Shown here one piece after another: positions 1-64,000 of a DNA stretch of 64,000 nt. Below the pieces are notes generated by a model that searched no databases, was not told the origin of the DNA, and saw nothing but the letters and a program-made list of their open reading frames with translations. Every line of letters begins with the position of its first letter. The stretch's first letter is position 1. The position numbers and the translations under genes were made by a program. Source of the DNA: Segetibacter sp. 3557_3 (GTDB taxonomy: Bacteria > Bacteroidota > Bacteroidia > Chitinophagales > Chitinophagaceae); assembly GCF_004354985.1 (NCBI RefSeq), contig NZ_SMSK01000007.1:186001-250000 (forward strand). The letters run 5' to 3'.

Positions 1-1
1 A

Positions 2-3000
2 CAAAACCCCCTGCACGTTTACCGGGGTTCGGGCAACTTTACAGTCACACTTAAGGTTACCAACAGCATAGGCTGTGAAAAGCTGTTTTCCCGAACCAGT
101 TACATCCGGTTATTGCCGACGCCTACAGCAGCGTTTACACATACGATTACCCAGGGATGCCGACCACCGGCAACCGTCACTTTCAACAATACTTCACAAA
201 ACTCCGGTGCATCCTCTTTTTTCTGGGATTTTGGCGATGGCAGCACCTCAACTTTGCGTTCCCCGGTGCACAGCTATGCAAACACCGGTGTTTATTCTGT
301 AAAGCTTATCGCAACCAATCCAAATGGATGTTCAGACACAATCGTAAAAACCAACCTGATTACGGTTCAGTTTGCAAAGGCCGATTTTACGGTATCGGGC
401 ACTTGTGAAGGAAGCACTGCAACCTTTACCAATACTTCACTCCCGGGCAGCGTATCGGCTAAGTGGGACTTTGGCGATGGCACCACATCAAACGTAGTTA
501 GCCCAACCAAAATCTATACAAGAGTAGGCACTTACCAGGTTAAACTGGTGAATGACTTTGGCAGTTGCCTCGACTCCATCGTAAAAACAGTTACAATTAC
601 CTCAAAGCCGGCCGCTTCTTTTACTTCTTCCAACCCGCTAAGTTGCCAGGTTCCGTTTACCGTTAATTTCACCAACAACACCGTAAGTACCGGAACATAC
701 CTATGGGATTTTGGTGACAGTACAACATCCACCAGCCCTAATCCATCGCATACTTATACAAAACCAGGGATTTATACGGTAACGTTGAATGTGATTAACC
801 CAACCGGCTGTAACGGCATTTCTGTACAGAAAGACCTTGTACAGATCAGCCCTCCTAATATTCGATCCATCAGCGGTTTGCCGGTTAAAGGTTGTTTGCC
901 CTACACGATCACTCCAACAGTAGTAATGCAGCCCGGAGAGCCGGTCACCTCCTACTCCTGGGACTTTGGCGACGGAAACACTTCAACAGATCCTAATCCA
1001 CGACATACTTATACTACACCCGGACTCTATGCCATTAAACTCATCATCCGTACAGCCTCGGGTTGCACAGATACGCTTGTAGTAAATAATGCCGCAAATG
1101 TGGGCAACAAACCAACAGCAGCATTTTCGGCTGACCCGCTGAGCATATGTGCTAATTTGCCGGTAAACTTTAGTGATCTTTCTACAGGCAACGTAAACGA
1201 ATGGCTATGGATTTTTGATGGTGGGGTAACATCAACTGTTCAAAATCCAAGGCATGTTTTTTCTGATACCGGTAAACAATCAATTACCCTCATTGCCACC
1301 AGTTTTGGCTGTAGCGACACCCTGGTAAAAAAAGATTACATCTATGTCATTCCGCCTGTTGCCAGGTTCGATACCTCATTTCTTTGTACAGACAGGTTAA
1401 CCCGGCGGTTTATTGACAGTTCAGTTGACGCGAAAACATGGAGGTGGGACTTTGGCGATGGAGGGACCACCACACAGGTAAGCCCGACACACACTTATGC
1501 GGCACCGGGTAATTACCGGGTTCAATTGATCGTTACCAACGGCGCCTGCGCGGATACGCTTGCAAAGCAGGTTAAGGTTCTGGATAAGCGGGGAAGACTG
1601 GCGGTTGACAAACCTGAGATCTGCCGGGGTACTTCCAGCAATTTCAGTCTTGCAGACGCTGATACCAGCAATTTCGTTAAGTACAGTTGGTTTTTCAACG
1701 GTATCAATACCCCATTATCGAAAATAACTGCTTTCGTTCCGGCAGCACATACGTACACCGCTAATGGTTCCTACCTACCCTCAGTAGTCACCACGGATGC
1801 AGTTGGTTGTATTGATACCTTCTCCCTGAATGGTCCGGTGAAAATATATGGCCCGATCGCAGGATTTGGCGCCGCCACACCAGGAATATGTTTCGCAACA
1901 CCGGTCACCTTTACCGATTCCACGATCACTGATGGTACACACCCGGTTAGTAAGTGGGATTGGAATTTCGGTGATGGGGTCCGCCAGACCTACACCACTC
2001 CACCTTTTCAGCATACATATACTACTGCAGGTGTATTTGGCGTTGCCTTGAAAGTAACAGATAGCTTTGGCTGTACAGACAGCGCCTTTAAACCCGCGGT
2101 TCTTACGGTTGCAAAATCGGATGCCCGGTTCAGTTCTCCGGATACCCTCACCTGCCCCGGTGCACCGGTAAATTTTTCTGCTTTATCAACTGGTCCAAAC
2201 CTCGGATACCAATGGAACTTCGGCGACGGCAATACGTCTTCTGCCGCCACACCGGCACATAGTTATGCCCAACCTGGAAATTATACGGTAAGCCTGGTTA
2301 TCACAAGCGAAGGGGGCTGTCTTGATACAGTTACCAGGACAAACTACATCAGCGTAAAAAGTCCCAGGGCCCAATTTTCCGCCAGTGACAGTTTCATTTG
2401 CCAACCCATTCAGATAACCTTCTCCGACAGCAGTTCCTATGCAAGCAGCTGGGCCTGGGATTTTAATAACGGAAACACCTCTTCGTTGCAAAACCCCGTA
2501 AACGTATTTTCTTCTTCGAAGACTTACCAGGTAAAGCTGGTTGTAACAAGCCCCGGTGGTTGCCAGGACTCTGCGATCAAGGTGATTAACGTGGACCTGC
2601 TGGATGCTACCTTAACCTATACCCCTTTAACAGGTTGTGCTCCCCTGCCCATAACCTTTACTGCCCACAGCTCAAGGCGGGTGGAATATATCTGGAACTT
2701 TGGTGACGGAAATTCACTTACTACCCCCGACTCGGTCACCTCGAATGTTTACATGTCGAGTGGCAAATTTCTACCTCAAATCCTGTTGCGCGACGTACGG
2801 GGTTGCGAAGTGCCGGTAAACGGTAAAGACTCCATTGTAGTCGAAAAGCTGTTCCCGAAGTTTGGTGCCGACAAGACAATCCTATGCGATTCTTCGCTGG
2901 TTCAGTTTACCGATAGTAGTTCCGCAATGGGAGCGTTAAGTTATTTCTGGTCGTTTGGCGATGGGGGCACATCTACCCTGAAGAATCCTGCCCATTTTTA

Positions 3001-4141
3001 CAGCAAAAGTGGAAGTTATAGCGTTAAACTAGTTGTAACCTCTTCCTTGTTTGGCTGTAGCGACAGCATTGTTTCGCCCAACTTTATCGTGGTAAACACA
3101 ACGGTAACACCTTCCGTAACCATTACTGCATCTGACTCGATCATTTGTGCAGGAAGCCCGGTAGTATTTAAAGCGCGGGCAGTTAATGGTGGCACGGCAC
3201 CGCAATACCAATGGCAGGTAAATGGTAAAAATGTTGGTACCGCGGCCGACAGCCTCGTAATTAGCACACTTGCAGACAAGGACGTGGTAACAGCCATACT
3301 AAAGAGTAGTATCCTTTGTATCAGCACCAATGCGGCTCCTTCCAATGGTATCCGGATGACTGTTTTTGCAAATGTTACTCCATCAATAACAGTTACTGCC
3401 CGTACGAATAATGTATGTGTCAGAACGGCCGTCAGCTTTACGGCCGTGGCCGTAAATGGTGGTACCAATCCTACATACCAGTGGCAAATCAACGGGCGGA
3501 ACGTTGGCAACAACACGGATAGTTTTACTACCGCTTCCCTGGCGAACGGTGATATTGTTACGTGCATATTAACGAGCAGTGAACGTTGCGTGACCAGTCG
3601 TACGGCTACTTCGAACGGGGTTAGGATGACCATTTACGAATACCCCCGGGTGTACGCAGGTGCAGACCAGGTGGTGTTGCAAGGCTGGAAAGGCACCCTT
3701 AATCCAACCGTAACGGCAACGGATGCCCGCTACCGCTGGACACCTTCTACTTACTTGTCGAACGATTCGGTTCTACGACCGGCAATTGCGCCTGAAGCAG
3801 ATATCCTCTACAGGCTGACAGTGACCGGGGCTGGCGGCTGTAGCAGCAGCGACGATGTAGCCATCAGGGTGTTGAAGCTTTATATCCCTAACGTGTTTTC
3901 GCCAAACGGTGACGGTATTAATGATACCTGGGTGATTAGTAACCTGCAGTATTTCCCGGATGCAAAGGTGGATATCTTCAACCGGCATGGGCAGCTACTC
4001 TTTCATTCCGATGGGTACGAACAGCCCTGGGATGGAACCTACAAGGGCGCACCGCTCCCCGTTGCTGTTTACTATTATGTAATTGAGTTGCGAAGCCAGG
4101 GGATTAAACCCATTGGCGGATCGATTACCATCCTGAAGTAA
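2..4141 (+). CDS. PKD-repeat surface protein with type IX secretion C-terminal domain (5' end outside window)
   Basis: The reading frame is open from the first bases of the window, so the true start lies upstream; the first internal ATG (113) is not the start. About twelve PKD-type repeats follow one another, each marked by a WDFGDG-like core (variants such as WNFGDG, WSFGDG and a degenerate WIFDGG) and a following HTY or HVF strand. After them come two near-identical Ig-like repeats (cores YQWQVNGKNVG and YQWQINGRNVG, about nt 3100-3640). The last 85 or so residues start at LYIPNVFSPNGDGINDTW and match the gliding-motility-associated C-terminal domain (CHU_C), a type B sorting signal for the type IX secretion system. 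The protein is therefore probably exported and held on the cell surface, where PKD arrays usually act as adhesive or carbohydrate-binding spacers. The ligand is unknown; no catalytic domain is visible in the part present. Confidence 0.93.
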   Translation, partial: QNPLHVYRGSGNFTVTLKVTNSIGCEKLFSRTSYIRLLPTPTAAFTHTITQGCRPPATVTFNNTSQNSGASSFFWDFGDGSTSTLRSPVHSYANTGVYSVKLIATNPNGCSDTIVKTNLITVQFAKADFTVSGTCEGSTATFTNTSLPGSVSAKWDFGDGTTSNVVSPTKIYTRVGTYQVKLVNDFGSCLDSIVKTVTITSKPAASFTSSNPLSCQVPFTVNFTNNTVSTGTYLWDFGDSTTSTSPNPSHTYTKPGIYTVTLNVINPTGCNGISVQKDLVQISPPNIRSISGLPVKGCLPYTITPTVVMQPGEPVTSYSWDFGDGNTSTDPNPRHTYTTPGLYAIKLIIRTASGCTDTLVVNNAANVGNKPTAAFSADPLSICANLPVNFSDLSTGNVNEWLWIFDGGVTSTVQNPRHVFSDTGKQSITLIATSFGCSDTLVKKDYIYVIPPVARFDTSFLCTDRLTRRFIDSSVDAKTWRWDFGDGGTTTQVSPTHTYAAPGNYRVQLIVTNGACADTLAKQVKVLDKRGRLAVDKPEICRGTSSNFSLADADTSNFVKYSWFFNGINTPLSKITAFVPAAHTYTANGSYLPSVVTTDAVGCIDTFSLNGPVKIYGPIAGFGAATPGICFATPVTFTDSTITDGTHPVSKWDWNFGDGVRQTYTTPPFQHTYTTAGVFGVALKVTDSFGCTDSAFKPAVLTVAKSDARFSSPDTLTCPGAPVNFSALSTGPNLGYQWNFGDGNTSSAATPAHSYAQPGNYTVSLVITSEGGCLDTVTRTNYISVKSPRAQFSASDSFICQPIQITFSDSSSYASSWAWDFNNGNTSSLQNPVNVFSSSKTYQVKLVVTSPGGCQDSAIKVINVDLLDATLTYTPLTGCAPLPITFTAHSSRRVEYIWNFGDGNSLTTPDSVTSNVYMSSGKFLPQILLRDVRGCEVPVNGKDSIVVEKLFPKFGADKTILCDSSLVQFTDSSSAMGALSYFWSFGDGGTSTLKNPAHFYSKSGSYSVKLVVTSSLFGCSDSIVSPNFIVVNTTVTPSVTITASDSIICAGSPVVFKARAVNGGTAPQYQWQVNGKNVGTAADSLVISTLADKDVVTAILKSSILCISTNAAPSNGIRMTVFANVTPSITVTARTNNVCVRTAVSFTAVAVNGGTNPTYQWQINGRNVGNNTDSFTTASLANGDIVTCILTSSERCVTSRTATSNGVRMTIYEYPRVYAGADQVVLQGWKGTLNPTVTATDARYRWTPSTYLSNDSVLRPAIAPEADILYRLTVTGAGGCSSSDDVAIRVLKLYIPNVFSPNGDGINDTWVISNLQYFPDAKVDIFNRHGQLLFHSDGYEQPWDGTYKGAPLPVAVYYYVIELRSQGIKPIGGSITILK

Positions 4142-4307
4142 CGGCGTTTCTATTTTCGATTAACAGCTTGCAAGCATTTTCTACTTAGCCCCTATACAAA
4201 AAGAAAGGTTGGTTAACTTGCATAAACGTGGTTTGGCCTGCTGATGTCAGCCGGTGATTCAACCAATAGCTGCTTCCCCAACATGCTACTCATCTTAAGC
4301 CTTCAAT

Positions 4308-5384
4308 ATGGAAATGCCACTTGACGTAATTGTCACCCGAACCAAACACTCCAACCTCGAAAAGGTGAACCTTGCCAATCCCCAGTTTGGCAGCTTAATC
4401 TCCGATCATATGTTTACCTGTTCATTCAACAACGGACAATGGGGTGAGGCGGAAGTGGTTCCTTTCGAAAACATCAGCATGAGCCCGGCAACACTTGCCT
4501 TACATTATGGCCAAACGGTGTTCGAGGGGCTAAAAGCTTTTAAAATGGCTGAGGGCAGCATCAACATTTTCAGGATAGAAAAACACCATGAGCGATTTAA
4601 TGCATCGCTGGACCGGCTTTGTATGCCCCATGTACCAAAGGATCTCTTTGTAAATGCATTAAAAAAGCTGGTGGCTACTGATGCCGACTGGATACCCGGT
4701 GATGGAGGTGGTTCACTTTACCTGAGGCCGATCATTTTTGCCAGTGAAGCAAGGTTCGGCGTTAAGATATCAAACCAGTACCGCTTTATTATTTTTGGCG
4801 GGCCGGTTGGGAATTACTTCCAGGAGCCGTTGAAAGTTAAGGTAGAACGTAAATACAACCGGGCGGCTAAGGGCGGAACAGGTTATGCAAAATGTGCTGG
4901 TAATTATGCAGGTGCATTTTATCCCACCCGGTTGGCACAGGATGAAGGTTATGACCAGGTATTATGGACAGATTCTAAGTTAAACGAATATGTTGAAGAA
5001 CTTGGAATGATGAATGCCATGTTTGTCATCGATGGCAAGCTGGTGACTCCGCCGCTTTCAGACTCTATCCTGGACGGAATTACGAGAGACTCCTTATTAA
5101 AAATCGCCCGCGGTGAAAATATAGAAACAGAAGAGCGGGATATTAGTATAACAGAATTGCAAGCGGCATTTAAAGAGCAGCGGATTACGGAAGCATTTGG
5201 CGCGGGAACCGCTGCGGTGGTTGCACCCATCGCCGTGATCGCAATCGACGGGGTTGATTACCACCTGCCGGAATACGGCAGCAACAACCTGATGTTCAGG
5301 CTTAAACAGCGACTTGGAGATATTCGTACCGGGGCCGAAGCAGATACTTATGGGTGGAATTACATTGTGAGTGCACAGGCATAA
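4308..5384 (+). CDS. ilvE: Branched-chain amino acid aminotransferase
   Basis: Cytoplasmic PLP enzyme that transfers an amino group between glutamate and the 2-oxo acids of leucine, isoleucine and valine. It has 358 residues, the usual length for the large BCAT subgroup shared with eukaryotes. Visible marks are the N-terminal ALHYGQTVFEGLKAF block, the PLP lysine in GGTGYAKCAGNYAG (about Lys195), the EYVEELGMMN block (about 228-236) that holds the PLP nitrogen, and the phosphate-binding GITRDSLL and FGAGTAAVV segments. The ATG at 4308 is the first in-frame start that gives a normal N-terminus. It stands alone between the PKD gene and a convergent thioredoxin-like pseudogene. A weak TAnnTTG element at 4214-4220 would leave a leader of about 85 nt. 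Confidence 0.95.
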   Translation: MEMPLDVIVTRTKHSNLEKVNLANPQFGSLISDHMFTCSFNNGQWGEAEVVPFENISMSPATLALHYGQTVFEGLKAFKMAEGSINIFRIEKHHERFNASLDRLCMPHVPKDLFVNALKKLVATDADWIPGDGGGSLYLRPIIFASEARFGVKISNQYRFIIFGGPVGNYFQEPLKVKVERKYNRAAKGGTGYAKCAGNYAGAFYPTRLAQDEGYDQVLWTDSKLNEYVEELGMMNAMFVIDGKLVTPPLSDSILDGITRDSLLKIARGENIETEERDISITELQAAFKEQRITEAFGAGTAAVVAPIAVIAIDGVDYHLPEYGSNNLMFRLKQRLGDIRTGAEADTYGWNYIVSAQA

Positions 5385-5558
5385 CCGGGGTTCGTTTCAG
5401 CGTAGCGGCTGGCTAAAAGTGTTTATGAAGTTGTGGCATTTGAAAACCTCAGTTTCGATTAACCACAAGATTAAAGTAGCGATTTGAAGTTAGGTTAGTA
5501 ACATAGATCCAATTTGATAAACACAACTATTAGCCGCTGTTCGTTTCGGATAAGGTCA

Positions 5559-6142
5559 TTAAAGATCTTTAATATAGTCAACGGCACTAATTGGTCTTGC
5601 TATAATAACACCAGAGCGGTCAACGACAAAGTAGGCTGGATAAAAAGTGACATTCAATCTTTTTTGGAGCTGTTCATTATTGTCCAAAGGGATGTCGTTT
5701 TTCAAACGTTCATCTTGTGATGAACGCAAATTGTAATGCTTCCAATTGTCAACATCTGCAGAAAGAAAAAAAAATGTACCTGTAGGTTTTTCCAAGATAG
5801 ACTTCCATAAGCCATACCTATTAATTGAGATGCTAATTACCTGGAGGTTTTTTTCTTTGCCCCTTAGCAGTTTTTCAAACTGCTTCATTTCGGCTATGCA
5901 AGGTGGACATTCACTAAACCAGAAATCTATTACCGTCCGGTCATATTGAGTAAAATCTAATTGCACTGATTTCCCGGAGAGTCAATGATATCTCCGACGA
6001 CAAACCTTTCTCCAACCTTTGTTTGCAAAGACTTTTCTTTTAACTCCGATCGTTGGTCGGCTTTATTGGTTCTTTCATTGCAACTATAGTTACTCAACAG
6101 CATTAGAACAAGAAGACTGTTAAAAAGGAACGAGACTTTCAT
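5559..6142 (-). pseudogene. TlpA-like thioredoxin-fold lipoprotein, split by a frameshift
   Basis: Two overlapping reading frames on the minus strand together make one normal TlpA/ResA-type protein. The upstream frame (6142-5957) has a lipoprotein signal (MKVSFLFNSLLVLMLLSNYSC) and the start of the thioredoxin-like domain (KVGERFVVGDIIDSPGNQ), then stops. The downstream frame (from a GTG at 5966 to 5559) continues as VQLDFTQYDRTVIDFWF and SECPPC, which carries the active-site CxxC-like CPPC, and ends with the FYPAYFVVDRSG strand. The two parts join exactly where a TlpA protein should be continuous, so one base appears to be missing near 5966. No classic slippery heptamer is seen there. Alternatives are a sequencing error or translational coupling of two short genes, but the GTG half would then lack an export signal. 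Family role: periplasmic thiol-disulfide exchange. Confidence 0.7.
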
Positions 6143-6220
6143 GAAGTAGTTTTGCTATAGCAGCGAATTGATGAAGGCCGCATTACTGCACGATATTAAA
6201 CAAGGAGGTACGTACGCCGA

Positions 6221-6961
6221 TTACTTTTTACGGCCGAGTGCGTACTCGATGCCACCGAGGAGGTGGGCTAAAAACTTCGGCTCTGTAAATGACTCGTTGG
6301 TATGCCCCAGACCGGTATAAAAAGCACGACCACCGTCGTAATTATGGCACCATGCTATCGGGTGATTATCGCCGTTTTCACCGCCCTTATAAGAGGTTTC
6401 ATCGAGCTTCATCAGCACCTTAACTTCGGGATTGATGTTTTTGTAATTGTACCACTCGTCGTAACGCTCCCATTCTAGCGGCAGTCCTTTTGTTGAGGGA
6501 TGCTTACCCTCAACAACCCGCACTTTTGCCATTTGCTGTCTTGGATGCGATTTAAAATATGCTCCCACGAGTTTGCCATACCATTCCCAGTTGTATTCGC
6601 AGTCGGCAGCGGCGTGTACGCCAACAAACGCTCCACCCTTACGCATATAAGCCATGAAAGCTGCTTCCTGGCCCGTATTTAAAACATCGCCGGTAGTACT
6701 TAAAAAAATAACTGCCTGGTAGTTTTTTAACGTGTCGGGGGTAAACATACTGGAGTCTTCGGTAGCCGTAACAGTGAAATTGTTTTCAACACCAAGCTTT
6801 TTAATTGCAGCTATCCCGGAAGGTATGCTCTCGTGCCGAAAGCCCTTTGTTTTTGAAAATACCAACACTGCAGGGGATTTTGCGCGTTGTTTCTTTGGTG
6901 CCGTAGCATACACACACATAGCAACAATCGCAACCAATACAACACTAAGGAGCGTTTTCAT
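6221..6961 (-). CDS. ThuA-like domain secreted protein
   Basis: A 246-residue protein of the ThuA (trehalose-utilisation) family, which has a glutamine-amidotransferase-like fold and is often found next to Gfo/Idh oxidoreductases and DUF1080 proteins; its reaction is not established. The family marks are VLVFSKTKGFRHESI near the N-terminus, GGAFVGVHAAADCEYNW in the middle, and HNYDGGRAFYTGLGHTNESF near the end. I chose the ATG at 6961 because it gives a clean signal peptide (MKTLLSVVLVAIVAMCVYA); the longer frame to 7048 adds an unlikely N-terminus. It is the last gene of the leftward set 10582-6221, about 180 bp after the DUF1080 gene, with a GC-rich palindrome in the gap. Confidence 0.88.
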   Translation of the reverse strand: MKTLLSVVLVAIVAMCVYATAPKKQRAKSPAVLVFSKTKGFRHESIPSGIAAIKKLGVENNFTVTATEDSSMFTPDTLKNYQAVIFLSTTGDVLNTGQEAAFMAYMRKGGAFVGVHAAADCEYNWEWYGKLVGAYFKSHPRQQMAKVRVVEGKHPSTKGLPLEWERYDEWYNYKNINPEVKVLMKLDETSYKGGENGDNHPIAWCHNYDGGRAFYTGLGHTNESFTEPKFLAHLLGGIEYALGRKK

Positions 6962-7078
6962 AAGCAAGAAGGTATTTGTAAAAACGGCGGTCAACAGCCG
7001 AACAAAGCAAAGAAGCTGAACGGCTGCGGGATACGCAGGGGTAGCCACGCCATTTGGGGCGGGGCCGAAGCGAAGCGC

Positions 7079-7098
7079 AGCCCGGAGAAGCCCGGGCT
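7079..7098. repeat. GC-rich palindrome in an intergenic gap
   Basis: The arms AGCCCGG (7079-7085) and CCGGGCT (7092-7098) are perfect inverted repeats around a six-base loop, within a GC-rich stretch (7050-7100) unlike the surrounding coding DNA. It lies between the DUF1080 gene and the ThuA gene. There is no T-run, so a simple intrinsic terminator is unlikely; a REP-like element or mRNA-stabilising hairpin is possible. Confidence 0.4.
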
Positions 7099-7140
7099 AC
7101 AGCTCAACCAGTACCGATGTACATAGCCCCAGGTATGCGA

Positions 7141-7869
7141 TTATAATTTCCGGATCATGATGTTCCTGAACCAAACTTCGTTGCCATGATCCTGCAGCGA
7201 TATCTTACCAGTTTTATAGGTACCAAAGTCCGGCATTGTTTTAAACTTACTTGCAGCAACCATTTGCTTCCATTCGTCGGTCCACAAGGTGGTGGCCACT
7301 ACCGGCGTACCATTTAGAATAAATTGCAGTTTGCCACCTTTAGAGATCACCTCAGCTTGGTTCCATTCTCCCACCGGCTTTACGGTTTCAGGTGTGCATG
7401 GTACAAGATCGTAAAGGTCGCCGGCGCGGTGTTTATGAATTTTACCATCGGGGTGACCATCGTTATCGAGGACCTGCATTTCCAACCCGGTATTATAAGT
7501 TTGCGGGTACTTCTGTTTGTCGTCTTTAATATAAAATATCACCCCGCTGTTACCACCTTTGGAAATCTTCCATTCCAGTTTAAGGTTGAAGTCGCCGTAT
7601 TCGTCATTGGTCACCAGGTCGCCCCGGCCAGTCTGGCCCTGCCCACCTGGTTTAAGGTGCAAGGCGCCGTTCTGAATATCCCATCCGGCGCCCGCATCCG
7701 TTTGTCCATAGGTATGCCACCCGGAAGTGGTTTTACCATCGAATATCTTTTCCCATTTGGCATCGGCCTTTTTCGATTTGGCTTTATTCATGGCTTTTGC
7801 GTTTGGTTGAGCAACAGCAGACAAGGCAAGCAATCCAAAAGCAACAAATTGTACGGCAAGTTTTTTCAT
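7141..7869 (-). CDS. DUF1080 protein (3-keto-disaccharide hydrolase family), secreted
   Basis: A 242-residue protein with a signal peptide (cleavage probably after SAVA, residue 21) and one DUF1080 domain (Pfam name: 3-keto-disaccharide hydrolase), a concanavalin-like beta sandwich. Typical blocks are WEKIFDGKTTSGWHTYG, GDLVTNDEYGDFNLKLEWKI, GGNSGVIFYIK, TYNTGLEMQVLDNDGHPD, and the C-terminal DHGNEVWFRNIMIRKL. Members are thought to cleave glycosides whose sugar has been oxidised at C3. The start is one base after the stop of the cytochrome c gene, so the two are almost certainly co-transcribed. This pairing with a cytochrome, a Gfo/Idh oxidoreductase and, divergently, a GMC dehydrogenase supports a role in 3-keto-sugar breakdown in the periplasm. 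Substrate not determinable from sequence. Confidence 0.93.
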   Translation of the reverse strand: MKKLAVQFVAFGLLALSAVAQPNAKAMNKAKSKKADAKWEKIFDGKTTSGWHTYGQTDAGAGWDIQNGALHLKPGGQGQTGRGDLVTNDEYGDFNLKLEWKISKGGNSGVIFYIKDDKQKYPQTYNTGLEMQVLDNDGHPDGKIHKHRAGDLYDLVPCTPETVKPVGEWNQAEVISKGGKLQFILNGTPVVATTLWTDEWKQMVAASKFKTMPDFGTYKTGKISLQDHGNEVWFRNIMIRKL

Positions 7870-7870
7870 G

Positions 7871-8272
7871 TTATTTCTTTTTCAGGAGTAGAATGTATCG
7901 GGCCATTGTTTGCGCGTCCTGGTCAGACAGTGTGGGATGGGGAGTCATTGGAACAGTGCCCCAAACACCGGCCCCGCCTTTGATGATTTTGTTAGCCAGG
8001 TAGTCAATCGTTTCCTCGTTATCAGGGTATTTATTGGCAACATCGCGGTAAGCAGGGCCGGTAACTTTTTCATCTACCTTATGGCAGGTAAGGCAATCGT
8101 TTTGCGCGATCAGCGACAAGCCCTTTTCGTAATCCGGCGATGTATTTGGAGCCGCTGCCGCAGCAGGGGCTGCTTCAGTGGCCAGCTCCTGTGTTTTTTC
8201 TTCTTTTGTTTCGGAGCCGGAGCACGCGTAAACCCCAATAGCGATAAAGCCGATGACAAAGACTTTTTTCAT
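7871..8272 (-). CDS. Class I cytochrome c lipoprotein
   Basis: A 133-residue exported monohaem cytochrome. The N-terminus (MKKVFVIGFIAIGVYAC) is a lipoprotein signal with the lipidated cysteine at residue 17, followed by an Ala/Glu/Thr-rich linker (about 20-45). The haem site is CLTCH (Cys60, Cys63, His64) and the likely sixth ligand is Met109 in VPMTPHP. The fold matches small cytochromes c of the c551/c552 kind. It sits directly before the DUF1080 gene and after a sugar isomerase gene, so it is a good candidate electron acceptor for the GMC flavoprotein encoded divergently at 12266-13942. That partnership is inference from position and from the known make-up of GMC/subunit-3/cytochrome dehydrogenases. 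Confidence 0.93.
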   Translation of the reverse strand: MKKVFVIGFIAIGVYACSGSETKEEKTQELATEAAPAAAAAPNTSPDYEKGLSLIAQNDCLTCHKVDEKVTGPAYRDVANKYPDNEETIDYLANKIIKGGAGVWGTVPMTPHPTLSDQDAQTMARYILLLKKK

Positions 8273-8307
8273 ATTACTACTTTATTAATCGTTGATGTAG
8301 TGCTGCA

Positions 8308-9363
8308 CTACGAAAGGCCAAGTACACTGCGGTTGAATTCTTCATTTGACCCTGTTGCAGCAAAATCGTCGAAAGCTTTTTCGGTAACGTGAATAATGTG
8401 ATCCTGTATAAAGATAGCCCCTTCGCGCGCACCATCTTCGGGATGTTTAATGCAGCACTCCCACTCTAACACGGCCCAGCCTTTAAAGTCGTATTGTGCA
8501 AGTTTACTAAACACCGCTTTAAAGTCTACCTGTCCATCACCGAGTGACCGGAACCTTCCCGCACGATCGATCCACGGCTGGTACCCGCCATATACACCTT
8601 GTTTACCGGTTGGGTTAAACTCGGCATCCTTAACATGAAACATTTTAATGCGGTCGTGGTAGTGATCGATATAAGAGAGGTAGTCGAGGCATTGTAAAAC
8701 AAAGTGGCTGGGATCGTACAACAGGCAGGCACGCGCATGACCGTTTACTTTTTCCAGGAAGCGTTCATAGCTCACCCCATCGTGAAGATCTTCACCGGGA
8801 TGAACCTCGTAACACAGGTCAACACCACAACGATCAAATTCATTCAGGATTGGTAGCCAGCGAGCCGCAAGCTCGGTAAAACCTGTTTCAACAAGGCCCG
8901 GTGGCCGTTGGGGCCATGGGTAAACGGTATGCCAGAGCAATGCGCCGCTAAAGGTTGCATGTGCATTCAGGCCCAGGTTTTGCGAGGCCTGCGCGGCATA
9001 ATTTAGTTGAGCAACGGCCCATTCGGTTCTTGCTTTAGGGTTGCCATGCACTTTTGCCGGTGCAAACCCATCAAATAGCGCATCGTATGCGGGGTGCACA
9101 GCCACAAGCTGGCCCTGCAGGTGGGTTGACAGTTCAGTAATTTCAAGACCCGCATCCGCGACTATTCCCTTCAACTCGTCGGCATAGGTCTTACTTTCGG
9201 CAGCGAGCTGCAGGTTAATCAAACGGCTATCCCAGGTAGGTATCTGAACCCCTTTGTACCCCAGTGATTTTGCCCATTCGCAAATGGATTTAAGCTCATT
9301 GAAGGGCGGCTTATCGCCAAGAAACTGTGCAAGAAAAATCGCCGGGCCTTTTAGTGTTTGCAT
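8308..9363 (-). CDS. Sugar phosphate isomerase/epimerase family TIM-barrel protein
   Basis: A 351-residue xylose-isomerase-like TIM barrel with no signal peptide, so cytoplasmic. Likely metal ligands are seen in four conserved strands: CYEVHPGED, LLYDPSHF, KMFHVKDAEF and WAVLEWECC. Family members act as isomerases, epimerases or dehydratases on sugars and inositols. It lies 35 bp upstream of the cytochrome c gene and about 60 bp downstream of the Gfo/Idh oxidoreductase gene in a leftward operon. The IolE/IolI-like fold next to a Gfo/Idh enzyme suggests processing of an oxidised (keto) sugar, but the precise reaction cannot be read from the sequence. Confidence 0.92.
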   Translation of the reverse strand: MQTLKGPAIFLAQFLGDKPPFNELKSICEWAKSLGYKGVQIPTWDSRLINLQLAAESKTYADELKGIVADAGLEITELSTHLQGQLVAVHPAYDALFDGFAPAKVHGNPKARTEWAVAQLNYAAQASQNLGLNAHATFSGALLWHTVYPWPQRPPGLVETGFTELAARWLPILNEFDRCGVDLCYEVHPGEDLHDGVSYERFLEKVNGHARACLLYDPSHFVLQCLDYLSYIDHYHDRIKMFHVKDAEFNPTGKQGVYGGYQPWIDRAGRFRSLGDGQVDFKAVFSKLAQYDFKGWAVLEWECCIKHPEDGAREGAIFIQDHIIHVTEKAFDDFAATGSNEEFNRSVLGLS

Positions 9364-9421
9364 ATGGTGTTGTGTTCGGTAATGATTTATTCGGGTTATT
9401 GCTTTTTAAGTACCTGTTGGT

Positions 9422-10582
9422 CTAGACAACAAAATCAGTCCATTTTTGCTCAGCTGCTGACGAGGCAACAACTGTATCGATAAATGCCATGCCACGAACC
9501 CCTTCGGCAGCACCCGGGAATTCAAACGCATTATTGCCGGCTTCTGTGCCATCGTTACGGCTGGTAAGTGCCAGTGCGAAATTGCGGTAGATGTTGGCAA
9601 ATGCTTCAAGGTATCCTTCGGGGTGACCACCAGGTGTGCGACAGTTTTGGCTTGCAACAGGATACAGGTGTTGGTAGTTTGCACCTGCGCGGTAAACCTG
9701 TGTTGGTGCATCGAGCCACTTAACCAACAAGGTATTTGGCTCCTGCTGCGCCCATTCAATGCCTCCCTTTTCTCCATATACCCGAATGGTTAACGCGTTT
9801 TCTTCGCCAGCGGCAACCTGCGATGCAACGAGTATCCCTGTTGCTCCATTGTCGAAACGCAGCAACACGTTGCCATCGTCATCAAGCGCCCGGCCTTCAA
9901 CCATAATGCTCAGGTCGGCACAAAGCTTTGTAATCTTTAAACCACTGATGAATTCGGCCAGGTGTGCGGCGTGCGTTCCAATGTCGCCCATACAACCGCT
10001 TTTGCCGGAACGCGACGGATCGGTGCGCCACGATGCCTGGGCGTTGCCTTCTTTTTCGGAGAGCTTACTTAACCAGCCCTGGGGATATTCTACATACACT
10101 TTGCGAATTTTTCCAAAGACGTCGTTTTTAAACATCTCACGGGCTTGCTTAACCATCGGGTAACCCGAATAAGTATGTGTCAGGCACAATAGCAAACCTG
10201 TTTCAGATACCTTTTGCTGTAACTGTTTGGCTTCGTCGAGTGTAAAGGCAATCGGTTTATCGATCACTACATGAAAGCCATTTTCAAGCGCCGCCATTGC
10301 AGGTGCAAAATGCGCATGGTTTGGCGTTACAATGGAAACAAAATCCATTCGAACGTCTTCGGGCAAACCCCGTTCTTTCTCAATCATGTCGGTGTACGAA
10401 GTATAAATCCGCTCTTCGTTCAGGAACAGGTCACGACCCGAAGCTTTTGCATTTTCAGGGTCCTGGCTAAGGGCGCCACAAACCAGTTCAATTAAACCGT
10501 CCATGTTGGCGGCTATGCGGTGTACCCCGCCAATAAAGGCGTTTCGGCCTCCGCCAATCATTCCCATTCGTAATTTTCTCAT
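9422..10582 (-). CDS. Gfo/Idh/MocA family oxidoreductase (cytoplasmic)
   Basis: A 386-residue NAD(P)-dependent sugar or inositol oxidoreductase. The Rossmann fold begins at MGMIGGGRNAFIGGVH, the catalytic-lysine motif appears as VIDKPIAFTLDEA (DKP in place of the commoner EKP), and the active-site helix is CMGDIGTHAAHLAEFI. No signal peptide is present, unlike the family members at 14037 and 24886, so it should act in the cytoplasm. First gene of the leftward operon 10582-6221. The stretch just upstream of its ATG carries a copy of the dispersed repeat (10601-10657). A role in reducing a 3-keto sugar, or in oxidising one, fits the context; the direction is not known. Confidence 0.92.
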   Translation of the reverse strand: MRKLRMGMIGGGRNAFIGGVHRIAANMDGLIELVCGALSQDPENAKASGRDLFLNEERIYTSYTDMIEKERGLPEDVRMDFVSIVTPNHAHFAPAMAALENGFHVVIDKPIAFTLDEAKQLQQKVSETGLLLCLTHTYSGYPMVKQAREMFKNDVFGKIRKVYVEYPQGWLSKLSEKEGNAQASWRTDPSRSGKSGCMGDIGTHAAHLAEFISGLKITKLCADLSIMVEGRALDDDGNVLLRFDNGATGILVASQVAAGEENALTIRVYGEKGGIEWAQQEPNTLLVKWLDAPTQVYRAGANYQHLYPVASQNCRTPGGHPEGYLEAFANIYRNFALALTSRNDGTEAGNNAFEFPGAAEGVRGMAFIDTVVASSAAEQKWTDFVV

Positions 10583-11266
10583 AAGCTTATACTATGGTGA
10601 TTTTTTTTTGTTCCGGGCGATGTAACTCCGATGAGGCATCGTTGCGTCGCAGTCCGTTCATCTTTTAGTTCATTGTGGAGCTGTACAAAACGAGCCGGAT
10701 CACGATCAGATCCAAAGTAACATCCAGCACTTATTATGTTCCAGGTTAATAAAGCGGTTCGCCAAATTACCGTCGCTAATGTAAGCGATTGTTATGGTGT
10801 TTATCTTGCTGCCGCTAAGTTTTCTGTAAAATGAAAAGGGGTAACCCGTACCAATCTATCCTTGGTCATTTGATGCAGCTGCGTGGCCGCTCTATAGAAT
10901 GATGATGGAGTGTTCGATACACCCCATCGCTGGTGCTGGTAAGCGCACATGAACCGGCCATACAGCACTGTTGCGTATACAAGTACAAGGTCTTTATAGG
11001 TGAATTTTTGGTTAACAAATGGTCACAGATATTCCTGGCGTGCAAGCACGCACAGGTATGGTTCAGCACACGATACTGCGCAGGCAAGAGTAGATGTGAT
11101 CACCCAGCTTAATGCCAGCGCGATAAACCAAAGGCAACCAACGCCCGGATGGTTTGTGATCGTAGCATTTTTCGGGAATTTGTATTTATTTGCGAAAACA
11201 AAAACTTGTTATGATGGTGCCGGGTTTAAACCATAAAGTTTGTACCTTTCTTCCATCGTTTGCCAT
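10583..11266. other. Divergent intergenic region between two sugar-oxidation operons
   Basis: About 680 bases without a convincing gene. It should hold the promoters of both half-operons. One reversed copy of the dispersed repeat lies at 10601-10657. Just before the rightward gene, TAAAGTTTG (11234-11242) resembles a Bacteroidota -7 element but has three rather than two bases in the spacer. I found no clear operator palindrome. Short open frames at 10866-11087 and 11000-11236 have no recognisable protein features. Confidence 0.6.
10601..10657 (-). repeat. Dispersed repeat, partial copy (reverse orientation)
   Basis: Read on the minus strand it contains TGCGACGCAACGATG, identical to the core of the full copy at 28575-28711, followed at matching spacing by GCCCGGAAC and an A-run, as GCCGGGTCC plus A-run does in that copy. 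The terminal inverted repeats are not clear here. It sits directly before the start of the Gfo/Idh gene at 10582. Confidence 0.6.
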
Positions 11267-12154
11267 ATGCCCAACAACAACTCCCGGCGTAACGCCTTAA
11301 AGAACCTTGCTGCAGGTACAGCCGCCCTTGGTGTACTTCCATTAGCCGGTATGGCCTTTGGTCAGCCTGCTCAAAAAAAATCTTCTGCTTTGAAAGGAAA
11401 CGTCAATCACTCGGTTTGCCGTTGGTGCTTCAATAACCTGTCGGTTGATGAGCTTTGCACAGAAGTAAAAAAACTGGGCTTTAGTGCGATCGATCTCGTA
11501 GGTCCGAAAGACTGGGATACGCTAAAGAAACATGGCGTTTTTTCGAGCATGTGCAATGGTGCAGAAATCAACTTGGTAAACGGCTGGAACGATCCCCAAT
11601 ACCACAATACCTTAATCAAGCATTATACGGAGCATATTGACCTCGTTGCAAAAGCCGGCTATAATAACCTGATTTGTTTTAGTGGTAACCGCAATGGCAT
11701 GGACGACGAGACCGGTTTAAAAAACTGTGTGCAGGGACTAAAACAGGTTATTGGCCTGGCAGAAAAAAGAGGTGTGATTTTGCAAATGGAACTGCTCAAC
11801 AGTAAAGTGAACCACAAAGATTATATGTGCGATAAAACGCCGTGGGGGGTTGAGTTATGTAAAAGGTTAGGTTCGCCCAATTTTAAGTTGCTGTACGACA
11901 TTTATCATATGCAGATTGATGAAGGAGATGTGATCAGCACGATTAAAACCTATCATACTTATCTTGGACACTACCATACGGCAGGTGTACCAGGTCGCCA
12001 CGAAATTGACGATACCCAGGAACTATACTACCCTGCCATCATTAAAGCTATCGTATCAACCGGTTTTAAAGGGTACCTGGCGCAGGAGTTTATTCCGGCA
12101 AAGGCCGACAAGCTGGCTTCGTTAAAAGAGGCTATTCAGATCTGTGATGTATAA
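11267..12154 (+). CDS. Hydroxypyruvate-isomerase-like TIM-barrel protein, Tat-exported
   Basis: A 295-residue protein from the ATG at 11267, which puts a twin-arginine signal at the very N-terminus (SRRNALKNLAAG, then a hydrophobic stretch ending MAFGQ). The earlier TTG at 11240 would bury that signal. The rest is a xylose-isomerase-like barrel close to hydroxypyruvate isomerase (Hyi): HSVCRWCFNNLSVDELC at the start, LQMELLNSKVNHKDYMC with a metal-binding Glu, KLLYDIYHMQIDEGDV, YLGHYHTAGVPGRHEID and GYLAQEFIP. Export by Tat suggests the substrate is a free keto or aldehyde sugar in the periplasm rather than hydroxypyruvate itself. It is the first gene of the rightward operon 11267-16986. Confidence 0.9.
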   Translation: MPNNNSRRNALKNLAAGTAALGVLPLAGMAFGQPAQKKSSALKGNVNHSVCRWCFNNLSVDELCTEVKKLGFSAIDLVGPKDWDTLKKHGVFSSMCNGAEINLVNGWNDPQYHNTLIKHYTEHIDLVAKAGYNNLICFSGNRNGMDDETGLKNCVQGLKQVIGLAEKRGVILQMELLNSKVNHKDYMCDKTPWGVELCKRLGSPNFKLLYDIYHMQIDEGDVISTIKTYHTYLGHYHTAGVPGRHEIDDTQELYYPAIIKAIVSTGFKGYLAQEFIPAKADKLASLKEAIQICDV

Positions 12155-12265
12155 GCTTTCTTTTCTCTGACTCATCGGATAGCTCTACTACTACAAACAG
12201 GATTATAAACTAGCAACAATAATAAAAACAGCCTTCTTCAAAAGATTAAGGCGGAGGATTAACTC

Positions 12266-13942
12266 ATGGCAGATAATACTTATGATGCAATTGTTATTGG
12301 CTCAGGTATCAGCGGTGGCTGGGCTGCAAAAGAGCTGACGGAAAAAGGATTGAAAACCATCATGCTCGAACGCGGCCGGAATGTTGAACACGTAAAAGAC
12401 TACATCAATGCTACCAAAGGCCCGTGGGAGTTTCCGCATCATGGTGGACGTACAATAAAAATGATCAATGAATACCCGGTGTTGAAAAGGGACTATCCCC
12501 TAAGTGAAACCAATCTCGACTTCTGGGTAAATGAAAAAGAAAGCCCGTATACTGAAATAAAAAGGTTCGACTGGTACCGCGGTTACCACGTGGGCGGGCG
12601 CTCGCTAACCTGGGGACGACAATCGTATCGATGGAGTGATATCGCCTTTGAGGCCAATGCTAAAGATGGCATAGCAATCGACTGGCCAATCCGCTACAAA
12701 GACATTGCACCATGGTACAGCCATGCAGAAAAATTTGCCGGCATTGCAGGCAACCGCGAAGGCCTTGCACAATTACCTGACGGAGAATTTCTGCCCGCAA
12801 TGGAAATGAATTGCGTGGAGAAGGACCTGGTTGCAAGGGTTAACGCCCATTACGGATCCAAGCGGATCATTATGGGCCGTACGGCAAATGCAACTACCAA
12901 TTTGCAGGGACGGACCAGCTGCCAGTACCGTAACAAATGTTCACTTGGATGCCCGTTTGGCTCCTACTTCAGTACCCAATCCTCTACCCTGCCCGCGGCA
13001 ATGGCAACGGGTAATCTTACCCTGCGGCCCTGGTCGATTGTAAAAGAGATCATCTACGACAAAAACACCAAAAAAGCAAAAGGGGTAAGAATAGTTGATG
13101 CTGAAAACAACCAGACTTACGATTACTTCGCTAAAATCATATTTGTAAACGCTTCTGCACTAAATTCTACCTGGGTGCTGATGAATTCGGCTACCGATAT
13201 ATGGCCGGGCGGACTGGGAAGTGCAAGCGGCGAACTTGGTCACAACCTCATGGATCACCATTTCAGGTGTGGTGCACGTGGTAACGCCGAAGGTTACGAC
13301 GACAAATATTATTACGGCCGCCGACCAACGGGTCCGTACATTCCCCAGTTTAGAAATGTATTCGGTGATAAGCGGGATTACCTGCGCGGGTTTGGCTACC
13401 AGGGCGGTGCGAGCCGCGCGGGCTGGAACCGGGAAATCGCGGAAATGAATATCGGCGGTGAGTTAAAGGATGCGCTTTCTGAACCAGGCAACTGGTCGAT
13501 AGGCTTTACCGCTTTTGGTGAAATACTTCCGTACCACGAGAACAAAGTGACCCTTGACAAAAACACCAAAGACAAATGGGGCCTGCCCGTTCTTGCCATA
13601 GACGCCGAGATCAAAGAGAACGAGATAAAGATGCGTAAAGACATGATGGCTGATGCCAAAGAAATGCTGGAGATTGGCGGTATGAAGGATGTAAAAACCT
13701 TTGACTCAGGCTACGGTATGGGACAAGGTATTCATGAAATGGGTACCGCTCGTATGGGCAAGGATCCAAAAACTTCGGTGCTCAACAAAAACAACCAGGT
13801 TTGGGATGCCTTAAACGTATTTGTAACGGATGGCGCATGTATGACGTCGGCAAATTGTGTAAACCCTTCCCTCACCTATATGGCGCTAACTGCGCGCGCG
13901 GTTGATTTTGCGGTTGGTGAACTAAAAAAACAAAACCTGTAA
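12266..13942 (+). CDS. GMC family flavoprotein sugar dehydrogenase (large subunit)
   Basis: A 558-residue FAD enzyme of the glucose-methanol-choline family, in the branch of gluconate-2-dehydrogenase and glucoside-3-dehydrogenase large subunits. The FAD site is VIGSGISGGWAAKEL (residues 10-24); the second FAD segment is GYHVGGRSLTWGRQS (107-120); the C-terminus has HEMGTARMG (His about 490) and CVNPSLTYMAL (Asn about 533), the usual catalytic blocks. Three cysteines in TSCQYRNKCSLGC (219, 225, 229) sit where FAD-glucose dehydrogenases bind an iron-sulfur cluster. There is no signal peptide; such subunits are carried through Tat by their small partner, here probably the lipoprotein at 15523. 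It likely oxidises a sugar hydroxyl, perhaps C3, and passes electrons to cytochrome c. Confidence 0.93.
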   Translation: MADNTYDAIVIGSGISGGWAAKELTEKGLKTIMLERGRNVEHVKDYINATKGPWEFPHHGGRTIKMINEYPVLKRDYPLSETNLDFWVNEKESPYTEIKRFDWYRGYHVGGRSLTWGRQSYRWSDIAFEANAKDGIAIDWPIRYKDIAPWYSHAEKFAGIAGNREGLAQLPDGEFLPAMEMNCVEKDLVARVNAHYGSKRIIMGRTANATTNLQGRTSCQYRNKCSLGCPFGSYFSTQSSTLPAAMATGNLTLRPWSIVKEIIYDKNTKKAKGVRIVDAENNQTYDYFAKIIFVNASALNSTWVLMNSATDIWPGGLGSASGELGHNLMDHHFRCGARGNAEGYDDKYYYGRRPTGPYIPQFRNVFGDKRDYLRGFGYQGGASRAGWNREIAEMNIGGELKDALSEPGNWSIGFTAFGEILPYHENKVTLDKNTKDKWGLPVLAIDAEIKENEIKMRKDMMADAKEMLEIGGMKDVKTFDSGYGMGQGIHEMGTARMGKDPKTSVLNKNNQVWDALNVFVTDGACMTSANCVNPSLTYMALTARAVDFAVGELKKQNL

Positions 13943-14036
13943 AAAAGGTCAGTCTACAAATAATTAAAATCATCGAATCTACGGTTGCTGCAACTTAAAA
14001 CCTGCAACAACCACTACTAACATAACACATTCCTGT

Positions 14037-15503
14037 ATGAGCAAACCCGAAGAAAAAGTAGTGCTTGCCGACGCTTCAAGGCGGAACTTTATTAAAAACA
14101 CTGCCATAGCCGCAGCAGGATTTATGATCGTACCCCGTCATGTGCTGGGGGGTCGTGGCTATACTGCACCAAGCGACAAATTGTTGATCGCAGGTATTGG
14201 TGTGGGCGGAAAAGGCGAAAGCGACATCGCCAATTTTTACAAGAGCGGCAAAGCTGAAATTGTTGCCCTTTGCGATGTAGACCAAAAACGTGCTGCCAAC
14301 ACGGTGAAGAATTTTCCGAAAGCAACCTTTCACAAAGACTGGCGGGAGATGCTCGACAAAGCCGGGAAGAGCTTTGACGCTGTTTCGGTCTCAACTCCCG
14401 ATCACAATCATGCCGTAGCTACACTTGCTGCAATGCAACTTGGCAAACACGTATATGTACAAAAGCCGCTTACCCACGATATTTATGAAGCTCGCGTACT
14501 TACCGACGCCGCAAAGAAATACAAGGTGGTTACACAAATGGGCAACCAGGGTGCCTCGGGTGATGGTGTTCGCCAGCTAATGGAATGGTACGATGCCGGC
14601 AAGATCGGATCGGTGCATACCGTTTACTGCTGGACGGACAGACCCGTGTGGCCACAGGGCATTCCCTGGTCAACACAAAAAGCACCCGTGCCTGCAACAC
14701 TCGACTGGGAACTTTGGCAGGGAACAGCACCACGAAAAGACTTCATCGATAAGCTTGTTCCCTTTAACTGGCGCGGTTGGTGGGACTACGGTACAGGGGC
14801 ATTGGGCGACATGGGTTGTCACCTGATCGAACCTGCCTTTCGTGTGCTCGACCTTCAATATGCTACGGATGTGCAGGCAAGTGTAGGAAGTGTATATGTT
14901 GACGAGTTTAAGCGCGGATACTTTCCAGAGAGTCTTCCGCCTTCAAGCCATGTTACGCTTACCTTCCCAAAGAGCAAAAAAACAAAGGGCGCTGTTACCC
15001 TGCATTGGATGGATGGTGGCATTCAGCCGGAACGCCCCGAAGAACTTGCGCCCAACGAAATGTTTGGTGATGGTGGCAACGGATGTTTGTTTGTTGGCAC
15101 CAAAGGAAAAATGATGTGTAGTACCTATGGTGCAGATGCACGCTTACTGCCACTCAGCCGTACCGCACAAGAAAAAGTGAAACAAAAGTTTGAGCGTGTG
15201 CCTGGTGGTGCAAACGGGCACTATGCCCAATGGGTAGAGGCCTGTATTGCGGGATTTGGCAACAAAGAAGTTAGCTCACCTTTTTCAATCGGCGGCCCTT
15301 TAACTGAGGCCTTGTTGATGGCTAATCTAGCGATCCGGGCTTACGACATTCGAAAGCCAAGGGCTACCGGCAATGGTTTTGATTACCCCGGCAGGTACCT
15401 TAAACTGCTATGGGATAATGATAATATGCGGGTAACCAATTTCGAAGACGTGAACCAGTTTGTAAAACGTACTTACCCGGCAGGTTACAGCCTTAATTTA
15501 TAA
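14037..15503 (+). CDS. Gfo/Idh/MocA family oxidoreductase, Tat-exported
   Basis: A 488-residue protein with a twin-arginine signal (SRRNFIKNTAIAAAGFMIV, about 14-32), then a Rossmann domain (LLIAGIGVGGKGESDI), the KP motif as YVQKPLTHDIYEAR (QKP), and an active-site region LGDMGCHLIEPAFRVLDL. Exported family members hold a tightly bound NAD(P) cofactor, since free cofactor is absent from the periplasm; they may act by cyclic oxidation and reduction of the same sugar. It is placed between the GMC large subunit and the subunit-3-like lipoprotein, and all appear co-transcribed. Sugar specificity is unknown. Confidence 0.92.
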   Translation: MSKPEEKVVLADASRRNFIKNTAIAAAGFMIVPRHVLGGRGYTAPSDKLLIAGIGVGGKGESDIANFYKSGKAEIVALCDVDQKRAANTVKNFPKATFHKDWREMLDKAGKSFDAVSVSTPDHNHAVATLAAMQLGKHVYVQKPLTHDIYEARVLTDAAKKYKVVTQMGNQGASGDGVRQLMEWYDAGKIGSVHTVYCWTDRPVWPQGIPWSTQKAPVPATLDWELWQGTAPRKDFIDKLVPFNWRGWWDYGTGALGDMGCHLIEPAFRVLDLQYATDVQASVGSVYVDEFKRGYFPESLPPSSHVTLTFPKSKKTKGAVTLHWMDGGIQPERPEELAPNEMFGDGGNGCLFVGTKGKMMCSTYGADARLLPLSRTAQEKVKQKFERVPGGANGHYAQWVEACIAGFGNKEVSSPFSIGGPLTEALLMANLAIRAYDIRKPRATGNGFDYPGRYLKLLWDNDNMRVTNFEDVNQFVKRTYPAGYSLNL

Positions 15504-15522
15504 TAATTTTCAAATCAAGTGT

Positions 15523-16086
15523 ATGAACAGAAGGGAAGCCGTACAACATATTTCTCTTTTATTGGGCGGTGCAATCATTGGCGGAAATGCGTTTTTAACG
15601 GGATGTAAATCGAAAACGGGCACTGCTAAAACATTCAGTGAAGCGGATATTGCTTACCTCAACGAGATTGCTGATACCATTTTACCGGCAACAAGTACCC
15701 CTGGAGCAAAAGCCGCGAATGTGGGCCAGTTTATGACGATTATGGTCAACGACTGTTACGAAGAAAAGGATCAGAAGATTTTTCATGAAGGAATGAATAA
15801 GCTTAACGATGCCGCCGAAAAGAAGTTTGACAGCGAATTCTTGAAGCTTAAACCTGACCAACGTTTACAGTTATTGATTGAACTTGACAATGAGCAGAAG
15901 CAATACCAGAAAACAAAGAAGGCCGATGATCCTGCCCATTATTTCAGGCAGATGAAGGAACTGACCATGCTGGGTTACTTTACCTCGGAAGTAGGTTGTA
16001 AACAGGCTCGTCGCTATGTTGAAACCCCCGGAAAATATGAAGGCTGCATTCCTTATGCCAAGGGCGATAAGGCCTGGGCTATTTAA
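15523..16086 (+). CDS. Gluconate 2-dehydrogenase subunit 3 family lipoprotein
   Basis: A 187-residue small subunit. The N-terminus has a Tat-like twin arginine (MNRREAVQHISLLLGG) and a lipobox ending LTGC, so it is probably a Tat-exported lipoprotein anchored to a membrane. The mature part contains the family blocks ADTILPATSTPGAKAANV, LDNEQ and the C-terminal MLGYFTSEVGCKQARRYVE. In known gluconate and glucoside dehydrogenases this subunit helps fold and export the flavin subunit, which matches the absence of a signal on the GMC protein. Twenty bases separate it from the preceding oxidoreductase gene and 15 from the following isomerase gene. Confidence 0.9.
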   Translation: MNRREAVQHISLLLGGAIIGGNAFLTGCKSKTGTAKTFSEADIAYLNEIADTILPATSTPGAKAANVGQFMTIMVNDCYEEKDQKIFHEGMNKLNDAAEKKFDSEFLKLKPDQRLQLLIELDNEQKQYQKTKKADDPAHYFRQMKELTMLGYFTSEVGCKQARRYVETPGKYEGCIPYAKGDKAWAI

Positions 16087-16101
16087 ACTTTAAACTTTAC
16101 T

Positions 16102-16986
16102 ATGCCGTACCAGAGACGTTCGTTTTTAAAATTAGCCGCTTCGCTTAGTTCAGGCCTGGCGCTTACTGCAATAGCCGGGGAATTAGCTGGCTGCAAGTCA
16201 GCTGCGAAAGCGACAACAGGGGCTAAACCGCTGGGACTGCAATTATATACCCTTAAGGATGATTTGCCCAAAAATCCAAAAGAGGTTTTAAAGCAGGTTG
16301 CGTCGTATGGCTATACCCAGCTGGAAAGTTTTGAAGGCGGCCAGGGCATTTTCTGGGGAATGAGCAACAAAGAATTTCAAAAGTACATTGGCGGACTTGG
16401 GATGAGTATAGTATCGAGCCATTGCGATATTAACAAGGATTTTGAGCGTAAGGCTGCTGAGTCGGCTGAGATCGGCATGAAATACCTGCTCTCGCCTCAT
16501 ATTGGCCCGCAAAAAACCCTGGACGATTATAAGCGATACGCAGAAAGGTTTAACCAACTCGGACAAGTATGTAAAAAGGCCGGCCTCCGGTTTGCCTACC
16601 ACAACCATGATTATACCTTTAAACCACTCAATGGTCAACTTCCCCAGGATGTGTTAATGCAACAAACAGATAAGGACCTGGTTGACTTTGAAATGGACAT
16701 TTACTGGGTGATTACTGCCGGGCAGGACGCTGAACAATGGTTTACAAGATACCCGAACCGTTTCAGGCTTTGTCACATTAAAGACCGGAAGAAAGATGTT
16801 CCCGCAACAGACATTGATGCATCGGTGGCCGTGGGAACCGGGGCGATAGACTTTGCTAAAATCCTGAAAACAGCCGGGCAACAAGGCATGCAGTATTATA
16901 TTGTAGAGCAGGAAAGGTACGACAACACTACCCCGCTTGCAGCAGCTAAGGAGAGTGCCCTTTACATCCGGCAACACCTGCTTTAA
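16102..16986 (+). CDS. Sugar isomerase/epimerase family TIM-barrel lipoprotein, Tat-exported
   Basis: A 294-residue protein beginning with a Tat motif (QRRSFLKLAASLSSG) that ends in a lipobox-like GELAGC, so likely a lipoprotein. The mature part is a xylose-isomerase-like barrel: KPLGLQLYTLKDDL at strand 1, LRFAYHNHDYTFKPLNG, DLVDFEMDIYWVITAGQ, RFRLCHIKDRKKD and QYYIVEQERYDNTTPL. The His, Asp/Glu and Glu residues in these strands form the usual metal site. It is the last gene of the rightward sugar-oxidation operon and is followed by a strong terminator at 17033-17076. Likely role: rearrangement of the oxidised sugar outside the cytoplasm. Confidence 0.9.
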   Translation: MPYQRRSFLKLAASLSSGLALTAIAGELAGCKSAAKATTGAKPLGLQLYTLKDDLPKNPKEVLKQVASYGYTQLESFEGGQGIFWGMSNKEFQKYIGGLGMSIVSSHCDINKDFERKAAESAEIGMKYLLSPHIGPQKTLDDYKRYAERFNQLGQVCKKAGLRFAYHNHDYTFKPLNGQLPQDVLMQQTDKDLVDFEMDIYWVITAGQDAEQWFTRYPNRFRLCHIKDRKKDVPATDIDASVAVGTGAIDFAKILKTAGQQGMQYYIVEQERYDNTTPLAAAKESALYIRQHLL

Positions 16987-17032
16987 ACGGAAAACGGTAA
17001 ACCAGGAGTCACCTAAGCTGGGTCATAATACT

Positions 17033-17076
17033 AAGCGGCTGTGCAGAACCCAGTTCTGCACAGCCGCTTTCTTTTT
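17033..17076 (+). terminator. Strong intrinsic terminator
   Basis: A 16-base-pair perfect stem (17033-17048 with 17054-17069) closes on a five-base loop and is followed by TCTTTTTG. It lies about 45 bases after the stop of the last sugar-oxidation gene and marks the end of that operon. Confidence 0.88.
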
Positions 17077-17166
17077 GTCTTGCTTTATTTTAATGTTGAA
17101 GGAGTTACAAGTTTTTTACTGCATTCCCAATGCCGCACCATGGAGCTCAACGCTTAATTTAGCAGC

Positions 17167-17787
17167 ATGGAAATCCCCTTACTGGAAGAGATCAAAAAAA
17201 CAAGGTCTATCGCTGAAGTAGGCCTACTATACTGCGGTAACGAATTTGACCGTGAGCGCTACCTGGAACTGAAAGCAATCAGCATGCGGATGATGAGTGC
17301 TGTAACGGGTAAACCTGTTGAAACGCTGGAGCAGGTTTTCTCCATTGTTGACGACTATCCTACTGCAAAGGTCGATGTGAGGGCGCTGATCTTATCGCCG
17401 GATAAAAAGATACTGCTGGTAAAAGAAGGTGTTGATCAGAAGTGGACCCTCCCGGGAGGCTGGGCCGATATCGGGTATACGCCAAAAGAAACCGCAATCA
17501 AAGAATGCATCGAAGAGACGGGTTTGGACGTAATACCAACAAGGTTATTGGCGGTTTTCGATAAACGGATGCACCCACACCCGCCGCAGCCCCACTATGT
17601 TTATAAGCTCATCTTCCTCTGCGAGCCAACCTCCTCGCAACTTTCAGCCGGATTTGATATGCTGGACGTTGCTTACTTTGACATTGATGACTTACCCGAA
17701 CTTTCCAGGGACAGGATCATCGAAAGCCAGCTTAAACTGGTTTACCATAAAGCAATTGATGGCGATCGGGAAGCGTACTTCGAATAA
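17167..17787 (+). CDS. Nudix hydrolase
   Basis: A 206-residue Nudix protein with the N-terminal helical extension typical of the YjhB-like subgroup (EIPLLEEIKKTRSIAEVGL, about 1-60), then the hydrolase domain. The Nudix box is GGWADIGYTPKETAIKEC followed by IEETGL: the metal-binding REUxEExGU half is intact as KECIEETGL, while the first glutamate of the consensus is replaced by tyrosine. The family hydrolyses nucleoside diphosphates linked to another group; this subgroup includes ADP-ribose- and nucleotide-sugar-like substrates, but the substrate here is unknown. Monocistronic between two terminated units; not obviously linked to the sugar cluster. Confidence 0.9.
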   Translation: MEIPLLEEIKKTRSIAEVGLLYCGNEFDRERYLELKAISMRMMSAVTGKPVETLEQVFSIVDDYPTAKVDVRALILSPDKKILLVKEGVDQKWTLPGGWADIGYTPKETAIKECIEETGLDVIPTRLLAVFDKRMHPHPPQPHYVYKLIFLCEPTSSQLSAGFDMLDVAYFDIDDLPELSRDRIIESQLKLVYHKAIDGDREAYFE

Positions 17788-17861
17788 GAGACGTACTCGT
17801 TTACGCCTTAGCCGATTGCCAAATAATAGTTGAGATAACTCACCTAACCCAATTCGCCGAA

Positions 17862-18629
17862 ATGATGACTCATTTAAGCCTTTGGTCAGCCATCCGCTTG
17901 CACCGTTTGAGGGCAATGGGAAAAAACGTGCAGTCGATGCTGTTATCAGCAGCTATGCTTGTTTGTGGTGCCGTTACGAATATTAGCCCGGTGAATGCAC
18001 AATTGAAGGCAAAACAAAGATTGGTCTACTCCGACAACTTTAGCAAAGACCTTGACACTTCGAAATGGCAGGTGGAAATTGCACCAGTGGGAAATTCATC
18101 AGTGTATACGCGAAAAGGTCGCCTTGTACTCGACACCAAGGGAGGCGTTACCGTCTGGTTTAAACATCAACTAACCGGGAATAACCGTATTGAATTTACA
18201 AGGACGGTATTGGTGGATACGGGCATCAACGACCGCTTGTCGGACCTGAATATGTTTTGGATGGCCACCGATCCCCGCAACGACAGGGAAATTAGAAGAG
18301 ATGGTGTACTCGAGTCGTACGACTCCTTACGATTGTACTACCTGGGCATGGGCGGGAACAGCAACAGCACTACACGTTTTCGCAAATACGAAGGCAATGG
18401 TCAACGAACGTTGTTGCAGGAATACACAAACCGGGAGCACTTGCTGGAACCGAATAAACAATACCATGTCGTAATATCTGTTAAATGCAAACAGATTCAG
18501 GTAATTGTAAACGGAAAGATGATCGTAGATTATACAGATGAAAAGCCTTTAAGGTCGGGCTACTTTGGTTTTCGCTCCACCAAATCACGGCAGGCAATCG
18601 ACAACTTCAAGGTGCACCATTTACGTTGA
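17862..18629 (+). CDS. Secreted DUF6250-like concanavalin-fold protein
   Basis: The frame from 17862 encodes 255 residues; an internal ATG at 17916 (MGKNVQSMLLSAAML) gives a more usual signal peptide ending near PVNAQ and may be the real start. The mature domain has a jelly-roll pattern: LVYSDNFSKDLDTSKWQVE, GRLVLDTKGGVTVWFK, FWMATDPRNDREIRRDG, LRLYYLGMGGNSNSTTRF, and a closing IDNFKVHHLR. It resembles DUF6250 proteins, which occur in pectin and rhamnogalacturonan degradation loci of Bacteroidota. No catalytic assignment is possible. It may belong with the GH105 and sulfatase genes further right, although it is on the opposite strand from them. Confidence 0.82.
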   Translation: MMTHLSLWSAIRLHRLRAMGKNVQSMLLSAAMLVCGAVTNISPVNAQLKAKQRLVYSDNFSKDLDTSKWQVEIAPVGNSSVYTRKGRLVLDTKGGVTVWFKHQLTGNNRIEFTRTVLVDTGINDRLSDLNMFWMATDPRNDREIRRDGVLESYDSLRLYYLGMGGNSNSTTRFRKYEGNGQRTLLQEYTNREHLLEPNKQYHVVISVKCKQIQVIVNGKMIVDYTDEKPLRSGYFGFRSTKSRQAIDNFKVHHLR

Positions 18630-18752
18630 TTAATCCAGCCTAATCCAACGTCGTACAATCTCGCGGCCGAATCGCAATCTAAATGCATAACTCCCCAACC
18701 CAATACTTCAATACCCAATCCCCTTCTACCTCCTCAAATCCTAATACGCACT

Positions 18753-18800
18753 TGGCCAATCCGCAATTCGCCAATCCGCAATCCGCTAATCCGCTAATCC
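18753..18800. repeat. Short degenerate direct repeats (AATCCGCA/AATCCGCT units)
   Basis: The units CCAATCCGCA, TTCGCCAATCCGCA, ATCCGCTAATCCGCT and AATCC follow one another with little between them. They are too short and too close for a CRISPR array and are probably a slippage-generated microsatellite-like tract. Confidence 0.55.
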
Positions 18801-18854
18801 AAAATACCCAAACTCCCTCTTAAAGGCAGTTGGAATCCTGTTGAATAAAGATAT

Positions 18855-18945
18855 CGGTATAAGAGTGCGACGCCCGAACGTGCCCTTCGGTTCGGGCGGG
18901 CAACCGAAGTCCAATGGCTGTTCCAAAAGCCGGTTCAGAAAATTC
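18855..18945 (+). repeat. Dispersed repeat copy
   Basis: Contains GTATAAGAGTGCGACGCCC, close to GTACAAGAGTGCGACGCCC of the copy at 28734-28926, then a GC-rich insert with an internal palindrome (CCCGAACG...TTCGGTTCGGG) and a CAAC... GTTCCAAAAGCCGG tail. It lies at the 3' side of the sulfatase gene. Confidence 0.6.
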
Positions 18946-18971
18946 CACGCCCTGTTCGTGATTGCCGCTGG

Positions 18972-20420
18972 TTATTGCTTTTTAGCGGTTTCGCCAGCAA
19001 GAAAAGGCCAATCAGCGTTGGGCACATGCGCTTCCTGCATGAGCTGGCTCATCTTATCAACAATTGTTTTATTGGTACCGGCAACATTCTTTTGTTCTGC
19101 CGGATCTGAAGAGAGGTCGTAAAGTTCTATGAGACTGTTCGGTGATTTTGCATTTAGCCTGATTGCCTTCCAGTTTTTCCAGCGCACTGCCTGCTTACCA
19201 GTACCCTCATGAAACTCCCAGTACAAATAAGGTCGTTGTTCCTTTTGCGACAACCCCTTTAACACGGGCAGGAAGGAGATACCGTCGATATTCTTTGTAG
19301 GCTTGCCGCCTGCAATTTCTTCAACCGTAGGATACATATCCCAGAAAGTAGCAAGCTGGCTGGTGACACCCGGCTTAATTACTCCTTTCCAGGAAGCGAT
19401 AAACGGTACCCTAATTCCGCCTTCAAACAAGTCACGCTTAATTCCCTTCAAGCCGCCGCTACTATTGAAAAACTCAGGATCTCCGCCATGCTCTTTGTGC
19501 GGTCCGTTATCACTGCTGAAAATCACCAGTGTGTTTTTATCCATTCCACTTTTTTCGAGCTGGGTCATGATCTGGCCAACGTAACTATCGAGCCGGGACA
19601 CCATGGATGCAAAGGCAGCATGCGGGTGTTCGTCGTAATGGTGGACTTCCCCATCACCCTTGCCGGTTGGCGGCTTTACGGGTGCTTCATTGAATTGTTT
19701 TACGTAAGATGTGTACACACTGTCGTGGGGCACCACTACGTCGGCATGCGGCAGGGTATAAGGCAGGTAAAGGAAAAATGGCCGGCTTTGCTTTTTAGCA
19801 AGAAACGCCATAGCCTGTTGCTGGATGAGGTCTGCAGAATAAACTGAGTCTGTTTTGAGATTACCTGCCAGGTCTATTCTTTCGTGGTTGTGCCATAGAT
19901 GATCGGGAAAGTAATTGTGTGCAAGTGTCTGGCAATTGTAGCCGTAAAATTCATCAAAGCCCTGCTTCTGCGGGTCTCCCGTGGTGGTGATATAACCCAT
20001 ACCCCACTTGCCAAATGCGGCGGTTGTATACGCCAATTGTTGAAGCCGGCTGGGGAATGTTTTTGCACTGGCAGGTAAGGGAAATTGTCCTTCTGGTTTC
20101 ATCCCCTTGTTTCCCCTTACGGCCGTGTGGCCCGTATGTAAACCCGTAAGCAAGCTGGCGCGTGAAGGTGCACACACGGTGCTACCCGCATAAAATTGCG
20201 TAAACTTCAATCCTCCTTTCGCAAGCCGATCAATGTTTGGCGTCCTCACCTTCGACTGACCATAACAGCCCAGGTCGCCATAACCAAGGTCATCTGCCAG
20301 GATAAATATGATATTTGGACGTTCCTGCGCAGCGGCTGATGCTAGCGTGATAAGCGCAATCAGCAGGTTGGCAAAACGAAAAAAAAGCCTTGAAAAGGTG
20401 TTTGCAAAATGTATGTTCAA
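18972..20420 (-). CDS. Secreted sulfatase (type I, formylglycine-dependent)
   Basis: A 482-residue arylsulfatase-like protein with a signal peptide ending around residue 31 (LASAAAQ). The active-site signature is VCAPSRASLLTG, with Cys83 the residue that is converted to formylglycine; metal ligands include Asp43-Asp44 in FILADDLGYGDLGCYG and the FSSDNGPHKEHGG block (DN pair). Length and C-terminal LYDLSSDPAEQKNVA motif are typical. It removes sulfate esters, most likely from polysaccharides, in the periplasm or outside. It needs a formylglycine-generating or anaerobic maturation enzyme, and none is evident in the window (gldJ at 29173 only shares the fold). It may release sulfate that the cys cluster assimilates; that link is inference. 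Confidence 0.94.
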   Translation of the reverse strand: MNIHFANTFSRLFFRFANLLIALITLASAAAQERPNIIFILADDLGYGDLGCYGQSKVRTPNIDRLAKGGLKFTQFYAGSTVCAPSRASLLTGLHTGHTAVRGNKGMKPEGQFPLPASAKTFPSRLQQLAYTTAAFGKWGMGYITTTGDPQKQGFDEFYGYNCQTLAHNYFPDHLWHNHERIDLAGNLKTDSVYSADLIQQQAMAFLAKKQSRPFFLYLPYTLPHADVVVPHDSVYTSYVKQFNEAPVKPPTGKGDGEVHHYDEHPHAAFASMVSRLDSYVGQIMTQLEKSGMDKNTLVIFSSDNGPHKEHGGDPEFFNSSGGLKGIKRDLFEGGIRVPFIASWKGVIKPGVTSQLATFWDMYPTVEEIAGGKPTKNIDGISFLPVLKGLSQKEQRPYLYWEFHEGTGKQAVRWKNWKAIRLNAKSPNSLIELYDLSSDPAEQKNVAGTNKTIVDKMSQLMQEAHVPNADWPFLAGETAKKQ

Positions 20421-20466
20421 GACAGTTCAATTTTTAATAGGGTGATTAAAATGGCAATCCCCCGGA

Positions 20467-21909
20467 TTACTCCTCATTAAACGTAAGTTTCACCAAACCG
20501 GCTTCCCGCTTACTTAAATAGGGCATGATCACCGCGTCTTCGGTCAACGGCTGCAATTGGTTGAGCATATAATCATACTTGTCATTTACCCGAACATCCG
20601 TTGTTTCCAGCATATTTGCGGCCGATCCGGAAACCATAAACAAGCCTTTACGATTTCCTGTGAAGTGTTGACCAACAAGCAGGTAACTCTTGTTTCTGAC
20701 CATAAACCGGGTAAATCTTCTTGGCTCCAGGTTATACTTGTCTTTGTCGTTGGCAAACAGGCTGTCAGAAGCCACCTTCAACTGCTCATCGAGTAAACTA
20801 AACCGAACAGCCGTGGGAATAGCCGGTGCACCCCGGACTGCAAACCGGTTTCCGGATAGCATTGGTTGTCCACCACCCGCGATATAGTCAACATAATTGT
20901 CGAACTGGCTCCGGTTAACCTGGTTGATAACGGTTGGTATCCCCATGGGGCCGCCATTCATAGGTATCCAATGGGGAGACGATCCGTTTAGCAGAAGAAA
21001 GTTTGTGTTGGTATTGTTCCTGAACTGGGTTCGAAGGGTGACGAGTGGTTTTTTTTCGTGTAAATACTTATCGAGTTGACTGATAAAAATTGTTCGCACC
21101 CGCCCACCATAGTAGCTGTCGCGCACCAGCGCATAAACAGTAACGCTTGAGTCGTCGCGATTGTAGTTGAAGTTTGCCTGCGTGTACATGTTTGCCACGC
21201 TGTTAAACGTGGTGCCGATTACAACCCCTGAGTCAAGGTTGACCTTTAGCATTTCAAGTGCGAAGTTTATTCCATCACGCGACGATTTCAGCAGCAGCAT
21301 TTCGCGCTTGCTAATAACATTCACCTGCTGAAGCCGGTCATAACTCCCGAAGACATAAGAAACGCTTTTTTTCCAGGTCACTGTCATAGCGGTATCCACA
21401 TGTATCAGTATGCTGGCAACCTTCTCAAGCGCTTTGTAGTAAGTATGCGAAACCACACAGAGGTGGGAATCCATTGCTGTTAGCTGCAAACTTCCATTAC
21501 CTTTTACAAACTCAGCACTGATCACTTGCTTGAAAGCGGGGGTTAACGACCTGGCATTCCCCTCCCGGTCAATTTTCCAGAGTTCGTGTAATGTAGTGTT
21601 AGGAATATGGATATAGAGGTAATAAAAATCTGCGATCGGGATAACTTTAAAATCTGCGTTGCTAGCGAGCTTGAAAGGGAACTCTTTCTTTGAAATGAAT
21701 TTTAGCTGCTGGTCAAAAATGTAGATCGCGGGTTTCTTTTTATAAGCGAGGCCCAGCAGGTGATGATAACCTCCGATGTTGGACACCAACTGCATTGCAT
21801 CGGGGTAATTGACAATGGCAGACTGCCTGCTGTATTGAATCTTCTGGCTTGCTGCCGGCAAATACAACAGGGATAGAACAGCCACTACACTGGTATACAG
21901 CTTCCTCAT
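20467..21909 (-). CDS. Secreted protein of unknown function
   Basis: A 480-residue protein with a clear signal peptide (MRKLYTSVVAVLSLLYLPAAS). I do not recognise the family. The sequence is strand-rich with repeated aromatic-hydrophobic segments such as HLLGLAYKKKPAIYIFDQQ, FYYLYIHIPNTTLHELWKI, LCVVSHTYYKALEKVA, FTRFMVRNKSYLLVGQH and KGLFMVSGSAANM, a pattern that would suit a beta-propeller, but no diagnostic motif is present. It lies 46 bp upstream of the sulfatase gene on the same strand and could be co-transcribed with it. Codon use looks like its neighbours. Confidence 0.75.
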   Translation of the reverse strand: MRKLYTSVVAVLSLLYLPAASQKIQYSRQSAIVNYPDAMQLVSNIGGYHHLLGLAYKKKPAIYIFDQQLKFISKKEFPFKLASNADFKVIPIADFYYLYIHIPNTTLHELWKIDREGNARSLTPAFKQVISAEFVKGNGSLQLTAMDSHLCVVSHTYYKALEKVASILIHVDTAMTVTWKKSVSYVFGSYDRLQQVNVISKREMLLLKSSRDGINFALEMLKVNLDSGVVIGTTFNSVANMYTQANFNYNRDDSSVTVYALVRDSYYGGRVRTIFISQLDKYLHEKKPLVTLRTQFRNNTNTNFLLLNGSSPHWIPMNGGPMGIPTVINQVNRSQFDNYVDYIAGGGQPMLSGNRFAVRGAPAIPTAVRFSLLDEQLKVASDSLFANDKDKYNLEPRRFTRFMVRNKSYLLVGQHFTGNRKGLFMVSGSAANMLETTDVRVNDKYDYMLNQLQPLTEDAVIMPYLSKREAGLVKLTFNEE

Positions 21910-21988
21910 TGTTTTCTACTTTCGTATAATCCCCGTTTGATCATCCTGAACATACAACCATTCGGCCGAAAAGGTGGCTTAAGATAAC

Positions 21989-23119
21989 CTATTTTAGTTT
22001 ATATACCTCCGTTCCCGCGAGCAAAAAACAGCCGAGACCATAGTCTTCGAAGTCGGGCTTACTTGTATAACTAACCGGCTGACCATCTTTTGGTTCTTTG
22101 CCGGTACCTTGTACATAACCCAGGAAACCGTTTGGATGAACAGCATCTTTTGTCATTGCTTTCCATGCTTTTACTACTACGGGATAATAGGTCTTGCGAT
22201 CAAAGATACCCTTGTTTAAACCCCAGGCAAACCCATAGGCAAACAAAGCTGTTCCTGACGTTTCTTTACCGCCGAAGTTCGTAGAGTCGTGCAGGCTGAC
22301 ATTCCAGAAACCATCTTTGCGCTGGAGCGGGATCAGTGCATCTGCCATGTTTTTGAAATCCGTCATGTACTCATTGTAGTGCGGATCATTTTCCGGGAGC
22401 ATATCGAGGGTTCTCACCAAAGCAGCGAATACCCAACCATTTCCCCGGCTCCAGTAGCAGTCCTCGCCATTGGGTTCCTTATAGGGTGGAACAAAATCTT
22501 TGTCGCGCCACCACAATCGATCAGCAGGATTATACAAGCCTTTTCCACCATGCTGGTATTTCGAAAACGCGTACAGGTCGTACATCTTCCTGAAGTAATT
22601 GGTATCGCTGTACAGCACACCCAGTCGGGTAAATACCGGCATCGCCATTTGAAGCGCATCTATCCAGTTCCAATCGTCGTTTTTCTCACTTTTCACCATG
22701 AGGTCGATAGACGTTTTTATGTCTTTTATCCTTTCAGGTTTCTTATCGATCCGGTATAAATCGATGTAGGTCTGACCGCAAGCCTGGTCATCAGCGTTCC
22801 GGGTGGTTGGCGAACTGCGAAGACCCCAGTTGTGTTTTTCACCCCAGCTTACGGCATAGTCATAATATTTCTTTTGAGGATCAATTGCGTGCAGTGCCAT
22901 TAAACCTTCGTAATACACTGCCCGGGTCCAGATATTACTGGGCCTTTCCCGGTTTGTAACAATAGGTTTGCCCGGATCCGGCCAGGTATTCATGAAATAT
23001 TGGTTTGTCAGCCGGAGTGACTTTAAAATTTTCTTTGATGAAGGAAGACGTTGAGCGTCAACTCGAATCAACGATGCCGAAGCAAAAAGCAGGGTGAGAA
23101 AAAATTTTCTGGAAGTCAT
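21989..23119 (-). CDS. Glycoside hydrolase family 88/105 (unsaturated glucuronyl/galacturonyl hydrolase)
   Basis: A 376-residue protein when started at the ATG at 23119, which gives a good signal peptide (MTSRKFFLTLLFASASLIRVDAQ); the frame extends to 23173. The (alpha/alpha)6 barrel family features are WTRAVYYEGLMALHAID, NADDQACGQTYIDLYRID, DDWNWIDALQMAMPVFTRLG with the likely catalytic Asp, YWSRGNGWVFAALVRTLDMLP and GKETSGTALFAYGFAWGLNKG. GH105 enzymes of the YteR kind remove the unsaturated uronic acid left by pectin or rhamnogalacturonan lyases. The secreted location and the DUF6250-like, sulfatase and DUF1080 neighbours indicate plant or algal polysaccharide use. Exact substrate is inference. 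Confidence 0.92.
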   Translation of the reverse strand: MTSRKFFLTLLFASASLIRVDAQRLPSSKKILKSLRLTNQYFMNTWPDPGKPIVTNRERPSNIWTRAVYYEGLMALHAIDPQKKYYDYAVSWGEKHNWGLRSSPTTRNADDQACGQTYIDLYRIDKKPERIKDIKTSIDLMVKSEKNDDWNWIDALQMAMPVFTRLGVLYSDTNYFRKMYDLYAFSKYQHGGKGLYNPADRLWWRDKDFVPPYKEPNGEDCYWSRGNGWVFAALVRTLDMLPENDPHYNEYMTDFKNMADALIPLQRKDGFWNVSLHDSTNFGGKETSGTALFAYGFAWGLNKGIFDRKTYYPVVVKAWKAMTKDAVHPNGFLGYVQGTGKEPKDGQPVSYTSKPDFEDYGLGCFLLAGTEVYKLK

Positions 23120-23440
23120 TAGCAAGCGATTTTTAGATGCCACTATGTTAGCTGATATAGCAACAGTAATCATCCTGTAGTATCCTGTGAATATACCAAT
23201 CCCACCACTACCGGGAAAGGAATAAATACAGCTTTTGCAGCTACCCGGATGTTCAAACAGCGGTGCAATAAGAGCCTTGAATTTTTAAATGCTTAAATGG
23301 CCACTAACCCATTTTACTACAATCCAGCAGATTAGTCTGGTTACTTTATACCAATGTGAAGATTATTTGGTTACTTTTACAAACAAAGCTGGTGTTTTTA
23401 GCAGCTTTAAGGAAAAAAGTTACATATTCCGTTTATTCTA

Positions 23441-23770
23441 ATGCAAACCAACATGAAAGAGCACTTCCAAACCTTAATCAATCTCCGGCAACATTCGTTA
23501 CAATTCAATTCATGTAATGGCTACGGCGAAATTAATCGTGTGCTTAGCCAATACACCAACGTGCTTCATAACCTTAGCAGCCACAGCGATCATTACAAAA
23601 CCGTTGCCAAATGGTATTACCACGATATCACCTCTATCAGGGATAACATACAACGTTCGGTAGACGCAACGGAACTCTCAGAAAAGGTGCATGCATTTGA
23701 GTGTGCCGGAAGTGAGCTCAAAGCAAACATCGACGCGCTGGCTTACCTCGTGAAACCTCAACAGGATTAG
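23441..23770 (+). CDS. Small protein of unknown function
   Basis: A 109-residue frame (or 105 from the second ATG, 23453) of helical, His- and Asn-rich character with no signal peptide, membrane segment or recognised domain. Predicted helices include EINRVLSQYTNVLHNLSSHS and ELSEKVHAFECAGSELKAN. It is the only rightward gene between two leftward glycan genes and ends 30 bases before the convergent DUF6807 gene. Coding potential is reasonable because no competing frame is long here, but I cannot assign a role and the gene could be spurious. Confidence 0.5.
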   Translation: MQTNMKEHFQTLINLRQHSLQFNSCNGYGEINRVLSQYTNVLHNLSSHSDHYKTVAKWYYHDITSIRDNIQRSVDATELSEKVHAFECAGSELKANIDALAYLVKPQQD

Positions 23771-23800
23771 TCGCGCCTTTCAAAATTTTAAATTGGTGTT

Positions 23801-24847
23801 TTACATCTTACCAAAAGATGATGCAAGTTTGTTAAGCGTTTCAGGCGAAATGCTTTTACTTCCGTTATCAACCACCAACCGGTGCTTAAATGTTACCGAC
23901 TCACCCTTATTTAGCTTTAGATTGGTACTCTTTTGATCATTGGTAAAAACCTTTTCACCTAGGGGATTAGCTGCAAATAACCCATATCCCCGGGCATGCC
24001 AGTAAGTGGGGTAGTTTACATTTTTAGGATGGTCGATGATGGCTACCGTAACTGAGTCAGCCGACATTTTTCCAAACATTTTCACCCAGGCTGCCCTTGT
24101 ACCCCAAACCTCATTGCCAGCTTTACCTGCGCTCGACAACATATTTCCATTGGCAACCTTGTCGGTTCCACCTTTTACCACAGTGACATTGCCCTTGTCA
24201 TCCGTAAACTTCTGATCCTCGTCCGTAGGTATTTGCAGTTCGTGCGCAACACGTATTGCAAATAGACCATCTTTAACGTCGGTAAATACCACTTCGGTGC
24301 TGGCGGTAAGCGTTGTAAACCGGTCAATGATCCGCTGGCTCCCGCTTGCGCTGAATTCATAACGTGTAGTCTCTTCCAACAACACTTTGTTTTTATGGTC
24401 GGTCCAGTTTGCATGGTACGCCAGGACCCCCGTTTGACCACCCGTTGTTTCCAGTATTTTGTCGGTTTTCACCCAGCCATATTTTGGTTTTCTTTCCGGA
24501 GGAATAGCATAGGAGTTGTTCCAGAAATCAAGACCGTTTACATTTTCGAAATTGAACCAAATTCCAATGTGGTGGGGATGGTCAATCGGATCACCGGGTT
24601 TCGTGTTTAAAGGAAAGCCGCGGGTGACTGCAACTCCGTTGGATGCATTCACGGGATACAAGACCGGCTTCTCGAGTGTGTCGGGATATAGGAAGCTGGT
24701 AAAAAGTTTCTCGCCTACAAAGATGTTGATCTTATTGGTTTTGGACTCCTTAACCAGTCGTATAAGCTCACGCCGCTGGGCATGTGCAACCAACAAGCTC
24801 GCGGTACAAATCACCGCCAGTGCAATTACACGTGCTACTTTCAACAT
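23801..24847 (-). CDS. PmoA-like (DUF6807) family secreted protein
   Basis: A 348-residue protein with a signal peptide (ICTASLLVAHAQ). The fold marks of the DUF6807/PmoA family are DHPHHIGIWFNFENVNGLDFW, YGWVKTDKILE, VFTDVKDGLFAIRVAHELQ, EVWGTRAAWVKMFGKM and NYPTYWHARGYGLFAANPLG. The family is frequently found with Gfo/Idh oxidoreductases and DUF1080 proteins in Bacteroidota and Planctomycetes; despite the historic name it is not a methane oxygenase. The conserved His-Pro-His-His segment hints at a metal or sugar site. It is 38 bp downstream of the Tat-exported Gfo/Idh gene and probably shares its transcript. Confidence 0.87.
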   Translation of the reverse strand: MLKVARVIALAVICTASLLVAHAQRRELIRLVKESKTNKINIFVGEKLFTSFLYPDTLEKPVLYPVNASNGVAVTRGFPLNTKPGDPIDHPHHIGIWFNFENVNGLDFWNNSYAIPPERKPKYGWVKTDKILETTGGQTGVLAYHANWTDHKNKVLLEETTRYEFSASGSQRIIDRFTTLTASTEVVFTDVKDGLFAIRVAHELQIPTDEDQKFTDDKGNVTVVKGGTDKVANGNMLSSAGKAGNEVWGTRAAWVKMFGKMSADSVTVAIIDHPKNVNYPTYWHARGYGLFAANPLGEKVFTNDQKSTNLKLNKGESVTFKHRLVVDNGSKSISPETLNKLASSFGKM

Positions 24848-24885
24848 CAGTAATGGTATTTGTTGGCCCAGGGGCTGCCCACTTC

Positions 24886-26241
24886 TTAGTATTTGAACGG
24901 TTTGCCATTCGCCATAACCTCCTGGGTTTTTTCATCGAACGTTACTTTAGCCCCGGTATGTACCGCAGCATTGGTCATGATGGTTGCAATTGAATGACTG
25001 TATCCTGCTTCAACCGGTGCATTCGGCTGTTTACGGCTTCGAACGCATTCCATCCAGTTACGTACGTGGTTGGAGGTAAGTCGGTCGCCCCCGGTGTTAG
25101 CACTCGCAATTACCTGCTCAACTTCCGACAGGCTCATTTCCTTTAACAGGTTTTCCTGCATATTCATCTCGCCAGCTTTCGACCTGGTTAAACCACCTCT
25201 TGGTGAAACCTTATTGGTGTTCAGGTTCAATTCACCACCGTTGGAATAGTATATTTCAGCCGGGTTCTCATCTCCGTTGTGCATACGGGACCCAAAGGTT
25301 ACCTGGAAGCCCGTCTTCGGATCGTTAGCAGGACCATAATCGAACACAGCAGTAATCGTATCCCAGTTTGTGCGCCCGTCTTTCCACATGTAGATGCCGC
25401 CATTAGCAACCACACTGCGCGGGTGCTCTATGCCGCTAAACCAATGCACGGTATCAATCTGGTGGCTCATCCATTGGCCGGGAAGACCTGAGGAATACGG
25501 CCAGAAAAGACGGAACTCGAGGTATTTACGCGGATCAAACGAATCATCAGGCCGGTTCATCAGGAATCGTTTCCAATCGGTATCTTCTTTTTTGATCTGG
25601 TTAAGCAGGGCCGTACGTCTCCACCGGCCGGGTTGATTTACGTTCCACGTAAGTTCAACCATGGTAATCGGCCCGAACTTGCCCGACTTAATAAACTCAT
25701 GGGCAGCATGGTAATTTGAGCCGCTCCTGCGTTGTGATCCGATTTGAACAATCCGGTCCGTTGCTTTAATCGCCTTCAAGGCAGCCCGGTTGTCCTCCAT
25801 CGTTTCCGCAAATGGCTTTTCTACATAGGCATCGCAACCTGCTTTAACAGCTTCAATTGCGTGTAAGGCATGTTGAAAATCTGCAGTCCCTACAAAAACC
25901 GCGTCTACCAGTTTCTTGCTGTACATTTCCTCGTTATTCCTGCAAGCAACTACGTCGTTTTGCATCTTCTCTTTCCACATCCGGGCACCTTCCTCCCGGC
26001 GTTTGTTCCAGATGTCGGAAACAGCCACTACTTCAAAATTCAGCTCCTTGTAGTGATTCATAAAACATGGCATATGCGAACTCCGGTGCCGGTCAGAGAA
26101 ACCAACAACACCAACCCGAACCCTGTCGTTCGCCCCGATGATCCGGTTGTAACTCTTAGCACTCCACCCGGTTTGTGCAACTAAAACCCCTGCACCGGCC
26201 AAAGCGGCCTGTTGTATAAAATCGCGACGTGTTTGTGGCAT
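24886..26241 (-). CDS. Gfo/Idh/MocA family oxidoreductase, Tat-exported
   Basis: A 451-residue protein starting MPQTRRDFIQQAALAGAG, a twin-arginine signal, followed by RVRVGVVGFSDRHRSSHMPCF (Rossmann loop), AYVEKPFAETMEDNRA with the EKP catalytic-lysine motif, RRSGSNYHAAHEFIKSGKFG, and QWMSHQIDTVHWFSG in the substrate region. As with the protein at 14037, an exported enzyme of this family would need a tightly held cofactor. It is followed by the DUF6807 gene and preceded by the double DUF1080 gene, forming the core of the second sugar-processing locus (27695-23801). Confidence 0.92.
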   Translation of the reverse strand: MPQTRRDFIQQAALAGAGVLVAQTGWSAKSYNRIIGANDRVRVGVVGFSDRHRSSHMPCFMNHYKELNFEVVAVSDIWNKRREEGARMWKEKMQNDVVACRNNEEMYSKKLVDAVFVGTADFQHALHAIEAVKAGCDAYVEKPFAETMEDNRAALKAIKATDRIVQIGSQRRSGSNYHAAHEFIKSGKFGPITMVELTWNVNQPGRWRRTALLNQIKKEDTDWKRFLMNRPDDSFDPRKYLEFRLFWPYSSGLPGQWMSHQIDTVHWFSGIEHPRSVVANGGIYMWKDGRTNWDTITAVFDYGPANDPKTGFQVTFGSRMHNGDENPAEIYYSNGGELNLNTNKVSPRGGLTRSKAGEMNMQENLLKEMSLSEVEQVIASANTGGDRLTSNHVRNWMECVRSRKQPNAPVEAGYSHSIATIMTNAAVHTGAKVTFDEKTQEVMANGKPFKY

Positions 26242-26339
26242 AACGAATCGTTTTAATAGAAATGAAAGTTCCTTTCAGTATATAATGATAAGATGATGTG
26301 TGCTGTTAATTATGGGCAATGAGCCTGCTATATGGCAGG

Positions 26340-27695
26340 TTAAAGCTTCCGGATTTTGATACTGCGGTAATAAACACGATCGCCGTGATCCTGTAGGAGT
26401 ATCCGGCCTTCTTTTGCCATACCAAAGTTTTCCCAATCCTTGTATTTGCTCTTTCTTACGAGATCAAGGAACTCCGCCGAACCCCGAACATAGTCTAGCA
26501 CTTTGTAGCCATTGAGCCAGTGCTCAACCCGGTTATCGGGGTAAACCCGCACAATGCCCTGGTTCCATTCGCCAATCTTCTTAGTTGCAGCGGGTATTTT
26601 TGTTGAAGTCTTCAGATCGTATAGGGAAGCAAGCGTACGATTGCCGTTTACGCCCATTTTTGCATCCGGGTGGCGTTCGTCATCAAGAACCTGGTATTCG
26701 AGCCCAATGGCCGAGCCCGGGTTTTTCTCCTTTTCCGTCACAAAATACTTTACCCCACTGTTTGCACCTTCCGTTAGTTTAAAGTCAAACTTCAGCTCAA
26801 ATGCGCCAAACTGGTCTTCCGTAACAATATCTCCCCCATTGGTCGACTCTGCGCCTGCTGACTTTTCGACGCTAAGTACGCCATCGCCAATATTCCATCC
26901 TTTTTCAGGAAACTTGCTTTTATATGCTCCACGCCAGCCTTTTCCTGTTTTGCCATCCCACAGCAACATAAAATTGTTTCTTTTCTCCTGTGCCGACAGA
27001 TCGTTTGGAACCAGGTTTACAACCGCAATATCATCATAAGGCGAAGGCTTAAGATCAGTGGTTTTAATGCGAATGTTACGCCACCTGATCTTTCTTCCAG
27101 CATGGCTTGCATCGCTGATGGAATGCACCTGCAAGGCAATAAAACCGGTAGGGGTCATATTGTCGATCACGTGGGCCGTAGGTTTTCCGTTTATCCAGGT
27201 GCGAATGGTATTGCCAATACATTCCACTTTATACTTGTTCCACTGGTTGTTTTTGAAAGCGGGTTTCCCGGCAGGATTTAGCTCAAGGGTATACAGCCAT
27301 CCACGTCTTGCTTCATCATAAAGTCCACCGCTCCATTCCCGTTTGGAAGGATCAATTTCCACCTGGTAACCGTGTACCCGACCGTTCTGGTAGTCAGGTT
27401 TACTCTCGCTCCGGATTTGTATTCCCGAGTTCATCGAAGTGTCCACCATCAGCTCGAGTTCAAGTATAAAGTCGCCGTAGTTCTGTTCTGTTGTCAAAAA
27501 GGAATTCGGTTGGTTTGCCACCGTGGTGCCCACGATTTCGTTGTTTACTGCTTCGTATTTGGCCTGACCGTTTAGCTGTTTCCAGCCCGACAGATCCTTA
27601 CCGTTGAAGAGATTTTTCCAGCCGGCATTTTTTTGGGCAGATAAGTAAAAATTAGAAAATAACAACGCAGAGCAAAGGAGAAGTTTGAATTTCAT
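26340..27695 (-). CDS. Secreted protein with two DUF1080 domains
   Basis: A 451-residue protein with a signal peptide ([17 protein letters not shown]) and two copies of the DUF1080 (3-keto-disaccharide hydrolase) domain. The first spans about 22-212: [71 protein letters not shown]. The second spans about 240-451: [68 protein letters not shown], and [16 protein letters not shown], which closely mirrors the end of the single-domain protein at 7141. The first domain is more diverged and may bind rather than cut sugar. First gene of the leftward set that includes the Gfo/Idh and DUF6807 genes. Confidence 0.92.
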
Positions 27696-27883
27696 ACAAG
27701 GACTTACAAGTTAACAATCGCACACACACGGTATGCCTGATGCCAAAAATGGCCCGGTTTTAATCAGGCAGGAACAACGGTTTAAAGATACATGCGCTGC
27801 ATGAATTGAAGAAGAATATTCGAAGTAATGATGAACTATGAAAGCAGGAGTCTCTAACTATGTTGAATGCTAAATGTTATATT

Positions 27884-28069
27884 AACGTCGTCTAATTAAG
27901 GTGAGCGGCAGAATTTGGTGAATAAAGCGATGCGGCCCAAGGGAGTGACACCCCCTTCCGAACCGAGTTCATCCGGGCGGGCGTCCGAACAGGGTTCATC
28001 CGGGCGGCAACGATGGCAAATAGAATCCGCATAGCTGGCCACCAAAAATTTTCTTAAGTAAACAACATT
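27884..28069 (+). repeat. Dispersed repeat, long form, copy A
   Basis: Diverged ends AACGTCGTCTAATTAAG (27884-27900) and CTTAAGTAAACAACATT (28053-28069) are inverted repeats of each other with four mismatches. Inside are AATAAAGC, GGAGTGACACCCC, a GC-rich insert with two TTCATCCGGGCGG units, CAACGATGG, and an A-rich stretch, in the same order as in copy D. Confidence 0.7.
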
Positions 28070-28162
28070 GAATGTTATTTGAGGAATGATTGTGAGTGAT
28101 GAATGCAGGATCAAAGCGATATGTTGGATGTAGAATCATAGCTGAGGTACCGGTGTGTGATA

Positions 28163-28224
28163 GTTTTTTGGAGGCCGGCGGAAGTACCCTTGTGAGACTC
28201 CGGTTGTGTCACTCACTTTTACGG
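28163..28224 (-). repeat. Dispersed repeat, short form (reverse orientation)
   Basis: On the minus strand it reads GTAAAAGTGAGTGACACAAC, then a variable part, then GCCGGCCTCCAAAAAAC. The GTGAGTGACACAAC core matches the copies at 43926-43985 and 50262-50325, defining a second sequence type of the family. Confidence 0.6.
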
Positions 28225-28335
28225 CAACAAGGCTATTGAACACTTGAAGAGTTATGATTTTAGCATTATTACTGAAGAGTGCAGGTAGATATGAGTGAGA
28301 AAGAGGTTGAAAATAGGAATGATGAGTTATGAGTG

Positions 28336-28520
28336 GATGTTGTGTATGTAAGCCGCCTGGCAAGTGATTAGCTCAATAATGCTATGCAGTACAAGTGTGC
28401 GATGCCCCGGCCCAACCCGGTTCATCCGGGCGGGCGTACTACTGGCGCAGCCGGGCTCGCAACGATTTACAATTGAAATCCTGTAATTGTCTCCAAAATA
28501 AATTGCTTAGCTAAATGACT
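28336..28520 (+). repeat. Dispersed repeat, long form, copy B
   Basis: Internal order: AGCTCAATAATGCTATGC, GTACAAGTGTGCGATGCCCC, a GC-rich insert with TTCATCCGGGCGGGCG and ACTGGCGCAGCCGGG, CAACGAT, and a right end TTGCTTAGCTAAATGACT. The left end (from about 28336) is a weak inverted match to the right end, so this is an older copy. Confidence 0.65.
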
Positions 28521-28574
28521 TGGAGCGATGAGTGTTGTATTTTGAGTGTAAAGTTGTAAATTATGATAGCAGAC

Positions 28575-28711
28575 TCAATGTCGTTTAGTTAAGCCGATTA
28601 TGTAATTTGTTTGCCCAGCTACTTCCAATCGTACAAGAGTGCGACGCAACGATGTCCTATAGAATTCCTGTGGCCGGGTCCATAAAAATTTGCTTAACTA
28701 AACGGCATTGA
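28575..28711 (+). repeat. Dispersed repeat, compact copy C with near-perfect terminal inverted repeats
   Basis: Left end TCAATGTCGTTTAGTTAAGC (28575-28594) and right end GCTTAACTAAACGGCATTGA (28692-28711) are inverted repeats with one mismatch in 20. The interior has GTACAAGAGTGCGACGCAAC, GATG and GGCCGGGTCCATAAAAA without the GC-rich insert of copies A, B and D. The 7-mer GCAGACT occurs on both sides (28569-28575 and 28714-28720), which may be a target-site duplication. Confidence 0.8.
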
Positions 28712-28733
28712 TTGCAGACTTATGAATCATGAG

Positions 28734-28926
28734 TCAATGTCGTTTAGTTAAGCCGCTTGTCGGATGGAATTTGCTCAATAAAGCTCAGCCGTACAAGAGT
28801 GCGACGCCCCCGTCCGAATGGCTTCAGCCGGGCGGACGTCCGACTGGCGCAGCCGGCCGGGCAACGATGTTCCATAGGCGTTCTTATGCCGGGTCCAAAA
28901 ACAAACTTGTTAACTAAACGACATGG
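28734..28926 (+). repeat. Dispersed repeat, long form, copy D
   Basis: Left end TCAATGTCGTTTAGTTAAGC (28734-28753) is identical to copy C; the right end TTAACTAAACGACAT (28910-28924) is its perfect inverted counterpart. The core GTACAAGAGTGCGACGCCCC is followed by a GC-rich insert (CGTCCGAATGG...CCGGGCGGACGTCCGACTGG) and then CAACGATGTTCC and TGCCGGGTCCAAAAAC. It is the best long-form copy. Confidence 0.8.
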
Positions 28927-29124
28927 AATTATGAGCGATGAGTGTAGAATTAAGTGTTAAGATTTATGAGTTAAGCGTGTAGGCAGATATGAGTTTTATG
29001 TATTGACTTAGAGAGATGGGTCCTCCGGCTCAGGGCTGAGATTTTTGACTTTTTGCCTCTTGAATTCTGCATTTTACATTTTGAATTTCACATTTGAAAT
29101 TCTTGTCTTCGACTTTCCCAAACG

Positions 29125-29155
29125 AAAAAAGCCACCCAAATGGGATGGCTTTTTC
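29125..29155 (-). terminator. Terminator downstream of gldJ
   Basis: An A-rich/T-rich flanked stem (AAAAAGCCA with TGGCTTTTT, plus CCC/GGG across one bulged base, loop AAAT) lies 18 bases beyond the end of gldJ. On the minus strand the stem is followed by a T-run, so it should end the gldJ transcript; its symmetry would let it act in both directions. Confidence 0.8.
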
Positions 29156-29172
29156 TTGTATTTACCTTTACC

Positions 29173-30729
29173 TTATCTTTTTTGTCTGCGCTTCGGGAAG
29201 AAGTTACCGGTTTTGCGGTTATTGCCTTCAGGCGAACCCGGGGCAATCATGGCACAACGGAAACCTACCGTATTGCTGCTTTGTCCTTCCTCAAGGAAAC
29301 GGCGGTTACCGGGACTCAACCAATAAGCACGGTCGTTCCAGCTACCACCCTTGATAACCCTTGACTCGTCGGAAACTAGTGTAGTCAGGCCATAACCATA
29401 AGACACGCCGCTTAATGAGTCACCATCCATAAAGTTGATGGCATATGAACGCTGGTAGTTACGACGTTTGCGAAGTGAAGAGTCGGCTTCGTCGATCATC
29501 TTGATACGACCGATGCTGTCTCTGAGATTTCCTTCGCCGCCGCTCATATCAATTTTTTGGAAACGGTTACCACGGAAGGCGTTGAAGTCATCAGCCTCAA
29601 TGTTGGTTAAAGGACGATAAACGTCGGCAACCCACTCGCTCACGTTACCACTCATGTTATAGATACCAAATCCGTTCGGGAAAAATGCTGTTACTTCTGC
29701 CGGAATTGCTGAACGGTCGTTCAAACCACCCGCAACACCCATGTTATCACCGCTACCGCGTTTGAAGTTTGCAAGGAAACTACCCTGCCATGATCCACGG
29801 CGGGTTGCACGCAGGTTGTCGTAGCCATCGTTTTTCCAGGCATAGATCTGCTTGTTTGCAATCAACTCTTCACCACGCTTTTTCTCGCCTGAACGAGCCT
29901 GTGGGTTTTCGCTGATTAAGCCAAGGGCTGCATATTCCCACTCTGCTTCAGTTGGCAAGCGATATCCTGGCAACAAGATACCATCGTCGAACCTTACGTT
30001 TGTACGCGGACGGCCCTGTGCATCCTTCAAGGCATCCTTTTTGGGTTTACCAGGCATACCTGCGTATTCACCCATCAAATATGCTTTTGTGTTGAAGTTG
30101 TCCTGGCCACCACCACCAAGTTCTGTTTTGATGACGTTTTTATTTTGGTAGCCTTCTTTGATGAGTTCATTCTGGTTAACCCTGTCGGTACGCCAGATAC
30201 AAAAGTCATGTGCCTGTTTCCAGGTTACACCAACAACCGGGTAAAAGTTATACGATGGGTGACGGAAATAATATTCTACATAGGGCTCGTTATAGGCGAG
30301 CTCGCTGCGCCATACCAGGGTGTCAGGCTTTGCACCTTCAACCACCTGTGCATATTGCGGATCAGAAAAAACGTTTTCAATCCAGTTAATGTATTCCCGG
30401 TAGTGCACGTTTGCAACCTCGGTTTTATCCATGAAAAACGAATTCACGGTTACACGGCGTGGAATATTGTTCCAATCGCCCATGATGTCTTCAGTAGTCG
30501 CTCCCATAGTGAAAGTACCACCCTGTATGAACACCAATCCCGGACCGGTTTTCATATTTTTTGCCTTTGCCACATTGTAACCACCCATGTTTTTATCATT
30601 GTAGTTCCAACCGGTCATCTCCGACTTCTGTGGCTTCTTCTTGAAAATACCACCATTTTTACAAGAAGCCATTAATGCAATGACTCCCAGCAGCAAAGTG
30701 AAATTTTTCAGTCCCAGTACTTTTTGCAT
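29173..30729 (-). CDS. gldJ: Gliding motility lipoprotein GldJ
   Basis: A 518-residue lipoprotein (signal ending VIALMASC, Cys23) with a formylglycine-generating-enzyme-like fold. The order of blocks is that of GldJ rather than GldK: TGWNYNDKNMGGYN, GPGLVFIQGGTFTMGATTED, DWNNIPRRVTVNSFFMDKTE, YPVVGVTWKQAHDFCIWRTD, LPTEAEWEYAALG, IYNMSGNVSEWVADVYRPL and GGSWNDRAYWLSPGNRRF. GldJ is an outer-membrane lipoprotein needed for gliding motility and for stability of the GldK/type IX secretion machinery. Here it is alone, without gldKLMN beside it. It is not expected to activate the sulfatase at 18972. A terminator follows at 29125-29155. Upstream, TATATTCG on the minus strand is a plausible -7 element. 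Confidence 0.93.
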   Translation of the reverse strand: MQKVLGLKNFTLLLGVIALMASCKNGGIFKKKPQKSEMTGWNYNDKNMGGYNVAKAKNMKTGPGLVFIQGGTFTMGATTEDIMGDWNNIPRRVTVNSFFMDKTEVANVHYREYINWIENVFSDPQYAQVVEGAKPDTLVWRSELAYNEPYVEYYFRHPSYNFYPVVGVTWKQAHDFCIWRTDRVNQNELIKEGYQNKNVIKTELGGGGQDNFNTKAYLMGEYAGMPGKPKKDALKDAQGRPRTNVRFDDGILLPGYRLPTEAEWEYAALGLISENPQARSGEKKRGEELIANKQIYAWKNDGYDNLRATRRGSWQGSFLANFKRGSGDNMGVAGGLNDRSAIPAEVTAFFPNGFGIYNMSGNVSEWVADVYRPLTNIEADDFNAFRGNRFQKIDMSGGEGNLRDSIGRIKMIDEADSSLRKRRNYQRSYAINFMDGDSLSGVSYGYGLTTLVSDESRVIKGGSWNDRAYWLSPGNRRFLEEGQSSNTVGFRCAMIAPGSPEGNNRKTGNFFPKRRQKR

Positions 30730-30944
30730 TTGAAAGAATTTATCCTAGAATGAACGGGAAAACAGCTTAAATATTGTGTTCTCCCGCGGTTAAGAATGCG
30801 AATATAGCTGAATTAAGGAAATATAAATCTAATGCCTAAATGGCTGCCATGTTATTGAAAACTTAATATTATCAATCCCTAATCAGACAGCCGCAGGCCC
30901 CCATTTACAACCTGTTGGAGCTGAAAAGTTAGTCGTTCCGAGAC

Positions 30945-32255
30945 ATGCTAAACCTTATTTTTGTCTTAAAACCTACCCTCTTGAACATCGAACAGCTCTA
31001 CCGCTTATTCGTTCAGTATCCCTCAGTACAAACCGACTCGCGCAAGATTGCACATGGTGACCTATTTTTTGCCCTTAGCGGGCCCAATTTCAATGGAAAC
31101 CAGTTTGCGCAACAAGCGCTTGAAAAGGGCGCCGCTTATGCGATCGTTGATGAGGACCTCGGTTCGGGTGATGAGCGCATCATCCGGGTGCCCGATGCAT
31201 TGCAAACCTTGCAGGAACTCGCTAAACATCACCGCCTGCAGTTCAATATCCCTTTTATCGCCATTACCGGCAGCAATGGTAAAACAACAACAAAAGAGCT
31301 GGTCAGCTCCGTACTATCAGAGTCTTACCTTACTTATACCACCGTTGGAAACCTGAACAACCACATTGGTATTCCTTTAACATTACTGCGGGTTCACTCA
31401 GATGCTGAGATGGCGGTTATAGAAATGGGCGCCAATCACCTTCGCGAGATCGCCGGCTATTGTAAATACGTATTACCTACCCATGGCATTATAACCAATT
31501 GCGGGAAGGCCCACCTCGAGGGGTTTGGAGGTGTTGAAGGTGTACGAAAAGGTAAGGGCGAGCTGTTCGACTTTCTCCGTGAAAACGGGGGAACTGCTTT
31601 CATCTATAATGAATACGACTACCTGCAGGAGATGGCACAAGGAATTCAAAACGTATTTACTTATGGGTCAGGCAATGCAAAGCTGACCGGTCGGGTAACC
31701 GCCAACCATCCCTTTCTTTCCGTAGCCACATCTGTTGACGGGGCAGCCCATATTGAAACCCGGCTGGTGGGCGAATACAACCTCCCCAACGTGCTTTGTG
31801 CTGTAGCAATCGGCGCTTTCTTCAACGTACCTGGCCATAAAATTAAAACGGCCATTGAGCATTATACTCCAACCAACAGCCGGTCACAACTGGTTGAGAC
31901 GGGCTCAAACAAGTACATTCTTGACGCGTATAATGCCAACCCAACAAGCGTGAAAGCTGCAATTGAGAACTTTGCTACCATTTCCGCCGGCAACAAAGTA
32001 GTGATGCTGGGGGCCATGATGGAGCTTGGCGAAGAAAGTATAATAGAGCACCAGAAGATTGCAGACCTGCTCGTTAGCCTGAACCCGGGTACGGTTGTAC
32101 TTGTTGGTGGCGACTTTAGCCAGGTAAAACACCCATTCCTGTATTTTGACAATGTGATGCTGGCAAAAAGCTGGTACCAGGGGCAAAGTTTTGAAAACAC
32201 ATGGTTTTTGGTAAAAGGCAGCCGAAGTATGCAGATGGAAAAGATCCTGCAATAA
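30945..32255 (+). CDS. murF: UDP-N-acetylmuramoyl-tripeptide--D-alanyl-D-alanine ligase
   Basis: Cytoplasmic Mur ligase that adds D-Ala-D-Ala to the peptidoglycan precursor. 436 residues from the ATG, normal length. Blocks seen: VQTDSRKIAHGDLFFALSGPNFNGNQF (N-terminal uridine-binding domain), the ATP loop FIAITGSNGKTTTKE (about 103-117), TVGNLNNHIGIPLTLL, VIEMGANHLREI, ILDAYNANPTSVKAAI and VVMLGAMMELGEES. A TTG at 30981 would start the protein as (M)NIEQLYRLF, the form usual in relatives, and a perfect TATTTTTG -7 element lies at 30956-30963, inside the ATG-started version; so 30981 may be the true start. Divergent from gldJ, followed by a thioredoxin gene. Confidence 0.95.
   Translation: MLNLIFVLKPTLLNIEQLYRLFVQYPSVQTDSRKIAHGDLFFALSGPNFNGNQFAQQALEKGAAYAIVDEDLGSGDERIIRVPDALQTLQELAKHHRLQFNIPFIAITGSNGKTTTKELVSSVLSESYLTYTTVGNLNNHIGIPLTLLRVHSDAEMAVIEMGANHLREIAGYCKYVLPTHGIITNCGKAHLEGFGGVEGVRKGKGELFDFLRENGGTAFIYNEYDYLQEMAQGIQNVFTYGSGNAKLTGRVTANHPFLSVATSVDGAAHIETRLVGEYNLPNVLCAVAIGAFFNVPGHKIKTAIEHYTPTNSRSQLVETGSNKYILDAYNANPTSVKAAIENFATISAGNKVVMLGAMMELGEESIIEHQKIADLLVSLNPGTVVLVGGDFSQVKHPFLYFDNVMLAKSWYQGQSFENTWFLVKGSRSMQMEKILQ
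30956..30963 (+). promoter_or_regulatory. Candidate -7 element for murF
   Basis: TATTTTTG fits the Bacteroidota -7 consensus TAnnTTTG exactly. It lies 18 bases before the alternative TTG start of murF (30981). No TTTG -33 box is seen at the usual spacing, so confidence is moderate. Confidence 0.4.
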
Positions 32256-32327
32256 CCTCTATTTGCGCTTTCTGTCACCTCCTGTTTACAGGTATGGAAA
32301 TTGTGCTGGTTAACCTAAACACCTTTT

Positions 32328-32648
32328 ATGTCTACTGTTCCAAAGAAAGAAACACTCGGCGATATAATCCAGGGCGAAACGCCAGTTCTGGTGGACTTTT
32401 ATGCAGAATGGTGCGGCCCTTGCAAGATGATGAAACCAGTGCTGGAAGAATTGCGGCAAAAGATGGGTGATAAAATAAGGATATTGAAAATTGACATCGA
32501 TCGTAACCAGGCGATTTCAAATTCGCTACAGATTTCCGGGGTGCCCACATTGATACTCTATAAGAAGGGACAACAATTGTGGCGGCAATCCGGTGTTGTA
32601 AACGCCCGGCAACTCGAAAGCATCATTCAACAAAAAGCACTCGCCTAA
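32328..32648 (+). CDS. Thioredoxin
   Basis: A 106-residue cytoplasmic thioredoxin with no signal peptide. The redox site is VDFYAEWCGPCKMMKPVL (CGPC), followed by the cis-proline loop SGVPTLILYKKGQ and a short C-terminal helix. Reduces disulfides in partner proteins, including reductases of sulfate assimilation. It lies 72 bp after murF in the same direction. The trxA name fits the family, but several thioredoxins are usual in such genomes, so the symbol is left open. Confidence 0.93.
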   Translation: MSTVPKKETLGDIIQGETPVLVDFYAEWCGPCKMMKPVLEELRQKMGDKIRILKIDIDRNQAISNSLQISGVPTLILYKKGQQLWRQSGVVNARQLESIIQQKALA

Positions 32649-32899
32649 ATACAGTGCGCGGCGGTAAGCAGGCGCCCAGTCGATGACGTACAAAAAGGAT
32701 TGGCCAAAGTCCGGATTAACAAGGATAATTGACTAAAACGGTCCGTTAAGATTACTTTGTATCCTTATCCTGTTTGAGCCTTGTCTTCTAAACCGTATTC
32801 TGTTGTTTACACAAATAGAACCGTGTCATCCATTCTTTTGTAAGAAGTAGTGTACAAACATTTTTGAATAACTACCCGAATGAGTTCTAATACACGCTT

Positions 32900-33352
32900 A
32901 TGAGCAATACCCGCAAACCTCCATATATCTGGAGTGTTCTAACCAATAAGTGCCCAAGGTGCAGGGAGGGCGATCTATTTGTGTCGAAGAGTGCATATGA
33001 GCTGAAGCACAGCGTGAAAATGAATGAAAGCTGCCCTGTTTGTGGCCAGCCAACAGAAATAGAAGTTGGTTTTTATTATGGTACCAGTTATGTAAGCTAT
33101 GCACTTGGTGTAGCCCTCTCGGTTGCGTTATTTGTAGCCTGGTGGGTAATCCTCGGGTTTTCAATATCCGACAACAGCTTGTTTTATTACCTGGGGGTAA
33201 ATGCGGTACTGCTGATTGTACTTCAACCGCCGCTTATGCGGTTATCGCGAAGCCTGTGGCTAAGCTGGTTTGTGAAATATGATCCGGATTGGAAGCAGAA
33301 AGAGCTGGACAAATACGAGCGGATCAATAAAGAACATATGAATAACTGGTAA
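32900..33352 (+). CDS. DUF983 family membrane protein
   Basis: A 150-residue protein with an N-terminal zinc-ribbon-like region (NKCPRCREGDLF and ESCPVCGQPTEIE, two Cys pairs) followed by two membrane segments (about 69-91, SYALGVALSVALFVAWWVI, and about 96-115, SLFYYLGVNAVLLIVLQPP) and a charged C-terminal tail. This architecture is DUF983, common in Bacteroidota and Alphaproteobacteria; function unknown. Monocistronic. Confidence 0.88.
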   Translation: MSNTRKPPYIWSVLTNKCPRCREGDLFVSKSAYELKHSVKMNESCPVCGQPTEIEVGFYYGTSYVSYALGVALSVALFVAWWVILGFSISDNSLFYYLGVNAVLLIVLQPPLMRLSRSLWLSWFVKYDPDWKQKELDKYERINKEHMNNW

Positions 33353-33474
33353 GGGCAGACAGTAATGAGAAGGCAGAACCAATTACCACTTCAATTTAAG
33401 CCTCAACGATTCAATGCATTAAGGGGTTGTTATTCTGAATTCTCCTTGAAGAAAAAGAACTACACTTTTAAGCC

Positions 33475-33807
33475 TTACAACAACCTGAATACGGACAGGA
33501 TCATCAGGATCAGCCCTGTTGTAACCAACAACATGGCAAGTGCCGTGGATGACGCGGCCCGGTTACGAAACGCTATACACGCCAGTAGTATCCCACCTGC
33601 ACAAAAAGCAATTGAGATAAAGTTAATTGTTGTAAAACGTTGCAGGAAAATGGGGAAAAATGAGAGAAACTCCCCTATCCGGCTGCTGATGCCCAAAGAC
33701 TCACCGGTGGAATTCATCCAAAGAAATTGAATGAGCATCGGGGGAACAAGGCAAAGTACTGATGCAAATGCATAGGGTACCGGCGAACGCTTCTTTTTAA
33801 CAGGCAT
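33475..33807 (-). CDS. Small membrane protein of unknown function
   Basis: A 110-residue protein with a basic start (MPVKKKRSPVPY) and three hydrophobic segments: AFASVLCLVPPMLIQFLW (about 13-30), FISIAFCAGGILLACIAF (about 64-81) and ALAMLLVTTGLILMILSVF (about 89-107). No family recognised. It lies between the DUF983 gene and the sulfhydrylase gene. A frame on the other strand (33365-33730) is its shadow. Confidence 0.7.
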   Translation of the reverse strand: MPVKKKRSPVPYAFASVLCLVPPMLIQFLWMNSTGESLGISSRIGEFLSFFPIFLQRFTTINFISIAFCAGGILLACIAFRNRAASSTALAMLLVTTGLILMILSVFRLL

Positions 33808-33943
33808 AAAAGGCTTGCTGCACCAAAGTGCAGTATTGTCTACAATTTGTTACTCCTCAATTAAAGGGTTTAAACCCACATTGATTGAGCTCATCAGAAT
33901 GCTGATATCAATGAGATTTTCGCGGGACTTAAGTAAACAGGTC

Positions 33944-35113
33944 CTAGCAGCTTTCGAGTGCCTGTAATATGTCGTTTAACACGTCGTCAGCATATTCAAG
34001 ACCTACGGAAATTCGGATCAGCCCCGGAGTAATATTAACCTCAAGCCGTTCTTCGTCGGTCAGCTTGCCATGAGTGGTACTTGCCGGATGTGAAGCGATG
34101 CTTCGGCTGTCCCCCAGGTTGGCAGTCACCGTCATAAGCTTAAGGCTATTCAGAAAGGTACGGCCGCTTTCAAGACCACCCTTGAGTTCGAAACACAATA
34201 TGCCGCCGCCATTTTTCATCTGTTTTAGTGCAATCTCGTGTTGAGGATGACTGGGCAGATAGGGATATTTGAGCCAGGAAATTTTGGGATGACTTTCGAG
34301 CGCAGAGGCGATATGCAGGGCATTTTTTGCATGGCGCTCCATACGCACATCAAGCGTTTCGAGGCTTTTGCTAAGCACCCAGGCATTAAAGGGCGCAAGA
34401 GCAGGGCCCGTGTTCCGGCAAAAAAGATAGATATCGTGTATCAGTTGTTTATCACCAACGATTACTCCACCCAGTACCCTACCCTGTCCATCGATCCACT
34501 TGGTGGCAGAATGCACTACCAGGTGCGCACCAAAGTCGATGGGCCGTTGATTAAGCGGTGTAGCAAAGCAGTTGTCGACATTTAATATCAGGTTGTGCTT
34601 TTTTGCAAGCGCAGCTGCAAATTCAAGGTCAATCAATTCCAGCCCCGGATTAGTTGGGGTTTCCAGATAGATCATCTTTGTATTAGGCCTGATTGCAGCC
34701 TCCCATTCAGCCGGGTTGTTTGCGCTTACATAACTAGCCTCGATGCCATAGCGTGGCAACCACTTTTTGATGATATTATGGGTACTGCCAAACACCGCAT
34801 TACACGAAAGCAGGTGATCGCCCTGCTTTAACACGGCCATAAAAGACGCAAAAACCGCCGCCATACCGGTAGCGGTAGCGTAGCCTGCTTCTGCGCCTTC
34901 AAGTGCAACTATTTTATCGATGAATTCTGTTACGTTGGGATTGCTAAACCGGCTATAGATGTTGTCATCTGTTTCGTCGGCAAAGGCCGCACGCATATCT
35001 TCAGCGTTGTCGAAAGTAAAACTGCTGGTTAAAAACAGTGGGGTTGAGTGTTCCTTTTGACCTGAACGTTCCGTTTGTATGCGTATAGCCTGGGTAATCG
35101 GGTGTAATTCCAT
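33944..35113 (-). CDS. metZ: O-succinylhomoserine sulfhydrylase (trans-sulfuration family PLP enzyme)
   Basis: A 389-residue PLP enzyme of the cystathionine gamma-synthase family. Seen are [48 protein letters not shown]-like [14 protein letters not shown], Asp180 in [11 protein letters not shown], and the PLP lysine (Lys205) in [16 protein letters not shown]. The form of these blocks matches O-succinylhomoserine sulfhydrylases, which join sulfide to O-succinylhomoserine to give homocysteine. Its place at the end of the leftward sulfate-assimilation set supports that reaction. Cystathionine gamma-synthase or gamma-lyase activity cannot be excluded by sequence alone. Confidence 0.87.
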
Positions 35114-35155
35114 CTTTGTGAAAAAGTCTTTAGTGAAAAGCCTTGCCAGGGCTAG

Positions 35156-35581
35156 TTAAGGTTTGTTTACCTGAACTTTCCAGGTAATCTTTGTTCCGCC
35201 GCGGCGAAGTGTTTCGGCAACCGAACAATACTTATCAATGGATAATGCGCATGCGCGGTAAGCTTTATCCTCATCTATGTTGCCGCTAAGTTCGAAGTCG
35301 ATATTTACCGTCTCCCACAATGCAGGTTCTTTCCCTTTCTCCCGTTCACCTTCGATCCGCATTGCAAAACCTTCAATAACCTGCCGCTGCTTTTTTAAGA
35401 TTGAAACAACATCAATCCCACTGCAGCCACCGAGTGCCATCAGCACCGCTTGCATCGGGCGTGCACCATAATTGTTACCGCCAGTTTCGGCGCTGGTGTC
35501 AAGACGAACTACATGACCGTTTGTATCCGATGCTTCAAAGCCAAAGTCACCTTCAACCCTGTTTATTGAAATCGTAACCAT
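35156..35581 (-). CDS. OsmC family protein
   Basis: A 141-residue OsmC/YhfA-like protein. The family marks are GARPMQAVLMALGGCSGIDVVSILKKQR, with the conserved cysteine in GGCSG, and the late KAYRACALSIDKYCSVAETL with the second cysteine. OsmC proteins reduce organic hydroperoxides with a cysteine pair; the YhfA-like branch is less well characterised. It is 42 bases upstream of metZ and within the sulfur cluster, so a thiol-related role is plausible. A TACATTTG -7 element on the minus strand (35599-35606) lies just upstream. Confidence 0.88.
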   Translation of the reverse strand: MVTISINRVEGDFGFEASDTNGHVVRLDTSAETGGNNYGARPMQAVLMALGGCSGIDVVSILKKQRQVIEGFAMRIEGEREKGKEPALWETVNIDFELSGNIDEDKAYRACALSIDKYCSVAETLRRGGTKITWKVQVNKP

Positions 35582-35598
35582 CTGGTAGGCATTTTTTG

Positions 35599-35606
35599 CA
35601 AATGTA
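35599..35606 (-). promoter_or_regulatory. Candidate -7 element for the OsmC gene
   Basis: TACATTTG on the minus strand matches TAnnTTTG exactly and lies 18 bases before the ATG. No TTTG at the -33 spacing was found. Confidence 0.4.
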
Positions 35607-35681
35607 TTCGATCGGAACCATTTAAAGGGGCAGCCAATAATATTAATCGTATATCATATAAACCTGACTTTAGCCCAGGTG

Positions 35682-37217
35682 CTAGAAAATTCCCATGGAT
35701 TTAAAAAGTATACGCAGGCTCCATAATATGACCATTGCACCAACACAGATAAACATCGTTTTTAGTGGAAGTTTACCCGATAACCGGGCTGCCAAGGGTG
35801 CACCGACCACACCGCCAATAATCAACCCCAGGATAACCTGCCAATGACTCAGCCCGATTAAAGAAAAGAATGTTATGGCACTGGAGAGGGTAACAAAAAA
35901 TTCAGTGATGCTCACTGTTCCAATTACATAACGTGGTGTTCTGCCTTTTGATATCAGGGTGCTTGTTACCAGAGGTCCCCAGCCACCACCGCCAAACGAG
36001 TCCAGGAAACCACCTGCCCCCGCAAGCCAGCCTGCATGTTTAACCTTAGTTGGTTTTCTTTTCTTCCTGAAAGCGGTAAATAGAATCTTCAGTCCAAGTA
36101 TCAATGTGTAGCTAGCTAATATGGGCCTGATAAAAGGTGCATACTCATCACCGAACTTGCTGAGTAACCAGGCGCCAACCACCGCCCCGATTATCCCTGG
36201 TATGAGCAGAACCTTAAACAATTTCTTATTCACGTTCCCAAACCGGTAATGACTATAACCTGAAGCGGCACTGGAAAACATTTCAGCCGTGTGAATGCTT
36301 CCGCTTATTGCGGGGAGGTTGATCCCAATCGACAACAGCACTGTTGTACAAGTTACGCCATAGCCCATACCCAAAGCACCGTCGACCAACTGGGCCAGAA
36401 AGCCGGCAAGGATCATCAGGTAAAAATGTTTGTCGAGATTTTGGGAGACATCAACCAGCCCTCCCCAGATATCACGAAAGGGCACAAACGACAATACTAT
36501 GTGACCAAGCAGCATAAAGAAAAATGCAAAAACAAAGTAGGATGCAATACGCCGCCAACGGGTCTCCCCTTTTTTGTCCTGCTCGTCTTCCGTCGTCAGC
36601 ACCTTGGTAATTTTATTCAGCCTGTTTACCTTGGTGGTGAAGTCGCCACGCATTTTGTTGCGGATGGTTTCCATATTATCCAGCACTTCATTTAGTTCTG
36701 CCGGCAGTACTTCATTGAAAGTTTCCTTTAATCTTTTAGCAATCGTTGGGGACTTGCCATTTGTAGAGATCGCAATTTTAAGGTTTCCTTTTTTTACAAC
36801 GGAACTCAGGTAAAAATCGCACAGGTCGGGTTTATCAGCAACATTCACGAGCTTGCCCAATGCATGCGCTTCCAGGCGTATACGCTCGCTCGTGGGAATG
36901 TCATTTACAGCCGCGATGATAATATCAGCGCCTTCCAGGTCGTCGGTTTCATAAGGGCGTTCTATCATGACTACATTCTCATGCGCTTCAGCTGCTTTTC
37001 TCGTGTCGTCGCTATATAGCGTAGCTACCATGGTAACTTGTGTCGCCGGTGAGTTCTGCAATACAGCATGTAATTTCTCCAGTGCAACATAACCTCCGCC
37101 AATAATCAGCAAACGAAGTTTCTCGAGTTTGATAAAAACAGGGAACAGGTTATTACCCGGTTCACTTGTACTTAGATTAACCTGTTCTGCCACGGTTGCT
37201 GAATTAATTTCGTTCAT
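35682..37217 (-). CDS. Fusion of precorrin-2 dehydrogenase (siroheme synthase N-domain) and TauE/SafE (TSUP) permease
   Basis: A 511-residue protein from the ATG at 37217 (the frame reaches a TTG at 37241). Residues about 20-210 are a CysG N-terminal/Met8-like module: KLRLLIIGGGYVALEKL (NAD site), FYLSSVVKKGNLKIAISTNGKSP and AKRLKETFNEVLPAELNEVL. This oxidises precorrin-2 to sirohydrochlorin and may insert iron. After a charged linker, about 225-511 is a TSUP transporter with roughly eight membrane segments, including FLAQLVDGALGMGYGVT and the repeat GWLAGAGGFLDSFGGGGWGP. TSUP proteins move sulfite, sulfonates or sulfur-containing acids. Siroheme serves CysI, encoded nearby, so the fusion joins cofactor synthesis to sulfur-compound transport. 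The uroporphyrinogen methyltransferase that feeds it is the separate gene at 45838. Confidence 0.92.
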   Translation of the reverse strand: MNEINSATVAEQVNLSTSEPGNNLFPVFIKLEKLRLLIIGGGYVALEKLHAVLQNSPATQVTMVATLYSDDTRKAAEAHENVVMIERPYETDDLEGADIIIAAVNDIPTSERIRLEAHALGKLVNVADKPDLCDFYLSSVVKKGNLKIAISTNGKSPTIAKRLKETFNEVLPAELNEVLDNMETIRNKMRGDFTTKVNRLNKITKVLTTEDEQDKKGETRWRRIASYFVFAFFFMLLGHIVLSFVPFRDIWGGLVDVSQNLDKHFYLMILAGFLAQLVDGALGMGYGVTCTTVLLSIGINLPAISGSIHTAEMFSSAASGYSHYRFGNVNKKLFKVLLIPGIIGAVVGAWLLSKFGDEYAPFIRPILASYTLILGLKILFTAFRKKRKPTKVKHAGWLAGAGGFLDSFGGGGWGPLVTSTLISKGRTPRYVIGTVSITEFFVTLSSAITFFSLIGLSHWQVILGLIIGGVVGAPLAARLSGKLPLKTMFICVGAMVILWSLRILFKSMGIF

Positions 37218-37265
37218 ATAACTAATTGGTGCCGCTCCCAACCTGATTTGTTGGCAATGGCAAAT

Positions 37266-38048
37266 TTATTTCTTTCGGAGGTCAAGGTTGTGAAAATAAA
37301 AAACTCTTCCGGTATGTAACGACCGGTAATTGTTACCTGCGGGCAATTGCTGAAACAGGTTCATATATCCAAACTGCAGGTTATCGGTTTTATTTACCTG
37401 GTATTTAAATCCAACAAAAAAACGGTTCTGGTCGAAAGAATTATATACTACCTGTTTGCCAAAATTTATATGGACTTCATCATTTATTATAAAAGAAGTA
37501 CTGTTTGGTAAACTGGCGTTTTTTGTCAGCGGAATTTCATACATCAGGTTATACCTGATACGATAATTAAAACTGTATCCATCAGCAAGGGTAGAGTCGT
37601 TTAGTATTTTTCGCCTGTTTCTTTCCTCCAGCCTGATCCATTGCATCATGCGCTTATTACCATACTTCGTGTGCCACTGCACCTGTTGCCATGCCCGGTG
37701 TTCGGGTTGCGAGATATTTCGGTGGTTATCGGCGGGAAAATGATTAACAAACGCATATCCGGCCGTTAACTTAGTAGCGTCGTTGATGTAATACGTAACA
37801 CCAACACGGCCGATAGCCTGCGAAAGGTCGGTAAAGAAATCTTCTTTTGTACGCAGGTGAGCATCCAGCCAAAAACCCAATTTATTTGTTAGTCGTGTTT
37901 GATTAAAGTAACCAAGCCACACCTGTTGTTGATGCGCAGTATTCTTTTGTGCACCGGCGGTCAGGGATAGCATGATAGCAGGGCCGGATAGCAGGGCTAA
38001 TCGTACCTGGTTCATTCGTGGTAAATTCTGGAGTAATGTTTTAATCAT
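37266..38048 (-). CDS. DUF2490 outer-membrane beta-barrel-like protein
   Basis: From the ATG at 38048 this is a 260-residue protein with a signal peptide ending LTAGAQ. The longer frame (to 38207) runs back through a dispersed repeat and is unlikely. DUF2490 marks are QVWLGYFNQTRLTNKLGFW, TDLSQAIGRVGVTYYIN, KLTAGYAFVNHF, EHRAWQQVQWHTKYG, WIRLEERNR and LQFGYMNLFQ; alternating aromatic strands suggest an outer-membrane barrel. Function unknown. It lies 49 bases upstream of the precorrin-2 dehydrogenase/TSUP gene and downstream of tRNA-Cys. Confidence 0.87.
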   Translation of the reverse strand: MIKTLLQNLPRMNQVRLALLSGPAIMLSLTAGAQKNTAHQQQVWLGYFNQTRLTNKLGFWLDAHLRTKEDFFTDLSQAIGRVGVTYYINDATKLTAGYAFVNHFPADNHRNISQPEHRAWQQVQWHTKYGNKRMMQWIRLEERNRRKILNDSTLADGYSFNYRIRYNLMYEIPLTKNASLPNSTSFIINDEVHINFGKQVVYNSFDQNRFFVGFKYQVNKTDNLQFGYMNLFQQLPAGNNYRSLHTGRVFYFHNLDLRKK

Positions 38049-38103
38049 TGATCTTACGGTTCTGGTTAAATAATTAGATTCTGTTCGATGCATATTGATT
38101 TGC

Positions 38104-38170
38104 CGTACAAGAGTGCGACGCAACGATGCTAAATAGCGCTCGATTGCCGGGAGCATAAAAAAACAAACAC
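38104..38170 (+). repeat. Dispersed repeat copy
   Basis: GTACAAGAGTGCGACGCAAC followed by GATG, then TGCCGGGAGCATAAAAAAAC, matching the core and tail of copy C with only small differences. It lies between the DUF2490 gene and tRNA-Cys; clear terminal inverted repeats are missing. Confidence 0.65.
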
Positions 38171-38239
38171 TTGTATTCACGCAAAAGGAGTAGTGTAAAA
38201 ACACCACTCCGCTAAACGATTGCTTGCCGTTTATTGAAG

Positions 38240-38310
38240 ACGTTACGGGTGGATTCGAACCACCGTGAAAGGTTTTGCAGACCCCTGCCTAACCACTCGG
38301 CCACGCAACT
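38240..38310 (-). tRNA. tRNA-Cys (anticodon GCA)
   Basis: A 71-nt cloverleaf on the minus strand. D-stem GCC/GGC, anticodon stem GGGGT/ACCTT (two G-U pairs) with loop CTGCAAA giving anticodon GCA, T-stem GGTGG/CCACC with loop TTCGAAT, and discriminator U as expected for tRNA-Cys. In the acceptor stem, AGTTGCG pairs with CGTAACG except for an A1-G72 mismatch. CCA is not encoded. It sits inside the sulfur-assimilation cluster between the TonB receptor and DUF2490 genes. Confidence 0.9.
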
Positions 38311-38319
38311 GTATGATAT

Positions 38320-41286
38320 TTATTTATTCAGCAAACCATCAAAAGTTATAGCAGCATAATACAAACCTCCAATGGTTGGCCCTCCTGCATACTGGATATA
38401 TTTACGATTCAAAAGATTTGCTCCCCCAACTTTGATACTTGCTTTTACGTCGGGAATGTGATAAGTAACCTGGGCGTCTATGGTACTGTAAGCGTCTACC
38501 TGCCCATTCACCAACGGGCTTTCCCATAAGAATGCATCCTGCCATCTCCACACGATATTAACACCTAAGTTCTTTACAATCTCCCGGTTACCAACCGAGA
38601 GGTTCGTGGCCCACTTTGGCGTATTGAAGCCGGTTACAAACACGTCCTTTTGCTTGTTCTCCGTGATGTTGTTGTAGTTGATGTTTCCCGAAATGGTGAA
38701 CTTCTTATAAAAGTTATAGTTCACGCCAAGTGATGACCCATAATTCCGGTAATTGTTTCTTGCGTTGGTGTATACGCGGTAACGGGTTTGCTGCGCGTCG
38801 CGGTTTGCTGCTACCATCGCGATTACCGCTTCGTCAGTACCAACCTTTACCGTATTATTTTTGGGAACAGATACTTCTACCTGCCCGAGAAAACCATTGT
38901 AAACATTACTGTAAGCATCGATATCGAGAACAAGCTTGTTATTCAGCAGCACACTTTTATAGCCTACCTCAAAAGAATTGATTCGCTCGGGGCGGGTTGC
39001 CGTAAGGTTCGTGGGGTCGAGCAGGTTCCTGTTTTTTAACGCAGCATCATTTACGGCGAGACCAGCAGCACGATCTTTATTTACCGCCGCATTAAATTCA
39101 TTGATCGAGGTAAGGGTATAAGAGTTATCAAGGTATCCAAGACCTTCATTGATATACGGCAATCCACCAACCCGGCGAATGTTTCCATTGTTTACAAAAG
39201 ACAACGCTTCAAACAGGGCGGGAAAGCGATAGCCGTTTTGAAAGGAGGCGCGCAGGTTATGCTTTTGTGCGATGGTATAAACTGCTGCAACTCTCGGGTT
39301 AATCTTTGGTTCAAACTCAGGGTTATAATCGAGGCGTAACGATCCAAAAAGTTTCAGGCGCTCATCGAAGAAAGTTTTTGTTGCCTGTACAAACCCGCCA
39401 TATTTCTTGTAGTAAACATTTTCCCCGAAACCTCCATCTGCCAAAGCCTTATTCCTGTCTGCAGCGGGTCGTTTAAAATCAACAAAATTGTTTCCATCAG
39501 GTATCACCTCGTAAATTCTGGCATCAGCACCCACCAGGAGATTGAAAAATTTGATCTTGTTGGAAAGGTCCCACTGTGCATCGGTGTGGTAAACCCGGCT
39601 CATTTGCCGCAACCATGCTCCACCGGTTGCCGGGGCCCCGGCGATAACCGCACCATTGTCCCAGTTGTTGATCTTAACTATTGTATTCTTCAACCTGTTG
39701 AATTCCGGTGTACCCGGTTCAACCCGGCTATTGTCTGCGTCGGCCCGTGCCAACTTCAATGCCGTAGCCAGGTCGGTGCCATTATTGATTGCGGTTTGTA
39801 AAGCACTTTTAAACCTGCCTGCCCAAACAGCATTTGTTCCGCCGCTGCTGATATCAAGGTTATCAACAAGCGGTTTGATGTTGTAAGAGTCCCCGGTGTT
39901 TTCAACCGATACATATGAGCGTATAAAATAGTTATGACCCTTGAGCTCGAGCTTATGATTTTGAACCACTACATTATCGAGCTGAATTTTGTTTCCGCGT
40001 TGAAAAACCCCGTCCATCTTACCTACCCGGTAGGTATAAGAAAGTTCAGCATTATCATTAAGCCGGTAGTGCAATGCAGCATCGACTTTCAGGTTGTCAA
40101 CGGTTGGACTAACCACATCTTTTTCCCAGTAACCGGTCCGCCGAACGATAATGCTTTGATTACTGCCCCGACCTGGAATATTGTTGATACCACTAATGGT
40201 TACCGCGTTGCTCCCATTGTCGTCGCCGTACTTGTTCCATGCATCGTAAGCAGGATTGTTTTCAATGCCATTCAATTCAGGAAAACCCGGATTGGCAGTA
40301 TTAAGGGTGTTAGGATTTTGGTCGGTGGTGGTGTTCGAGAGCCAATCGGTGCCCCGCATATAGCTGGCGTTGATCTTAAATGCAAACTTGTTGTTGAACG
40401 CTTTTGCATAACGTATCGCGGTCTCCGTAAGATTGCTTAATTCTCTTCCGGTACCACCTGTGTGGTTAAGCCCGGTTTTAGAATATATACTTAAACCCTG
40501 GTATAAAAACGGGCTTTTGGTAATCAGGTTTGCCATCCCGTTTATCGCATTCATACCGTAAAGCGCTGAGGCTGCACCAGGCGTAATTTCTACGCTGGCA
40601 ATGTCGAGTTCGGTCGGGCCAATTGCATTACCCAGGGGAACACCAAGCGTTGCCGCCTGCATGTCTACCCCGTCTACCAGTTGCATAAACCGGAAGTTAT
40701 TTGGGATATTGAATCCTCTTGTATTGGGCACTTTAAACGTCAGGCTCGAGGTAGTCATTTGTACCCCTTTTACGTTTTCAAGGGCGTCGTAAAAGCTGGG
40801 TGCGGGAGATTCCCTGATTGCCCTGATATCCAACTTCTCGATAGCAACGGGTGATTTCAATATGCTCTCTGCTACACGCGATGCGGTAACCACGACCTCT
40901 TTACCAAGCATAGTTTGCGTAACTAAAGCAATATTCAGTTTAGAGGCTATACTCGTTACTTCAAACTCCTGTTGCTGAAAGCCGATGGAAGAAAAGACGA
41001 GCGTAAGCGGAAACTTATTTTTGGTGCGAATAACAAACTCACCCGAATTACCGGTGATTGTACCCGCAATGGTACCCTTAATCTGCACACTTACCCCGCC
41101 AAGGGCTTCCTTGCTTTGTTCATTAATAACCTTACCGGAGATTTCAATAATGTTAGTGCCCTGTGCGCTGACGACAGAAGTACAAAAATTAAGAACAATA
41201 AAACTGAGGGCTGCAACAAGTATACGTTGTACGTAATGGGTGCGCAAGTCTAAAGTTGTGTTGGCTGTTGAAGCACTTTGTTCCAT
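38320..41286 (-). CDS. TonB-dependent outer-membrane receptor
   Basis: A 988-residue receptor. After the signal region (to about residue 42, SVVSAQ) there is a carboxypeptidase-regulatory-like domain (about 45-125: ISGKVINEQSKEALGGVSVQIKG), a plug domain (about 130-255: KEVVVTASRVAESILKSP, NTRGFNIPNNFRFMQLVDGV, IEITPGAASALYGMNAINGMANL) and a long beta barrel ending with an aromatic-rich GGPTIGGLYYAAITFDGLLNK. It takes up a ligand across the outer membrane using TonB energy. Not a SusC with a SusD partner, since no SusD gene follows. Its position beside the Rrf2 regulator and cys genes suggests a sulfur-containing ligand such as a sulfonate or sulfate ester, which is inference. A well-formed promoter with an overlapping palindrome lies at 41468-41516. 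Confidence 0.93.
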   Translation of the reverse strand: MEQSASTANTTLDLRTHYVQRILVAALSFIVLNFCTSVVSAQGTNIIEISGKVINEQSKEALGGVSVQIKGTIAGTITGNSGEFVIRTKNKFPLTLVFSSIGFQQQEFEVTSIASKLNIALVTQTMLGKEVVVTASRVAESILKSPVAIEKLDIRAIRESPAPSFYDALENVKGVQMTTSSLTFKVPNTRGFNIPNNFRFMQLVDGVDMQAATLGVPLGNAIGPTELDIASVEITPGAASALYGMNAINGMANLITKSPFLYQGLSIYSKTGLNHTGGTGRELSNLTETAIRYAKAFNNKFAFKINASYMRGTDWLSNTTTDQNPNTLNTANPGFPELNGIENNPAYDAWNKYGDDNGSNAVTISGINNIPGRGSNQSIIVRRTGYWEKDVVSPTVDNLKVDAALHYRLNDNAELSYTYRVGKMDGVFQRGNKIQLDNVVVQNHKLELKGHNYFIRSYVSVENTGDSYNIKPLVDNLDISSGGTNAVWAGRFKSALQTAINNGTDLATALKLARADADNSRVEPGTPEFNRLKNTIVKINNWDNGAVIAGAPATGGAWLRQMSRVYHTDAQWDLSNKIKFFNLLVGADARIYEVIPDGNNFVDFKRPAADRNKALADGGFGENVYYKKYGGFVQATKTFFDERLKLFGSLRLDYNPEFEPKINPRVAAVYTIAQKHNLRASFQNGYRFPALFEALSFVNNGNIRRVGGLPYINEGLGYLDNSYTLTSINEFNAAVNKDRAAGLAVNDAALKNRNLLDPTNLTATRPERINSFEVGYKSVLLNNKLVLDIDAYSNVYNGFLGQVEVSVPKNNTVKVGTDEAVIAMVAANRDAQQTRYRVYTNARNNYRNYGSSLGVNYNFYKKFTISGNINYNNITENKQKDVFVTGFNTPKWATNLSVGNREIVKNLGVNIVWRWQDAFLWESPLVNGQVDAYSTIDAQVTYHIPDVKASIKVGGANLLNRKYIQYAGGPTIGGLYYAAITFDGLLNK

Positions 41287-41467
41287 GTAACTGTAAGCTT
41301 TTTTAAGGTGGGAATGATTTTCTAGAGAACGCGGCTTCCACAGCAGGGCGGAAAAACAATAAACAGCTTTGTTATAGAAGACATATGAAATTATCGTTGG
41401 TAATAGAAACTAATCATATTCACATGGGAGGCAGCTCAGCAACTAGTTAGCAGGAGTGAGATATAAA

Positions 41468-41486
41468 GTCTACTAATTAGGTAGAC
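41468..41486. promoter_or_regulatory. Candidate Rrf2 operator palindrome
   Basis: GTCTACTAATTAGGTAGAC has perfect 6-base arms (GTCTAC/GTAGAC) around an AT-rich centre. Its last base is the first base of the -7 element on the minus strand, so it covers the start site: a classic repressor position. The nearest regulator gene, an Rrf2 protein, is 170 bases away, and Rrf2 proteins bind palindromes of about this size. Assignment is inference. Confidence 0.6.
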
Positions 41487-41516
41487 AAATGTATAGCCCA
41501 AAAGTATTCCTGCAAA
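41486..41516 (-). promoter_or_regulatory. Sigma-A type promoter of the TonB-receptor gene
   Basis: On the minus strand, TTTG (-33, at 41516-41513) is followed by exactly 19 bases and then TACATTTG (-7, at 41493-41486), a perfect fit to the Bacteroidota TTTG-N19-TAnnTTTG form. This is the best promoter in the window and it reads into the TonB-receptor gene. Confidence 0.7.
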
Positions 41517-41655
41517 ATTTTTTATGATTTTTGTTGAATTGTTTTTTGTAAGAAATTAAATGGAGGGAAACGATTTAATTAGGAGGGCACACTAACGCAG
41601 GCATGCATTGCGCGCCTTACCAGGAAGGTAAATTAGAAAGGGTTAAAACGGAAGC

Positions 41656-42090
41656 CTAGATACACGGTGTTTTTGCCAGCGATGTACCCGCAATATCGGC
41701 AACCGTACTTGTTTCAAGAATGGCTAGCGAGGCATCACGAACATCTTTCATCACTTTGTTTAAACCACAACACGTTTCTTCACAGCCCTTACATTTTGTA
41801 TACCAGTTCAGGCTCACGCATGGCAGCAATGCGATCGGACCATCAAGTAGTCGCATAACAGAAGAGAGCTTGATGTCTGCCGGTTGCTTTGCAAAGTAGT
41901 ACCCTCCGCCTTTTCCTTTTTTGCTTTCGAGCAAACCGGCTTTGCGCAATTGTAATAAAATGTTTTCAAGAAACTTTATGGGAATAAGCTTTTGCTCAGA
42001 GATTTCCGCGATCAATACCGGCCTGTTGTGTTGTTGCTGCGCCATGTACATTAGCGCCTGGAAAGCATATTGCGTTTTCATCGAAAGCAT
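41656..42090 (-). CDS. Rrf2 family transcriptional regulator
   Basis: A 144-residue Rrf2 regulator. The N-terminal winged helix is typical (SMKTQYAFQALMYMAQQQ, VLIAEISEQKLIPIKFLENI, LLESKKGKGGGYYFAK). The effector region holds a cysteine cluster CVSLNWYTKCKGCEETCCGL (five Cys) that could bind an iron-sulfur cluster or sense thiols, as in IscR, NsrR and CymR relatives. It lies between cysI and the TonB receptor on the same strand, so it probably controls sulfur assimilation. A palindrome in the receptor promoter is its likely target. A second ATG three codons in could also be the start (MKTQYAF). Confidence 0.92.
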   Translation of the reverse strand: MLSMKTQYAFQALMYMAQQQHNRPVLIAEISEQKLIPIKFLENILLQLRKAGLLESKKGKGGGYYFAKQPADIKLSSVMRLLDGPIALLPCVSLNWYTKCKGCEETCCGLNKVMKDVRDASLAILETSTVADIAGTSLAKTPCI

Positions 42091-42235
42091 AGTCCGGTAA
42101 TTTAACTGCGGAAATTAGCAAAATATAATACATCTCATGCAGTGTATGGTTGTAAGCGATCAATTATAACATAATCATCGTCTTCCAACCCTTTACTCCA
42201 CGACCCCCAATCGTATGCTTCAACGCTTTCAGATA

Positions 42236-43894
42236 TTACACAAGCTGCTTTCTCCGTGCAAAATCTCCAAACTTCTCAGCTGTAAAACGTTCACGGCTAA
42301 AACGCTCAAAAACCTGGTCGAGCTCAAGAAGGATTGCTTCCTCATCCAGGTTTTCCTTATATACCCGGTTAAGGCGCTCGCCTTCATGATCGCCACCAAG
42401 GTGAAGGTTATACCTGCCGGGACCTGTTCCAACAAAACCAATTTCAGATATATAGCTCCGCCCGCAACCATTTGGGCAGCCGGTCATCCGGGTAATAATG
42501 TTCTCGTTAGTAAGCCCGTGTTTTTCAAGCAATGGTTCTATTTTAGAAAGCAGGCTTGGCAAATAACGTTGTGCCTCTGCAAGCGCAAGCGGGCAGGTAG
42601 GTAAGGCTACGCACGCTATGGCATTTTTACGTAATGCCGATGCACCATTGGTATGTTCGATTATTTTGAACTCCTGTAAAATTGAATCGATCAATGCTTT
42701 ATCAGCAGGTTGAACATCGCTGATGATTACATTTTGATTGGTCGTAAACCTGAATGTTACTTTCCCTGTTTTTGCAACCTGCAACAGGGCTTCTTTTAAA
42801 GCAACCTGCTCATCATCTAATATCCGACCATTTTCTACAAATACGGTATAGTACCAAAGGCCTTCATGGTTTTGCTCCCATCCATAATAATCCGTCCGGC
42901 TGTTAAATTCCGCAATACGTGGGTCTTCAAATTTAAAGCCCATACGCTCTTCCACTTCAGCTCTATACTTCTTTACACCAAGGCGGTCGACCGTATATTT
43001 CAGACGGGCCATCTTGCGATCACTACGATTGCCGTAATCACGCTGTACAGTAAGTATCTCGTAAATCGCTTTTAGTGTTTTATCGCCCGCTTCCACAAAG
43101 CCAATTACCGTTGCAAGTCGCGCATAGGTTTCCGGATTACCATGGGTTGTAGACAAGCCTCCACCGATTGCTACGTTAAATCCTTTTAGTTGATTATCCT
43201 GTATTATCGCAATTAACCCTATGTCATTTCCATAAACGTCTACATCATTATTTGGCGGTATAGCAATCGCAATTTTAAACTTGCGGGGCATATACCTTTC
43301 CTGGTATAATGGGTCAACTTCTTCCTTGCGGTCATACACCTTTTCATCATCCAGCCAGATCTCGTACCATGCTTTTGTTTTCGGCATTAACAAGGTGCTA
43401 ATCTTGTCTGCATAAGCAAAAATCTCTTCGTGAATAGCAGATTGCTTTGGATGTGCACTACATAAAACGTTCCTGTTGATATCGCCGCAGGTGGCAATGG
43501 AATCAAGTTTTGCCGCATTAAATGCCTGCATAGTTGGCTTGATCTTCGACTTATAGATGCCGTGTAACTGTATCGTTTGGCGGGTAGTAATTTTGATCAC
43601 ACCGGTTGAATGTTCGCCGGCTACGTCGTGCATTGCGATCCATTGATCAGCTGTTAAGAAACCACCAGGTAAACGCAGGCGTACCATGAACGTGTAAAGG
43701 CGGTCTAGCTTTTTTGCAGCCCGCTCTTCGCGTCTGTCACGATCATCCTGCTGGTACATGCCATGGAACTTGATCAGTGCCTGGTCATCTTCGCGGATGG
43801 CTCCTGTAAGTTCATCGGACAAACTCTCTGTAATCGATCCACGCAAACCCAGGCTGCTCTCCTTTACTTTCTCTATATGCGATAAATTGCTCAT
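42236..43894 (-). CDS. cysI: Sulfite reductase hemoprotein subunit
   Basis: A 552-residue assimilatory sulfite reductase beta subunit from the ATG at 43894 (MSNLSHIEKVKESSLGLRG). The upstream extension to 43975 passes through a dispersed repeat and is not expected to be coding. It reduces sulfite to sulfide with six electrons, using siroheme and a 4Fe-4S cluster. Cluster ligands are in IACVALPTCPLALAEAQ and TRMTGCPNGCGRSYISEIGF (C-x5-C and C-x3-C); substrate residues are in the repeats FMVRLRLPGGFL, GVIKITTRQTIQLHGI and ATCGDINRNVLCSAHP. Partner CysJ is encoded just upstream at 44077-45786. Confidence 0.94.
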   Translation of the reverse strand: MSNLSHIEKVKESSLGLRGSITESLSDELTGAIREDDQALIKFHGMYQQDDRDRREERAAKKLDRLYTFMVRLRLPGGFLTADQWIAMHDVAGEHSTGVIKITTRQTIQLHGIYKSKIKPTMQAFNAAKLDSIATCGDINRNVLCSAHPKQSAIHEEIFAYADKISTLLMPKTKAWYEIWLDDEKVYDRKEEVDPLYQERYMPRKFKIAIAIPPNNDVDVYGNDIGLIAIIQDNQLKGFNVAIGGGLSTTHGNPETYARLATVIGFVEAGDKTLKAIYEILTVQRDYGNRSDRKMARLKYTVDRLGVKKYRAEVEERMGFKFEDPRIAEFNSRTDYYGWEQNHEGLWYYTVFVENGRILDDEQVALKEALLQVAKTGKVTFRFTTNQNVIISDVQPADKALIDSILQEFKIIEHTNGASALRKNAIACVALPTCPLALAEAQRYLPSLLSKIEPLLEKHGLTNENIITRMTGCPNGCGRSYISEIGFVGTGPGRYNLHLGGDHEGERLNRVYKENLDEEAILLELDQVFERFSRERFTAEKFGDFARRKQLV

Positions 43895-43904
43895 GATTAT
43901 ATGT

Positions 43905-44087
43905 TCAGTTGCCTTCAGGCATGTACTTTTTTTTGGGGACCAACGATAGTGCTTTGGGCAACATCGTTGTGTCACTCACTTCTACTTTTTGTTCATTTTG
44001 CATCCGGGCTGCTGCAATAGTAAAAACCCCACCCTTGCTGAAAGAATACCAATGTGCGATCGGTAAAACCTCTGCATTAGTATACAT
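43905..44087 (-). CDS. Doubtful small ORF between cysJ and cysI
   Basis: A 60-codon frame whose ATG overlaps the end of cysJ by 11 bases. The first half (MYTNAEVLPIAHWYSFSKGG) resembles no family I know; the second half is the translation of a dispersed repeat copy (43926-43985). It is either a small gene extended by repeat insertion or a chance frame. Spacing to cysI (10 bases) would permit coupling. Confidence 0.25.
   Translation of the reverse strand: MYTNAEVLPIAHWYSFSKGGVFTIAAARMQNEQKVEVSDTTMLPKALSLVPKKKYMPEGN
43926..43985 (-). repeat. Dispersed repeat, short form (reverse orientation)
   Basis: On the minus strand: GTGAGTGACACAACGATGTT, then GCCCAAAGC, a variable stretch, then TGGTCCCCAAAAAAAAG. 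It belongs to the GAGTGACACAAC type seen at 28163-28224 and 50262-50325. It lies in the short space between cysJ and cysI and would be carried on their mRNA. Confidence 0.6.
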
Positions 44088-45786
44088 CCTTCGAATACCT
44101 TGCTTCTTCTTTCAGCTGGTTAAAGTATTCTTTAGCTTCATCTTTTGATTTCTGCCCATGTAATTCAATGATCTCGAGTAAGGCATTTTCAACCCAAACA
44201 CTCATTGGATCTTTTTGTCCGCACACGTACAGGTAAGCGCCCGACTGCAACCATTCGTATAGTTGTGCCCCATGCTGCAACATCCTATGGTGCACATATA
44301 ACCTTTCCGCCTGGTCATGCGAAAAAGCGACGTTTACCTGGTTCAGCACGCCAATGTCTACCCAGTTCTGAATTTCAGTTTGGTAAAGGAAGTCTGTAGC
44401 AAATTGTTGTTCACCAAAGAAGAGCCAGTTTTTTCCCGACGCGCCTTTTGCATCCCGTTCTGCAAGGAAAGATCTGAACGCCGCAATACCGGTACCAGGT
44501 CCAACCATTATCACGTCTTTATCATCTGCAGGCAACCTGAAGCGCTTGTTTTTCTGGACAAAAAATTTCACTTCCGCACCAGCCTCCATATCACCGAGAT
44601 AGGTGGAGCATAAGCCATAACGTTCTTCACCATCCAGGTGAAACTCGTCCTTTTCAACGGTAAGATGTACTTCTCCACTGTGTGCCTCTGGCGAACTGGC
44701 TACGGTATACAGTCGTGGCGCAATAGGGTTCAATAATGCAAGCGCCTCTTCAAATTGGTTTGCATCTTTTACGGGGTAAATTCTTAGCAGATCAAGCAGG
44801 TCAATTTTACCATCAGGAATTTGTTGTCCCACAAGTGCCGCATACTTTTTAACTACCGAGGGCGCAAGGTAAACGATGTTCACCCGCTTCTTTAACAGGT
44901 CAAATACCGTGAACCACTCGTCGCGGTATTCCACTTCTTTATTACGGCCTATACCGGTCACGGATATTATAGACTCAACGGTAGCATTCTGGTTTTCGGG
45001 AACAATACCAATTGAATCACCCGGCTCATATTCGGTTTCATCTACCGACATCTCGATATGGTAAGTTTCCTTTGCTGAACCCCGGTCATTGAGGTTGATG
45101 TTGGCCAGGACAGTTCCGGAATAAATCTTTTTTGTATTCAACTTCTTTGCGACCAGTACTTCCGACGCAACAACAACAGGGGCCGTCTTTGTTTCAGGTG
45201 CAGGGTTGCTGAGTTGCTTCAGTACATTGTCGAACCAATCACTGGCTTCCTGGTCAAACTCCAGATCGCATTTCTGGAGCGGGCTAATGCGGTTACCGCC
45301 AAGTTTGTTCAATTGCTCATCAATATCTTCACCGGTTTTGCAAAATAGCGGGTATGATGTATCGCCCAATGCGAGCACCCCATATTTTAATTTCTCGAAC
45401 CGGAAGCCATTATTATAAAGGTGATCGTAGAATTTCTTTGCCGCAGCTGGTGGTTCACCGTCGCCATGGGTACTTACAACAGTCAAAAAATATTCTTCTT
45501 TTTGCAGGTCGTTTAACCGGTATTGGTCAAGGCTTACCAGCTTTACATTGATCCCGTTTTTCTTGGCTTTTGATGCAAAGTCGGTTGCAATCTTTTTTGA
45601 GTTGCCCGTTTCTGTGCCATAGGTAATCGTGATCTTATTTACACCCGGTTTAGCTACTGCTGCCGCGGGTTGAACATTGCGTTGTGCAACAACACCGTTA
45701 AGGTATCCGTTAACCCATAACACCTCATCAGCGGATAAGGTGGTTAGGAAATCCTGGAATATTTTGAGTTTACTTTCTGTAAGCAT
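44077..45786 (-). CDS. cysJ: Sulfite reductase flavoprotein subunit
   Basis: A 569-residue diflavin reductase from the ATG at 45786 (an earlier GTG at 45810 is less likely). Order of domains: short N-terminal helix region, flavodoxin-like FMN domain (about 50-195; TYGTETGNSKKIA, VSTHGDGEPPAAAKKF, LALGDTSYPLFCKTGEDID), FAD domain (about 225-420; RLYTVASSPEAHSGEVHLTV, RYGLCSTYLGDM), and NADPH domain (about 430-569; VMVGPGTGIAAFRSFL, LFFGEQQFATDFLYQ, YLYVCGQKDPM, C-terminal SKDVY). It passes electrons from NADPH to CysI. It sits 51 bp after the SUMT gene on the same strand. Confidence 0.94.
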   Translation of the reverse strand: MLTESKLKIFQDFLTTLSADEVLWVNGYLNGVVAQRNVQPAAAVAKPGVNKITITYGTETGNSKKIATDFASKAKKNGINVKLVSLDQYRLNDLQKEEYFLTVVSTHGDGEPPAAAKKFYDHLYNNGFRFEKLKYGVLALGDTSYPLFCKTGEDIDEQLNKLGGNRISPLQKCDLEFDQEASDWFDNVLKQLSNPAPETKTAPVVVASEVLVAKKLNTKKIYSGTVLANINLNDRGSAKETYHIEMSVDETEYEPGDSIGIVPENQNATVESIISVTGIGRNKEVEYRDEWFTVFDLLKKRVNIVYLAPSVVKKYAALVGQQIPDGKIDLLDLLRIYPVKDANQFEEALALLNPIAPRLYTVASSPEAHSGEVHLTVEKDEFHLDGEERYGLCSTYLGDMEAGAEVKFFVQKNKRFRLPADDKDVIMVGPGTGIAAFRSFLAERDAKGASGKNWLFFGEQQFATDFLYQTEIQNWVDIGVLNQVNVAFSHDQAERLYVHHRMLQHGAQLYEWLQSGAYLYVCGQKDPMSVWVENALLEIIELHGQKSKDEAKEYFNQLKEEARYSKDVY

Positions 45787-45837
45787 CTTGCTTTGTTTTA
45801 TGTTAAGCACAACGTTTAACCTTGCCGGATTACGGCC

Positions 45838-46665
45838 TTATGCGCTCAACTTAACCTGTTCAATCACCTGGTCAACGGGTTTAAAATAATTATCATCACC
45901 AGCCCGTGTATCAAGCCAGTTAAACTGTTCATGCAGTGCTACAACCTTTCCAATGATTACCAGGGATGGTGAAACATACGACTTGTTATTACCAGTCGTG
46001 TACTCGTGAATAGGCCAGGTATGAACGTTTTGAAATGGTGTGGTCGCCTGTTCAATAACTGCGAGCATAACATCGCGTGCTATACCATTTGCAACCAGGT
46101 TCTTTACGATTGTGTCCAGGGTTTCGGACGACATATAAAATACAAGTGTATCGTTTGTAGCTGCAAGTTCCTGCCAGTAGCTGTTGGCAAGTTGGTTCGA
46201 CTTATAACAGGTCAGAAACCGGACTGCAGTAGAGTAACCCCTTGCTGTTAAAGGTATGCCCGCCATTGCAGCTGCCCCGGAAGCTGCTGTAATCCCCGGA
46301 ACGATCTCGTATGCAATATTGTTTTCGACCAATATTTGCAACTCATCCAGGATGTTTGAAAAAAACGATACGTCGCCACCTTTAAGCCGCACCACCAATT
46401 TGTCTTGCCGGGCGTAAAACACCAACAACTCGTTAATGGTATCTTGCGGGGTAGATCGTTCCTGACCAGACTGTTTACCTACATATATAATTTCCGCATT
46501 CGGCTTAACATGGGCGCTTAAAATATCTTCGCTCACCAGCCTGTCGGTTAATACTACGTCAGCTTGTTGAAGGTAGCGTACCGTCTTAAGCGTAATCAGT
46601 TCAGGATCACCCGGACCAGCTCCTGCAAGTATTACTTTGCCTCTATGTGTAAGTTTTCCTGTCAT
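45838..46665 (-). CDS. cobA: Uroporphyrinogen-III C-methyltransferase
   Basis: A 275-residue SUMT that adds two methyl groups from S-adenosylmethionine to uroporphyrinogen III, giving precorrin-2 for siroheme. Blocks seen: GKVILAGAGPGDPELITLK, ADVVLTDRLVSEDIL, VRLKGGDVSFFSNILDEL (the usual GGDPFVFGRG loop is changed here), YEIVPGITAASGAAAMAGIP and GYSTAVRFLTCYK. In the operon it supplies the substrate for the precorrin-2 dehydrogenase domain encoded at 35682, so the CysG activities are split between two genes. It is 30 bases from cysN. Confidence 0.93.
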   Translation of the reverse strand: MTGKLTHRGKVILAGAGPGDPELITLKTVRYLQQADVVLTDRLVSEDILSAHVKPNAEIIYVGKQSGQERSTPQDTINELLVFYARQDKLVVRLKGGDVSFFSNILDELQILVENNIAYEIVPGITAASGAAAMAGIPLTARGYSTAVRFLTCYKSNQLANSYWQELAATNDTLVFYMSSETLDTIVKNLVANGIARDVMLAVIEQATTPFQNVHTWPIHEYTTGNNKSYVSPSLVIIGKVVALHEQFNWLDTRAGDDNYFKPVDQVIEQVKLSA

Positions 46666-46695
46666 AGACTACCGGATAAAAAGTGTATCAGAGTA

Positions 46696-47937
46696 TTATT
46701 GGATCATGCATGCGCCCACCGTGACGCAACTGGTTTCATCAATCAATATGGCACCACCATTATCACGCAACCTGTTGTACGAATCAAAGGCTACCGGTGA
46801 GGCTGTTTTAATGGTAGCCCTGATGATGTCGTTTAGTTCTGCTCTTTCCGGTGCAGGTTCTTGTTGCAGTGTATTCACATCAAGCTTGTAGGCAATCTCG
46901 CGCACCACTGCACGCACCACCCGGCTGTTGATCTGGAACAGGTATTTGTTGCCGGGAACCAAGGGTTTATTGCCCATCCAGCATAGGAGCACCTCAAATT
47001 CCTGTTCGGTATTTGGCTGATTATCTCTCCTGACGATAAGATCACCACGACTCACATCAACGTCATCTTCCAGGTGCAACACCACGCTTTGCAGGGCAAA
47101 CGCCTCATCTGTTTCCTTACCACCAATTTCAATCGATGATATGGTACTTTCTATACCGGAAGGCTGTATTACAACCTTGTCGCCTTTGCGATAAACTCCG
47201 CTGATTACTTTACCGGCATAACCCCGGTAATCGTGCAGTTCGGCTACCTGTGGACGGATAACATACTGTACCGAAAACCGTGGATCGGTAAGGTTTACGT
47301 CGTTTTCGACCTCGATATTTTCGAGGTAGTGCAATAAGGACTCGCCCTCGTACCACGGGAAGTTGGGTGAAACCTCAACAATGTTATCGCCATTCAAGGC
47401 GCTAATTGGTATATACTTTACGTCTTTTAAATTGAGCGACTTTGCCACTTCCTGGTAGTCTCCAACAATCTGGTTGTAAACTTCTTCGGAGTAACCAACA
47501 AGGTCCATTTTGTTGATTGCAACAACGATATGTGGAATGTTCAGCAGGGATGCGATAATCGAGTGCCTGCGGGTTTGTTCTACTACCCCATTGCGGGCGT
47601 CCACAAGAATGATCGCAAGTTCTGAATTTGAAGCACCGGTAACCATATTACGGGTGTACTGAATATGCCCAGGTGCATCGGCAATTATAAATTTTCGTTT
47701 TGGCGTGGAGAAGTACTTGTAAGCAACGTCAATCGTTATCCCCTGCTCCCGCTCGGCACGAAGACCATCAGTTAACAAGGCCAGGTCAATCTCCCCAAGG
47801 TCTTTGTTTTTACTTTGTTTCTCAATGGCTTCAAGTTGGTCAATTAGTATGGATTTGCTGTCGTATAACAAACGACCAATGAGGGTACTTTTTCCATCAT
47901 CAACACTACCAGCGGTTATAAATCGTAAAATGTCCAT
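46696..47937 (-). CDS. cysN: Sulfate adenylyltransferase subunit 1 (GTPase)
   Basis: A 413-residue EF-Tu-like GTPase that drives ATP sulfurylase. G1 is AGSVDDGKSTLIGRLLYD (residues 9-26), G3 IIADAPGHIQYTRN, G4 VAINKMDLVGY, and the later beta barrels include FSVQYVIRPQVAELHDYRGY and CWMGNKPLVPGNKYLFQI. It has the CysN length and no CysC (APS kinase) extension, and no separate cysC appears nearby. The partner is CysD, encoded 86 bp upstream. Confidence 0.95.
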   Translation of the reverse strand: MDILRFITAGSVDDGKSTLIGRLLYDSKSILIDQLEAIEKQSKNKDLGEIDLALLTDGLRAEREQGITIDVAYKYFSTPKRKFIIADAPGHIQYTRNMVTGASNSELAIILVDARNGVVEQTRRHSIIASLLNIPHIVVAINKMDLVGYSEEVYNQIVGDYQEVAKSLNLKDVKYIPISALNGDNIVEVSPNFPWYEGESLLHYLENIEVENDVNLTDPRFSVQYVIRPQVAELHDYRGYAGKVISGVYRKGDKVVIQPSGIESTISSIEIGGKETDEAFALQSVVLHLEDDVDVSRGDLIVRRDNQPNTEQEFEVLLCWMGNKPLVPGNKYLFQINSRVVRAVVREIAYKLDVNTLQQEPAPERAELNDIIRATIKTASPVAFDSYNRLRDNGGAILIDETSCVTVGACMIQ

Positions 47938-48023
47938 GCCTTTCTCTACAGGTATTTTAAAGATTAACGAGGTCGTGCCTTCGACCTGGTTTCGAATAAG
48001 GTTCTTGTCAGCAGGTAATAGGG

Positions 48024-48932
48024 TTAAAAGTAGCCGCTCTTTTTGCGGTCTTCCATTGCAGCCTCCGACACCCGGTCGTCGATCCTCGTTTCACCACGCT
48101 CACTTGTTTTTGTGGCGATAATTTCGTTGATGATGTCGTCGATTGCTGTGGCATCTGACTCCACTGCTGCAGTACAGGTCATGTCGCCTACGGTACGGTA
48201 ACGAACCTTTTTCTTCAGTACAACATCCCCCGGGTCTAATTTAATAAAGTCTGAAATTGCTACGAGCTGTCCCTCATGCTGAAGCACCTCCCGTTCGTGT
48301 GCAAAATAGATTGAAGGGAGTTCAATTTGCTCGCGGCGGATATAGTTCCATACATCCAGTTCGGTCCAGTTGCTGATGGGAAAAGCGCGTACGTTTTCGC
48401 CTTTATGAATTTTTCCGTTATAGGTGTTCCAGAGTTCGGGCCGTTGCAGCTTAGGGTTCCACTGACCAAATTCGTCGCGAACAGAAAATATCCGCTCTTT
48501 TGCCCGGGCTTTTTCTTCATCACGGCGGGCGCCGCCTATGAGGGCGTCAAATTTAAACTCTTCGATCAGGTCGAGCAGGGTATAAGTTTGGAGGGCATTG
48601 CGACTGGCAAACTTTCCTTTTTGTTCGGTCAGGCTCTTTTCGCGAATGGTATCTTCTACTTTTCGCACGATCAGCTTTTCACCAATCTGTTCAACGAGTT
48701 CATCACGAAAGTCAAGGGCCTCGGGAAAGTTATGGCCGGTGTCGATGTGTACCAAAGGGAAAGGAAACTTTCCGGGTCTGAATGCTTTTAAGGCAAGGTG
48801 TACAAGGGTAATTGAGTCCTTACCACCTGAAAACAACAAAGCGGGACGCTCAAACTGGCCCGCAACCTCACGCATGATGTGAATGGCTTCTGACTCCAGT
48901 TGTCCCAGGTAATCTAAATGGTATTTACTCAT
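48024..48932 (-). CDS. cysD: Sulfate adenylyltransferase subunit 2
   Basis: A 302-residue PP-loop ATP pyrophosphatase that makes adenosine 5'-phosphosulfate from sulfate and ATP with CysN. The PP-loop is ALLFSGGKDSITLVHLALKA (SGGKDS); other blocks are PFPLVHIDTGHNFPEALDFRD, FDALIGGARRDEEKARAKER, FPISNWTELDVWNYIRRE and YRTVGDMTCTAAVESDA. It follows cysH by 17 bases in the leftward operon. Confidence 0.95.
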   Translation of the reverse strand: MSKYHLDYLGQLESEAIHIMREVAGQFERPALLFSGGKDSITLVHLALKAFRPGKFPFPLVHIDTGHNFPEALDFRDELVEQIGEKLIVRKVEDTIREKSLTEQKGKFASRNALQTYTLLDLIEEFKFDALIGGARRDEEKARAKERIFSVRDEFGQWNPKLQRPELWNTYNGKIHKGENVRAFPISNWTELDVWNYIRREQIELPSIYFAHEREVLQHEGQLVAISDFIKLDPGDVVLKKKVRYRTVGDMTCTAAVESDATAIDDIINEIIATKTSERGETRIDDRVSEAAMEDRKKSGYF

Positions 48933-48949
48933 TTCCTTATCTATTTATA

Positions 48950-49672
48950 TTAATCCACAACGTGAACGTGCAGCCCACACTCTTTTTTTTCGGTGTCTTC
49001 CCACCACCACCGTCCTGCCCTAAAGTCTTCACCTGGCCGAACAGCACGAGTACATGGGGCACAGCCGATACTAACAAATCCTTTGTCGTGCAATGGATTA
49101 TATGGGATGTTGTGTTTGCGGATATATTCCTTTACTTCTTCAGTTGACCAGTGGAGAATAGGGTGGTATTTCAACACGTTGTTGCCTTCATCCCACTCCA
49201 CCTGTGGCATTTCGTGGCGCGAGGTTGAGTGCTCGGCCCTGAGCCCGGTAATCCAGACAGCCTGTTCATTTAACGCCCTTTTTAACGGCTCAACCTTCCG
49301 GATGTAACAACAAGACTTCCGGTTTTCCACCGACTCGTAAAATGAATTGGGGCCGTTTGTACCAACAAAAGTTTCAATGAGGTCGTGATCGGGATAATAT
49401 GGTTTCACCCGGGTATTGTAACGTTCATTGGTAGCGCTCCAAACCGAATATGTCTCGGGAAAGAGCCTGCCCGTATCCAGGGTAAATATGCTGATAGGAA
49501 GTTTGTTCGACAGGATGATGTGGGTGATTGCCTGGTCCTCGAAGCTAAAGCTTGTTGAAAAAGTAACCCGGCCGGGATAACGACTGCTCAGATCGAAAAG
49601 TACCTCTTCAATGGATAAGCTGGCTACCCGCTGCTGAATCTCTGTTAAATAATCAGGGTGTGTAAGAAGCAT
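48950..49672 (-). CDS. cysH: Assimilatory adenylylsulfate (APS) reductase, CysH family
   Basis: A 240-residue CysH family enzyme that reduces APS (or PAPS) to sulfite using thioredoxin. Cys121-Cys122 in RKSCCYIRKVEPL and Cys204/Cys207 in SIGCAPCTRA are the four ligands of the 4Fe-4S cluster present in APS-type reductases and absent from the enterobacterial PAPS type; the catalytic cysteine is in KKECGLHVH (Cys232). With no APS kinase in the window, direct APS reduction is the likely route. First gene of the sulfate operon; the promoter should lie in 49673-49900, where a GTCTAC half-site is found at 49868-49873. Confidence 0.93.
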   Translation of the reverse strand: MLLTHPDYLTEIQQRVASLSIEEVLFDLSSRYPGRVTFSTSFSFEDQAITHIILSNKLPISIFTLDTGRLFPETYSVWSATNERYNTRVKPYYPDHDLIETFVGTNGPNSFYESVENRKSCCYIRKVEPLKRALNEQAVWITGLRAEHSTSRHEMPQVEWDEGNNVLKYHPILHWSTEEVKEYIRKHNIPYNPLHDKGFVSIGCAPCTRAVRPGEDFRAGRWWWEDTEKKECGLHVHVVD

Positions 49673-50019
49673 CTTATTGAAAATGTGCCTGTTAAAGCGT
49701 TTAGGTCAAAAAAATGGCGGGCAAGGTTCGTGTTTCCGGCTTTGAAACGACAACAAAAAGCATTGTTGTAACAGGCGATCAAACAATTAAAACATGCACG
49801 AACTACATGCCTTAAGCTCATTTCAATAGCGAAGATATATTATGGAACCGAAAAAACGGGGAATAGTCTACAGAATTAATAGGATTTTAAAAGTTCCCTG
49901 AACTTGTAGGCATTTTTCGACAATTTCTGAATAACCCGTCTTTTGCGGTAGCTTTTATCAGGTTTTCGAATGAAAAGCCAAGAAGCATCATGTAAGACTG
50001 CAGAGAAGAAATTATTTAA
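49673..50019. other. Upstream region of the cys operon
   Basis: About 350 bases without a gene. On the minus strand TATCTTCG (about 49836-49829) resembles a -7 element with one mismatch. Further upstream, GTCTACAGAATTAATAGG (49868-49885 on the plus strand) shares the GTCTAC arm and AATTA centre with the candidate operator at 41468, but its second arm is poor. Confidence 0.4.
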
Positions 50020-50047
50020 AAAAGAAAAAACCCCTTTCGGGGTTTAA
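50020..50047 (-). terminator. Terminator of tRNA-Ala
   Basis: On the minus strand AAACCCC-GAAA-GGGGTTT forms a perfect hairpin with a stable GAAA loop and is followed by a T-rich run. It lies a few bases downstream of the tRNA-Ala 3' end. Confidence 0.85.
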
Positions 50048-50052
50048 AACTG

Positions 50053-50126
50053 TGGAGATTACCGGAGTCGAACCGGTGACCTTTTGCATGCCATGCAAAC
50101 GCTCTAGCCAGCTGAGCTAAACCCCC
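50053..50126 (-). tRNA. tRNA-Ala (anticodon GGC)
   Basis: A 74-nt cloverleaf on the minus strand. The acceptor stem GGGGGTT/AATCTCC contains the G3-U70 pair that marks alanine tRNAs; the anticodon stem is TTTGC/GCAAA with loop ATGGCAT (GGC); T-stem CCGG-containing arm with TTCGACT loop; discriminator A. CCA is not encoded. A terminator follows at 50020-50047. Confidence 0.95.
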
Positions 50127-50261
50127 ATTTAAGCGACGCAAATGTATTGGTTGAGCTTCGTGCCAGCAAAAAAATCTTTGCCGGCCTGCGGGGGCGAGCC
50201 CCATCTTCCTGATTGCAACCAATTAATCCCATATGGTGGAGGTTTTGCCGCCCAAGGATTT

Positions 50262-50325
50262 AGGGTACAAGTGAGTGACACAACAAAAGATCAATCAAGG
50301 TACCAATGCTGGTCACCAAAAGTCT
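50262..50325 (+). repeat. Dispersed repeat, short form
   Basis: GGGTACAAGTGAGTGACACA, then ACAAAAGATCAATCAAGG, TACC, and TGCTGGTCACCAAAA. The AAAGATCAATCAA part also occurs (as AAAGATCAACCAA) in the copy at 63472-63545, tying the two sequence types together. It lies between tRNA-Ala and the end of gltA. Confidence 0.6.
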
Positions 50326-50364
50326 CTAATCTTAGCACATCCTGATCCGACGAGTGCGTCTTTA

Positions 50365-51690
50365 TTAACCTTCCCATATTTCGCCTTTACCCTCGAGCCA
50401 TTGTTTAACCAGTTCGGTTGTAACACTTTTTGGGCGCTCCAGTGGAAATCCAAGCGCACGATCCCAGCACAAGCTGGCAAGTACGCCAAGGGCGCGGCTA
50501 ACACCGAAAAGGACGGTATAAAACTCATATTCAACCAGGCCGTAGTGCACAAGCAGCGCGCCGCTGTGTGCATCCACATTAGGCCATGGATTTTTTACTT
50601 TGCCCAGGGACTGTAAGATCGGCGGAACGGTTTCATAAATGTTCCAGACGGTTTGCACCAGCGGATCGTTGGGCATATGTTTCTTTCCAAATTCCATTTG
50701 GGCGGTAAACCGAGGGTCGGTTTTACGTAAAACCGCGTGCCCATATCCAGGAACCACTTTACCCTCAGAAAGCGTTTTGCGAACATATTCAGCAATCTGA
50801 TCGGCAGATGGACTCTCGGTTCCGAGCTGCTCGCGCATTTCGAATATCCACTTGATCACTTCCTGGTTAGCCAATCCGTGAAGCGGGCCGGCAAGACCGT
50901 TCATGCCGGCAGCAAAACTTTGGTAAGCATCACTAAGTGCAGAACCAACCAGGTGGGTGGTATGAGCGCTTACGTTTCCGCCTTCGTGGTCGGCGTGTAT
51001 GGTCATGTACAAACGCATCAGCTCGTGAAAGCTTTCGTCGTTGTAGCCCATCATATGGGCGAGGTTTCCGCTCCAGTCGAGCAGGCCGTTGGGCTGAATG
51101 TGTTGGTTCTTTTTATATTTCCGGCGGTAGATGTAGGCGGCAACCCTGGGTAATCTTGCGATCAGGTCCATGGCATCGTCGAACATTACGTCCCAATAAT
51201 CTTTTTTGTTCATGCCTTCTGCATAGGCACGGGCAAACCGGCTTTCCGTTTGCAGGGCCATGATGCCCACGACAAACATGGTCATCGGGTGGGTATCAAG
51301 CGGTAAGGCGTCGATTGTAGAAAAAACGTGGTTGGGTACATGGCTTTTACGCTGCCACACGTTGGTAATATGGTTTACATCCTCTTCGTTGGGTAACTCT
51401 CCGATGAGCATCAGGTAGAACAGCCCTTCGGGTAATGGCTCGCTGCCTCCTGAAGATTTTGGAAGTTTTTCACGTAGCTCGGGAATGGTATAACCCCGGA
51501 AACGAATACCTTCCTGTGCGTCTAAGAGGCTCGTTTCAGATACGAGCCCGGTGATACCCCGCATTCCCTGGTAAGCCTGTGCCAGGGTAACTTCACCAAT
51601 CTTTTTCTTGCCGTGTTCCTTAAGTAACTCTTTCAATTCCGCATTTGCCACATCCGCTTTTTCTTTAAACCGATCTTTTAGTATACCCAT
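50365..51690 (-). CDS. gltA: Citrate synthase, eukaryote-type
   Basis: A 441-residue citrate synthase from the ATG at 51690 (MGILKDRFKEKADVANAEL). It condenses acetyl-CoA with oxaloacetate at the start of the citric-acid cycle. The sequence follows the mitochondrial form: YQGMRGITGLVSETSLLDAQ, EGIRFRGYTIPE, HADHEGGNVSAHTTHLVGSA, SFAAGMNGLAGPLHGLANQE with the first catalytic His, KVVPGYGHAVLRKTDPRF with the second, and NPWPNVDAHSGALLVHYGL with the catalytic Asp. The NADH-sensitive hexameric type of enterobacteria lacks these stretches. Single gene, convergent with nothing, downstream of the lptF/G gene. Confidence 0.95.
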   Translation of the reverse strand: MGILKDRFKEKADVANAELKELLKEHGKKKIGEVTLAQAYQGMRGITGLVSETSLLDAQEGIRFRGYTIPELREKLPKSSGGSEPLPEGLFYLMLIGELPNEEDVNHITNVWQRKSHVPNHVFSTIDALPLDTHPMTMFVVGIMALQTESRFARAYAEGMNKKDYWDVMFDDAMDLIARLPRVAAYIYRRKYKKNQHIQPNGLLDWSGNLAHMMGYNDESFHELMRLYMTIHADHEGGNVSAHTTHLVGSALSDAYQSFAAGMNGLAGPLHGLANQEVIKWIFEMREQLGTESPSADQIAEYVRKTLSEGKVVPGYGHAVLRKTDPRFTAQMEFGKKHMPNDPLVQTVWNIYETVPPILQSLGKVKNPWPNVDAHSGALLVHYGLVEYEFYTVLFGVSRALGVLASLCWDRALGFPLERPKSVTTELVKQWLEGKGEIWEG

Positions 51691-51836
51691 GACAAGACAT
51701 GTTTTTTGTGTTAAATGATGAAATCTCGACGCTTCACAAAGCAGTTTGGAAGGGTCGGCAGGAAGATGGCTAAGGTAAAACAACTTGCATACAGAAAAAA
51801 ATAATGTGCGGTATACAAGCGATTTATGAAGCGGGA

Positions 51837-52928
51837 CTATTTGGGAGCACGCTTATAAAACCAGAATGCAACGAAGGTAAACATGATGTTTGGCAACCAC
51901 GCTGCGAGCAGTGGTGACAGGTTACCCTTGGTAGAAAATATGGTCGAAAAACGGTCGGTAAGGATAAAGAGTGCAGCGGTAATAAAGCCGGTTGCCAGGT
52001 GAACCCCACTACCTCCACGAACACGCCTGCTGGCAACGGTAACCCCGATCAAGGTTAGCAAGAGCAATGAAAAAGGTGTTGCATCGCGGCGATATCGCTC
52101 AACCTTTAGTGCATTTAATCCTTCAACCCCACGTTGCTCCTCTCCCTTTATAAACTCGTCGAGTTCAGGGGTAATCAGTTTATCCTTTGTATACTCGTCG
52201 CGCTTAAGGTCCAGGGGTTTAAAGTCGAAATTCATTGTTTTGGAAGGCACCATGGTAATACTTTCCCGTAAGCCATCAATCCTGCGTTCGATAACATTAT
52301 CGAGTACCCATTTGCGCTTGGCGGTGTCCCAACGAAATGACTCTGCACGCAGATTATAATCAAGCTGGTTTCCTTTGACGTGTTGCAGAAAGAAGCTGCT
52401 GCCCGTCCTGGTTGAGGTATCGTAGTAATTAACTCCCGCATAAGTAAAAGAGTCAATCTTCAAATACAGGTTGTTTCGTCCGCCCAGGAGCGGGTTGTAA
52501 GAGTTGTTTCCATCGATGTACTTCGACTGAAAGCTTACCCGGATCTCATTGGCTATGGGGATCACATACCGGTTGGCAAACCAAAGGATGGTTGCCAACA
52601 ACACCGCACCCATAAAGAAAGGCCTGATAAAGCGGTTGTAGCTGGTGCCACTGGCAAGGATAGCAACGACTTCGCTTCGCCCGGCCATTTTGGAAGTACA
52701 GAATATGACCGCGATAAAAACAAACAGCGGAAAAAGCATCGCCAGGATGTGCGGAATAAAGCCGTAATAATATTTAGTGATGATCTCCTTGAACGTGAGG
52801 CCGGACTTTACAAAATCGTCCGTCTTTTCACTAACATCTATAATAATGGTGATAAAGGCAAAAAGAAAAATTGAAAAGAAGAAAGTGACCAGGAAGTTCT
52901 TTAGTATGTAGCCATCAATTTTTTTCAT
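51837..52928 (-). CDS. LptF/LptG family lipopolysaccharide export permease
   Basis: A 363-residue inner-membrane protein of the LptF/LptG family, part of the ABC complex that lifts lipopolysaccharide out of the inner membrane. The N-terminus MKKIDGYILKNFLVTFFFSI is typical, followed by three membrane segments (to about residue 120) with the SGLTFKEIITKYYYG and VAILASGTSYNRFIRP coupling region, a periplasmic beta-jellyroll (about 130-280), and three more segments from about 285, ending FWFYKRAPK. Whether it is LptF or LptG cannot be decided. Divergent from ftsK. Confidence 0.92.
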   Translation of the reverse strand: MKKIDGYILKNFLVTFFFSIFLFAFITIIIDVSEKTDDFVKSGLTFKEIITKYYYGFIPHILAMLFPLFVFIAVIFCTSKMAGRSEVVAILASGTSYNRFIRPFFMGAVLLATILWFANRYVIPIANEIRVSFQSKYIDGNNSYNPLLGGRNNLYLKIDSFTYAGVNYYDTSTRTGSSFFLQHVKGNQLDYNLRAESFRWDTAKRKWVLDNVIERRIDGLRESITMVPSKTMNFDFKPLDLKRDEYTKDKLITPELDEFIKGEEQRGVEGLNALKVERYRRDATPFSLLLLTLIGVTVASRRVRGGSGVHLATGFITAALFILTDRFSTIFSTKGNLSPLLAAWLPNIMFTFVAFWFYKRAPK

Positions 52929-53198
52929 GCATTAAGGGTCGGCGGCAAAGATAGATTGAAGTAGGCACAGAACATTGTTATAGTTGAAACGACCGTTGGC
53001 TAAACGCACTTGCTGCAGTCATTTTGCATTCCTTTTAACACACACAATGGTAAATTGTTGAAGCTGTTGCATAGGTGTGGATTGGGGCTGGCTATTGCAT
53101 AAAATCAGCTCAGATTAGTAGAATTACGGCGTTACCACTGTGCACAAATGTTGAATACCCGTGGAGGTTACGCACATCCCAGCGCTTTCAAATTGATT

Positions 53199-53206
53199 TA
53201 TATTTG
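53199..53206 (+). promoter_or_regulatory. Candidate -7 element for ftsK
   Basis: TATATTTG matches TAnnTTTG exactly and lies 18 bases before the ftsK ATG. No good -33 box at the expected spacing. Confidence 0.4.
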
Positions 53207-53224
53207 ACGCGTATTTAAGAGCTC

Positions 53225-55849
53225 ATGGCAAACCGTTTAAAAAAGAAGACTCCTCCTGCCCCAAATCCTGCCAAACTTACGGCGGATAAGGTAGCAGATG
53301 TAAGCATGAAGGAGATTGTGAAGGATGAACGTACATTTAAAATTGCGGGTACGGTTAGCCTGTTATTATCGCTGTTCCTGTTCGTTGCATTTACATCATA
53401 CCTTTTTACCTGGCAGGAGGACCAGGACAAAGTGCATCGGCTTGGAGTAGGGATATTTAGCACAGATGACATTAAAGTAAACAACCTGCTGGGTGTACTG
53501 GGTGCTTATACCGCCCACTTTTTCATCTACAAAGGTTTTGGCATTGCGGCATTCCTGCTTTGTACCTTCTTTTTTGTGCTTGGGGTAAATATGCTCTTTG
53601 GCAGGAAGATCTTTTCTCTCAGGCGGAACTTGAAATATGTACTGGCGGGTTTACTGGTACTAAGCGTATGTTTTGCTTTCCTTTTTCGGAGTAGCAATTT
53701 TGGCTGGGGTGGCGGGTTCGGTCAGTTGCTTAACGCATGGCTGATTAAGTGGATCGGTAATGTAGGCACCGGCTTATTATTATTGATGGCATTTTTCAGC
53801 TATTTCGTCTGGCGGTTCAATCCAACTTTTAGCATCCCATCGTTTGCAACGGCAGGCGGGGAAAAGCCGGAGCAACCTGAAGAGGAAGGTGAAGCCGATG
53901 ATGAACCATTCTTTAGTCCTAACCTGGACATGTACCGTGACGAACCGGATGGTGGAAGATTGTTTATTAATAAAGATGTTGTTAAGTCGAATAACCGGCT
54001 GAAGAAAGAAGGAAAAGGGGTTGTGGTTTTGGCCGAGCAAGATGACGAGGGCAACAGCTTAAATGAATTCCGGCTTACCGAACGTGAAGAGCAGTTTGAC
54101 GAAGAAACCAGCGAGGAAGAACTTCCTGTGCAGGAGATACCGCCGCCATACGTGCAACGTGCACCCAAAAAACTCACTGAAGACGATCCACTTGAAGTAA
54201 TTCTACCACCTGAAGAGCCGATGCTTTATACCCCTAAGCAGGTAGTGTCGAATATGGAACTGGAGATAAAAGAGTTTGCTGAAGACGAAGATGTTGATGA
54301 TGCCGATGACGAAGTGAAAACACCTGCAAAAACGTTTAAGCTCGACCCTTATGAACCTACCCTCGACCTTAGAGATTACCTCTACCCGTCGCTGGACCTG
54401 CTGGAGCCGCATGGGAGTGAAAAAATTGTACATGATCCCGCCGAATTGGAGAGCAACAAAAACCAGATCATCGCGACGCTCAAAAATTACGACATCTCTA
54501 TTCAACGTATAGCAGCTACCGTGGGACCAACGGTAACCTTGTATGAAATTGTGCCCGCACCCGGGGTAAGGATCAGCAGGATCAAAAACCTTGAAGACGA
54601 CATCGCGCTAAGTCTTGCAGCACTCGGCATTCGGATCATCGCGCCAATCCCCGGAAAGGGAACCATTGGTATAGAGGTGCCGAATGTAAGAAAGTCGGTG
54701 GTGAGCATGAAGACCCTGCTTGCTTCGGAAAAATTCCAGAACAACGCATTTTCGTTGCCCATCGCTATTGGCAAAAAGATCGATAACGAAAACTTTATCG
54801 TTGACCTTGCAAGTATGCCCCACCTCCTGATGGCAGGAGCAACCGGCCAGGGTAAGTCGGTTGGCTTGAACGCCATATTGGTTTCGCTGTTGTATAAAAA
54901 GCATCCATCGCAACTGAAGTTTGTATTGGTGGATCCAAAAAAGGTGGAGCTCAGTATCTATCGTTCAATCGAACGCCACTTTCTTGCCAAACTGCCGGGT
55001 GAAGAAGACGCGATCATTACAGATACAAAAAAGGTCATCCATACACTTAATGCCCTTTGTATTGAAATGGATAACCGCTACGACCTGTTGAAAGAAGCGG
55101 GGGTACGAAACATCAGGGAATACAATGAAAAGTTTATTGCCCGGAAGTTAAATCCGGAGAAGGGACACCAGTTTCTACCCTTTATCGTGCTGGTAGTGGA
55201 TGAGTTTGCCGACCTTATTATGACGGCGGGCAAAGAAGTGGAAATGCCCATTGCCCGTCTGGCACAACTTGCGCGTGCGGTGGGTATTCACCTGATTATT
55301 GCAACCCAACGTCCTTCGGTAAATATTATTACGGGTACAATCAAGGCAAACTTTCCTGCCCGTATCGCCTTTAAGGTGTCGAGCAAAATCGATAGCCGTA
55401 CCATCCTGGATGCGGGCGGAGCCGAACAACTCATAGGTAAAGGCGACATGCTCATCAGCTACAATGGTGAGATCACGCGTTTGCAGTGTGCTTTTGTGGA
55501 TACACCGGAGGTGGACAAAATCACTGACTTCATTGGTGATCAAAGGGGCTACCCGGATGCGTTCCTGTTACCGGAATACATCGACGAAAAAGAGCTGGAA
55601 GGCAAAGACTTTGACAGCTCAAACCGGGATCCCCTGTTTGAAGATGCAGCCCGTCTGGTGGTAACCAGCCAGATCGGAAGTACTTCGCTCATTCAGCGGA
55701 GAATGAAACTTGGTTATAACCGTGCGGGCCGTTTAATGGACCAGCTTGAAGCTGCCGGAATTGTTGGACCAAACCAGGGTAGTAAAGCACGTGAGGTGCA
55801 GGTTAAAACCGAAATGGACCTGCAGGAAATCCTGGGGGCTTTTGATTAG
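53225..55849 (+). CDS. ftsK: DNA translocase FtsK/SpoIIIE
   Basis: An 874-residue DNA pump that clears chromosome ends from the closing septum. N-terminal membrane domain with four segments (about 38-60, 85-120, 135-155 and 175-200), an acidic linker (about 215-390, rich in E and D), then the motor: alpha/beta region, Walker A LLMAGATGQGKSVGLN, FVLVDPKKVELSIYR, Walker B IVLVVDEFADLIMTAGKE, and RPSVNIITGTIKANFPARIA. The last 65 residues (LVVTSQIGSTSLIQRRMKLG onwards) form the DNA-reading gamma winged helix. ATG at 53225 follows a TATATTTG element by 18 bases. Divergent from the lptF/G gene. Confidence 0.95.
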   Translation: MANRLKKKTPPAPNPAKLTADKVADVSMKEIVKDERTFKIAGTVSLLLSLFLFVAFTSYLFTWQEDQDKVHRLGVGIFSTDDIKVNNLLGVLGAYTAHFFIYKGFGIAAFLLCTFFFVLGVNMLFGRKIFSLRRNLKYVLAGLLVLSVCFAFLFRSSNFGWGGGFGQLLNAWLIKWIGNVGTGLLLLMAFFSYFVWRFNPTFSIPSFATAGGEKPEQPEEEGEADDEPFFSPNLDMYRDEPDGGRLFINKDVVKSNNRLKKEGKGVVVLAEQDDEGNSLNEFRLTEREEQFDEETSEEELPVQEIPPPYVQRAPKKLTEDDPLEVILPPEEPMLYTPKQVVSNMELEIKEFAEDEDVDDADDEVKTPAKTFKLDPYEPTLDLRDYLYPSLDLLEPHGSEKIVHDPAELESNKNQIIATLKNYDISIQRIAATVGPTVTLYEIVPAPGVRISRIKNLEDDIALSLAALGIRIIAPIPGKGTIGIEVPNVRKSVVSMKTLLASEKFQNNAFSLPIAIGKKIDNENFIVDLASMPHLLMAGATGQGKSVGLNAILVSLLYKKHPSQLKFVLVDPKKVELSIYRSIERHFLAKLPGEEDAIITDTKKVIHTLNALCIEMDNRYDLLKEAGVRNIREYNEKFIARKLNPEKGHQFLPFIVLVVDEFADLIMTAGKEVEMPIARLAQLARAVGIHLIIATQRPSVNIITGTIKANFPARIAFKVSSKIDSRTILDAGGAEQLIGKGDMLISYNGEITRLQCAFVDTPEVDKITDFIGDQRGYPDAFLLPEYIDEKELEGKDFDSSNRDPLFEDAARLVVTSQIGSTSLIQRRMKLGYNRAGRLMDQLEAAGIVGPNQGSKAREVQVKTEMDLQEILGAFD

Positions 55850-56076
55850 CCTGGTATTTACGGGCCTGTTGTTAGCGTATCTAACTGATCAAGGCATAAG
55901 AAATAGATGCCGGCGAAAGGGATTAGTGGCTGTCATCAACCAGATCATCGCTTCGTTTTAACTTTGCGTCCCTTCTCCCGGGTAAATAAAAGAGTGGTCA
56001 TCTTGACATCAAGGTGGTTAGTAGCTTTCAAGATACTGTTCCTTCTAGCGGTATTCGCAGCCAAACAATCCTTCAC

Positions 56077-56107
56077 TTTAGGACCCGCTTACCAAACGGG
56101 TACTAAA
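56077..56107. other. Hairpin of unknown role
   Basis: TTTAG (56077-56081) pairs with CTAAA (56103-56107) and ACCCG (56083-56087) with CGGGT (56097-56101), with one mismatch between. A-run on the right gives a T-run only on the minus strand. Could be a weak terminator or part of an untranslated RNA starting at the TAACTTTG element. Confidence 0.35.
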
Positions 56108-56233
56108 AAAGTTATAAAAGCAAACAGGAGTTTACTCTGGCATCCTTTTGGCTTTGTTGGTATTAACAATCAATCACATAATAGTTTAACAATAACCACC
56201 ATCCTGCAGGCAATTTATTGGTTCCAACCATCT

Positions 56234-56241
56234 TAAGTTTG
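56234..56241 (+). promoter_or_regulatory. Candidate -7 element for lolA
   Basis: TAAGTTTG matches TAnnTTTG and is followed by GCAGG, a common transcription start context in Bacteroidota; the lolA ATG is 18 bases further on. Confidence 0.4.
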
Positions 56242-56259
56242 CAGGCCATAAAAAACAGT

Positions 56260-56895
56260 ATGACTTCCATGAGAAATGTGTACCTGCTGCTGGCCATGTT
56301 TACGTTTGTATCGTATACTGCCACTGCGCAAAATGACCCGAACGCAAAAAAGGTTCTTGACGGAGTAAGTGCCAAATTGAAAACCTTTAAAGGGGTGAGT
56401 GCCCTTTTTAACTACGTTTCAAAGACGCGCGCCGGTAAAACGGCAAGCAACGTTAACGGTAACGTATTGATAAAAGATCAGAAATATTATATTAAGCAAG
56501 GCTCAACTGAAATCTTTAGCGACGGCAACAAAGTATGGAATTATAACGGCGCAGGAGAAGTTACCATCACACCGGCCGATGACGCCAAAGCTATTACTCC
56601 ACAAAAGCTGCTGACGAACTTTTACGATAAAGATTTCGTCTATAAGCTGATTTCATCAGCTGGTACTTTTCACGAGATTGAGCTTACCCCGGTAGACAAA
56701 AGAAAGAACTTCCAAAAAGTAAACCTGTTTGTTGACAAGGCAAAGATGATGGTGACAAAAGCAAGAATACTCGACAAGAGTAATAATACCATCGAATTTG
56801 CACTTAAAAACATTAATACCAGTGCCAATATCCCCGATGCCTCCTTTGTTTTTAACAAAAGCAAATACAAAAGAGAAATCGAAGTGATCGAGTAA
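56260..56895 (+). CDS. lolA: LolA-like outer-membrane lipoprotein carrier
   Basis: A 211-residue periplasmic protein from the ATG at 56260 (MTSMRNVYLLLAMFTFVSYTATAQ, signal peptide); the TTG at 56218 is less likely. The mature part fits LolA: KKVLDGVSAKLKTFKGVSALFNYV, NGNVLIKDQKYYIKQGSTEIFSDGNKVWNYN, ITPQKLLTNFYDKDFVYKLI, and a C-terminal VTKARILDKSNNTIEFALKN. LolA ferries lipoproteins released by LolCDE across the periplasm to the outer membrane. It lies after ftsK, as is common in Bacteroidota, and is followed by a terminator at 56924-56955. Confidence 0.88.
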   Translation: MTSMRNVYLLLAMFTFVSYTATAQNDPNAKKVLDGVSAKLKTFKGVSALFNYVSKTRAGKTASNVNGNVLIKDQKYYIKQGSTEIFSDGNKVWNYNGAGEVTITPADDAKAITPQKLLTNFYDKDFVYKLISSAGTFHEIELTPVDKRKNFQKVNLFVDKAKMMVTKARILDKSNNTIEFALKNINTSANIPDASFVFNKSKYKREIEVIE

Positions 56896-56923
56896 TTGGA
56901 TACGAGTATTAAGATCGGATAGG

Positions 56924-56955
56924 GCCGTTCACTTAGTTGTGGGCGGCTTTTTTGT
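56924..56955 (+). terminator. Intrinsic terminator after lolA
   Basis: A nine-pair stem (GCCGTTCAC with GTGGGCGGC, two G-U pairs) around the loop TTAGTT is followed by TTTTTT. It lies 28 bases after the lolA stop. Confidence 0.75.
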
Positions 56956-56997
56956 TTCGTCAAACCTGTATCTTGCAGACACTCAAAACGGGCATAC

Positions 56998-58341
56998 ATG
57001 AAACATCTTCCTCTTGATCCGGAAATCTTTATACAGAACAGGCAGCGCTTTACAAAAGAAATGAAATCGAACAGTATTGCGGTGTTTAACAGCAACGATG
57101 AAGTACCTGCAAACGGTGATCGTTTGTACACCTTTATCCAGAACAGCGATCTGTATTGGCTCTGCGGTATCGAACAGGAAGACACGATGGTCGTGCTGTT
57201 TCCCGATAACCCTGATCCTAAATACCGGGAAGTTCTTGTGCTGACACGTCCGAATGAGCTCAAAGAAAAGTGGGATGGCAAACGCCTGCGGGCAAATGAG
57301 GCCACGGCAATCTCAGGCATTAAAACCATCATATGGCTCGATGTTCTGGAGGCACAGCTTCAACCCTGGATACACCTTGCCGATGTGATCTACATTAATA
57401 CCAATGAAAACGATCGCAAGTCGAGTACCCTGCCAACCCGCGATTACCGTTTTTCCAAAGAACTCATGGATCGCTATCCTGCACATAAATACGAACGTTC
57501 AGCTAAGGTGCTGAAAAAGCTGCGGGCGGTAAAAACGGAGCAGGAAGTTGAAGTGATGAAAGAAGCCATAGCAATCACCGAAAAAGCGTTTCGCAGGGTG
57601 CTTGGTTTTATAAAGCCCGGTGTTAAGGAATATGAAATAGAAGCGGAGATTGTGCACGAGTTTTTGCGTAACCGATCCAAAGGCGAAGCCTACGGCAGTA
57701 TCATTGCCAGTGGCGACCGTGCAAGAACACTGCATTATATCTCGAACAATGAAGAATGTAAGGATGGAGAGTTGATATTAATGGACTTTGGTGCTAACTA
57801 CGGTAACTACAATGCGGACCTTACCCGGACAGTCCCTGTAAATGGCAGGTTTTCAGCCAGACAAAAAGAAGTTTACAATGCTTGTCTTCACCTGCACAAC
57901 TTTGCAAAAGACATTTTAAAACCGGGGATCAACCTGATTGATTACACAGAACAGGTAGGTGAAGAAGCAAGCAAGCAATTCATTAAACTTGGATTGCTTT
58001 CCAAGGCAGATGTAAAAAATGAAGATCGTGACAACCGTGCCTACCGCAAATACCTTTACCATGGTATTTCCCATCACCTTGGTATTGATGTGCATGACCT
58101 GGGCAGCAGGGTTGAACCCATCAAAGAAGGTATGGTTTTTACGATCGAGCCGGGGATCTATATCGAAGAAGAACAAATGGGTATCCGGATTGAAAACAAT
58201 GTTTGGATAACCAAAAACGGCAATAAAGACCTGATGAAATCCATACCGATCACGGTTGAAGAAATTGAGGGTTTAATGAATGCATCCCGGCCGGTGCTGA
58301 ATGGCGAACTAAGAAACAACAAGGCGTCCAGCATGAGCTGA
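56998..58341 (+). CDS. Xaa-Pro aminopeptidase (M24B)
   Basis: A 447-residue aminopeptidase P that removes N-terminal residues before proline. Substrate-binding N-domain (about 1-170; NSNDEVPANGDRLYTFIQNS, DLYWLCGIEQEDTM), then the pita-bread metallopeptidase domain. The five metal ligands are visible: two Asp in LILMDFGANYGNYNADLTRTV, His in YHGISHHLGIDVHDLG, and Glu in VFTIEPGIYIEEE and MGIRIENNVWI. No signal peptide. TATCTTG at about 56967-56973 is a plausible -7 element after the lolA terminator. Confidence 0.94.
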   Translation: MKHLPLDPEIFIQNRQRFTKEMKSNSIAVFNSNDEVPANGDRLYTFIQNSDLYWLCGIEQEDTMVVLFPDNPDPKYREVLVLTRPNELKEKWDGKRLRANEATAISGIKTIIWLDVLEAQLQPWIHLADVIYINTNENDRKSSTLPTRDYRFSKELMDRYPAHKYERSAKVLKKLRAVKTEQEVEVMKEAIAITEKAFRRVLGFIKPGVKEYEIEAEIVHEFLRNRSKGEAYGSIIASGDRARTLHYISNNEECKDGELILMDFGANYGNYNADLTRTVPVNGRFSARQKEVYNACLHLHNFAKDILKPGINLIDYTEQVGEEASKQFIKLGLLSKADVKNEDRDNRAYRKYLYHGISHHLGIDVHDLGSRVEPIKEGMVFTIEPGIYIEEEQMGIRIENNVWITKNGNKDLMKSIPITVEEIEGLMNASRPVLNGELRNNKASSMS

Positions 58342-58396
58342 TCAGCTCCCTTCAAACCATAACATTGGCAGTCATAAGCAGAACACCCAGGTTAAC

Positions 58397-59200
58397 ATGA
58401 AACAAATCCCAAATATTTTTACTTTACTCAACCTGTTTTTTGGCTGTATCGCAATCGTTTTGATCATGCAAAGCGGCCTCATGCCCGTAGTCAGTGCCGA
58501 AGGTGAGCAGATGGTGGTACTGCCAGAAAGGATGTATTGGGCCTCCCTGTTTATCGGGATTGCCGCGGTGATCGACTTCCTGGATGGTTTTGTTGCCCGG
58601 CTGTTGAAAGCCACTTCCGACATGGGAAAACAACTTGATAGCCTTGCCGACGTGGTAAGCTTTGGTGTTGCTCCCGCACTTATCATTTACCAATTCCTCA
58701 GGCTTTCCTTTGCGCGGCAGGAAGACGGGCTGGATATATCAACCGCCTGGCTTTTACCCGCATTTATTATTCCGTGTGCCGGAGCTTACCGCCTGGCCCG
58801 GTATAATCTCGACACTACCCCATCCTACGGCTTCAAGGGAGTGCCCATACCAGCCGCCGGTTTATTAGTGGCTTCATTTCCTTTGATTTACTGGTACACC
58901 AACCAACCCTGGGTAGATAGCTTACTGTTAAGCAAATGGTTTTGGTATGCCGTTATCCTTATCATCAGCTACCTGATGGTTTCTACCCTGCCTATGATGG
59001 CCCTGAAATCAAGTGAGCGGGGTTTCAAAAGTAATATGCCGAAATATGCCCTGCTTGCTGCGGCTGTAATATGCGGCATCCTGTTCCAGTGGCTTGCCGT
59101 TCCCTTAATTTTTATCTTGTATATCGTGCTTAGCCTTGCCAGCCCCCTGGCCGACAAGGTTCGCTATGCCGATAAAGACGGCCTGGCTAAAAATCCTTGA
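58397..59200 (+). CDS. pssA: CDP-diacylglycerol--serine O-phosphatidyltransferase
   Basis: A 267-residue membrane enzyme that makes phosphatidylserine, the precursor of phosphatidylethanolamine. The CDP-alcohol phosphotransferase motif is complete: Asp60, Asp63-Gly64, Ala67-Arg68, Gly77, Asp81 and Asp85 in the segment from VIDFLDGFVARLL to DSLADVVSFG. N-terminus MKQIPNIFTLLNLFFGCIAI begins the first membrane helix, and about six to eight helices follow. An unusual loop with polar residues (about 30-45) separates the first two helices. 55 bp after the aminopeptidase gene. Confidence 0.94.
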   Translation: MKQIPNIFTLLNLFFGCIAIVLIMQSGLMPVVSAEGEQMVVLPERMYWASLFIGIAAVIDFLDGFVARLLKATSDMGKQLDSLADVVSFGVAPALIIYQFLRLSFARQEDGLDISTAWLLPAFIIPCAGAYRLARYNLDTTPSYGFKGVPIPAAGLLVASFPLIYWYTNQPWVDSLLLSKWFWYAVILIISYLMVSTLPMMALKSSERGFKSNMPKYALLAAAVICGILFQWLAVPLIFILYIVLSLASPLADKVRYADKDGLAKNP

Positions 59201-59258
59201 TAAGTAGTACATACCGGGTTTGATTGCCACAACATCTTTTATTGTCGTCTTCATCTTT

Positions 59259-59266
59259 TATCTTTG
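59259..59266 (+). promoter_or_regulatory. Candidate -7 element for purS
   Basis: TATCTTTG is the most common form of the Bacteroidota -7 element; the purS ATG follows 19 bases later. -33 box not clear. Confidence 0.45.
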
Positions 59267-59285
59267 GCCCCTCAAAACATAACTG

Positions 59286-59534
59286 ATGATTTACAACGTT
59301 CAAATTAAAGTGATGCCCCTCAAAGACCTTTTAGATCCGCAGGGCAAAGCGGTTATGGGTGGTTTGCATAACCTTGGAATGAACGGTGTACAGGACGTTC
59401 GGATTGGCAAACACATCACCCTGCAGGTTGATGCCGAAAGTGAGGCCGCTGCCCGTGATATTGCTGAAGAGGCAAGCCGCAAATTGCTCGCAAACCAGGT
59501 GATGGAATTCTATGAAATTGAAATGATCAGCTAA
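59286..59534 (+). CDS. purS: Phosphoribosylformylglycinamidine synthase subunit PurS
   Basis: An 82-residue PurS, the small subunit of the three-part FGAM synthase (PurS, PurQ, PurL) of purine synthesis; it helps pass ammonia between PurQ and PurL. Family marks: YNVQIKVMPLKDLLDPQGKA, VMGGLHNLGMNGVQDVRIGK and ANQVMEFYEIEMI. purQ and purL are not beside it, so the synthase genes are scattered here. It is followed 55 bases later by rsmI. Confidence 0.93.
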   Translation: MIYNVQIKVMPLKDLLDPQGKAVMGGLHNLGMNGVQDVRIGKHITLQVDAESEAAARDIAEEASRKLLANQVMEFYEIEMIS

Positions 59535-59589
59535 CGTTTAACAGGCGTTCATTTACCTGGTGTTTACCAGTTCCAGTTCAATCTTTCCT

Positions 59590-60255
59590 ATGTTGTATAT
59601 TGTTCCTTCGCCAATCGGCAACCTGGCCGACATTACTTTCAGAGCGGTGGAGATCCTTAAACTTGCTGATGTAATTTTTGCTGAGGATACCCGCACGTCC
59701 TCTAAGCTGCTACAACATTATGGTATTGTAAAACCGGTCTCGCCTTACCACCAGCACAACGAACATAAGATTGTACAGCACATCACCGACCAGCTTAAAG
59801 CAGGAAAAACGTTTGCATTAATCACGGATGCAGGAACACCTGGTATTTCTGATCCTGCTTTCCTGTTGGTAAGGGAATGTATTAAAGAAGACGTAAAGGT
59901 TGAATGTCTTCCGGGCGCAACCGCCTTTGTTCCGGCCCTTGTAAACAGCGGGCTCCCGATCAACCGGTTTACTTTCGAAGGTTTTATTCCGTTGAAAAAG
60001 GGAAGACAAACACTACTTAAAGCATTGGCAACGGAAGAACGTACAATGGTTTTTTACGAAAGCCCTGTGCGCCTGGTAAAAACACTCAACGACTTCATTA
60101 CTTATTTTGGAGCGGAAAGACAATGTTGTGTTAGCCGCGAGTTAACAAAGTTCTACGAGGAGAACAAAAGGGGAAGTTTGCATGATGTTTGCACCCATTT
60201 TTCGCAGAAAGACGTTAAGGGTGAGATCGTTATCGTTGTCGACGGCCATCGTTAA
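59590..60255 (+). CDS. rsmI: 16S rRNA (cytidine-1402-2'-O)-methyltransferase
   Basis: A 221-residue RsmI from the ATG at 59590 (MLYIVPSPIGNLADITFRAV); the frame extends to a GTG at 59560. It 2'-O-methylates C1402 in the decoding centre of 16S rRNA using S-adenosylmethionine. Marks: ADVIFAEDTRTSSKLLQHYG, FALITDAGTPGISDPAFLLV, VECLPGATAFVPALVNSGLP, FEGFIPLKKGRQTLL and TMVFYESPVRLVKTL. Length is at the short end because the small C-terminal helical domain is reduced. Confidence 0.94.
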   Translation: MLYIVPSPIGNLADITFRAVEILKLADVIFAEDTRTSSKLLQHYGIVKPVSPYHQHNEHKIVQHITDQLKAGKTFALITDAGTPGISDPAFLLVRECIKEDVKVECLPGATAFVPALVNSGLPINRFTFEGFIPLKKGRQTLLKALATEERTMVFYESPVRLVKTLNDFITYFGAERQCCVSRELTKFYEENKRGSLHDVCTHFSQKDVKGEIVIVVDGHR

Positions 60256-60270
60256 AATTCAAAAAAGTAT

Positions 60271-60717
60271 ATGAACATAAAAGCAATCCTACCTACCCTG
60301 GTGCTTATCGCTACATTTTCAGTAGCCAACGCACAATTTGGCAAAATCCCTACTGAAGCCACCAATGCCTTCCAAAAGAAATATCCCGAAGCCTCAAACG
60401 TGTCCTGGAAAAGCAGGCTTGCCTCATACAAGGCTGAGTTCGATATGGACAAACAACATTATACCGCCGAATTTAACAGTAAGGGACAATGGGAGAAAAC
60501 AGAAGCAAAACTTACTTATGACAAGCTTCCCACGGAAATTTCCGATGGTCTGCATAAGAGTCTTTACTCCAATTGGGAATTTACCGAAATCATGAAAGTC
60601 GACGAGAAAGAAAAAGATACGGTGTACCGCATCCGGGTTAAAAAAACCGACCTCGACAAAAAGTACCTGTTCTTTAGCACTAAGGGGCAACTCATCAAAG
60701 AGTCCAGAACCATATAA
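60271..60717 (+). CDS. Secreted PepSY-like protein
   Basis: A 148-residue periplasmic protein with a signal peptide (LPTLVLIATFSVANAQ) and a PepSY-like (putative beta-lactamase-inhibitor-like) domain: IPTEATNAFQKKYPEASNVSW and TYDKLPTEISDGLHKSLYSN are the two paired helix-strand units. Function of these small Bacteroidota proteins is unknown. It begins 15 bases after rsmI and probably shares its transcript. Confidence 0.87.
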   Translation: MNIKAILPTLVLIATFSVANAQFGKIPTEATNAFQKKYPEASNVSWKSRLASYKAEFDMDKQHYTAEFNSKGQWEKTEAKLTYDKLPTEISDGLHKSLYSNWEFTEIMKVDEKEKDTVYRIRVKKTDLDKKYLFFSTKGQLIKESRTI

Positions 60718-60814
60718 TTTTTTATCCCTCCCCGCTATTGTACGCCAATCTAATTTTTAGTTTTCTTTAAACGATTTTGACCGTATTCAAATCTTCCACG
60801 AGCAGGGCGAGTCT

Positions 60815-60822
60815 TACTTTTG
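60815..60822 (+). promoter_or_regulatory. Candidate -7 element for the M1 peptidase gene
   Basis: TACTTTTG followed by CACC fits TAnnTTTG. It lies about 90 bases before the ATG at 60910, and the longer frame starting at 60820 begins inside this element, which argues for the downstream start. Confidence 0.45.
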
Positions 60823-60909
60823 CACCTTTATCCAGGTAAAAAGCAAATCCGGAAACGGCTTTACACTTCGGTTCCTTATTTATGCCTGGTGTTTCTTAAA
60901 CATTCCCGA

Positions 60910-62772
60910 ATGATCAAATTGTTCCCTCTTTTTGTGGCCTCTCTATTGTTGCAGCTATCAGTAGCCGCGCAGTCTGACCGCTGGCAACAACACATCAGGT
61001 ACGATATCGACGTTAAACTAAATGTAAGCACCAATAAGCTTAACGGTACAGAAGCGATTACCTATACCAACAACTCTCCCGACACCCTGACCCGGGTGTT
61101 TTTTCATGCTTACTGGAATGCCTTTCAACCAAATAGCAGCATGGACGTAAGAAGTCAGCAGCTGGGCAACATCGTTATTGGTAAAGACAAGCGCGGAAAC
61201 GATATCCGCGACTGGGATCGTCGTGTGCAGGACAGGATTTCAAAACTTACCGATACGGGTATTGGATACCAGAAGATTACATCCATCAAAATGAATGGAA
61301 GGGCGCAAACGGTAAAAGTGCACGAAACAATCCTCGAGATCCAACTGGATAAACCCATACCCCCCCGTTCGAAAACGCTTTTCTCTCTTGACTTCGAAGC
61401 ACAGGTGCCGGTGCAAATCCGGCGAAGTGGTCGTGATAATGTGGAAGGTATTCGTTATAGCATGAGCCAGTGGTACCCCAAAATGGTAGAGTACGATTAC
61501 CAGGGCTGGAACGCAAACCCCTACATTGCCCGCGAGTTTTATGGTGTTTGGGGCGACTACGACGTAAAGATTTCGCTTGACAAAAACTATATGATAGCCG
61601 GTTCCGGAACATTACAAAACGCGAACGAAATCGGCTTTGGTTACGAAACCGCGGGAACCAAAGTTCCTGCTGCAAAAGGCAACCAGCTCACCTGGCATTT
61701 TGTTGCACCAAATGTTCACGACTTTGTTTGGGCAGCAGATCCCAACTACAAAAAAATAACCCGCCAGGCCGCAAGCGGACCACTGATCCATGTGGTGTAT
61801 AAAGCGGTTGACAGCCTTGAAGACAAGTGGCAAAAAGTTGCAGATACGGTTATGATGGCTTACCCCCTGATTGCAAAAACATTTGGAGCATACCCATACA
61901 AAAACTATTCATTCATCCAGGGTGGTGATGGCGGAATGGAGTATCCAATGGCAACTCTCATCAAAAATGCAAGTGTTGGAACGGCTATTCACGAGTGGAT
62001 GCATTCCTGGTTCCAGGGGATGTTGGGTACTAATGAAAGCTTGTATCCATGGATGGATGAAGGCTTTACAAGTTATGCGGAGAGCCGGATCATGCATGAG
62101 CTTCGCAAGCAAACAGGATTTGCTTACGAGAGCGAATATAAAGGTTACATCAACCTGGCAAAAAGCGGATGGGAAGAGCCTGCAACCACCTACTCCGATC
62201 ATTACACTACCAACTACGCGTATTCAAATGCGGCTTACTCGAAAGGTGGCGTTTTTATGGCGCAGTTGGGCTACATCATTGGCGAAAAAGCACTCGATAG
62301 GGTATTACTCGATTATTACAACCAGTGGCGGTTTAAACATCCTAATCCAAACGACTTTATTCGTGTTGCTGAAAAAGCAAGTGATATGGAGCTTGACTGG
62401 TATAAAGAATATTGGATCAATACCACAAAAACCATTGATTACAAAATTGACAGTTTGTGGGAAGATGGCGGAAAAACTAAAATTCGCGTGCGGCGGGTTG
62501 GCGAAATACCTATGCCGATCGACATCAGGTTAACATTCAAAGACAGTTCAAGAGAAGAGCACTACATTCCGCTCAACCTCATGTATAATTCGAAGCCCGT
62601 TGAGCAAACCGCTTCAAAGCGCCAGGACCATGAGGCGTGGCGTTGGACCCATCCAACTTATGTATTTGAAACCAGTCGCAGGTTGCTCGACCTGCAACAA
62701 GTGGAAATCGATCCTTCGCAGCGCCTGGCAGATCTTGACCGGCGAAATAATGTATTACGATTGAAATGGTAA
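60910..62772 (+). CDS. M1 family metallopeptidase, secreted
   Basis: A 620-residue zinc aminopeptidase-like protein from the ATG at 60910 (MIKLFPLFVASLLLQLSVAAQ, signal peptide); the frame from 60820 would start inside the promoter. N-terminal beta domain (about 25-240), then the thermolysin-like domain: GGDGGMEYPMATLI (the exopeptidase GxMEN-like loop), zinc site HEWMHSWF (His361, Glu362, His365) and the third ligand Glu in WMDEGFTSYAESRIM. The late ELDWYKEYWINTTKT helix and barrel are typical. It probably trims peptides in the periplasm or at the cell surface. No type IX C-terminal domain. A terminator follows directly. Confidence 0.93.
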   Translation: MIKLFPLFVASLLLQLSVAAQSDRWQQHIRYDIDVKLNVSTNKLNGTEAITYTNNSPDTLTRVFFHAYWNAFQPNSSMDVRSQQLGNIVIGKDKRGNDIRDWDRRVQDRISKLTDTGIGYQKITSIKMNGRAQTVKVHETILEIQLDKPIPPRSKTLFSLDFEAQVPVQIRRSGRDNVEGIRYSMSQWYPKMVEYDYQGWNANPYIAREFYGVWGDYDVKISLDKNYMIAGSGTLQNANEIGFGYETAGTKVPAAKGNQLTWHFVAPNVHDFVWAADPNYKKITRQAASGPLIHVVYKAVDSLEDKWQKVADTVMMAYPLIAKTFGAYPYKNYSFIQGGDGGMEYPMATLIKNASVGTAIHEWMHSWFQGMLGTNESLYPWMDEGFTSYAESRIMHELRKQTGFAYESEYKGYINLAKSGWEEPATTYSDHYTTNYAYSNAAYSKGGVFMAQLGYIIGEKALDRVLLDYYNQWRFKHPNPNDFIRVAEKASDMELDWYKEYWINTTKTIDYKIDSLWEDGGKTKIRVRRVGEIPMPIDIRLTFKDSSREEHYIPLNLMYNSKPVEQTASKRQDHEAWRWTHPTYVFETSRRLLDLQQVEIDPSQRLADLDRRNNVLRLKW

Positions 62773-62774
62773 AG

Positions 62775-62797
62775 AGGCCCGAAAGGGCCTTTTTTAT
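62775..62797 (+). terminator. Intrinsic terminator of the M1 peptidase gene
   Basis: AGGCCC-GAAA-GGGCCT is a perfect hairpin with a GAAA loop followed by TTTTTTATTTG, three bases after the stop codon. Confidence 0.88.
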
Positions 62798-62961
62798 TTG
62801 AGGAAGTTATGTCCAATCTGGTGCATGAAGGCCTAACTACAAAAGCATAGGATCTGCTGCACCAACAACAATTGTTCGTTCCCTCATGCCGGTGCAACGC
62901 AGTATAACAGAGCGTCACTGGTTGCGTTGCTGATCCGTGCTTTTTTTGCCTTTCTTGGAGA

Positions 62962-63177
62962 CTAAGTCAGGTCATTCCGGTCGTCGCTCCTGGCAAATAT
63001 TTCTCCTTCGTCCATGTCTTCCTGTGGGCCCGCAACATCCGTTAGTTCAATATCTGCCTCAATATCCGCTTCAGCCTGGTCGTGCGCGGCTTTGTTTATA
63101 GCTGCCTGCTTCTCATCTGCTTTTGCGGTTGTGTCGGCGTTTACCGGTTGTTTCTGATCTTTATCTACGCTTGCCAT
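62962..63177 (-). CDS. Small acidic protein of unknown function
   Basis: A 71-residue hydrophilic protein from the ATG at 63177 (MASVDKDQKQPVNAD); the frame extends to 63258 but the extension looks non-coding. It is rich in Ala, Asp, Glu and Lys (QAAINKAAHDQAEADIEADI) and ends in an acidic DMDEGEIFARSDDRNDL segment. Short, unstructured proteins of this style are frequent in Bacteroidota; no function can be given. Confidence 0.65.
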   Translation of the reverse strand: MASVDKDQKQPVNADTTAKADEKQAAINKAAHDQAEADIEADIELTDVAGPQEDMDEGEIFARSDDRNDLT

Positions 63178-63290
63178 ATCATATACGTTTAGGGTACAGA
63201 AAGAATAAATTCCGTGCCACCGAACCACGTCTCCGTGTGATAAGGATCCGTCTGGCAAACATTTTTTATGAGGTGAGCCTGGACAACTGT

Positions 63291-63352
63291 GGCGACATCG
63301 TTGCCCGCCCGGCTACGCCAGTCGGACGGGCGACGCTCCGTTTTACGGCAAA
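63291..63352 (-). repeat. Dispersed repeat copy (reverse orientation)
   Basis: On the minus strand: GCCGTAAAACGGAGCGTCGC, CCGTCCGACTGGCGTAGCCG, GGCGGGCAACGATGTCGCC. The insert CGTCCGACTGGCG(C/T)AGCCGG is shared with copy D (28734-28926). Confidence 0.6.
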
Positions 63353-63471
63353 CCATTAATGAGCAAAACAAAATTGATAAAGAAGCCTTACTCTTTTGAA
63401 AAACTTGTTTACAAATACCAAAGTCGGTAGTAATATGAATAGCAGTAAGCAAAGCTCCCCAGGGGCATAGC

Positions 63472-63545
63472 GTTGACCGGAGCGTCGCAACCAAAGATCA
63501 ACCAAAGCTTCCCTGCCGGCTCCAAAAAAAAGCTTAACCGTTAAG
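63472..63545 (+). repeat. Dispersed repeat copy with palindromic right end
   Basis: CGGAGCGTCGCAACCAAAGA, TCAACCAAAGC, TGCCGGCTCCAAAAAAAAG and then GCTTAACCGTTAAGC, a 15-base perfect palindrome in place of the usual right end GCTTAACTAAACGAC. Confidence 0.6.
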
Positions 63546-63607
63546 CGAAACAAACTTGTTTTCAAATTTTGTCTATTTTGTTTCCACCTTAACTAATGGG
63601 ATAACAA

Positions 63608-64000
63608 ATGGTACATTTTACCACTGTAATCAAACGATTTGACAAACAAGGCGATAAAACCGGTTGGACCTATATTAACGTAACTGAAGATCATGCTGGC
63701 AAACTTTTACCAGGCAACAAAAAAGGTTTCCGCATAAAAGGCCGGTTGGATAATTATGCCTTTGAAGGCCTGAGCCTTATTCCAATGGGCGGCGGTAATT
63801 TTATCCTGCCACTAAATGCTACGATCAGAAAAGCGATCGGCAAAACAAAGGGTGCCATGCTAAACGTAATGATTGAACTTGACACAAAACAAATTGCTCC
63901 ACCAACCGAACTGATCGAATGCCTTGAAGACGAACCCGCCGCGCTCGACCGGTTCAACGGTCTTGCACCATCACACCGCCGGTATTTTATCAACTGGATC
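63608..64000 (+). CDS. DUF1905 / YdeI-OmdA-associated family protein (3' end outside window)
   Basis: The ATG at 63608 opens a frame that runs to the window end (131 codons seen). The start MVHFTTVIKRFDKQGDKTGW is followed by ITxxxA-like NVTEDHAGKLLPGNKKGFRI, FIL..NATIRKAIGKTKG and VMIELDTKQIAPPTEL, which together form a DUF1905 barrel. The segment after it (CLEDEPAALDRFNGLAPSHR then RYFINWI) is the start of the OmdA-like helical part that usually follows. Function unknown; a link to bacteriocin protection has been proposed for OmdA relatives. Confidence 0.85.
   Translation, partial: MVHFTTVIKRFDKQGDKTGWTYINVTEDHAGKLLPGNKKGFRIKGRLDNYAFEGLSLIPMGGGNFILPLNATIRKAIGKTKGAMLNVMIELDTKQIAPPTELIECLEDEPAALDRFNGLAPSHRRYFINWI

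Follow-up and report, generated by a model that had tools for sequence, protein, structure and literature searches.

The stretch of DNA analyzed here (the window) comprises 64,000 nucleotides of one contig of Segetibacter sp. 3557_3. At positions 27882-28927, an inverted-repeat element is present in four direct copies (190, 191, 137, and 194 bp), together with one reversed repeat that lacks such ends (Table 1). A previous sequence-only reading had described this array as four direct copies and one reversed copy with a fixed order of blocks and a GC-rich insert, and had singled out a copy whose ends match at 19 of 20 positions (28575-28711). Our analysis agrees with this description, with inserts of 54 to 56 bp in the window copies, except that the reversed copy has the inner blocks (about 28161-28254) and no terminal repeats. 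The pattern GTACAAGAGTGCGACGC, with up to 3 mismatches, was found 5 times in the window compared with 0.14 times expected from shuffled sequence, and CAATGTCGTTTAGTTAAG was found 6 times compared with 0.08 times expected. By eye, the ends of copy 2 match the consensus at 13/19 and 15/19 positions, and they were missed at 3 mismatches. The shell that bears the ends and the inner blocks (repeat B) are two repeats, each of which occurs without the other, and the GC-rich insert (repeat C) is a third. The window copies fall into different subfamilies (B1 and B2, with and without repeat C). Text of the type TTATGAGTGATGAAT lies around the array (27820-27880, 28080-28350, and 28930-29010) and forms a supply of insertion targets.

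Table 1. Repeat elements of the array and free-standing copies of repeat B in the window
Feature	Position	Strand	Remarks
MITE copy 1	27882..28071	+	190 bp; B2-type cargo and GC insert; duplication ATGTTATA / ATGTTATT, 7/8
Repeat C (two units), the GC-rich hairpin insert of copy 1	27952..28007	+	
Reversed repeat B (inner blocks, B2 type), lacking terminal repeats	about 28161..28254	-	nhmmer E 4.3e-8
MITE copy 2	28334..28524	+	191 bp; ends decayed; duplication GTTATGAG / GCGATGAG, 6/8
GC-rich insert (repeat C) of copy 2	28406..28459	+	
MITE copy 3	28575..28711	+	137 bp; young subfamily; duplication TAGCAGAC / TTGCAGAC, 7/8
Left terminal inverted repeat of copy 3	28575..28594	+	
Right terminal inverted repeat of copy 3	28692..28711	-	19/20 match
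Inner repeat B of copy 3	28599..28691	+	core 28631-28654; nhmmer E 2.1e-19
MITE copy 4	28734..28927	+	194 bp; with GC insert; duplication ATCATGAG / ATTATGAG, 7/8
GC-rich insert (repeat C) of copy 4	28808..28861	+	
Free-standing repeat B, no terminal repeats	38089..38162	+	
Free-standing repeat B, another GC hairpin in the equivalent position	18833..18945	+	nhmmer model matches 18833-18874, remainder by reading

The sequence-only reading had held that finding only these few copies in the genome would count against it, and this was not the case. The element ends are 19 to 20 bp long (TCAATGTCGTTTAGTTAAGC), and their pattern occurs at 201 sites genome-wide (103 forward and 98 reverse), compared with 9 (8 and 1) for the reversed-pattern control. 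Using the 137-bp copy as the query, we obtained at least 46 genomic matches (the best 40 of 311 first-look candidates were scored); among the matches listed, 16 (the window copy and 15 others) are full or near-full length and 96 to 100% identical. From the window and the fetched loci of this genome, which were picked by ends, core, or GC hairpin, we assembled 52 distinct two-ended elements. They measure 115 to 334 bp, contain no transposase gene, and in 47 of the 52 cases carry B as cargo.

Next to the ends, the 8-bp flanks are identical in 20/52 elements and agree at 7 or 8 of 8 positions in 34/52, whereas shuffled pairing predicts 1.5; in the remaining 18, they match at 6 or fewer positions. 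When flank lengths of 5 to 11 were tried, exact matches appeared at 8 bp only. In a separate flank test, direct repeats of at least 9 bp accompanied 29/53 end-bearing B copies, compared with about 6 from mispaired flanks. The target preference, taken from the 40 elements whose flanks agree at 6 or more of 8 positions, is symmetric and A+T rich (WTnWWnAW), and the commonest duplication is ATTATGAG (4/40). In the window, three copies have duplications matching at 7/8 positions and one at 6/8, and all four sequences differ. These elements are MITEs, and the near-identical copies may be taken as an indirect sign of mobilization.

Repeat B is about 80 bp long, with the core GTACAAGAGTGCGACGCAACGATG and a tail near GCCGGGTCCAAAAA. 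Its core pattern occurs at 192 sites in this genome (111 forward and 81 reverse), with 0 in the reversed-pattern control. Among 59 relatives, B sites are present in 20 and end sites in 14. The relative with the highest B count (G001; G and L numbers designate genomes and loci) has 571 B sites in 4.1 Mb and no end site, and relatives with 232, 166, 115, and 58 B sites likewise have 0 end sites. Conversely, B sites are absent from relatives with 20 and 8 end sites, and some genomes hold both. We regard B as an intergenic repeat that is older in this bacterial family and is carried by the shell. B is indeed intergenic, with 4/36 copies lying within an open reading frame call compared with 83% of random positions, and it is placed evenly with respect to the orientation of neighboring genes (13, 13, 6, and 4). 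ERIC and BOX are likewise intergenic repeats with many copies that are common to a bacterial family, and B resembles them in this habit; unlike them, B has a near-invariant 20-bp core. In 53 copies picked by core, the mean frequency of the majority base is 0.944 in the core and 0.428 and 0.599 on either side of it, and B copies reached via the GC hairpin show core variants. Because most copies were picked by the core, selection on it cannot be firmly claimed. Across 95 B copies, we detected one strong covarying pair, which lies inside a 9-bp DNA palindrome (TGCGACGCA / GTGACAC). That this palindrome has been kept may point to a DNA site bound by a protein.

We also considered whether B might be the decayed interior of a MITE and rejected this. 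Direct repeats of at least 9 bp flank 5/63 non-MITE copies, compared with 4.2 expected, and inverted repeats flanking such copies showed no clear excess. The reading was also rejected because B occurs in genomes without ends. For the B copies of other genomes, the corresponding count was 8/37, compared with 4.8, a slight excess that we do not regard as evidence of duplications. Each of the two tRNA genes in the window lies within about 120 bp of a B copy (38089-38162 and 50235-50324). A tie between B and tRNA genes was rejected, as 47 other B loci contained 0 tRNAs and the pairing in the window is probably due to chance. Head-to-head B copies, about 35 to 50 bp apart like REP pairs, are seen at some loci of other genera (L186, L188, L190, L191, and L117).

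Repeat C is a 27-bp GC-rich hairpin that occurs in either orientation. Its pattern (CCCGTCCGANNGN6CCGGGCGGG) has 65 genomic sites, compared with 0 for the control. By reading, 25 of 30 fetched C copies are inside B, mostly at GACG^CAAC; the copies outside B are L196, L208, L209, L214, and L222.

The sequence-only reading had called for a transposase gene with matching ends. Such a gene was found in relatives, where it is of the IS4 type, and not in this genome, whose assembly gave no IS4 transposase match at an E value of 1e-10. By sequence, the element ends appear to be those of an IS4-family (ISPa1635-like) transposase. The exact 19-bp end is present in at least 114 contig stretches; among the matches listed, 109 are from Bacteroidota and 5 are from MAGs under other names (L251, L253, L279, L297, and L313). 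In 45 of the 114 stretches listed, no more than 260 bp separates the element end from the edge of the stretch, and the element end reads outward, which suggests assembly breaks at a multicopy IS. In L312, DDE_Tnp_1 pieces of 131 and 228 amino acids in overlapping frames start 28 bp inside an exact end; this transposase is frameshifted and cut off, and the locus has one clear end. A homologue of the 228-amino-acid piece at an E value of 1e-10 or better is present in 2/59 relatives. In the first (G034, L358), a 446-amino-acid open reading frame is 67% identical to the piece and scores 159.8 bits against the NCBIfam IS4 model NF033592 (cutoff, 115). Its 5'-side end matches at 18/19 positions, and its second end, at best 11/19, is not recognizable. 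In the second, a congener (G004, L359), a transposase relic lies between two ends that are 1,277 bp apart.

Beyond these relatives, 1/395 genomes of a class-wide sample had a homologue at an E value of 1e-60 (G419), with 35% identity and one end matching at 16/19 positions. Distant plasmid IS4 elements gave, as raw matches without a chance control, 15 and 15 of 19 positions for Desulfosarcina, 13 and 13 for ISPa1635 of Pseudomonas, and 12 and 16 for Saccharobesus, and no 8-bp duplication was visible in these plasmid copies. The IS candidates have both ends in L359, L390, and L392 and one clear end in L312, L358, L389, and L391, with no duplication seen; none of the IS4-type loci examined combines an intact IS, both ends, and a clean duplication. 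The partner gene has thus been either lost from this genome or missed in its 35-contig draft assembly. A DUF4372 transposase was rejected as the partner: it is present in 1/10 genomes of the genus, absent from this one, and has no close ends. A search of plasmids with the 137-bp element gave no match, and a search of phages gave one 26-base match (E value, 5). In viral contigs, 22 stretches with the pattern were found, and an IS4 protein was confirmed in none of them.

In other genomes, the same shell carries other cargo. From the 114 listed end loci and 27 loci of relatives, we obtained 57 distinct paired elements, several of them from a single genome or variants within a single family. Their duplications match at 7 or 8 of 8 positions in 36/57 cases. 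B is carried by 1/57, and a B model matched none of the 114 end loci at an E value of 0.01. The smallest element, at 49 bp (L269, Chitinophaga oryziterrae), has ends that almost abut and a duplication of 8/8 and is perhaps the smallest mobile form. When folding was compared with 25 shuffles each, with sequences cut at 170 bp and 2/57 elements too short to fold, 45/55 shell elements folded at a z of -2 or less (median, -4.2), compared with 17/109 flanks of equal length (median, -0.25). An earlier subset, drawn from 80 of the 114 loci, had given 34/39, compared with 9/77 neighboring stretches. This genome is an exception to the hairpin-cargo rule because its B cargo does not fold: a z of -2 or less was seen in 2/30 elements without the insert (median, -0.37) and in 2/22 long elements (median, -0.57). 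The word "palindromic" in the sequence-only reading thus applies to the ends and the GC insert and not to the inner part as a whole.

Free copies of a cargo were looked for in one genome, of the Prolixibacteraceae, where the hairpin cargo of a shell has 37 matches. Thirty loci were fetched. In 12 of them the cargo is enclosed by ends, which by reading amounts to 8 distinct places, as some were hit twice, and free copies of the cargo without ends are seen at, for example, L406/L408, L409, L410, L411, L416, and L417. In one Prolixibacteraceae shell, the cargo (GTCATTGCGAGG...) may resemble the REP or CGTC-tagged class of repeats. Taken together, the shell looks like a vehicle that takes up and spreads the short repeats of its host.

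Other readings of the array must be weighed against a MITE with captured cargo. That B itself is the mobile unit, as a REP or REPIN moved by a Y1/RAYT transposase, with the terminal repeats incidental, is improbable. B is abundant and intergenic, it is present in several genera of the family, and it stands head to head at the loci named above. In G001, moreover, B flanks two Y1 loci on both sides, one of them degenerate, and by eye, of the 9 B hits (E value, <1e-5) close to Y1 genes, 8 are directed away from the gene. Against this, a Y1/RAYT partner, which the sequence-only reading had proposed to look for, found no backing in the counts, as 4 B copies were near Y1 genes in 32 loci, compared with 3.27 expected, and no Y1 hit was obtained in genomes that hold 166 and 59 B sites. 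A strict head-to-head B pattern was seen in 1/35 genomes (a sample outside which G033 and G034 fall), the 95 copies have no consensus fold that would make B a conserved hairpin, and the 8-bp duplications sit outside the terminal repeats, not at the edges of B.

The same lack of structure bears on the other possibility raised by the sequence-only reading, a structured RNA, cis-regulatory or small, that is repeated through the genome. We consider it very improbable. The fixed order of blocks with variable stretches between them and the conservation of the core (0.944, compared with 0.428 and 0.599) would suit an RNA; however, RNAalifold gave no consensus structure for the 95 copies, the strong covarying pair is within a DNA palindrome, the median folding z is -0.37, and gene orientation shows no preference. 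No Rfam family matched in the array, the nearest hit being at 29125-29200 with an E value of 0.054, below its cutoff. Finally, it is hardly credible that the array arose from a single insertion by tandem or segmental duplication. The four copies do share one orientation within one kilobase, and their flanking text is partly similar (repeats D4-D6), but they belong to different subfamilies (B1 and B2, with or without C), and each copy has its own target duplication. Because the four copies carry four different target duplications, the array represents separate insertions.

Our preferred explanation, in which we have high confidence, is that a non-autonomous MITE with IS4-type ends, moved in trans, has spread a captured B and that the array consists of four of its insertions. 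A MITE-like element was among the options of the sequence-only reading, and the ends, the 8-bp duplications, the copy number, the near-identical copies, and the matching transposase family in relatives bear it out. A transposase supplied in trans would recognize the 19- to 20-bp ends and, in what was presumably a cut-and-paste reaction, move the element into an A+T-rich WTnWWnAW target, leaving an 8-bp duplication. Four separate landings in one gene-free stretch would give the array. The shell carries B as cargo, often with the GC-rich hairpin C inserted in B at a set position, and the capture of B would have come before the spread of the shell.

MITEs as such are known. BrickBuilt of Porphyromonas gingivalis (PMC4596501) is also a MITE of Bacteroidota that, according to its authors, trapped and spread a repeat. 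It differs in having trapped a 23-nucleotide tandem repeat, in numbering 19 elements in one strain, in its other ends, and in a duplication whose length is not constant, whereas the elements described here have IS4-type ends, 8-bp duplications, and cargo that differs between genomes. With ISPa1635-like IS4 elements there are similar ends and transposase homology, but the window elements have no transposase gene and, by eye, share no sequence beyond the ends. B lacks the hairpin and the tag of REP and CGTC-tagged repeats as these are presented in the accessible portion of PMC3733652. The accessible portions of PMC3733652, PMC6006769, PMC4596501, PMC9769881, and PMC10969869 describe neither these ends nor the B core. 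The literature searched, which most subscription papers lie outside, contained nothing on these ends with exchangeable repeat cargo, nor on B; as far as it shows, the family and its cargo habit are new.

These results tell apart three nested repeats that resemble one, and they give the ends and the targeting rule of a MITE family that is distributed across Bacteroidota. They also expose B as an unnamed intergenic repeat that reaches 571 sites in a 4.1-Mb genome. A wider proposal is tentative and may well prove wrong: a phylum-wide shell would take up host hairpin repeats, so that REP-like repeats of Bacteroidota would partly owe their numbers to an IS4 transposase, and B would be a DNA element whose near-invariant, partly palindromic 20-bp core is read by a host protein. 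Packaging between the ends of one IS would then be a possible, testable route by which unrelated REP-like repeats may reach high copy number.
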